The notes under the pieces: model-generated
Told to the model about the DNA's origin: nothing
Database searches by the model: none
Seen by the model: only the letters and a program-made list of their open reading frames with translations
Shown: piece after piece, positions 1-27,297 of the stretch
Numbering within the stretch: position 1 is the first letter of the stretch
Layout of the letters: each line of letters begins with the position of its first letter
Source of the DNA: a virus
Reading direction: 5' to 3' (one strand)
Virus record (IMG/VR): IMGVR_UViG_3300002835_000892
Location: 1-27,297 of that record
DNA: 27,297 nucleotides
Position numbers and translations under genes: made by a program

Positions 1-171
1 CAGGAGAAAATTAAATTACATCCTGAACTAAAATCAGCAATTATAAGTCTGTTTCAATTATGTCTAGATGAGATTGAAGAAGGTGGTAGTAGGGAACATG
101 AGATAGATTTATGTGTCACTGATATTGATCAAACAATTAATGAATCATTAGAAGAAAGTAAAAGATTATGA
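1..171 (+). CDS. 3' end of an unknown gene (partial)
   Basis: The reading frame is open from the first base to a TGA at 169-171 and gives 56 residues of a truncated protein. The visible part is acidic and probably helical (for example EIEEGG and ESLEESKRL) with no motif I recognise. Its stop overlaps the next start in an ATGA arrangement, which supports it being a real translated gene in the same operon. The start lies outside the window, so full length and function cannot be judged. Confidence 0.7.
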   Translation, partial: QEKIKLHPELKSAIISLFQLCLDEIEEGGSREHEIDLCVTDIDQTINESLEESKRL

Positions 172-488
172 AACTAGTAGAAATACAAGAATTAGAGGTG
201 GGAGATGAAATTATCATCTCTTGCCAGAGTTATTTTAAGTATTTGAGAATACTTAGAAAGCCAACAGTTAGTACAAAAACACATTGGAAGACAGGGGTTC
301 CTATTTATAAATCTGTAAAATGTTCAACACTAAGAATCTCCACTCCTAGACAGTATACAGATTATCAAGGAAATGTAGTAACTTATAATAAGCACACATG
401 GGGATGGGGACCAGACAATCACAACTACACTCAATATGTGGATTTAGAATACAGACAAATAATATTAGTAAAGAAAAACAATGATTAA
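168..488 (+). CDS. Small protein of unknown function, tandem paralogue 1
   Basis: This 106-residue protein has no function I recognise. It resembles its downstream neighbour (481-747): both carry an N-terminal V-G-D-E-[IV]-I-[IV] segment, then YFK.LR, and later a YKSVKC segment. The VGDE..I pattern followed by short beta-like stretches suggests a small beta-barrel fold, which is inference only. The start ATG overlaps the stop of the upstream partial gene by four bases, and the 3' end overlaps the next gene by eight. This copy has an extra aromatic-rich insert around residues 62-88 (TDYQGN to NYTQYV) that the paralogue lacks. Confidence 0.8.
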   Translation: MKLVEIQELEVGDEIIISCQSYFKYLRILRKPTVSTKTHWKTGVPIYKSVKCSTLRISTPRQYTDYQGNVVTYNKHTWGWGPDNHNYTQYVDLEYRQIILVKKNND

Positions 489-747
489 TATGGAACAAAA
501 TAGATCAATTAAAGTGGAACATCTTCAAGTTGGAGATGAAGTTATTGTAACAGGACTAAGATATTTTAAAATATTAAGAGCTCCTACACTCAGAACAAAA
601 TCAACTATTTATGGTAACACTGGGTATAAAAGTGTTAAATGCTTAGATATGCAATTAAGTAAATTTGGAATAGGTGAAGATAGAGAAGTGTATTATGATT
701 TTAACTATTCTAATATATGGTTAGTAAAAAGAGAAAATAACAATTAA
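481..747 (+). CDS. Small protein of unknown function, tandem paralogue 2
   Basis: This 88-residue protein is related to the upstream 106-residue protein. It shares LQVGDEVIV near residues 16-24, then YFKILRAPT, YKSVKC, and a C-terminal [IL]xLVK segment. The two probably arose by tandem duplication and diverged; function is unknown. A second in-frame ATG three codons in (MINM) is an equally plausible start. The gene sits 12 bases before rIIA and is probably co-transcribed with it. Confidence 0.8.
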   Translation: MINMEQNRSIKVEHLQVGDEVIVTGLRYFKILRAPTLRTKSTIYGNTGYKSVKCLDMQLSKFGIGEDREVYYDFNYSNIWLVKRENNN

Positions 748-759
748 AACTTAGAAATT

Positions 760-3048
760 ATGATTTTAGAAAAACAAAAAGAAGCAAATATACTAGTGGA
801 TGGTATATCAAAAAGTTCAATTGGGATGTCATTAGACTTAGATTCTGCACAAATCTTGATGCAGATGTTAAGTAAGAATCTTTATTCAGATTCAATAGGT
901 TCCACTATCAGAGAATGTGCAAGTAATGCATTAGATAGTCATAGAAGAGCTGGTGTTGACAAACCAATTGTTGTTTCTTTCAAAAGAAACGATTCATCCA
1001 ACTATGAATTCTCTGTTGAGGATTTTGGTATAGGACTAGATGCTGAAGATGTAGAAAACATCATTAGTAAGTATGGTAAGAGTACTAAACGAAATAGTAA
1101 TACAGAGCTGGGTATGATGGGATTAGGTTTTAAAGCCCCTCTTGCCTACAGTTCTAGTTTCTATTTTGTATGTAGAAAGAATGGAATGGAACGTAAGTAC
1201 ATGATGTATGAAGGAGAAGATGTAAACACAATTGATCTATTGTATGAAGTGGCTACTGATATGGTTAACGGAGTGAAGATTATTATCCCTGTTAAATATT
1301 ATGATAGAACAGCTTTTATTAATAAAAGTAGAGAGCAATTGGCTTATTTTGAGAATGTATATTTTGATTTTATGGATGAAGAAATCAAGAATGATTTTGT
1401 CATCTTTAGAGGAGAGCATTTTCAGTTCTCAGAACTGGTAGAGGATAATAGAATGCATATATGTTTAGACAATGTTTATTATCCAATAGATTTTGAAAAG
1501 ATTGGTATTAAAAATCCCTTGCAGTTCCCAATAGCTTTAAGAATTTCTCTCACTGATGGATTATATCCTACACCTAATAGAGAAGCATTGAGATATACCC
1601 AGGAAGGTAAACAAATCATTCTTGATAAAATTGAGCTTGTAGCAGATTATTTTGTAAATAAGTATAATGAGTCAAATGATGATGAGGACAACCTCCAAAG
1701 TATAATGGATTATTTATCTAGTAAAAATAGATATATAGTTTCTTTCAATAAGAAATATAATCTTAATGAATTAGTACCATTTTCTAAAAGTGTTATCAAA
1801 ACTCCAAAGATTAAAGGTGTTGAAAAACTAAATTTAGGAAACATTTGGACAAATAATACTTATTGGTTAGGTGAGTATGATACGAAGATGAGAATTTATA
1901 ATGGTAAAACATCATCTATTGATAATAGACATTGTCATGAGTGGGAACCTAAACTACTAAAAAATAATAAAGTGTATGTTTATAGTGGTGCTAAACTACC
2001 AGGTATTAAAAAGGATTATATTAAATCTATAACATCTAAGGATAAATGTTTGATTGTAAGAAAGCATAAAACTTTTAAACTTGATCGTTATAGAAAAGAT
2101 GGTGGATGGACTCTTAATTATTACAAAATTCTTGATTTAGAAAATCATCCTGTAAGTGAATGGAGACAATTGATTAAAGAATTCCAACATATCATCTCTT
2201 TATTAACTAAAGATTTTATTGATCTGGATAAATTAGTTGTTCCTCAAACATTTATTGATGCTAGGAAGAAAATTAAACCTCAAATGGTTCTTGCTAATGG
2301 TCAAATTGCTAGTAGAAAGGTGAAACTTGTTGGTGAGATTGTGGGTAAACAGGCTGTTCCTCTTTTAAGATATGTTGATGGAAAGAATTGTAAATGGGAG
2401 AGCACAACATATAAGCTTGAAAGTTTATACAAAACACCTCTATTAACTGTTTATGGATTAGAAGGTGATATTGAAGTGATGGATAAGCTCTATCATATAA
2501 TATCTGGTAAGTATATTAGATTTGTGTATTTTTCTAGTAGAGAAATTGAAAATGTGAAGAAGCTTAATTTACACAATTGGATGTCTTTTGATGAGTTTAT
2601 GAAGGGTGAGAACAAAGTGTTTAAGAGAACTGTTACAGCTTATTTAATTAAAAAGCTTAAAGATGATAACAGGAGTACGTTTGATAGAATTAGTAGTTTT
2701 AAAGATGTTAATTTCTCATTTTATAAAAAACTCACTAGTATAGATAGTTACAGAATTGATTGGTATTCAGGAAATGTAAATGATCCTAGTGGTTTTGATA
2801 TTATGCTAAAAATAGCAGAAGAGAAAAACTTATTTGATACAACTATTTATCAAACCCATCTTGATGTAAAGAGTGTGTTAGAACGTCTACCATTTATTAA
2901 TTATTTACTTAGTAGATCAGATTGGTATGCAAGTAAAATGATGTCTTACATAAAAGATCTTTGTAAATATCATAAATTCAGAATGGATTACAAGAATTAC
3001 AAACACAATGTTGTAGAAGAATTATCTAAAGAAGAAGAAGAAGATTAA
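760..3048 (+). CDS. rIIA: rIIA-like protein (GHKL-type ATPase)
   Basis: This 762-residue protein has the N-terminal GHKL ATPase signature. An N-box-like IRECASNALD (about residues 49-58) carries the expected Asn, followed by DFGIGLD (from 88) with the Asp-x-Gly-x-Gly ATP-binding motif and GMMGLGFKAP (from 118) with the second Gly-rich motif. The remaining ~600 residues have no motif I can name. The length is close to that of T4 rIIA, and an rIIB-like gene follows directly, which strengthens the call. In T4, rIIA and rIIB act at the membrane, influence lysis timing and counter exclusion by resident prophages. Whether this protein does so in its host is inference. The C-terminus ends in an acidic KEEEED tail, and a hairpin terminator follows the stop. 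Confidence 0.85.
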   Translation: MILEKQKEANILVDGISKSSIGMSLDLDSAQILMQMLSKNLYSDSIGSTIRECASNALDSHRRAGVDKPIVVSFKRNDSSNYEFSVEDFGIGLDAEDVENIISKYGKSTKRNSNTELGMMGLGFKAPLAYSSSFYFVCRKNGMERKYMMYEGEDVNTIDLLYEVATDMVNGVKIIIPVKYYDRTAFINKSREQLAYFENVYFDFMDEEIKNDFVIFRGEHFQFSELVEDNRMHICLDNVYYPIDFEKIGIKNPLQFPIALRISLTDGLYPTPNREALRYTQEGKQIILDKIELVADYFVNKYNESNDDEDNLQSIMDYLSSKNRYIVSFNKKYNLNELVPFSKSVIKTPKIKGVEKLNLGNIWTNNTYWLGEYDTKMRIYNGKTSSIDNRHCHEWEPKLLKNNKVYVYSGAKLPGIKKDYIKSITSKDKCLIVRKHKTFKLDRYRKDGGWTLNYYKILDLENHPVSEWRQLIKEFQHIISLLTKDFIDLDKLVVPQTFIDARKKIKPQMVLANGQIASRKVKLVGEIVGKQAVPLLRYVDGKNCKWESTTYKLESLYKTPLLTVYGLEGDIEVMDKLYHIISGKYIRFVYFSSREIENVKKLNLHNWMSFDEFMKGENKVFKRTVTAYLIKKLKDDNRSTFDRISSFKDVNFSFYKKLTSIDSYRIDWYSGNVNDPSGFDIMLKIAEEKNLFDTTIYQTHLDVKSVLERLPFINYLLSRSDWYASKMMSYIKDLCKYHKFRMDYKNYKHNVVEELSKEEEED

Positions 3049-3055
3049 ACTAACT

Positions 3056-3084
3056 GGAGGGGACATGGTGTCTCCTCCTTATTT
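3056..3084 (+). terminator. Hairpin terminator after rIIA
   Basis: GGAGGGGACA (3056-3065) pairs with TGTCTCCTCC (3069-3078) across a three-base TGG loop, with one G-T wobble. A short T-rich run (TTATTT) follows. The hairpin lies just after the rIIA stop and before rIIB, so the two genes may be separately regulated. The U-tract is weak, so termination could be partial. Confidence 0.65.
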
Positions 3085-3100
3085 AAAAACAACAAAACAA

Positions 3101-3127
3101 TAAAACAATTTAAAACAATTTAAAACA
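3101..3127 (+). repeat. Tandem 10-bp repeat TAAAACAATT abutting the rIIB start
   Basis: TAAAACAATT occurs at 3101-3110 and 3111-3120, and a third partial copy TAAAACA runs into the rIIB ATG. The preceding bases (AACAAAACAA) are similar. The repeat forms the A-rich leader of rIIB. No Shine-Dalgarno sequence is present, as is usual in Bacteroidota, so this A-rich stretch may act as the translation-initiation region, or it may be an operator. Confidence 0.6.
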
Positions 3128-4668
3128 TGGGACAATTTAGTTTAAGCTGGTTCAAATCCAGTCAACAAAAAGAACTTGAACAACTACAAGTGGAAGAACA
3201 AAGAATTAAGAATGATTTGTTACGTAAACAATTATTTACAGCACCAGCTCCAGTATATGAGCCTACTAAGACTAATTCTACAGCTGATAATGTTATTACA
3301 ACATGCAAGCCTTATTTGAATATAAAGCTAGTTAATGATGTTCTCACTGTCATATTGAATGATGGTTCAATTATTAGTAAACCTAATGCAACAGCAGAAG
3401 ATTTCAATAAGGTGCGTTTTTCTAGTTCTGAAATTGAGATATTTAATATTGTAGGTTCTGCAGAGGTGTTAAAGGAAAAACGTAAGAGAGAAGAAGAATT
3501 AGAACGTTTGCAAAACATTAAAGCTGGAATTAGTAAACTAGCTGAGTTGGATGATTTCACAACAGATGGTGATTCTGTCTATCTTAAAGGAATTAAGAGA
3601 TCATTACCACAATTAATGGTGGAAGAGTTTCTTACTATTCTTGGTAGATATAAGAATACTCCAGTTGAGAACATCCAAGATGCTATTAATGAAGATGAAC
3701 AATTCCAATCATTGAAACGTTTCTTCATGTGGTGCTGCTTAAATCCAAGAGCTGAAGTGGCTCATGAGTTATATCGCTTCTTACAAGAGAATAGCTTTAG
3801 AATTACTAAACAAGGATTCTTTGTAGCTCTTCGTAATGTTGTTACATTACATGGATCTAATGAGCTTGTACAATTTGTAAGCAACACTTACAATAAAGTG
3901 AAAGCTGTGTGGAAGAAATCTCCAGATAATTATCATGTGTTCCTTGAGAATGGTGAATACAAACTTGTTCATATTGATGATATGATTGAAGAAATTGTTG
4001 AAGAGTGTGATGTTTGTGAAGGATCAGGTGACTATTATGATGATGTAGATGAATCTCTTAATACTTGTTATGAGTGTGTTGGAACAGGTGAAACCACTGG
4101 ATATGTTAATAAACAAAAAGGTGAAGACCTAGGTACATTAACATCTTTATATCTAGATCTTCCTAATAGAGCAGAGAATAGATTTACAGATGATTGGACC
4201 AAAACATTTGATATTCGTATTGGTAAACCTGTAACTATGCCTATGGATAAATGTAACTGGAGCACACAAGATTGTGCAGCTGCAGGACTTCATTTCACAA
4301 GTGATCAAATTCACTACGTAGGTTGTGGTGATCAGTCTGTTCTTGTACTTATTAATCCAATGAAAGTGGTGGGTATTGGTGAGCATAAAGGTAGATGTTA
4401 TGAATATCTTCCAATTATGACTGTTCCTCGTGAGGAAGCAACATCAATTCTTCATGATTTGGATTTTGACACTCTTGCTTTAGATGAGCATTATGTAGTG
4501 AGTGAGTTAGAAAACTTAAATGAGACAGTTCAAAGTAATTTTGCTGCTGAAACTCAGAAGTATAACTTTAACTTACCACACATCTCAAGTGCAGAGATTA
4601 ATAGAATCATCATGTCATTAGATGATATGAAAGATGCTTTGTCTGGTAGAATAAGTGAATTAGATTAA
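3127..4668 (+). CDS. rIIB: rIIB-like protein with an inserted Cys-rich zinc-finger motif
   Basis: This 513-residue protein fits the rIIB family. It has a central YLKGIKRSLP segment followed by a helical stretch with WCCLNPRAE and FRITKQGFFVALRNV, and a C-terminal part with AAGLHFTSDQ and VLVLINPMKVVGI. An N-terminal acidic/basic coiled-coil-like segment lies around residues 110-135 (EKRKREEELERL). The odd feature is a pair of Cys motifs, CDVCEGSG and CYECVGTG, at about residues 297-328. They match the CxxCxGxG pattern of the DnaJ zinc-binding domain, and I do not know this as a typical part of T4 rIIB. The protein is longer than T4 rIIB (about 310 residues), so it carries extra domains. It lies next to rIIA, and the two products are expected to work together. 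Confidence 0.8.
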   Translation: MGQFSLSWFKSSQQKELEQLQVEEQRIKNDLLRKQLFTAPAPVYEPTKTNSTADNVITTCKPYLNIKLVNDVLTVILNDGSIISKPNATAEDFNKVRFSSSEIEIFNIVGSAEVLKEKRKREEELERLQNIKAGISKLAELDDFTTDGDSVYLKGIKRSLPQLMVEEFLTILGRYKNTPVENIQDAINEDEQFQSLKRFFMWCCLNPRAEVAHELYRFLQENSFRITKQGFFVALRNVVTLHGSNELVQFVSNTYNKVKAVWKKSPDNYHVFLENGEYKLVHIDDMIEEIVEECDVCEGSGDYYDDVDESLNTCYECVGTGETTGYVNKQKGEDLGTLTSLYLDLPNRAENRFTDDWTKTFDIRIGKPVTMPMDKCNWSTQDCAAAGLHFTSDQIHYVGCGDQSVLVLINPMKVVGIGEHKGRCYEYLPIMTVPREEATSILHDLDFDTLALDEHYVVSELENLNETVQSNFAAETQKYNFNLPHISSAEINRIIMSLDDMKDALSGRISELD

Positions 4669-4674
4669 TTAAAT

Positions 4675-4706
4675 TTGGTCCCAGATATTCGTATATTTGG
4701 GACCAA
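4675..4706 (+). terminator. Strong hairpin after rIIB
   Basis: A 14-bp stem is formed by 4675-4688 and 4693-4706 (TTGGTCCCAGATAT paired with ATATTTGGGACCAA, one G-T wobble) around a four-base loop, followed by TTAATTT. It sits between rIIB and the HNH gene. The near-symmetry means it could end transcription in either direction. Confidence 0.75.
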
Positions 4707-4719
4707 TTAATTTAAAACT

Positions 4720-5121
4720 ATGGCAAAGGCAAAAACTATTAAGAGAACAACTAGGACAAAACTTCCTAGAGAGAGAAATGCAGGAACGATGACCAATGCT
4801 ATGTTTTGGAGTTTCATTAGAAGTGCGTTAAGAAATAAATCTAGATGGTGGAAACCCATCACTCAATGTAGAATGAATTCTAGAAGAGCTTACAAAGGAA
4901 CTAATAAACGACAGAAGTTTGAATATCAATGTAATAAATGTAAGAATTGGTTCCCTGATAAACAAATAGCTGTTGATCATAAGGTTCCTGCGGGAAGTTT
5001 AAATAGTGGTGATGATCTCAAAGGATTTGTAGAAAGACTCTTTTGTGAAGTGGAGGATTTGCAAGTGTTATGTACTGGTTGTCATGATGTAAAAACAAAA
5101 TTAGAAAAAACAAAAAAATGA
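4720..5121 (+). CDS. HNH endonuclease
   Basis: This 133-residue protein has the HNH layout: a CNKC pair (Cys71, Cys74), the VDHKVP element (Asp86-His87), then LQVLCTGCHD (Cys118, Cys121, His122). The four Cys would hold a structural zinc, and the His residues form the beta-beta-alpha-metal active site that cuts DNA. The N-terminus is very basic (KTIKRTTRTK) and rich in Arg and Trp up to residue 60, consistent with DNA contact. It stands alone between rIIB and a run of tiny genes, which suggests a free-standing homing endonuclease or a phage nicking enzyme. Its stop overlaps the next ATG. Confidence 0.85.
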   Translation: MAKAKTIKRTTRTKLPRERNAGTMTNAMFWSFIRSALRNKSRWWKPITQCRMNSRRAYKGTNKRQKFEYQCNKCKNWFPDKQIAVDHKVPAGSLNSGDDLKGFVERLFCEVEDLQVLCTGCHDVKTKLEKTKK

Positions 5122-5261
5122 AACTAACTGAAGAAGAAATAGATGCTTTAAGAGCATATTTTGATGTAACTAATGTTAATATTACATCTCTTATTAAAAA
5201 AATAGGACTAAAAAAGGTGAAAATAATTCAAGAAGTTATAAACAATATATTTAATGAATAG
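5118..5261 (+). CDS. 47-residue protein of unknown function
   Basis: The frame starts at the ATG that overlaps the HNH stop (ATGA) and ends at TAG 5259-5261. It begins MKLTEEEIDALRAYFDV and is probably helical. No function is recognised. The chain of small overlaps on both sides (four bases upstream, eight downstream) is the main evidence that it is translated. Confidence 0.6.
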   Translation: MKLTEEEIDALRAYFDVTNVNITSLIKKIGLKKVKIIQEVINNIFNE

Positions 5262-5373
5262 TGAAACAATTATGATGACATTATTTCAATATTGTAATAA
5301 ATGTAAATGTAACAGGAACTTTAATCCTGTTACATTATTTTGTTTAAAATGTAAATCAAAAAATAAATTATGA
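5254..5373 (+). CDS. 39-residue zinc-ribbon-like miniprotein
   Basis: The frame runs from ATG 5254 to TGA 5371-5373 and encodes a 39-residue protein with two Cys pairs: CNKCKC near residue 14 and CLKC near residue 30. The C-x2-C, about 13 residues, C-x2-C spacing is that of a small zinc ribbon. It overlaps the upstream ORF by eight bases and the downstream ATG by four, as in a translationally coupled chain. A small nucleic-acid- or protein-binding adaptor is possible, but that is inference. Confidence 0.55.
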   Translation: MNSETIMMTLFQYCNKCKCNRNFNPVTLFCLKCKSKNKL

Positions 5374-5618
5374 GAAGAATAATTAAAAAGCTAGAAAACA
5401 ATCTAGCAGAGGTGCGAGACTATGATGTTAAGAAATGTATTAGTCTTGGTGAGAAGTTTGAAATAGTATTTGATAAAACTAATGATATGATGACACTAAC
5501 ACCAGAACAATTGGTATCTAGACGTAAAGCAGTGGGAGGACCATTTTCTAGTAAGTTTGATAATAAAACATACATGCTATATGGATATATGTGGAACCCT
5601 GATGAAGTAGAACTATAA
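5370..5618 (+). CDS. 82-residue protein of unknown function
   Basis: The start codon overlaps the stop of the zinc-ribbon ORF and the stop overlaps the next start (TAATG). The sequence is mixed charged with a YMLYGYMWNP aromatic stretch near the C-terminus. I recognise no family. The tight coupling to both neighbours is the support. Confidence 0.7.
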   Translation: MRRIIKKLENNLAEVRDYDVKKCISLGEKFEIVFDKTNDMMTLTPEQLVSRRKAVGGPFSSKFDNKTYMLYGYMWNPDEVEL

Positions 5619-5896
5619 TGAATAATAATATGGAAAACAAACCAAATCAAATTGAAATTAATAAAGAGCCATCATTTTATGAAATATGGCATGAAGGAAA
5701 AGTGACACATGAAGGAAAAGAACATCTCTTCTGGTTGATACATCCTAAAGGAGTGGATATCAATGGGAATGAATACGAAATAGATGTTCGTTGGTTCTTT
5801 GCCAGGGTTCCTAGAGAAGTGAGAGCATTGATTCCACAAATAATTGACGCTTTTAAAACTAAAGCACAAGACAATGAGAACAATAATTCACGTTAA
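5618..5896 (+). CDS. 92-residue protein of unknown function
   Basis: This protein of up to 92 residues starts at the ATG overlapping the previous stop; an internal ATG at 5630 is an alternative start. It contains FYEIWHEGKVTHEGKEHLFW, a WLIHPKG turn and an RVPREVRALIPQIIDAF helix. This looks like a compact folded domain with beta strands followed by a C-terminal helix, but I recognise no family. It overlaps the next gene by 23 bases. Confidence 0.7.
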   Translation: MNNNMENKPNQIEINKEPSFYEIWHEGKVTHEGKEHLFWLIHPKGVDINGNEYEIDVRWFFARVPREVRALIPQIIDAFKTKAQDNENNNSR

Positions 5897-6095
5897 TCAA
5901 CATGTAATCAGAGCTAATAGGAAGAATGGAGTTAATAACCCTGTTCTCACTGTTAAAACTTATAAAGAAAACAAATATGCTCATGATGTAGAAATCATGG
6001 GTCCAAGTAGGATTGTGTATAATGAGGACAAACCTTTAAGTTGTGGTGCACATGTTTGGATTGAAACAAATAGTGAAGTGATAATAATTAAATAA
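5874..6095 (+). CDS. 73-residue protein of unknown function
   Basis: I chose ATG 5874 (MRTIIHVNQHVIRANRKNG) over a TTG 30 bases upstream, because the upstream codons lie deep inside the previous gene and ATG is used almost everywhere here. The protein has several predicted beta stretches (VLTVKTY, HVWIETNSEVIIIK) and ends on a beta strand. Function is unknown. The PD-(D/E)XK nuclease gene starts four bases after its stop. Confidence 0.7.
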   Translation: MRTIIHVNQHVIRANRKNGVNNPVLTVKTYKENKYAHDVEIMGPSRIVYNEDKPLSCGAHVWIETNSEVIIIK

Positions 6096-6099
6096 AATT

Positions 6100-7152
6100 A
6101 TGATACAGGGAAAAAGTAAAACAGAAGCAAATTACAGAGCTATATATTTAGATAGCTCTAGTTCATTGAAGGATTTTTCAATAGATAGAAGAAAATATCA
6201 CAAGAAATATGTGATGAATGAAGAAGTGGCTGAGAAAGAAAACTTAGCTGCTAATATGGGAAGAATTGTAGAAACTCTTCTTATGGAACCAGAGGAGTTT
6301 GATAGTAGGTTTTATCTATCATCATTAGCTTCTGCTCCTACAGGACTTATGTTAGAGTTTGTAGAATCTTTATATAGATATACAGTGGAAGCTACAGATG
6401 ATAAGGGTAATGTTACTAGAGACTTTTCTAGCCTTGCTCAAGATGCTTATGTAGCTTCAGGATTCAAGATTAAATTTGATGCTGTACTTACTAAGTTCAT
6501 GGGCTCTGATGCTGAAATCTATTACAAAGAGATAAGAGAGATAAGAAGTAAGGGACTGACAGTGGTCACTGTACAAGATGTAAGTAATGCAGAGAAGATT
6601 GTAAATGAGTTAAAAAACAATTCTGTAACATCAGGTGTTATTAATCTTGTAAACAGTCCTAGATACACTATAAAGAATCAACTTCAGATAGAGGGATATG
6701 TTGTAGATGATCATCAGTTTAAGTCTATGATGGATAAAGTGGTGATAGATCATGATGAAAAAACAATACAAATCTATGACCTTAAATGTACATGGAGTGT
6801 TGAAAATTTCTTAGAAGAATACTATCTTTATAGAAGAAGCTACATCCAGGCTTACTTATATTGGAAAGCTGGAATTAGTCTAACCACTGACACTGAAAGT
6901 GAATGTTATGGGTATACAGTGATGTATCCTAAGTTTATTGTTTGTGATAGCACTAACTATATGAATCCTCTTATTTATACACTGAGTGCTGATGATATGG
7001 AAGATGCTTACATGGGCTTTGAACATAAGGGTAGGTATTATAAAGGAGTGAAAGAGCTAATCATAGATCTTATATGGGCTCAAGATAATGATGTATGGAA
7101 TATATCAAGAGAAAATTCAATTAACAATGGTGTGGTAAAATTAAGGAGATAA
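6100..7152 (+). CDS. PD-(D/E)XK exonuclease (RecB/RecE-like)
   Basis: This 350-residue protein carries the PD-(D/E)XK core in its C-terminal half. MMDKVVID (Asp212) is followed by IYDLKCTW with Asp227-x-Lys229, then YIQAYLYW containing the QxxxY motif (Gln250, Tyr254) typical of RecB-family and phage RecE-type exonucleases. The N-terminal half has a GRIVETLLMEPEEF segment comparable to the upstream His/Glu region of these enzymes. Such enzymes degrade one strand of linear duplex DNA to make 3' tails for a recombinase. The RecA-like gene at 10615 would be the natural partner, so together they may form a double-strand-break repair or recombination module. Assignment to exonuclease rather than another PD-(D/E)XK enzyme is from motif memory. 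Confidence 0.75.
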   Translation: MIQGKSKTEANYRAIYLDSSSSLKDFSIDRRKYHKKYVMNEEVAEKENLAANMGRIVETLLMEPEEFDSRFYLSSLASAPTGLMLEFVESLYRYTVEATDDKGNVTRDFSSLAQDAYVASGFKIKFDAVLTKFMGSDAEIYYKEIREIRSKGLTVVTVQDVSNAEKIVNELKNNSVTSGVINLVNSPRYTIKNQLQIEGYVVDDHQFKSMMDKVVIDHDEKTIQIYDLKCTWSVENFLEEYYLYRRSYIQAYLYWKAGISLTTDTESECYGYTVMYPKFIVCDSTNYMNPLIYTLSADDMEDAYMGFEHKGRYYKGVKELIIDLIWAQDNDVWNISRENSINNGVVKLRR

Positions 7153-7153
7153 A

Positions 7154-7705
7154 ATGGATACAATAAAGAACATCACTACAATATTCATAGTACCAACATT
7201 GAAAATAGGTAAAGATAAATTACTAATCAATGGTTTTATTAATGGATATATAAGAGATGAATCTCAAGAAACCTTATACAAAGATGCTGTTTATCTATTA
7301 TTTAGACCAACAGACATAAATAGATTTAGAGAGTTTGTAGACGAAGAGTATGAAAGAACAGATCAAGTGATCGAAGATTATACACATGAAAATGGATGTA
7401 TAGTGATTGTATATAAACTTGATCCTAAGTTTAAGAAAGATTTCGATCTTGTAAAACTTGGTAAATACTCTCTTACATCTGCTAAGTTTCAAGATTTATT
7501 TCCAAAAATAATACATATAACTAAAAATAATATGTCTAGAGATGAAATATCTCTACAATATCGTGTGTTCAATAGAACAGAAGATATGATTAAATTTTGG
7601 GAAGACAAGCTTGATGTCATCTTTAAAGATGATCAAGAAGTGTGGGAAGGATTTGATGAGAAAAAGGAAGTGTTAAACTTAAATAAAATTAATGAGTATG
7701 TATAA
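7154..7705 (+). CDS. 183-residue protein of unknown function
   Basis: This acidic protein starts one base after the nuclease stop and overlaps the next gene by 14 bases. It has an N-terminal beta-rich part (TTIFIVPTLKI) and a LLFRPTDINRFREFVDEEYE segment, followed by VIVYKLDP, and ends in charged helices. I recognise no family. Its position directly after the exonuclease suggests an accessory role in DNA metabolism, which is only guilt by association. Confidence 0.75.
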   Translation: MDTIKNITTIFIVPTLKIGKDKLLINGFINGYIRDESQETLYKDAVYLLFRPTDINRFREFVDEEYERTDQVIEDYTHENGCIVIVYKLDPKFKKDFDLVKLGKYSLTSAKFQDLFPKIIHITKNNMSRDEISLQYRVFNRTEDMIKFWEDKLDVIFKDDQEVWEGFDEKKEVLNLNKINEYV

Positions 7706-7901
7706 CGAAGATGTAGCAAAAGAATTGCTAAAGACTTATGGTAAAGATGCCACATTACTATATTGTAAGATGGAAAGCTTGAAGAATAGGAGACAAGCTG
7801 AACAATTAAAATTATATAATATAGAGAATTGGCCCAACGAGTTTGAACATGAAGCTAGTTGGTGGGAAAATAAATTAAAAGAATTAGAATCAGAAGTATG
7901 A
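7692..7901 (+). CDS. 69-residue helical protein of unknown function
   Basis: This small protein is rich in Glu, Lys and Leu and probably all helical (ELLKTYGKDATLLYCKM, then WWENKLKELESEV). A second ATG at 7698 is an alternative start. It overlaps both neighbours (14 bases upstream, four downstream). No function is recognised. Confidence 0.7.
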   Translation: MSMYNEDVAKELLKTYGKDATLLYCKMESLKNRRQAEQLKLYNIENWPNEFEHEASWWENKLKELESEV

Positions 7902-8254
7902 AAGCATTAGAATTATTAGAGAAATATCCAAAAGCAGGAAAAGTTGTTAACAAATGGTTTTTAGATAAAATGCTAAAGTCATTGAACACTGACACTGTTC
8001 CTGAAGAGTTTAAAGAATATATAAGACATCAGCTTATTGATAATAAAAACATAGCAGTGATGATTGATAATAATCCTCGTGTGTTATTTGATGTGTTTGA
8101 TGAAAATAATGTATTTATACAGATTAACGTTAATAAAACTTTTTCTTATTCTATTAATGAGGGAGATGTTATATCTGGATCATGGATAATTAGAAAGGAT
8201 GCTGAAGCTGCAGCAATTGAACAAGCATTTGAATTATTAGATAAAAACTTATGA
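7898..8254 (+). CDS. 118-residue protein of unknown function
   Basis: This protein has an N-terminal helical part (ELLEKYPKAGKVVNKWF, then LNTDTVPEEFKEYIR) and a central beta-rich part (RVLFDVFDENNVFIQIN). It closes with an Ala-rich helix (KDAEAAAIEQAFELL). I recognise no family. Start and stop each overlap a neighbour in ATGA fashion. Confidence 0.75.
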   Translation: MKALELLEKYPKAGKVVNKWFLDKMLKSLNTDTVPEEFKEYIRHQLIDNKNIAVMIDNNPRVLFDVFDENNVFIQINVNKTFSYSINEGDVISGSWIIRKDAEAAAIEQAFELLDKNL

Positions 8255-8502
8255 AAGACGAAATAGTAGATCAAGTGGTAAATAAGTATTACATGAGAAG
8301 TGTTGTAGGTATTAAGAAATATAGCACCACATTAGAGACTAACAATAAGGACAATTATTTGAAACATCTTCAAGAAGAGTTGATGGATGCCACTTTATAT
8401 ATTCAGAAATTAATGGATCAAAACAGAGAAATAACTGAATTAGTTAAATCCATACCAAACAATGAAGAACTAGGGGCTAATATAAGAAGAATGATTAGTT
8501 AA
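8251..8502 (+). CDS. 83-residue protein, possibly MazG-like
   Basis: The protein contains YSTTLETNN and then YLKHLQEELMDATLYIQKLM, a pattern seen in small phage proteins of the MazG-like/dATP-dUTP pyrophosphatase group, where Glu-Glu-x-x-Asp binds magnesium. Here only the HLQEELMDA helix supports this, so the assignment is tentative. A house-cleaning NTP hydrolase would fit next to ribonucleotide reductase. It is the last gene before a terminator. Confidence 0.6.
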   Translation: MKDEIVDQVVNKYYMRSVVGIKKYSTTLETNNKDNYLKHLQEELMDATLYIQKLMDQNREITELVKSIPNNEELGANIRRMIS

Positions 8503-8526
8503 AAGTTTCAGAAACATTAGGAATAT

Positions 8527-8563
8527 AAAGGTGGTATTTGTAAATTTGCCACCTTTCTTTTTT
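8527..8563 (+). terminator. Rho-independent terminator before ribonucleotide reductase
   Basis: AAAGGTGGTA (8527-8536) pairs with TGCCACCTTT (8547-8556) with one wobble and a ten-base loop. The run TTTCTTTTTTT follows. The position, 25 bases after the last small gene and 22 before RNR, marks a transcription-unit boundary. Confidence 0.8.
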
Positions 8564-8584
8564 ACAATTTAACAAAATATATTT

Positions 8585-10477
8585 ATGGATTTAGGATTGG
8601 ATATACTATCCAAAGTAACAGTTTTTAGTAAGTACGCAAAGTACAAATCAGAACTAAAACGCAGAGAAACATGGGATGAAATTGTCGATAGATATCAGAC
8701 AATGATGATTAAAAAATATCCTAAATTAGAAGAAGCAATTATAGAAAGTGCTAAATTCATAAGGGATAAAGAAGTGTTACCTTCAATGAGAGCTTTACAG
8801 TTTGCAGGACCTGCAATGGAAGTGAATAATGCAAGAGGGTATAATTGTGCCTATCTACCTGTTGACAGTCTTTACAGTTTCTCTGAGACTATGTTTCTAC
8901 TATTAGGAGGAAGTGGTGTAGGATTTTCTGTACAGAAACAACATGTATCACAATTACCAGCTATTATCAAACAAGGCACTTACAAGCAACGCACTTATCT
9001 AATAGAAGATTCTATTATGGGATGGGCTGATGCTGTAAAGGTGTTGATGAAATTCTATTTTGAGGGTGGACATAAGCCTAAATTTGACTTTAGAGCTATC
9101 AGACACAAAGGAGCAAGACTTGTTACAGCTGGAGGTAAAGCACCAGGTCCAGAACCTTTAAAGATATGTCTAACACACATTGATGCTGTTATGGAAAGAA
9201 AGCAAGATGGTGAGAAACTATCTCCTCTAGAGTGTCATGATATTATGTGTCACATTGCTAATAGTGTTCTTGCTGGTGGAATTCGTAGAAGTGCTATGAT
9301 TAGTTTATTCTCTCATGATGATGAAGAGATGATTACATGTAAGTATGGAGCTTGGTGGGAACTTAATGAGCAAAGAGGTAGAAGTAATAACTCTGCTGTT
9401 CTTAAGAGAGGAGAAATTAGTGAAGAAGAATTCAAAGCTTTGTGGACACGTATTGAAGCATCAGGAAGTGGTGAGCCAGGAATCTATTGGACTAATGATC
9501 TTGATTGGGGAACTAATCCATGTTGTGAAATTGCTCTTAGACCATTCCAATTTTGTAACTTATGTGAGGTGAATGTCTCTGATATTACATCACAAGAAGA
9601 CTTGAATAATAGAGTGGGTGTAGCTTCATTCTTTGGTACATTACAGGCAGGATTTTCTGATTTCCATTACTTACGTCCTATTTGGTCTAAAACTACGCAG
9701 AAGGATGCATTGTTAGGTATAGGGATGACAGGTATTGGATCTGGAGAAATACTTAAATACGACTTAACAATTGCTGCTAATACAGCAAAGGTGGTGAATA
9801 GTATGATTTCTGAAAAGATAGGTACTAATGAAGCTGCTAGACTTACATGTATTAAACCTTCAGGTACAACTAGTCTTGTGTTAGGAACAGCATCAGGTAT
9901 ACATGCATGGCATAATGACTATTATCTCAGAACCATGAGGTTTAATAAATCTGAAGACATTGCTACATACATGATGATTAATCATCCAGAGTTAGTTGAA
10001 GATGATTTGTTACGTCCTACAGATACAATATGTCTTAGAATTCCTGTTAAAGCTCCTGAAGGATCTATATTCAGAACTGAAACAGCTATTGATACATTAG
10101 AACGTGTTAAGAAGTTTTCTATAGAATGGATTAATGAAGGGCACATCAGTGGTGCTAATACACATAATGTTTCTGCTACAGTTTCTATTGATAAAAGTAG
10201 AATCTATGAGTTTAAATCATTTAATCTAGATGAGTGGGAAATGGTAGGAGAATGGATGTGGGAGAATAGAGAATTCTACAATGGCTTATCTGTCCTTAAC
10301 TATGATGGAGGAAGTTATGTCCAAGCTCCTTTTTCTGACATATCTGAAGAAGAATATAATATTCGTATTTCTCATTTAAAATCTGTAGATTTGACAAATG
10401 TTATTGAGATGGATGATACAGTAGACTTTGGTGCTATTCAAGCATGTGGTGGTGGTGCATGTGAAGTAAATATTTAA
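8585..10477 (+). CDS. nrdJ: Adenosylcobalamin-dependent (class II) ribonucleotide reductase, monomeric type
   Basis: This 630-residue protein matches the monomeric B12-dependent ribonucleoside-triphosphate reductase known from Lactobacillus leichmannii. Shared elements in order are YNCAYLPV (Cys88, matching Cys119 there), GGSGVGFSV, GGKAPGPEPL, GGIRRSAM, TNPCCEIAL (Cys313 as thiyl radical site and Glu315), FCNLCEV (Cys324), CIKPSGTTS, and a C-terminal pair CGGGAC (Cys621, Cys626) that would shuttle electrons. The spacings 313-324 and 621-626 equal those of the Lactobacillus enzyme. It reduces ribonucleotides to deoxyribonucleotides for phage replication and needs no oxygen or small subunit. 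It is about 100 residues shorter than the 739-residue family example. The usual Gly in NPCGE is Cys here. It forms its own unit between two terminators. Confidence 0.92.
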   Translation: MDLGLDILSKVTVFSKYAKYKSELKRRETWDEIVDRYQTMMIKKYPKLEEAIIESAKFIRDKEVLPSMRALQFAGPAMEVNNARGYNCAYLPVDSLYSFSETMFLLLGGSGVGFSVQKQHVSQLPAIIKQGTYKQRTYLIEDSIMGWADAVKVLMKFYFEGGHKPKFDFRAIRHKGARLVTAGGKAPGPEPLKICLTHIDAVMERKQDGEKLSPLECHDIMCHIANSVLAGGIRRSAMISLFSHDDEEMITCKYGAWWELNEQRGRSNNSAVLKRGEISEEEFKALWTRIEASGSGEPGIYWTNDLDWGTNPCCEIALRPFQFCNLCEVNVSDITSQEDLNNRVGVASFFGTLQAGFSDFHYLRPIWSKTTQKDALLGIGMTGIGSGEILKYDLTIAANTAKVVNSMISEKIGTNEAARLTCIKPSGTTSLVLGTASGIHAWHNDYYLRTMRFNKSEDIATYMMINHPELVEDDLLRPTDTICLRIPVKAPEGSIFRTETAIDTLERVKKFSIEWINEGHISGANTHNVSATVSIDKSRIYEFKSFNLDEWEMVGEWMWENREFYNGLSVLNYDGGSYVQAPFSDISEEEYNIRISHLKSVDLTNVIEMDDTVDFGAIQACGGGACEVNI

Positions 10478-10519
10478 TAAAAATAATAAATCGTTTTCCA
10501 TTGTTGTTTTGTTTAATAC

Positions 10520-10551
10520 CCCTAGGAGCTTGTCACTCCTAGGGTTTTTTT
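10520..10551 (+). terminator. Rho-independent terminator after ribonucleotide reductase
   Basis: CCCTAGGAG (10520-10528) pairs perfectly with CTCCTAGGG (10536-10544) around a seven-base loop and is followed by seven T. This is the cleanest terminator in the window. It isolates the reductase gene from recA. Confidence 0.9.
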
Positions 10552-10614
10552 ATGCAATTACAACAAATAATTAACAAAAATTTCGTAAATTTATATTCTA
10601 AAAACAACTATATA

Positions 10615-11751
10615 ATGGCAAAAAAACAAAAAGAAAGTGGTGTTGCTACTACTAACAAATTTCAAGAAGCACTAGACAGGTTAAACAAAACTTATGGTGT
10701 AGGATCAATTCTAGAACTAGATAGTAAGAGAAGTGATAATTATGACATCATTAGTACAGGATCAATTGGATTTGATCACATCACTCTTGGTGTAGGAGGT
10801 TTTGTAAAAGGTAAAATGTATGAACTACGAGGATGGGAAGGCACTGGTAAGTCTACTATATGTGGACATGCTGTAGCTGAGTGTCAAAAGCAAGGAGGTA
10901 AAGTGTTGTATATTGATGGCGAGTATGCTGTTGATAAAAAATACTTCCAACAATTAGGTGTTGACACAACTAAAATGCTAATAGCTCAACCATCATGTGG
11001 TGAAGAAGGCTTTAATATTGCTATGGAAATGATTAACACAGGAGAAATAGATCTTGTTGTTATTGATTCTGATAGTAGTTTAATTCCTAAGAAGATGCTT
11101 GATGGTGAAGTGGGAGATTCTACAATAGGTAGAAAAGCTTTATTAAATAGTAATGCTTATCCAAAACTAAAAGGTGCTCTATCACAACATAATGTTTGTG
11201 TTATAGTTATCAGTCAGTATCGTGAGAAGATTGGTGTTATGTTTGGTAATCCAACAACAACTCAAGGAGGACATGCTCTTAAGTTTTATAGTGATTGTAT
11301 TATAGAACTAACTAAAACAGGAGCAAAAGATGGTGATGTTCAATATGGTAATATTACTAAAGTGAAATCTATTAAGAATAAAATGTTTCCTCCATATAGA
11401 AAATCAGAATTTGAGATTGTCTATGGATTAGGTATTGATAAGTTTAAAGAAATCATGATGCTTGGTAATGAGTATAACATTTTACGTAAGTATGGTAAAA
11501 CCATCACTTATGCTGATGTTAAATATCAAGCAGATGAGTTTGAAGAACTACTTACAGACAATCCTGAGTTTCTCACTTCTATAACTAGTGATATTATAGC
11601 TAAGATTAAAGAAATGGATAATCCAGAAGTTTTACCACAATTAGAAGGAGAAGAAGCAATTACAATAGATATAGATATGGAAGAAGTAACTACAGCTGAT
11701 TCCACAACACTTCATCTCGAATTAAATAACTTATATGAAGATAAAATTTAA
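10615..11751 (+). CDS. recA: RecA-like recombinase
   Basis: This 378-residue protein follows bacterial RecA rather than T4 UvsX in its core. FQEALDRLNKTYGVGSI matches the RecA N-terminal region and GWEGTGKST is the Walker A motif (Lys79). DGEYAVD holds the catalytic Glu, LVVIDSDSS is Walker B (Asp151), and the segment from GEVGDSTIGRKA to SQYREKIGVMFGNPTTTQGG matches RecA L1 and L2 loop surroundings. It would form filaments on single-stranded DNA and drive strand exchange, fed by the exonuclease at 6100. The C-terminal tail is acidic, as in RecA. I chose ATG 10615 because the upstream ATG 10552 lies against the terminator T-run and would add 21 unrelated residues. The gene overlaps dUTPase by 17 bases. 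Confidence 0.92.
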   Translation: MAKKQKESGVATTNKFQEALDRLNKTYGVGSILELDSKRSDNYDIISTGSIGFDHITLGVGGFVKGKMYELRGWEGTGKSTICGHAVAECQKQGGKVLYIDGEYAVDKKYFQQLGVDTTKMLIAQPSCGEEGFNIAMEMINTGEIDLVVIDSDSSLIPKKMLDGEVGDSTIGRKALLNSNAYPKLKGALSQHNVCVIVISQYREKIGVMFGNPTTTQGGHALKFYSDCIIELTKTGAKDGDVQYGNITKVKSIKNKMFPPYRKSEFEIVYGLGIDKFKEIMMLGNEYNILRKYGKTITYADVKYQADEFEELLTDNPEFLTSITSDIIAKIKEMDNPEVLPQLEGEEAITIDIDMEEVTTADSTTLHLELNNLYEDKI

Positions 11752-12199
11752 GAAAAAAGATGAGCACAGTAAGTTACCCATAAAGGGTAGCTTACATGCT
11801 GCTGCAAGTGATGCTTATGCACACACCATCACTACAAGAGAAGATGGTAAAATAGTTGTAGGATTAGGATTCTCTACAGAAATTCCTACAGGTTTTAAAG
11901 GAATCATTGTACCACGTAGTAACTTAACTAAATATTATTGGGTGTTAAATAATTCTTTTGGAGTTATTGATTCTGATTATAGAGGAGAATGGATGGCTAT
12001 ATTCACTCCTATATTATCTACAACTGATAGTGATGGATTCTTGGAAAAAGTTTATAATCCAATATTTCCTTATGTTGTAGGTGATAGAGTTTGTCAGATA
12101 TTCTTTGATGTAGTGCTAGATGTAGAAATTGAAGAAGTTGATGAACTATCTGACACTGATAGAGGATCTGGTGGTTTTGGTAGTACAGGAATCAAATGA
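11735..12199 (+). CDS. dut: dUTP diphosphatase (dUTPase)
   Basis: This 154-residue protein has all five trimeric dUTPase motifs. Motif I is AAASDAY (from 22) and motif II is PRSNLTK (from 60). Motif III is GVIDSDYRG (from 76, with the catalytic-site Asp and Tyr), motif IV is GDRVCQI (near 117), and motif V is RGSGGFGSTG near the C-terminus. It converts dUTP to dUMP and diphosphate, which keeps uracil out of phage DNA and provides the precursor for dTMP. An insert between motifs III and IV (TDSDGFLEKVYNP) makes it slightly longer than the bacterial enzyme. It overlaps recA by 17 bases and the next gene by four. Confidence 0.92.
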   Translation: MKIKFKKKDEHSKLPIKGSLHAAASDAYAHTITTREDGKIVVGLGFSTEIPTGFKGIIVPRSNLTKYYWVLNNSFGVIDSDYRGEWMAIFTPILSTTDSDGFLEKVYNPIFPYVVGDRVCQIFFDVVLDVEIEEVDELSDTDRGSGGFGSTGIK

Positions 12200-12597
12200 T
12201 GTTTGCAACTAAACTCTGTAAGGAAATTGGTTGTAAGATGAGAGCTTGGTCTGGGGGTGTGTGTAAAAATCACACTCCCAAAAAAGCTATTCCATCTACA
12301 CCAAAACCTGTCAATAATAATGATAGGATATTAAAGATGCAAGAGTTCTTTCTATCTATATGGAAGAAAAAACCTCATAAGTCTGAGGTGAGTGGAACAT
12401 CGTTAGGTAGTGAAGCATTGTCTGTTTATTTTCATCATATACTTCCTAAAGAAAAATATCCTGAAGCTTGTTTCGATGAAGAAAATATTATACTTTTGAC
12501 ACTCCTTGAACATGCTGATGTTGAAAGTGATATGTATAGATTTGAGGAAGTTAACAAAAGACGAACTCTCTTATTAGTTAAATATGGAAAAATATAA
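12196..12597 (+). CDS. NinG/Rap-like HNH nuclease
   Basis: This 133-residue protein starts with a Cys/His cluster (Cys8, Cys13, Cys23, His26) that could bind zinc. Its C-terminal half contains VYFHHILPKEKYPEACFD then ENIILLTLLEHADVE. The layout of two His (80, 81), Asn97 and His106 resembles the HNH-like active site of lambda NinG and related recombination nucleases. In lambda, NinG/Rap acts on recombination branch points. Sitting next to recA and dUTPase, a role in resolving recombination intermediates is plausible. The family assignment is from motif memory and is moderately sure. The start overlaps the dUTPase stop. Confidence 0.65.
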   Translation: MMFATKLCKEIGCKMRAWSGGVCKNHTPKKAIPSTPKPVNNNDRILKMQEFFLSIWKKKPHKSEVSGTSLGSEALSVYFHHILPKEKYPEACFDEENIILLTLLEHADVESDMYRFEEVNKRRTLLLVKYGKI

Positions 12598-12793
12598 AGA
12601 ACTGTTATATGATTGGGTGTTTCACTTTAATCCATATAAAAATGCTTGGGCTGCTATTCCTAGAGATGTATACACTCAATACTGTAATAATCATAGTGTA
12701 GAAGGAGTGATATACAGTAGTAAATTTGAAACACTATTACATATACTATTTCAAATTAAAGGAAATAAAAACAATTTAAATCAATTAAAATAA
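12584..12793 (+). CDS. 69-residue protein of unknown function
   Basis: This small protein begins MEKYKELLYDWVFHFNPYKNAW and is rich in aromatic residues. It overlaps the NinG-like gene by 14 bases. I recognise no family. Confidence 0.65.
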   Translation: MEKYKELLYDWVFHFNPYKNAWAAIPRDVYTQYCNNHSVEGVIYSSKFETLLHILFQIKGNKNNLNQLK

Positions 12794-12794
12794 C

Positions 12795-13082
12795 ATGAAA
12801 AACCAATTTGTTTACACAAGAATGTTAGAGAATGACTCTAGCGAAGCTATCTATGTAAAAGATAGTTTTAATATTGAAAAAGTGGTACGTACAATTACAA
12901 TGGATGATGGACGTACACTAGTGTTACTTGATGACTTACATGAAAGAGTACAAGAAGTTCCAGACATTAATCCTAAGACAGGAAAGATGACAGGAATGAG
13001 AAGAGAACGTAATACATTTCAAAGTGAAATCTATCTTAGTAAAGAAGATGGTGAAAGATTTTTATTAATTACAGAAGTATAA
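12795..13082 (+). CDS. 95-residue protein of unknown function
   Basis: The protein has several beta-strand-like segments (FVYTRMLEN, VRTITMDDGRTLVLLDD, EIYLSKEDGERFLLI) separated by a charged linker with KTGKMTGMRRE. I recognise no family. The gene starts one base after the upstream stop and its last base is the first base of the GroES-like gene, so the three are probably translated together. Confidence 0.7.
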   Translation: MKNQFVYTRMLENDSSEAIYVKDSFNIEKVVRTITMDDGRTLVLLDDLHERVQEVPDINPKTGKMTGMRRERNTFQSEIYLSKEDGERFLLITEV

Positions 13083-13372
13083 TGGAAAAAGGATTTAAAA
13101 AATTAAATGGTGTAAGGGTGCTATTATCCCTACCACCTAGAGATACTAAAGGTATTGAATTAAGCCCAGAGCTAAAAGAAGAACTGGATAGAGAATATGC
13201 TGCTCAACTAGATAAGTTAGAAGTGTACGCTGTTGGTGATGCTGTAGAAGGAATCAAAATAGGAGATGTAGTTTATGTTCCTACAGAAGAATTAAAAAGA
13301 GGTACATTTGTAACAATAAATGGAGAATCAAAACTCATAGTTAATTCTATGGCTATAGCATTAGTTTGGTAA
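13082..13372 (+). CDS. GroES-like co-chaperonin
   Basis: This 96-residue protein has the length and beta pattern of GroES. It shows an N-terminal VRVLLSLPP strand, a long middle segment that would hold the mobile loop, then VYAVGDAVEGIKIGDVVYVP, which matches the VVAVG...VKVGDRV core, and a C-terminal ILAV-like AIALVW strand. GroES caps GroEL during protein folding. T4 gp31 is a phage example needed for capsid folding. The mobile loop (around residues 17-38, TKGIELSPELKEELDREY) lacks the usual IVIPD-type hydrophobic tip, so binding to GroEL is not assured. It overlaps both neighbours by one base. Confidence 0.75.
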   Translation: MEKGFKKLNGVRVLLSLPPRDTKGIELSPELKEELDREYAAQLDKLEVYAVGDAVEGIKIGDVVYVPTEELKRGTFVTINGESKLIVNSMAIALVW

Positions 13373-14127
13373 TGAAACTTCCATTCATCAGTTGCAAATG
13401 TATCACATATGGAAGAGTGTCTACGTTGGAGGAATCTATTTATAGTTTTCTCCAACAAGACTATCCTGGTGAAAAGGAATTAGTCATTGTAAATGACTAT
13501 CCTAAGCAAAAATTGATATTTGATCATCCAGAGATTAAAATAATTAATCTTGATTACACTTTTTCCACAATTGGAGATAAAGAGAATTATGCTATTGAAT
13601 TATGTGAAGGAGAACTAATTGCTGTATGGGATGATGATGATGTTGCTTTACCAAATCATTTAAGTAACATAGCTAAATACTGGAAAGAAGATGCTAATTT
13701 ATTACATTGGCAGAGAGGTGTATATTACAATGCTCCTAATATTACAGACATTGTATCTATTGGAAACTCAGGAATAGTATATAGCAAGAAAGCTTGGGAA
13801 GCTATTGGTAAGAGTCCTATTGAGAATGCAGGAGGAGATATGTCTTTAGTAATAAGAATACATAATCTTGGAAGAGAACAAGTTGTTCTTGCCTCTCCTC
13901 CAGATGATGAAGTGAGTTGGTTTTATAGATGGGGAGGAATAGATGTGTATCACCAATCAGGACAAGGACATGATGTTCCAGGAACAGCTAATGCTATTCA
14001 AAGACATTCTCTATTTATCGAACAGAAAAGACAAAGAGGACAAATACCAACAGGAGATGTTGTATTAAATCCTAATTGGAAATATGATTATGTACAAATG
14101 TTAAAATCATTCAATGAAAATAAATAA
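13372..14127 (+). CDS. Family 2-type glycosyltransferase (GT-A fold)
   Basis: This protein of about 251 residues begins FISCKCITYGR, a GT2-style first strand, and has the tail of the nucleotide-binding region ELVIVNDYP. The acidic metal-binding DxD region is AVWDDDDVALP (Asp87-Asp90). Such enzymes transfer a sugar from a nucleotide-sugar donor. I chose ATG 13372, which overlaps the previous stop, over a TTG two codons earlier. It sits with a methyltransferase and a second small glycosyltransferase in one operon, as in a sugar-decoration cassette. The acceptor is unknown: phage surface proteins, modified DNA bases or host polymers are all possible. Confidence 0.85.
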   Translation: MKLPFISCKCITYGRVSTLEESIYSFLQQDYPGEKELVIVNDYPKQKLIFDHPEIKIINLDYTFSTIGDKENYAIELCEGELIAVWDDDDVALPNHLSNIAKYWKEDANLLHWQRGVYYNAPNITDIVSIGNSGIVYSKKAWEAIGKSPIENAGGDMSLVIRIHNLGREQVVLASPPDDEVSWFYRWGGIDVYHQSGQGHDVPGTANAIQRHSLFIEQKRQRGQIPTGDVVLNPNWKYDYVQMLKSFNENK

Positions 14128-14755
14128 GCTAATAATTGATTCTACATATTCTGAAACAGATTTATGTAAACTAGGAGCATTACATGGTACAGATAAATCT
14201 CCTTATAACACTGATGCTGGTTTACATAAACATTCATATACAGCTGTATATGATTTTCTTTTTGCTTCTAAGCGATATGAGAAATTAAAAATTGCTGAAA
14301 TTGGTATATTGAAAAATAAATCAATGTTGTGTTGGAGAGAGTATTTTCCAAATTCTATATTACATGGATTTGAATTCTTTGGATCTGAAATAGAAAATGC
14401 AAAGAAAGATGGACTATTAGACACTAGTTATTTCTTTATGAATATAAAGGATGAAGCTAGTATTAAATCATCATTGAAAAACGCTGCTACAATTTACAAT
14501 CTTGTCATAGAAGATAGCACGCATGTATTTGAGGATCAGATTAGATTTATTAATAATGTTCATCCTTATATACTTCCAGGAGGAATGTTAATTATTGAAG
14601 ATATATTTAAGGATGCTGATGAATCTTTATATGCAAAAAGTATTGAACATTTATCTGATGTGTTTTATAGTGTTACATTTATAGAGACAAACCATAAAAA
14701 TAATTATTCTCCAGGATGGGATAATGATAAACTTTTATTATTAATTAAAAAATAA
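14114..14755 (+). CDS. SAM-dependent class I methyltransferase, sugar-type
   Basis: This 213-residue protein has HGTDKSPYNT near the N-terminus, HSYTAVYDFLF, then LKIAEIGILKNKSM as methyltransferase motif I, WREYFPNSILHGF for the next strand, and a later LPGGMLIIEDIF with acidic metal-ligand residues. The HGTDK...HxY...EIG layout is the one I associate with O-methyltransferases of macrolide and polysaccharide sugars (TylE/MycE-like). It would methylate a sugar hydroxyl using S-adenosylmethionine. The location between two glycosyltransferases supports sugar modification. It overlaps the upstream glycosyltransferase by 14 bases. Confidence 0.75.
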   Translation: MKINKLIIDSTYSETDLCKLGALHGTDKSPYNTDAGLHKHSYTAVYDFLFASKRYEKLKIAEIGILKNKSMLCWREYFPNSILHGFEFFGSEIENAKKDGLLDTSYFFMNIKDEASIKSSLKNAATIYNLVIEDSTHVFEDQIRFINNVHPYILPGGMLIIEDIFKDADESLYAKSIEHLSDVFYSVTFIETNHKNNYSPGWDNDKLLLLIKK

Positions 14756-14757
14756 AC

Positions 14758-15294
14758 ATGCTAATAAATATCATCACTCCCTGTTCTAGACCAGAGAACT
14801 TACATCTAATTGCTAAGAGTATCAATCTACCTAGTTATGCTTATAGATGGATTGTTGTGTTTGATTCAGATGAAATCCCTGATGATATTCCTGATATATG
14901 TGAACCTTATTCTGTCAAGGTGGAAGGAAGTGTGTTTGGAAATGGACAGAGAAATTTTGCTATAGATCTTGTTGAAGATGGTTATTTATATTTCAATGAT
15001 GATGATACAGAAATGTCTGATAGATTGTGGGAGAATGTCAAAGGTTTAGATGAAGATTTTATATCATTTGGTCAACTAAACAAAGATGGAACTATAAGAC
15101 TAGAAGGTAAGATTGTTGCTGTAGGATATGTAGATAGTCATAACTTTCTTGTAAAGAGAGAATGTGTAGGAGACACAAGATGGTCACTGCATAGATATGA
15201 TGCTGATGGTGTGTTTGCTTACGAGTGTTATAAAAAAGCAAAGACAAAGAAATACATTCCTAAAACTCTCTCTACATATAATTCTTTAAAATAA
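14758..15294 (+). CDS. Small GT-A glycosyltransferase-like protein
   Basis: This 178-residue protein starts INIITPCSRPENLHLIAKSI, typical for the first strand and helix of GT-A transferases. It has WIVVFDSDEIP, the GNGQRNFAID loop and a metal-binding YLYFNDDDTEM (Asp81-83). It is short for the fold, with only about 90 residues after the DDD motif, so the acceptor-binding part is minimal. It ends the plus-strand sugar cassette. The downstream gene is a homing-type HNH nuclease. Confidence 0.8.
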   Translation: MLINIITPCSRPENLHLIAKSINLPSYAYRWIVVFDSDEIPDDIPDICEPYSVKVEGSVFGNGQRNFAIDLVEDGYLYFNDDDTEMSDRLWENVKGLDEDFISFGQLNKDGTIRLEGKIVAVGYVDSHNFLVKRECVGDTRWSLHRYDADGVFAYECYKKAKTKKYIPKTLSTYNSLK

Positions 15295-15312
15295 GAAAAG
15301 CCCCTTGTAAAT

Positions 15313-15645
15313 ATGACTAGGTCAATATGTATACTATGTAATTCAAATCCATGTAAAAAAAATGGTATTTCTAAGAGAGGAATTACTAAATATAAAAAGT
15401 ATTGTTCAAGTTGTGAAAAAAAAGTGTATAATCAAACAAGTGGTAAAACTTCTAACAGAAAACTAGGATATCAGTTATATAAAAAAGATAAGTGTGAATA
15501 CTGTGGCTTTATCCCATTACATATTTGTCAATTAGATGTAGATCATATTGATGGCAATAAACATAATAATGATCTAAATAATTTAATGACACTTTGTGCA
15601 AATTGTCATAGACTTAAAACACATAAACAAAGAAGCCCCAATTAA
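15313..15645 (+). CDS. HNH homing endonuclease
   Basis: This 110-residue protein has a first Cys cluster (Cys6, Cys9, Cys14, Cys31, Cys34), then CEYCGF (Cys61, Cys64), LDVDHIDGNKHNNDLNNL (Asp77-His78 and Asn90) and CANCHRLKTH (Cys95, Cys98, His99). This is the complete HNH active site with its zinc ligands. Small free-standing HNH genes of this kind commonly act as homing endonucleases. Its last codons run into a terminator hairpin, and a matching half-site lies just before its start codon (see findings). It is the last plus-strand gene before the strand switch. Confidence 0.88.
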   Translation: MTRSICILCNSNPCKKNGISKRGITKYKKYCSSCEKKVYNQTSGKTSNRKLGYQLYKKDKCEYCGFIPLHICQLDVDHIDGNKHNNDLNNLMTLCANCHRLKTHKQRSPN

Positions 15646-15661
15646 TTTGGGGCTTTCTTTC
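15633..15661 (+). terminator. Terminator at the convergent gene junction
   Basis: AAGCCCCAA (15633-15641) pairs with TTGGGGCTT (15647-15655) around a five-base loop and is followed by TCTTTCTTT. The HNH stop codon lies in the loop. Reading the other strand gives the same hairpin with a T-containing run, so it could serve both the plus-strand unit and the minus-strand unit that ends at 15663. Confidence 0.82.
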
Positions 15662-15662
15662 T

Positions 15663-15836
15663 TTATTTACTAAGTCTTTTTTGTTTCATAGGCCATTGAG
15701 GACTTTTCAGTCTCAATTTTGTATCAGCCTCCTTCATATAATTACCATTGATTGGATTAGGAGGTGCCACTTTAGGAGCTTTTCTTGGCTTACCAGATTT
15801 CTTAGCTTTGCCAGCTGTCATATTACTTACAGCCAT
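15663..15836 (-). CDS. 57-residue basic protein of unknown function
   Basis: The frame runs from the ATG at 15836 to TAA at 15663-15665. The protein begins MAVSNMTAGKAKKSGKPRKA and is strongly basic with a Pro-rich middle. It overlaps the preceding gene by 14 bases and is the last gene of the minus-strand unit, ending against the bidirectional terminator. It shares the Lys/Gly/Ala-rich style of its neighbours; function is unknown. Confidence 0.65.
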   Translation of the reverse strand: MAVSNMTAGKAKKSGKPRKAPKVAPPNPINGNYMKEADTKLRLKSPQWPMKQKRLSK

Positions 15837-16296
15837 ATTTACATTTCTTCATTTTACCACCACTCTTCATCATAGGTTCCATAGAAGCAGCCTCACCACC
15901 ATATTGCATTTTCTTTTTAGGAGCTTTACCAGCTTTCTTCATTGCAATAGCTACAGCAGCTTGTTTAGCCATCTTACCACCCATTTTCATCATAGTAGCT
16001 CCAGATTTAGCTGTCTTAGGAAGAACACCTTTACCAATAAGAATATCTTTTTGAGTAATCTTTCCATCTTTACTAAGATCAGGAAATGATCCACCAGATT
16101 TAGCTCTCTTAGGCATTAATTTATCTAAATTTTTTGTAACAAAATCTTGTCCTCGTTCTTTACGAGTATCTCGTTCTACCATACGTTTAGCTACATTTGT
16201 AGCTCTATCTGGATTTTTAGCTTCAAGTCTTCCAATACGTTTTAATTGACCAGATCTTAATGAAACTCCTGGTTTTGCTTTTTTCATCATTGCCAT
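15823..16296 (-). CDS. Lys/Gly-rich basic protein with KMGGK-type motifs
   Basis: This 157-residue protein is rich in Lys, Gly, Ala and Met, with repeated short motifs such as KSGGSF, KSGATMMKMGGKM, KMQYGGE and KSGGKMKK. One middle segment (SKDGKITQKDILIGKG) looks EF-hand-like (D-x-D-like with Gly). It ends with Cys-rich KCKYGCK. Proteins of this composition are common in phages of aquatic bacteria near structural genes. DNA-condensing or virion-internal roles are conceivable but unproven. Confidence 0.7.
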   Translation of the reverse strand: MAMMKKAKPGVSLRSGQLKRIGRLEAKNPDRATNVAKRMVERDTRKERGQDFVTKNLDKLMPKRAKSGGSFPDLSKDGKITQKDILIGKGVLPKTAKSGATMMKMGGKMAKQAAVAIAMKKAGKAPKKKMQYGGEAASMEPMMKSGGKMKKCKYGCK

Positions 16297-16308
16297 TATA
16301 TTAATTTT

Positions 16309-16446
16309 TTATTTAGATTTAGATTTTTTAACAGAATTATTAATTGCATTATTCTTTTTAGGAGCATATTTACCTACACCATCTTGTCTATCTAGAAGAT
16401 CAGCCATACGAATGTCTCCTTTAGTTTGAGGTTTACTCTTTGCCAT
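16309..16446 (-). CDS. 45-residue basic protein of unknown function
   Basis: The frame runs from the ATG at 16446 to TAA at 16309-16311. It begins MAKSKPQTKGDIRMADLLDR and ends with a Lys/Ser-rich tail. The start is preceded by the same A-rich context (AAAAACTAATATAATG) used by other genes here. Function is unknown. Confidence 0.6.
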   Translation of the reverse strand: MAKSKPQTKGDIRMADLLDRQDGVGKYAPKKNNAINNSVKKSKSK

Positions 16447-16464
16447 TATATTAGTTTTTAATTG

Positions 16465-16746
16465 TTAACAATTCCATTTACGTAAAGATTTATTAATTCT
16501 GCTATTTGGATCATTAGCTGTTTTAGCAGATGTTAATTTCTTTTTCATACCTGACATTCTACTACAAAATGACTTACGTCTACTTGCAGCTTTACTACCA
16601 GGTTTAAGTTTAGAGGGTTTAGTAGTGACAGCAGTCTTTAATTTACTACCAGGATTAGCTCTTCTATATGAAGCCACTCCCTTAGCGTTTAATCCTCCAG
16701 ACTTAGATTTACCTTCTTTTCTTTGCCATGCTGGACTTTTTGTCAT
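16465..16746 (-). CDS. 93-residue basic protein, DUF6321-like
   Basis: The N-terminal part SPAWQRKEGKSKSGGLNAKG followed by VASYRRANPGSKLKTAV matches a short conserved motif of many phage proteins that I recall as DUF6321 (name from memory). The remainder is basic with SGMKKKL and a Cys at the end. Function of the family is not known to me. It overlaps the upstream gene by 38 bases, the longest overlap in this block. Confidence 0.72.
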   Translation of the reverse strand: MTKSPAWQRKEGKSKSGGLNAKGVASYRRANPGSKLKTAVTTKPSKLKPGSKAASRRKSFCSRMSGMKKKLTSAKTANDPNSRINKSLRKWNC

Positions 16747-17146
16747 AATAGTCAGGATTATCTTTGTGCCATTTCCTTACAGAAGCAACACCTTGTTTAA
16801 CAGTTTTAGCTTTTGATTTCTTAGTGAGGTTAATCTTATCCCACTTTCCTGCAGAAGGACCAGCTGTGTGATCAACAACTATATCACCTTTATTACCAAT
16901 TCCTTTATCTACTTTCTTTTTAAACACTTTATGTGTTTGTCCCCCTACCTTTACAACACTTCCACCATTCTTTAATGTGCTTCCTTTAAAAGGTCCTTTC
17001 TTTTTAATAAGAGGACCATTAGGAACAGGTGTGATGGCTCCTTTGATAGCAGGAATAGTGTCACCACCATTTCTAAGAACACCTTTACCAACATAAGCTG
17101 TTGCTTTCTGTGGATTCCAAGGACCTGCTTTCTTAATATTTGCCAT
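16709..17146 (-). CDS. 145-residue basic Gly/Lys-rich protein
   Basis: The N-terminal half contains repeated NGG elements (VLRNGGDTIP, TLKNGGSVVKVGG) similar to motifs in neighbours. The C-terminal half has VDHTAGPSAGKWDKINLTKK and a VASVRKWHKDNPDYYDKK tail. The VASVRKWH tail resembles short C-terminal motifs of the same protein group. The protein is strongly basic and function is unknown. Its first base overlaps the last base of the upstream gene. Confidence 0.7.
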   Translation of the reverse strand: MANIKKAGPWNPQKATAYVGKGVLRNGGDTIPAIKGAITPVPNGPLIKKKGPFKGSTLKNGGSVVKVGGQTHKVFKKKVDKGIGNKGDIVVDHTAGPSAGKWDKINLTKKSKAKTVKQGVASVRKWHKDNPDYYDKKSSMAKKRR

Positions 17147-17313
17147 TATTTAGCTTTTCTTTTAGCAGCCATAGCTTTAAATGTAAGAGCTAAAGATTTA
17201 GCTCGGCCAGAACAACTTTTCTTTGTTATCGGAGTGCACTTACCCTTAGTTCCTCTTTTTTTAATAGAGGCTGTAGCTTTCTGTATCCAATTTTTATCCT
17301 TAGCCTTTGGCAT
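17146..17313 (-). CDS. 55-residue basic protein with conserved WIQKA motif
   Basis: The frame runs from the ATG at 17313 to TAA at 17146-17148. It contains KNWIQKATASIKKRGTKGKC, then TPITKKSCSGRAKSLALTFK. I have the impression this short basic protein is widespread in aquatic phages, but I do not know a function. The C-terminus is Lys/Ala-rich. It is coupled to the next gene by a one-base overlap. Confidence 0.7.
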   Translation of the reverse strand: MPKAKDKNWIQKATASIKKRGTKGKCTPITKKSCSGRAKSLALTFKAMAAKRKAK

Positions 17314-17315
17314 GA

Positions 17316-17720
17316 TTATTTCTTTTTCATCTTACCACCACCAGCTTGTTTTCTTTCAATTGCAGAAGCATCAAGTTCTTTATCTTTCTTTAATACAGCT
17401 TTACCTCTAGCACCAGCTATTGTACGTTCTTGTACTTTAGTCCAAGCACCTTTAGGATCTACAGGACCAACTCTTTTGGTAGATGCTTTAAGTCCAGATA
17501 GACTTCCACCATTTTGCATTTTCTTTTTACCTTTTTCCATTTTAGTTTTAGCTATTTGAAATTTAGATTTTAAAATATTTTGTTTTTCTTCAGATTTTTT
17601 TTTAAAATCTGATTGAGCTTTATTAAGAGAATCTCTTTTTAGTTGTATAGATTTGTAAAGAGAATCTGGACTACTCATACTAAGTTTTCCCCCACCTTGC
17701 ATTTTTTTAACTTTTTTCAT
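17316..17720 (-). CDS. 134-residue Lys-rich protein with KMQxGG motifs
   Basis: This protein begins MKKVKKMQGGGKLSMSS and has a second KKMQNGGSLSG in the middle and AGGGKMKKK at the end. Between these lies a long Lys/Gln/Ser helix with coiled-coil character (about residues 20-65). The recurring Lys-Met-Gln-x-Gly-Gly unit also occurs in the proteins at 15823 and 16709 in related form. It overlaps the upstream gene by 14 bases. Function is unknown. Confidence 0.72.
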   Translation of the reverse strand: MKKVKKMQGGGKLSMSSPDSLYKSIQLKRDSLNKAQSDFKKKSEEKQNILKSKFQIAKTKMEKGKKKMQNGGSLSGLKASTKRVGPVDPKGAWTKVQERTIAGARGKAVLKKDKELDASAIERKQAGGGKMKKK

Positions 17721-17907
17721 ATCTTCTGAATGTTATGTTAGGTTTAACAATTATATCTTTATGAGCATATTGCCACAGCTCTCCTGTAGCATTTATTATA
17801 ATAGTGTAGATGGTATCAGTTTCGTGACCATAGTCTATTAAATAAAGTATTATTCCATCCCCTTTTGGGGTAATTACTTCTATCCTATTAGTAAATTCAT
17901 GGATCAT
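17707..17907 (-). CDS. 66-residue protein of unknown function
   Basis: Unlike its neighbours this protein is not Lys/Gly-rich. It is beta-rich (RIEVITPKGDGIILYLIDYG, then IYTIIINATGELWQYAHKDI), compatible with a small beta-barrel. I recognise no family. It lies between the GIY-YIG gene and the basic-protein block. Confidence 0.7.
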   Translation of the reverse strand: MIHEFTNRIEVITPKGDGIILYLIDYGHETDTIYTIIINATGELWQYAHKDIIVKPNITFRRYEKS

Positions 17908-17914
17908 TATTTTT

Positions 17915-18538
17915 TTATATTGTAATATGTTTCCAAGTTTTACCTCTATGAATATCTTTTATAGAGTGATAACTCAATTTAAGTTTATCTGCTACCTGTT
18001 TAGGTAGAAGACTATTTGCTAGATGTTTCTTAATCTCAATGACCTGTTCTTCTGTAAGTTTAGCCATTTTATGATTAGAACCAATTTTCCAATTCTTTGA
18101 TAAGTTTTCTAAATGCTTAGCTCTATAAGTTTTATCTTTCCAGTTTTCTTTTTGAGATATAGATTTTTTAAACTTTACTGCCTCTGTTCTTTTGATACCA
18201 AGATTACTTCCAGCAATCTTAGCAATATTGTAATGTGGATCAAGATTATCTATATACTGTTGTTCAGTTTTTAGAATTTCATTAGTAGAACACTCACAAA
18301 CAATCTCAAATTTAAAGTTATCTTCTCCATGTTTATTAACTGCTCTAATTAGTTTAACACAAGTGTTTCTACCAGAACGTATATCATAAATATGAGTGTA
18401 ATATCTTTTTATTAAATTATTTGTACTGCCTATATAAAACTTACCATCAATGTTATTAGTAATTTTATAAACAACCCCTCCCTTTTTCTTTTCAGAGAAG
18501 TATTTTTGTTTACACTCATCACTAATAGCCAGTATCAT
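17915..18538 (-). CDS. GIY-YIG homing endonuclease
   Basis: This 207-residue protein has an N-terminal GIY-YIG nuclease domain: GVVYKITN (Tyr24), FYIGSTNNLIKRYYTH (Tyr35, Gly37 and Arg45), and the catalytic Glu92 in LKTEQQYID. Residues ~108-150 are basic and probably form the linker. The C-terminus (LTEEQVIEIKKHLANSLLPK and KLSYHSIKDIHRGKTWKHI) is a helix-turn-helix DNA-binding repeat typical of such homing enzymes. It stands alone between a small basic gene and a beta-rich gene, which fits a mobile gene that cleaves a phage genome lacking it and spreads by recombination. It overlaps the upstream small gene by four bases. Confidence 0.88.
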   Translation of the reverse strand: MILAISDECKQKYFSEKKKGGVVYKITNNIDGKFYIGSTNNLIKRYYTHIYDIRSGRNTCVKLIRAVNKHGEDNFKFEIVCECSTNEILKTEQQYIDNLDPHYNIAKIAGSNLGIKRTEAVKFKKSISQKENWKDKTYRAKHLENLSKNWKIGSNHKMAKLTEEQVIEIKKHLANSLLPKQVADKLKLSYHSIKDIHRGKTWKHITI

Positions 18539-18702
18539 TTTCCTTTACTTTTGATCTTTTTTTCTTGAGACAACATTGTTTTAGTAGGAGCTTTTGGTTT
18601 AGCTCCTGACTTTTTATTTTGAGCAGCTTTACTTCTCAAGTTATCCCAAAGTCCTCTTTGAGAAACAGAACCATCAGCACGTTTTAACATTTGTTTTGCC
18701 AT
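18535..18702 (-). CDS. 55-residue basic protein of unknown function
   Basis: The frame runs from the ATG at 18702 to TGA at 18535-18537. It begins MAKQMLKRADGSVSQRGLWD and has a Lys/Ala/Pro-rich C-terminus. The GSVSQRGLWDNLR segment is distinctive but I do not know a function. It is another member of the small basic set, separated from the rest by the GIY-YIG gene. Confidence 0.65.
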   Translation of the reverse strand: MAKQMLKRADGSVSQRGLWDNLRSKAAQNKKSGAKPKAPTKTMLSQEKKIKSKGK

Positions 18703-18706
18703 TTCT

Positions 18707-18931
18707 TTAGTCTTTAATTTCTACAGCAACACCAGCTTCAACAGCTCGTTTCACCATATTTTCAATGATTTCATTAGCTTGGTGAGCTAACATAATTCTA
18801 CTTGCTTCTGGTGTTCCTAATACAGCTCTAAGGCTATTTAAAATAAGACCAAATTCATCACCTTTAAGACTGAATTGATCCTCTGGACCCCATGTGTACT
18901 TTTTGTTTGGGTTGTAAACGTTGTTTGACAT
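18707..18931 (-). CDS. 74-residue protein of unknown function
   Basis: This protein has YTWGPEDQFSLKGDEFGLIL followed by an amphipathic helix with SRIMLAHQANEIIENMVKRA. It is acidic overall, unlike the basic proteins that follow. The gene has a 33-base A/T-rich leader containing ACAAATTAAAAC, which also occurs before the Thr-run protein. No function is recognised. Confidence 0.72.
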   Translation of the reverse strand: MSNNVYNPNKKYTWGPEDQFSLKGDEFGLILNSLRAVLGTPEASRIMLAHQANEIIENMVKRAVEAGVAVEIKD

Positions 18932-18964
18932 AATTATAGTTTTTGGTTTTAATTTGTAAATATA

Positions 18965-19252
18965 CTAATTGTCAAGAATTATTTGAAAAGAGATGGTAGC
19001 AGATGCTTTAATGCTTTTCGATAAGTCTAATTTAATTTGAAACATGTTGTGAAACTTTAATATTTCCTCTAGTAACATTTCGTTATATTTAGGTAAACTA
19101 GGTGCCAGTCTAAATATATAAGCATTAGGCCCTTTAGTTATTTCTAATATAGATAGTTCATCTACTGAATCTATTATTCCTTCTAAATGAGAGAAATACA
19201 TTTCTTCATTATCTGGAAGTATTTCTGGAAAAAACTTTTTATTTATTTGCAC
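18965..19252 (-). CDS. 95-residue protein of unknown function (GTG start)
   Basis: The only suitable in-frame start near the 5' end is GTG at 19252 (MQINKKFFPEILPDNEE); the next in-frame Met is at residue 18. An in-frame TGA lies four codons upstream. The protein is mixed helical and beta-like (LSILEITKGPNAYIF) with no motif I know. The start lies within one of two 13-bp direct repeats (19243-19278). Downstream of the Dps-like gene. Confidence 0.65.
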   Translation of the reverse strand: MQINKKFFPEILPDNEEMYFSHLEGIIDSVDELSILEITKGPNAYIFRLAPSLPKYNEMLLEEILKFHNMFQIKLDLSKSIKASATISFQIILDN

Positions 19253-19278
19253 AATAACTTTTCACTTATTTGCACAAT
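19243..19278. repeat. Two 13-bp direct repeats at a start codon
   Basis: TTATTTGCACAAT occurs at 19243-19255 and again at 19266-19278, 23 bases apart. Read on the minus strand it is ATTGTGCAAATAA, and the second copy holds the GTG start of the 95-residue gene. The first copy sits just after the Dps-like stop. Confidence 0.75.
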
Positions 19279-19279
19279 T

Positions 19280-19693
19280 CTAAGAAAGTGTTAATAGATA
19301 TTTAGTTTTAGCTGCTTCTCCAGATAGTGCATCTGCTAAGTTACATATGTCATGAAAGCGATTAGCTTCACCATATGCTTTTAAATCAGAAGCAAACATA
19401 CCTAAATCTTTTACAACATCCATAGAGGATGCATTAGATAGAGGCTCTATTTTGAAAACACCAGGACGTTTACCTAAATATCCCATAAGCTTCTCTACAA
19501 CACCATCCTTAAAATCATGTACGTAATCATACAATCCTCCTAAAGCTTGATGTGTAGCATACGAAGTTGTTTGCCAATGCAATAGATGTAATTGCTCATG
19601 AAAATATGTAAGCTTTCCAGCTATAGTTTCTAATGTCAATTCTTCAGAGGATGATAATTTCATCATCTCTTCTGGAAAGAATGATTTTGCCAT
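19280..19693 (-). CDS. Dps/ferritin-like helical protein (DUF5856-like)
   Basis: This 137-residue protein has FHEQLHLLHWQTTSYATHQA followed by LGGLYDYVHDFKDGVVEKLM, which resembles the first two helices of Dps and ferritin-like proteins with their His and Asp/Glu residues. I recall a phage family of this type as DUF5856 (name from memory). Two further helices follow. In Dps proteins the corresponding residues oxidise and store iron or protect DNA, but whether metal is bound here is not known. It lies in the probable structural half. The start context is AAAAACTATGG without a Shine-Dalgarno sequence. Confidence 0.7.
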   Translation of the reverse strand: MAKSFFPEEMMKLSSSEELTLETIAGKLTYFHEQLHLLHWQTTSYATHQALGGLYDYVHDFKDGVVEKLMGYLGKRPGVFKIEPLSNASSMDVVKDLGMFASDLKAYGEANRFHDICNLADALSGEAAKTKYLLTLS

Positions 19694-19698
19694 AGTTT

Positions 19699-19941
19699 TT
19701 ATCCTCCTATAGTGGTGGTGGTAGTAGTTGTAGGAGCTACAGTTGTAGTGGTTGTAGTAGTTGTAGGAGCCACTGTAGTAGTTGTGGTGGTGGTATAATT
19801 ACAACATTCGTATGCTGTAATTTCTTGCCAATTACCCACTTTAGGTTTATTTTTTCTAAGAATAAGAGACCCTGCTACCACTCTACCAGTTCCATCAAAT
19901 CTTACATACGCTTTTAAGCGTTGATTGTTACCATTTGCCAT
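19699..19941 (-). CDS. Thr-run protein 1 (TTTTTTTVAP repeats)
   Basis: This 80-residue protein has an N-terminal 50-residue domain (RLKAYVRFDGTGRVVAGSLI, GNWQEITAYECC) and then a tail of three Thr-runs of 7-8 residues separated by VAP, ending IGG. The repeat unit is 11 residues (33 bases). The Thr codons are mixed ACT, ACA and ACC. Such tails look mucin-like and are rich in potential O-glycosylation sites. A similar tail occurs in the protein at 21085. The glycosyltransferase gene 20029 lies directly upstream. Function is unknown; a virion-surface tail protein is an inference. Confidence 0.8.
   Translation of the reverse strand: MANGNNQRLKAYVRFDGTGRVVAGSLILRKNKPKVGNWQEITAYECCNYTTTTTTTVAPTTTTTTTTVAPTTTTTTTIGG
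19721..19770. repeat. 33-bp tandem repeat encoding Thr-run/VAP units
   Basis: The 17-mer GTAGTAGTTGTAGGAGC (plus-strand reading) occurs at 19721-19737 and 19754-19770, a 33-base period that matches the 11-residue protein repeat. A related TTGTAGGTGCTGCAGTTGTA element lies in the 21085 gene. This gives material for length variation by slippage or recombination. Confidence 0.7.
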
Positions 19942-19991
19942 TTTTAATTTTTTTTTAATTTGTGAATAAAAATTTTCTTTATTTATATAAA

Positions 19992-20036
19992 TTAAGCAAG
20001 ACTTCTAGCAACCAGGGCTACAAAATCTTTATTCAT
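19992..20036 (-). CDS. Possible 14-residue ORF (leader-like or remnant)
   Basis: An ATG overlapping the glycosyltransferase stop (TATGAATAA) opens a 14-codon frame, MNKDFVALVARSLA, ending TAA at 19992-19994. It is within the 87-base gap before Thr-run protein 1. It may be a short peptide, the remnant of a decayed gene or chance. The translational overlap is the only support. Confidence 0.25.
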   Translation of the reverse strand: MNKDFVALVARSLA

Positions 20037-21054
20037 ATTTAAGGTTGTATTTCTTCTTTAATTCAAGAAGTTGTTGTAGATAATAATGATTGCAACGTTT
20101 TTTAGTTTCTTCATTATTATTAACTATTTCTAAATGAGGATCATCAAATGGATCTTTACCAGTGTGATATGTTCCTTTATAAAAAGCTGGATAACTTCCT
20201 CCCATAAATGGATCAGTTATTCCTGCATTATGTAATATAGTTGTTCTTTCAAGTTTCTCAATAGGATCAGAGCTCCAAGCAAATTCCATATCTGGAGTGT
20301 TTATTGTTTGTCCTCCTCTTTTCCAGATGTTCCAAAGAACAGCCCACATATCAGCACACCAACTTTGAAATCCTTTATTCTCATCTTGAAAGAACTCTTG
20401 ATTGATGTTTCTTAAGTGTGTACGGATAAGTAAACAACTTGTCATTACATCACTCCAGAATTGTTCATCTACATTCTTTAATAGATATTGAGCTCCTCCT
20501 GAATGTAAGTTATTAGCTTCTGCTATTTCTCTTGATATACCATTTATAGATGTAATCTCTTGTAGTATGTCTCTTTCTTTATAAGCTTCCAATTTATCTG
20601 GAAGAACATCTTTTATTTTACTATCAAAATATGAAGCATTAATATAACTGTTTGTATCTGATAGATAACTAACATCATCATCTATATACTTATCAACATT
20701 GAATTTCTCTGTAAAAACTATATCACTATCGCAATAGAATACAGCTTTATCTTTCATTTCAGGATGGTCTCTAAAATATCTCATTAGAACATAAGGTCTA
20801 ATGATTGGTATATAGATACCTAAAAGCCTACTCACTTTATCTACATCTTTATAGAAAACAAATTCTGTTTCTGGATATAGGTTAATAACTTGTTCCCATC
20901 TAGTATTCTTTTCTCTGAAGTCTGGGATGTATATTAATACAGTGGCTTTATCTGAGTGTCCAAGTTTTTTTAAACTTTCAAGCCATAAATGCACCTGCCA
21001 TGTGTAATAGGTGTCATCTGGTTGGGCACAAAGAAATCTAAGTTCTTTCTTCAT
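20029..21054 (-). CDS. Glycosyltransferase-like protein (GT-A, DSD motif)
   Basis: This 341-residue protein begins ELRFLCAQPDDTYYTWQVHL and has a metal-binding VFYCDSDIVF with Asp109-x-Asp111, matching the DxD of GT-A glycosyltransferases of the GT8-like or arabinosyl/galactosyltransferase type. A region with NNLHSGGAQYLL and FQSWCADMWAVLW could bind the acceptor, and HNAGITDPFMGGSY near the C-terminus resembles the late His-bearing motif of such enzymes. It would transfer a sugar from a nucleotide sugar. It lies between the two Thr-run proteins (19699 and 21085), which are candidate acceptors. Confidence 0.8.
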   Translation of the reverse strand: MKKELRFLCAQPDDTYYTWQVHLWLESLKKLGHSDKATVLIYIPDFREKNTRWEQVINLYPETEFVFYKDVDKVSRLLGIYIPIIRPYVLMRYFRDHPEMKDKAVFYCDSDIVFTEKFNVDKYIDDDVSYLSDTNSYINASYFDSKIKDVLPDKLEAYKERDILQEITSINGISREIAEANNLHSGGAQYLLKNVDEQFWSDVMTSCLLIRTHLRNINQEFFQDENKGFQSWCADMWAVLWNIWKRGGQTINTPDMEFAWSSDPIEKLERTTILHNAGITDPFMGGSYPAFYKGTYHTGKDPFDDPHLEIVNNNEETKKRCNHYYLQQLLELKKKYNLKYE

Positions 21055-21084
21055 ATATGTAGTTGGTTTTAGTTACTCTCTTAA

Positions 21085-21243
21085 TTAGAGAGTGGTAGTG
21101 GTTGTTGTTGTAGGTGCTGCAGTTGTAGTTGTTGTGGTAGTAAGATTAGCTGTCACTTTAATAAGCTGTTCTAATTGTTTACTGATTTGCCATAACAAAT
21201 TACTTTCTTGACTCCAACCTATTTGTCTGTTTGGAATTTTCAT
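21085..21243 (-). CDS. Thr-run protein 2 with shared N-terminal tag
   Basis: The frame runs from the ATG at 21243 to TAA at 21085-21087 (52 residues). Residues 1-34 start IPNRQIGWSQESNLLWQI and are close to the first 30 residues of the next-upstream GTSG protein. The rest is Thr7-Ala-Ala-Pro-Thr7-Leu. The protein is thus a short common tag plus a Thr-run tail. The tag is probably helical and could dock both proteins on the same virion partner. The stop codon lies in a small inverted repeat (CTCTCT...AGAGAG). Confidence 0.8.
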   Translation of the reverse strand: MKIPNRQIGWSQESNLLWQISKQLEQLIKVTANLTTTTTTTAAPTTTTTTTL

Positions 21244-21255
21244 TTTATTTATATT

Positions 21256-22269
21256 TTAATATATTTTATTTAATACAAAAACATCACTATATATATTGTT
21301 TCCTGTACTAGCAGCTCCCCATTGCACTGTTATATCTAATGTATTAGAAATTGTTGTGTTAAATGTTGTGTTGTTCGCTACATTAAATCCAAATCCTTGA
21401 ACAGAAGCATTGTTAGTTTTTGTATAATGGAAACTACCTAAAGATACAATTGATGCTACACCAGCAGCTCCTAATTGTCTAATTGTAAAGTCAATATTCA
21501 AAGACCACACATCATCTGTAACAGCACTTCCAAGATTTTGAACACCACTATCTAAAAGAATAACAGATCCTGATTTCACTTTAATTCTAATAGTTTGATT
21601 GTTATCAGCATTCATAACACCACCAAGAATTGCTCTAAAAGTGTCACCAACAGTAAAACCATTAGCAGGTACACTTAATGTACCAACTCCTGTACCAATA
21701 ATTGTTGTTTCAGCTGTTGTATTTGTAACAATGGTGCTATTAGCTGTTTGAGCATATAGTCCATAATTTACTGATATTGGAAGACTTGGAGACACACCAC
21801 TAGTTCCTGAACTACCAGAACTTCCACTAGTTCCATTAACTCCTGAAGTACCACTAGTTCCTGAAGAACCATCTCCACCAGCTGCTCCATCTAAGTTAAC
21901 AGTCCATAGTGAATATGTTCCACTTCCTGTAACTGTAACAGGAGAACCAATTACCATTACACCAGTGTTAATGTCATAACTTACAACAGTGCAAGTTTGA
22001 TGATTACCAACATTATATGTTATAATAATATCTTGAGCTGGTGTATAAGCCAATCCAGGTTCTACAACAATTGTTGTACTTACACCTAATGTAAATTCAG
22101 TAGTGGATGTAGTTCTATATCTATCTCCATCATATCCAGATGTACCAGAAGTTCCACTAGTACCCATAATATTACATGTAACACATGTAAGCTTCTCTAA
22201 TTGAGAAGCTACTTGCCATAGTAGATTAGATTCTTGGCTCCAGCCTATTTGTTTATTAGGTATACCCAT
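21256..22269 (-). CDS. Collagen-like GTSG-repeat protein, probable tail or fibre component
   Basis: This 337-residue protein starts with the tag IPNKQIGWSQESNLLWQVAS also seen in the gene at 21085. A Gly-Thr-Ser-Gly repeat follows (residues ~36-47), then a ~85-residue beta-rich domain with TTSTTEFTLGVSTTIVVEPG, a second Gly-Thr/Ser-Ser-Gly repeat (~133-155) and a ~180-residue beta-rich C-terminal domain ending SDVFVLNKIY. Collagen-like Gly-x-y stretches between globular domains are typical of trimeric phage fibres and decoration proteins. The C-terminal domain is a candidate receptor- or glycan-binding head. No transmembrane segment or secretion signal is seen. The position after the lysis-type genes and before a glycosyltransferase supports a virion-surface role. 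Confidence 0.78.
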   Translation of the reverse strand: MGIPNKQIGWSQESNLLWQVASQLEKLTCVTCNIMGTSGTSGTSGYDGDRYRTTSTTEFTLGVSTTIVVEPGLAYTPAQDIIITYNVGNHQTCTVVSYDINTGVMVIGSPVTVTGSGTYSLWTVNLDGAAGGDGSSGTSGTSGVNGTSGSSGSSGTSGVSPSLPISVNYGLYAQTANSTIVTNTTAETTIIGTGVGTLSVPANGFTVGDTFRAILGGVMNADNNQTIRIKVKSGSVILLDSGVQNLGSAVTDDVWSLNIDFTIRQLGAAGVASIVSLGSFHYTKTNNASVQGFGFNVANNTTFNTTISNTLDITVQWGAASTGNNIYSDVFVLNKIY

Positions 22270-22358
22270 TATACAAAAATATGATGTTTATTGTAACAAT
22301 TAATGTTTTACAATAATTTAGTATAACTAAACTAATTATAAAATAATAATCAAATTAA
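22270..22358. other. Short non-coding gap with two perfect inverted repeats
   Basis: TTATTGTAA (22288-22296) pairs with TTACAATAA (22308-22316), and immediately after it TTTAGT (22317-22322) pairs with ACTAAA (22326-22331). They lie between the 43-residue gene and the start of the GTSG protein, which is downstream on the minus strand. The AT-only stems would be weak terminators and may instead be protein-binding sites or RNA structures in the leader. Confidence 0.5.
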
Positions 22359-22490
22359 TTATCTACCTTGACCTCTATATTTAGAAGCAGGAGATGAATG
22401 TTTATTAAGTCTTTTAGCGTGTTTACCTTCACGTCTTTTACCAAAAACTACCTTCTGAGAGGTTTTAACAGGTGTTGATTTTTTAGGCAT
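22359..22490 (-). CDS. 43-residue basic protein of unknown function
   Basis: The frame runs from the ATG at 22490 to TAA at 22359-22361. The protein MPKKSTPVKTSQKVVFGKRR and the rest are very basic (many Lys, Arg and His). It starts four bases after the M15 peptidase stop. It resembles in style the small basic proteins at 15.7-18.7 kb. Function is unknown. Confidence 0.65.
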   Translation of the reverse strand: MPKKSTPVKTSQKVVFGKRREGKHAKRLNKHSSPASKYRGQGR

Positions 22491-22494
22491 GGTT

Positions 22495-22959
22495 TTATTT
22501 ATATGATGTGTATTTAGTTTCTCCTCTCACTTTAGTTGCCTTGAGGATCTGTTTACGTTGTTTACCGTTAGCTTTATAACTTACATGTACCCATGAAGGA
22601 TTAACATCATCACCAAATTCCCATATAAGCTGATCAAAATTTAAATTATCTTTTATGTATTTAAAGATTTCACTATTCTTAATTTTTGTACCATCCATAT
22701 CAATATCTAAAGCTTCACCTAAACAATGTTGACTCGTTAATGATGTACCAGGAACAAGTCTATTTAACTTCTCACTTCTGTATCCTGAACTTATATGTAT
22801 TGGAACTTTAAAATGTTCTCTAATTGGTTGAAAGATATTAGTTGCTAGTAATTTTAAGCTTTCTAGATGTTTTTCTGTTGGCATATTATCTATACCACTT
22901 CTTTTAGCAGATTCACTTCTAGTCACTTCTGACAAATCTAAATTCTCTGATAGTTTCAT
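22495..22959 (-). CDS. M15-type peptidase (endolysin candidate)
   Basis: This 154-residue protein has the Peptidase M15 zinc-site pattern SQHCLGEALDID (His78, Asp85) and a later WEFGDDVNPSWVHVSY (Glu114, His125) that gives the third zinc ligand and catalytic acid. The preceding IHISSGYRSEKLN is the usual substrate-side strand. Such enzymes cut D-Ala or L-Ala/D-Glu peptide bonds in peptidoglycan. No signal peptide or cell-wall binding domain is visible, as in many small endolysins that need a holin. A holin-like and two spanin-like genes lie upstream, separated only by a homing endonuclease gene, so it probably belongs to the lysis cassette. Confidence 0.85.
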   Translation of the reverse strand: MKLSENLDLSEVTRSESAKRSGIDNMPTEKHLESLKLLATNIFQPIREHFKVPIHISSGYRSEKLNRLVPGTSLTSQHCLGEALDIDMDGTKIKNSEIFKYIKDNLNFDQLIWEFGDDVNPSWVHVSYKANGKQRKQILKATKVRGETKYTSYK

Positions 22960-22962
22960 TTC

Positions 22963-23670
22963 TTAAATATTTTCTAAATATTTCCATTTAATAATGCTTT
23001 TAACTTTACCCTGACAATAAGACCTCAATTTGCCATAGCTTATCTTATTAATGTCTGACGCAATTCTAACATTATCGTAAACTTCTCCAGTCTCTATATT
23101 AATTACTTTTTTAGAGTTAGGATTATCTGAGCCATACCTAACAGAAACAATTCTGTTTTTAAAAGCATCAGATTCAATTAAAGACTTTTTTATTTTAAGT
23201 TTAATTTCTTCAGAATGTGTGCTACCTAATCTATTTTGTCTAAGTTTTGCTTTTGTTTCTTCAGAATGAGTCTTTCCATAAAATGGGTTTTTTTCTCCAA
23301 TCCTTAACTTAGCTAATTCAGATAAATTTTTACACATGGATTCTGGCAATGATTTTCCTTTCCAATATGGTATTTTATGCTTCCATCCTAAAGTGCCTTG
23401 ACCTCCATCAGTCCAATTAACAAGAGTACCACCACAAGTATCTATTCTACCATACATACTTATCATTTCTATTTCTTTTGTACATGCTTCGTCAAAAGAT
23501 AGGTTATCTAACATAATTTCAACTTTATACTCACAGTTTTTAATTACGTTATGCCAGTGCTTATTTCTGCTTTTTGTTTGGTATGCCCTAGAATAATTAG
23601 AATCTGTACCCAATCCAATATAGAAAGGTACATTTTTATCTAACCTAATATGCCTATAAACGTATGCCAT
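22963..23670 (-). CDS. GIY-YIG homing endonuclease with NUMOD motifs
   Basis: This 235-residue protein has an N-terminal GIY-YIG-like domain, YVYRHIRLDKNVPFYIGLG (Tyr5, Tyr17, Gly19), a basic stretch with SRAYQTKSRNKHWHN (Arg28) and Glu66 in TKEIEMI. The NUMOD3-type repeat GEKNPFYGKTHSEETKAKLR and its partial copy GSTHSEEIKLKIKK follow (125-165). A NUMOD1-like C-terminus with VINIETGEVYDNVRIASDIN closes the protein. These DNA-binding modules are typical of free-standing homing endonucleases. It sits inside the lysis cassette between the M15 peptidase and the holin-like gene, leaving those genes intact. Confidence 0.85.
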   Translation of the reverse strand: MAYVYRHIRLDKNVPFYIGLGTDSNYSRAYQTKSRNKHWHNVIKNCEYKVEIMLDNLSFDEACTKEIEMISMYGRIDTCGGTLVNWTDGGQGTLGWKHKIPYWKGKSLPESMCKNLSELAKLRIGEKNPFYGKTHSEETKAKLRQNRLGSTHSEEIKLKIKKSLIESDAFKNRIVSVRYGSDNPNSKKVINIETGEVYDNVRIASDINKISYGKLRSYCQGKVKSIIKWKYLENI

Positions 23671-23672
23671 AT

Positions 23673-23903
23673 TTATTCAACAGAATCTCCATCTTTCTTT
23701 TTTAAAATCTTTTCTGCACTCGTTAATGAAAGACAACCAAAAGCCAACAATGCTACTGATTCTACTAATATAGTTGATGGTGCAGTGTGCTCCTCACTGA
23801 ACGAGTTGTGGTACATGGTAACGCATAACGCTATTACACATAACAATCCACATAAACGCTTCATGCTATAATGTCCACTTTCATCACAAAAAAACTGTTT
23901 CAT
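23673..23903 (-). CDS. Holin-like small membrane protein
   Basis: This 76-residue protein has two hydrophobic segments, LCGLLCVIALCVTMY (about residues 17-31) and ILVESVALLAFGCLSLTS (about 45-62), and a charged Lys-rich C-terminus. The size and the two membrane spans fit a class II holin, which makes holes for the endolysin. It overlaps the upstream lipoprotein gene by four bases. The assignment is from topology and position next to an M15 peptidase. A small membrane regulator is the alternative. Confidence 0.65.
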   Translation of the reverse strand: MKQFFCDESGHYSMKRLCGLLCVIALCVTMYHNSFSEEHTAPSTILVESVALLAFGCLSLTSAEKILKKKDGDSVE

Positions 23904-24238
23904 TGTACTGTATCCTTTTTACTTTTACCCCAGAAGTTTTTCTTTTCTGTAACAAAAACAGTATCCCTAACAGTATCAATTTGAATTTGTACTCTTGGAT
24001 TTGCTTTTATTTCAGCTACCTCACTAAACAATTGTTTAATCTGTTTTTTATCCTCAATAATACTTTCAACAGTTTTGTTAATTATTTTAGCTTCTTTCTT
24101 TGTAGCCTCAACAATACTACTATCCATCTTTAATTGACTTTTAGCAACTTTTAATAGTAAAGTATCGTATTTGTTTACCTGCTCGGGTGCAGTTGTTGTA
24201 CACGAACTTATGAAAAGTATGAATACTAAATATCTCAT
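23900..24238 (-). CDS. Lipoprotein, outer-spanin candidate
   Basis: This 112-residue protein begins with a signal peptide ending in a lipobox, YLVFILFISSC (Cys13), so it would be lipid-anchored in the outer membrane. A Lys/Glu/Ile-rich helix (residues ~30-85) has coiled-coil character and the C-terminus is basic and polar. It lies directly before the holin-like gene and after a membrane-plus-coiled-coil gene, with four-base overlaps. This layout fits a two-component spanin (lipoprotein plus inner-membrane partner) that joins the membranes at lysis. It is longer than typical Rz1 proteins, so the role is inference. Confidence 0.6.
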   Translation of the reverse strand: MRYLVFILFISSCTTTAPEQVNKYDTLLLKVAKSQLKMDSSIVEATKKEAKIINKTVESIIEDKKQIKQLFSEVAEIKANPRVQIQIDTVRDTVFVTEKKNFWGKSKKDTVQ

Positions 24239-24534
24239 TTGATTTTCTGAATTTTACCTAATGATTCCAATGTGCTTAACTTTGCAGATGCTCCACTCAT
24301 TGCACCTTCGCACTTAATTAATGATTGACTCATAGCATCCATTTTAGCTTCGAGCTTCTCGATTTTTGCTCCTTGATTATCAATTTGCTCATGAAACGTG
24401 CTTCTAATATCAATGTATAAAGCACTAATGCCTATAATCACTAAAAACATTGTACCCACCACTGGGTTTTTACTAAAATCCTTAAAATTTATCGGTAAAG
24501 GATTTGTTAAATTTACTTTTTCTTTGATTGCCAT
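24235..24534 (-). CDS. Membrane-anchored coiled-coil protein, inner-spanin candidate
   Basis: This 99-residue protein has one transmembrane segment (VVGTMFLVIIGISALYIDI, residues ~25-43) and then a periplasmic-type coiled coil with heptad-like KIEKLEAKMDAMSQSLIKCE. One N-terminal span with an outward coiled coil is the topology of inner-membrane spanins (Rz type). It overlaps the lipoprotein gene by four bases, as spanin pairs often do. Function is inferred from topology and order. Confidence 0.6.
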   Translation of the reverse strand: MAIKEKVNLTNPLPINFKDFSKNPVVGTMFLVIIGISALYIDIRSTFHEQIDNQGAKIEKLEAKMDAMSQSLIKCEGAMSGASAKLSTLESLGKIQKIK

Positions 24535-24536
24535 AA

Positions 24537-25079
24537 TTATAATTTTAATGAATAACCTACTGAATAACCACTCATTCCATAACCAACATTAAATAAACCT
24601 TTCTTACGTGTCTTTAGACTTAATGTGATGTTGTGATTTATATTGTTATAGTCTATACTCACATCGCTTCTTATGCCTATATACAGAGCAGCTTTAGGTT
24701 TGTCTTGTATATTGTTTGTAATTGTTATTATTTTTTCTTGGATTTTGGATTGGAATGATCTGCCGATGATTCTGTTTTGGCTGATGGTATCTTTGATAAC
24801 GTAGAGGTTACTATCTTGTCTGATGCTATCAGTAAACTCCTTAGCTTGATTGTAGTCTTTGATAATAAATGTAGTGTCATGTTTATCTATATAAACATTG
24901 GTGATGACAGTATCTAAAACTTTAAAAGGTATTCTATCTCCTTTAGTGTGTTTAGTAAAAGTTTTAACAGTAAAAACAGTATCTATTTTAGTTTTAGTCA
25001 CTGTGCTTTTTGGAATTCTAATTTTAAACAAAAAACAAGACAATAAAATCAAAATAAATATTATTCCATTCTTTATCAT
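24537..25079 (-). CDS. Exported protein with C-terminal beta region (DUF6808-like)
   Basis: This 180-residue protein has an N-terminal hydrophobic segment with a possible lipobox (IFILILLSC), then an extended Thr/Lys/Asp-rich region with repeated TxxxDTV-like strands (KIDTVFTVKTFTK, DTVITNVYIDKHDT). A C-terminal part follows with KAALYIGIRSDVSIDYNNIN and NVGYGMSGYSVGYSLKL that looks like outer-membrane beta hairpins. I recall a Bacteroidota phage family of this type as DUF6808 (name uncertain). A role at the cell envelope during lysis or superinfection exclusion is possible. It overlaps the upstream gene by four bases. Confidence 0.6.
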   Translation of the reverse strand: MIKNGIIFILILLSCFLFKIRIPKSTVTKTKIDTVFTVKTFTKHTKGDRIPFKVLDTVITNVYIDKHDTTFIIKDYNQAKEFTDSIRQDSNLYVIKDTISQNRIIGRSFQSKIQEKIITITNNIQDKPKAALYIGIRSDVSIDYNNINHNITLSLKTRKKGLFNVGYGMSGYSVGYSLKL

Positions 25080-25243
25080 TTTATTCCTTTAGTTGCTTTG
25101 ATGTAATACCTAATGGCAAAAATTCCACTAATTATAGCAATTAGAGAAGCTATTAAAGTCACTATTGGTTGTATATCAGCAATGCTTAACATTGCTCCTG
25201 ATACACTTATTGCGGTCGCCAAGTCAGCGTTATTATTTGTCAT
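25076..25243 (-). CDS. 55-residue single-span membrane protein, first gene of the minus unit
   Basis: I chose ATG 25243 (MTNNNADLATAISVSGAMLS) over an ATG at 25330, because the upstream candidate overlaps the minus-strand promoter at 25300-25330 and would start before the expected transcript. The protein has one hydrophobic segment, VTLIASLIAIISGIFAIRYY (about residues 29-48), and a basic end. Its size and position next to lysis-type genes make a holin or antiholin possible. It is the promoter-proximal gene of the minus-strand cassette. Confidence 0.65.
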   Translation of the reverse strand: MTNNNADLATAISVSGAMLSIADIQPIVTLIASLIAIISGIFAIRYYIKATKGIK

Positions 25244-25299
25244 CTTTAATTTGGGGGGTTTAGTATTATGTGTAAAAAGGCAATCTACACTATGAGTAA

Positions 25300-25330
25300 C
25301 AAAGCTAAGTATTACTTTTGATAATAACAA
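25300..25330 (-). promoter_or_regulatory. Bacteroidota-type promoter for the minus-strand cassette
   Basis: On the minus strand TTG (25330-25328) is followed after 20 bases by TAGCTTTG (25307-25300). This fits the Bacteroidota primary-sigma consensus of TTG, 19-21 bases, TAnnTTTG. Transcription would start near 25294, about 50 bases before the ATG at 25243. The element overlaps the plus-strand promoter described next. Confidence 0.72.
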
Positions 25331-25347
25331 ATATTTTTTTACATTTG
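25318..25347 (+). promoter_or_regulatory. Bacteroidota-type promoter for the two-domain glycosyltransferase
   Basis: TTG (25318-25320) is followed after 19 bases by TACATTTG (25340-25347), an exact fit to TTG-N19-TAnnTTTG. The expected start site is near 25352, which leaves a leader of about 18 bases before the ATG at 25370. A T-run occupies the end of the spacer. Its -33 region lies between the -33 and -7 elements of the opposite promoter. Confidence 0.75.
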
Positions 25348-25369
25348 ATGAATAAAAACCAATTATTAT

Positions 25370-27297
25370 ATGTCATCTAATATAAAATTTGAAAAAGCAT
25401 ATGTATTATATGCAAATGCATCTTATTTTGATACAGTGTTATCGTGTGTACAATCTATAAAAACATTTAGTGATGTTCCTATTATTGTTTACATGCTTAA
25501 TTCTAAGTTAAAGGTTGATGGAGCTATTACAATAAATTGGGAATGTGATGTAGATGTCATTCATAAACAGAAATATATAGATAGAAAGGATGATAAAGTG
25601 TATAAGCTGTTGATACAACGTCCACTTATTGTTAGAGATGCTCTATTGAATTATGCCACCTCTGTAGCTTATATAGATGCAGATAGTGTAGCTACAAAAT
25701 ATGTAGACAATATATTTACAATGTTTGATAATGATTCTACTCATCCCTATTTTGTAGAAGGTGTGTATGAATATCTACTTAGTGGAGGAAGAGGAGGAGC
25801 AGAGAGTAGAGAAGACTTATCAACAACATTAGAGCATCCAGCATGCATGTTGTTTAACGTTAACCAATATGTAAGACAGAAATATAGACAAACTGGTTAT
25901 TTTGTATCTGGACAGAATTGTATAGAGTTTTTAAATGAGTGGTATGAGATGTGCATTCATCCAGAAGTGTTGGCTAATCCTTCACATTATGCCCCCTATC
26001 ACGAAGAAACTATTGTTAATGTTTTATTATGGAAGATGAATATACATGTAGGTCTTCCATACATCTATGTAAATGGATCATATGATACTATCAATGAAGT
26101 GTATGACACTTTTGGCTTCACTGGTAAAGATAATCATATTAGAGAATGGGTGAAGATTCCTAAGACTAAATCAAATTTATTATTCTTTCATGGAGAAAAA
26201 AATGGTACAATCATGAATAAAATGATAGCTAAACTAAATAGTAAATTAAAAATATTATTTCTAGCACCTCACTTATCTACAGGAGGAATGCCAGCATTCT
26301 TATTGAAAAGAATAGAAGCTTTACAAACCTCTGGTGATGTTGATATATTTGTTGTAGAATATCAATGTTATGGTATTGAGTATGTTGTTCAGAGAAATCA
26401 AATAATGAATATCGTGAATCCAAACTTCCGTACACTATGGGAGAATAAAATGGAACTATTTGATTTCATAAATGATTGGAAACCTGATGTCATCCATATA
26501 GATGAAATGTCTGAAAGACTGAATAGGGAAATGATTGTATCATTATACAATCCAAACAGATCATATCGTATCATTGAAACTTGTCATGATGTATCATTTA
26601 ATCCAAATGATAAAATATTTCATCCAGATGCATATGCTTTCTGCACACCATATCACTTAAAGACATTCAATAACACAGATTCTTATAAGCAAGTGATTGA
26701 GTTTCCAATAGAGGATTTGAAGAATAAAAAATGTATATGGGATGAAGCTATGTTTGATCTTGGATTTGATTTCTCAAAAGAACATGTTGTAAATGTTGGA
26801 CTATGGACTTCAGGAAAGAATCAGAAAGAAGCTGTTGAACTAGCAAGACAAATGCCTGATGTACAGTTTCATTTTGTAGGAAACATGGCTCCTAACTTTA
26901 GAGAATATTGGTATCCAATAATATTAGATCTTCCAGATAATTGTAAAATATGGGGAGAACGTGACGATGTTTATAAATTCTTAATGGCTTCAGATGTATT
27001 TATGTTTAATAGCACTTGGGAATGTAATCCTTTAGTTATTAGAGAAGCTATTGGTCATGAGTGTAAAATCTTAGCAAGAAACCTACCACAATATTGTGGA
27101 ATGTTTGATGAATACATTACACCAATAGGTGATAACTTAAAAGAACAATTAGAAGAAGCTTTAGAACAACCTGTTACATACACTGTTCCTGCTGATGGAT
27201 TTATAAATTTTAGAGATGATCATGTTGCTTTATATAAACAAGTGAGTATGAATGATGTCAAAATGAGTGCTGTATCCATCGTTCATCATTTTGTTAA
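25370..27297 (+). CDS. Two-domain glycosyltransferase (partial, runs past the window end)
   Basis: The frame is open from ATG 25370 to the last base, giving 642 codons without a stop. The N-terminal domain (about 1-290) has FEKAYVLYANASYFDTVLSC as a first strand and AYIDADSVATKYV with Asp103-x-Asp105 as the metal-binding DxD of a GT-A (GT8-like) transferase. The C-terminal domain (from ~294) starts ILFLAPHLSTGGMPAFLLKR and has VVNVGLWTSGKNQKEAVELA. It carries the EX7E motif of GT4-type GT-B enzymes in STWECNPLVIREAIGHE (Glu551, Glu559). Both domains appear to have their catalytic motifs, so the protein may add two sugars in sequence. It starts the next plus-strand unit. Acceptors are unknown. 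Confidence 0.88.
   Translation, partial: MSSNIKFEKAYVLYANASYFDTVLSCVQSIKTFSDVPIIVYMLNSKLKVDGAITINWECDVDVIHKQKYIDRKDDKVYKLLIQRPLIVRDALLNYATSVAYIDADSVATKYVDNIFTMFDNDSTHPYFVEGVYEYLLSGGRGGAESREDLSTTLEHPACMLFNVNQYVRQKYRQTGYFVSGQNCIEFLNEWYEMCIHPEVLANPSHYAPYHEETIVNVLLWKMNIHVGLPYIYVNGSYDTINEVYDTFGFTGKDNHIREWVKIPKTKSNLLFFHGEKNGTIMNKMIAKLNSKLKILFLAPHLSTGGMPAFLLKRIEALQTSGDVDIFVVEYQCYGIEYVVQRNQIMNIVNPNFRTLWENKMELFDFINDWKPDVIHIDEMSERLNREMIVSLYNPNRSYRIIETCHDVSFNPNDKIFHPDAYAFCTPYHLKTFNNTDSYKQVIEFPIEDLKNKKCIWDEAMFDLGFDFSKEHVVNVGLWTSGKNQKEAVELARQMPDVQFHFVGNMAPNFREYWYPIILDLPDNCKIWGERDDVYKFLMASDVFMFNSTWECNPLVIREAIGHECKILARNLPQYCGMFDEYITPIGDNLKEQLEEALEQPVTYTVPADGFINFRDDHVALYKQVSMNDVKMSAVSIVHHFV

Follow-up and report, generated by a model that had tools for sequence, protein, structure and literature searches.

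The tagged gene cassette

We analysed a window of 27,297 bases from a freshwater phage, a complete IMG/VR virus record that is itself a fragment. The neighbouring genes, which include RIIA-like, UvsX-like, ribonucleotide reductase, M15 peptidase/endolysin and homing endonuclease genes, are of the type found in large tailed phages. The cassette includes two adjacent ORFs, both on the minus strand, a detail missing from the first-pass annotation. They encode a fibre-like protein of 337 aa (21256-22269) and a protein of 52 aa (21085-21243). Their N-termini had been described as nearly identical, and BLASTP confirmed this: residues 1-34 of the longer protein (22168-22269) and of the shorter one (21142-21243) align without gaps, with 24/34 identical (71%) and 29/34 similar residues (E = 3e-17). 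This segment, here called tag A, is short as originally proposed, with a length nearer 34 residues than 30. The remainders of the two proteins differ, also as claimed. Tag A of the 52-aa protein is followed solely by T7-AAP-T7-L, whose Thr tail T7-AAP-T7 (21091-21141, minus strand) is a candidate glycan acceptor, while in the 337-aa protein it is followed by GTSG stretches, a beta segment, a collagen-like stretch and a distal domain predicted to be a beta-sandwich.

A predicted GT-A-fold glycosyltransferase (GT) of 341 aa, belonging to phrog_4417 and carrying a DxD motif at D109/D111 (20029-21054, minus strand), lies between this Thr protein and a second one of 80 aa (19699-19941, minus strand); the first-pass annotation had overlooked this enzyme. 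The 80-aa protein begins with a different tag, tag B (LKAYVRFDGTGRVVAGSLILRKNKPKVGNWQEITAYECCN), and ends in T7-VAP-T8-VAP-T7-IGG, whose Thr tail (19711-19794, minus strand) is again a putative glycan acceptor. On the plus strand, an open-ended 642-aa frame (25370-27295) encodes a multi-domain glycosyltransferase with a GT4-type domain, and this enzyme is a candidate glycan builder.

Upstream, the cassette often has a lysis-type gene as its neighbour (M15 peptidase, lysozyme-like or GH19-like). Homing-endonuclease-like genes flank the cassette, one with a NUMOD3 motif (22963-23670, minus strand) and one with a GIY-YIG domain (17915-18538, minus strand). Genes of this type are present in 24 loci, where their position varies, and they may be drivers of tag and tail exchange. 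Downstream of the cassette there is a row of small, very Lys-rich ORFs of the MKSGGKMKK type (15823-17720, minus strand).

Tag families and exchangeable bodies

Only two copies of tag A are present in this 27,297-base record. Searching relatives recovered many further tag-bearing proteins, in 64 IMG/VR stretches with a degenerate pattern and in 192 with a profile-guided scan. The suggestion that a family of tagged proteins may exist was thus borne out by the relatives, but not the idea that its members are spread across the genome: the copies adjoin one another in a single cassette, as a rule two or three per genome. Of the 31 records from which the loci were taken, 26 have tag A, usually as 2 or 3 copies. 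A count of tag ORFs in 84 non-redundant loci gave two in 57, three in 14 and four in one, so that about 71-72 loci have at least two. Longer fibre-like proteins come first in the cassette, and the last tag gene in most loci has the form of the 52-aa protein, encoding ~45-57 aa with a tag and a Thr run (T7-9).

Tag A is conserved in over 80 non-redundant virus loci, so its similarity goes far beyond chance. In the alignment, G9 and L16 are invariant and I8, W10 and L17 near-invariant. The conserved segment IPxxQIGWSxESN precedes a short heptad helix, in which residues 17, 20, 24 and 27 are 98-100% hydrophobic. The natural reading of this pattern is a plug in extended form that leads into a short coiled coil. 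A hydrophobic signal-peptide core was not found in tag A. Neither tag A nor tag B matched any INPHARED phage by tblastn, and tag A had no relative in GTDB genomes; it therefore looks virus-restricted, and we dropped an explanation by a host gene. Tags are more similar within a locus than between loci (0.643 vs 0.588, p 0.001), which fits both a shared partner and local gene conversion.

We identified at least three tag families, A, B and C, of which B and C had been missed previously. The tag-B family was found in 69/84 loci, mostly just downstream of the GT. Tag C, M[AP]TFIKxGFW...GYKGWLNLD, was found in 36 non-redundant loci, every one of which also has tag A and the GT. With the Thr-only forms set aside, the sequences that follow tags A and B gave 58 clusters of bodies, six of them common to both tags. 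Cluster representatives matched BspA-type LRR, Fib_succ_major, Laminin_G_3, Peptidase_S74, collagen and lectin-type families in Pfam and PHROG, as well as PHROG virion, tail-fibre or baseplate families. The proposal of a docking tag with exchangeable displayed tails therefore stands in so far as a short N-terminal module is joined to dozens of unrelated bodies, some of them shared between tags.

The body of the 337-aa protein is an example. Its collagen-like stretch spans residues 128-159 (residues 128-158 matched Pfam PF01391 with E 3.4e-4 and 20.7 bits, below the 27.2-bit cut-off), and the protein matched PHROG 1806, 'collagen like minor tail', weakly (E 0.008). The distal domain (residues 161-337) is common to hundreds of viral loci, and the N-terminus that precedes it may be tag A, tag C or another one. 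The AlphaFold2 model was confident in this domain only, with pLDDT under 50 for 161 residues, and we consequently make no claim on the manner in which the tag docks. Comparison of the domain with a legume-lectin-like chain gave a VIA Z of 8.9 (rmsd 3.8, 147 residues), which is near the level common without kinship, and the best Foldseek match had E 9.5e-4; we regarded both as too weak for identification as a lectin.

The glycosyltransferase and the threonine tails

The GT of the window matched phrog_4417, a PHROG of unknown function, over residues 6-330 of 341 (profile positions 2-289 of 293, E 3.5e-50). A profile search against PDB sequences gave no match, so a fold search was used. The AlphaFold2 model (pLDDT 94.9, pTM 0.92) matched solved folds in the PDB (Foldseek E 6e-6, prob 1.0), the closest being glycogenin, LgtC, UGGT and GlyE at Z 13-14.6. 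The individual VIA Z scores were 14.6 for glycogenin (rmsd 3.9 over 232 residues), 14.2 for LgtC and 13.1 for GlyE. All of 51 relatives have D109 and D111, and the DxD motif is likewise invariant in a 24-sequence alignment that goes down to ~20% identity and reaches Bacillota phages. Because of the model, the matches to solved folds and the invariant DxD, this protein is very likely a GT-A-fold glycosyltransferase (GT8/GT6-like). The PDB match bears on the fold, while the acceptor is suggested by co-occurrence.

A GT relative is present in 76/84 tag loci and is the next gene after the last tag gene in 61/84. Fused poly-glycosyltransferases like that at 25370-27295 occur in a similar position in 25/84 loci, divergently transcribed near the cassette. 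These relatives combine GT4 and GT9 domains, sometimes with a methyltransferase (e.g. L185:4429-7875:- and L164:2926-5928:-), and the GT4-type multi-domain enzymes are putative glycan builders. In INPHARED, GT relatives at 23-34% identity were found in 74 records, with Enterococcus, Lactobacillus, Lactococcus, Staphylococcus, Arcanobacterium and Chryseobacterium as hosts. Mycobacteriophages were absent among the organisms of these 74 records, which were matched at E 1e-3.

The Thr runs of the tag loci are encoded by a mixture of ACT, ACA and ACC, and adjacent identical Thr codons are as frequent as expected from random draws (0.345 observed vs 0.348 expected). Exactly seven Thr were found in 191/335 runs of four or more (tags A and B). 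The mixed codons rule out an origin by slippage or as microsatellite DNA, and together with the fixed modal length they indicate that the runs are kept as protein. The runs often occur in T7-x-A-P units, and their length has a sharp mode at seven. In some proteins they link the tag to the body. Of the 169 Thr-run ORFs at tag loci, 159 carry tag A or B, a biased figure because a tag or the distal domain had served to find these loci.

Outside the tag loci, a Thr run or Thr-rich repeat tail was found near the GT in all 15 INPHARED phages read, and many of these tails are on named capsid or tail proteins. In phiFL1A, for example, the major tail protein has one, in 4995_1 the major capsid protein, and in Lactococcus phage 1706 both the capsid/protease and the major structural protein; proteins of R3.3 have them too. 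The weakest cases among the 15 are 9183 (TTTDPVTTTSTTRQ, 3.2 kb from the GT), 521B (TTVAP repeats) and LP65 (TETQT repeats). Staphylococcus phage PMBT8 was considered as an exception and rejected: its annotated tail-protein gene (L227:5624-5941, plus strand) apparently covers only the C-terminal part of the gene, and the C-terminus has 16 consecutive Thr (T16) near its end. In Chryseobacterium phage MA9V-3, the Thr-run protein next to the GT had no relative when used as a query.

We also gathered 74 loci by GT similarity only (55 from GTDB and 19 from IMG/VR) and scored an ORF as Thr-rich if a stretch of 15 residues contained 8 Thr or more. Thr-rich ORFs made up 72/593 of those within 3 kb of the GT vs 2/348 of those farther away, and at least one was present in 46/74 loci. 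Capsid and tail proteins of several prophages have matching Thr tails at their ends.

As a control, homologues were collected by structural gene and not by GT, and a GT was then sought within ~1.5 kb of flank at each locus. Tail-protein homologues from one order (397 genomes) had a Thr tail in 5/5 cases adjacent to a GT vs 0/25 without one (p = 7e-6), the tailless group including tail proteins 58-65% identical to the query. Capsid homologues from another order (395 genomes) had the tail in 4/4 cases with a GT vs 0/14 without (p = 3e-4). The match is complete (9/9 with a GT and 0/39 without, pooled), although the p-values overstate independence because each set includes its own query and the genomes are related. 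The coupling could be due partly to joint inheritance of neighbouring genes. The Thr run is not an ordinary exchangeable tail, as the first-pass annotation had supposed; it is tied to the neighbouring GT even in phages without tags.

Not every GT relative has a Thr run close to it. None was found in the flanking 6 kb of four viral relatives of the MA9V-3 type (L291, L292, L293 and L303), and the acceptor of these enzymes, if any, is a different one. Thr runs were also absent at Bacteroidota chromosomal loci of the GT-only sample. The GT family is thus broader than this use and need not always act on Thr tails. On a number of Bacteroidota chromosomes (Sphingobacterium, Pedobacter and Chitinophaga; GTDB loci L239, L242-L246, L248, L252, L254 and L262) the GT relatives are longer, with open frames of ~500 aa. 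Encoded beside them are short peptides that have GG-type motifs and ends rich in Thr or Cys, and at some loci an ABC transporter; the peptides are perhaps glycosylated and secreted.

A proposed system of surface display and glycosylation

Judged from the genes and their arrangement, exchangeable docking tags would display fibre tips together with Thr tails that are O-glycosylated by the phage, a reading to which we assign a probability of about three in four. The locus would be a phage surface-display cassette in which a short N-terminal tag plugs each of two or three proteins into a fixed site on the virion. The heptad helix that follows IPxxQIGWSxESN may let fibres oligomerise. Long tag proteins would be fibres or binding tips and the short ones Thr-run acceptors, with the phrog_4417 GT attaching a sugar to the threonines and the divergent multi-domain glycosyltransferase (25370-27295) perhaps extending that sugar. 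The outcome would be a virion with sugar-coated, mucin-like tails beside receptor-binding fibres, and its benefit may be shielding, adhesion or stability.

Alternatively, the tags may be docking tags while the Thr runs are flexible, unmodified spacers or tails and the GT acts elsewhere, on DNA bases or a host surface glycan. Runs that join tag to body would suit a spacer, DNA modification is common among phage GTs (PMC12619734), and the GT relatives that lack a nearby Thr run also fit. Yet a plain spacer offers no reason why GT and Thr tails should adjoin in unrelated phages, or why the tail should track the GT on homologous tail and capsid proteins in 9/9 vs 0/39 cases, and we consider this explanation unlikely. 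We give similarly little credence to the tag being an assembly, chaperone-binding or export signal for proteins that act elsewhere, e.g. on the host envelope at lysis. The cassette does adjoin a peptidase/endolysin gene, and the frequency of lysis-type genes upstream points the same way; against it, the bodies (S74 chaperone, collagen-like, lectin-type, PHROG tail-fibre, baseplate and virion structural) are the usual make-up of phage fibres, and the tag lacks the hydrophobic core of a signal peptide. That the shared N-terminus merely reflects a recent tandem duplication with diverged C-termini, with no docking or display and a degenerate Thr run, is highly improbable. In its favour, the copies adjoin each other and tags are more alike within a locus, but the tag is conserved while dozens of phages have unrelated bodies that have moved between tag families, and mixed codons with a fixed modal length argue that the Thr runs are kept as protein.

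Glycosylation of the virion by the phage would have a precedent. For the mycobacteriophages Che8 and Rita (Freeman et al. 2023, doi 10.1016/j.chom.2023.05.028, as described in PMC12619734 and PMC11256854), glycans are reported at the C-termini of capsid and tail-tube subunits. Phage-encoded GTs are a common feature, and the Thr tails of Bacillota phages are at the same C-terminal places as described there; here the GT is found together with capsid and tail proteins that have C-terminal Thr tails, and these are candidates for modification. In contrast to the mycobacteriophage systems, the proposed acceptor here is a recognisable poly-Thr tail, which in the group of the window is on dedicated, exchangeable tag proteins, and the hosts are mainly Bacillota and Bacteroidota. 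The enzyme here belongs to the phrog_4417 family, possibly distinct from the mycobacteriophage enzymes.

Like the GT8-like protein glycosyltransferases glycogenin and GlyE of Streptococcus pneumoniae, the window GT has a predicted GT-A fold and a DxD motif, but it shares only 8-12% identity with them and is encoded by a phage. The tagged proteins resemble modular phage tail fibres in their short conserved N-terminus, collagen-like shafts and S74 and lectin-type distal domains. They differ in that the anchor is just ~34 residues and is common to two or three adjacent genes per genome, one tag gene consists of anchor and Thr tail only, and bodies are exchanged among three unrelated tags. As in eukaryotic mucin-type Thr/Pro repeats, the Thr tails have Thr-rich units with Ala/Val-Pro spacers, and they are likewise likely acceptors of dense O-glycans. 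The likeness is one of appearance only, as the T7 runs are very regular, viral and made in bacteria.

In the open-access papers searched we found no report of a poly-Thr acceptor or tails on phage virion proteins, a role for phrog_4417, or the tags, a scope that falls short of proving novelty. Glycosylation of phage virions is already known, while the poly-Thr acceptor, the role of phrog_4417 and the tags are apparently new. We think it probable that they belong to a general, undescribed form of phage virion O-glycosylation, in which phrog_4417 GTs would decorate poly-Thr tails that Bacillota and Bacteroidota phages place on their major capsid proteins, their tail proteins and dedicated tag proteins, and in which a large freshwater group would use three interchangeable docking-tag families of ~35-50 residues to carry both tails and receptor-binding tips.

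If this is true, a function would be assigned to a PHROG of unknown function, and the ~34-residue tag would be a natural, minimal display anchor. A Thr tail beside a phrog_4417 GT would be a readable signature of sugar-coated phage particles. It would predict, without proteomics, glycosylated virions in sequenced phages of Lactococcus, Lactobacillus, Enterococcus and Staphylococcus and in a widespread uncultured group, and the use of glycans by phages for shielding, adhesion or stability would become testable.
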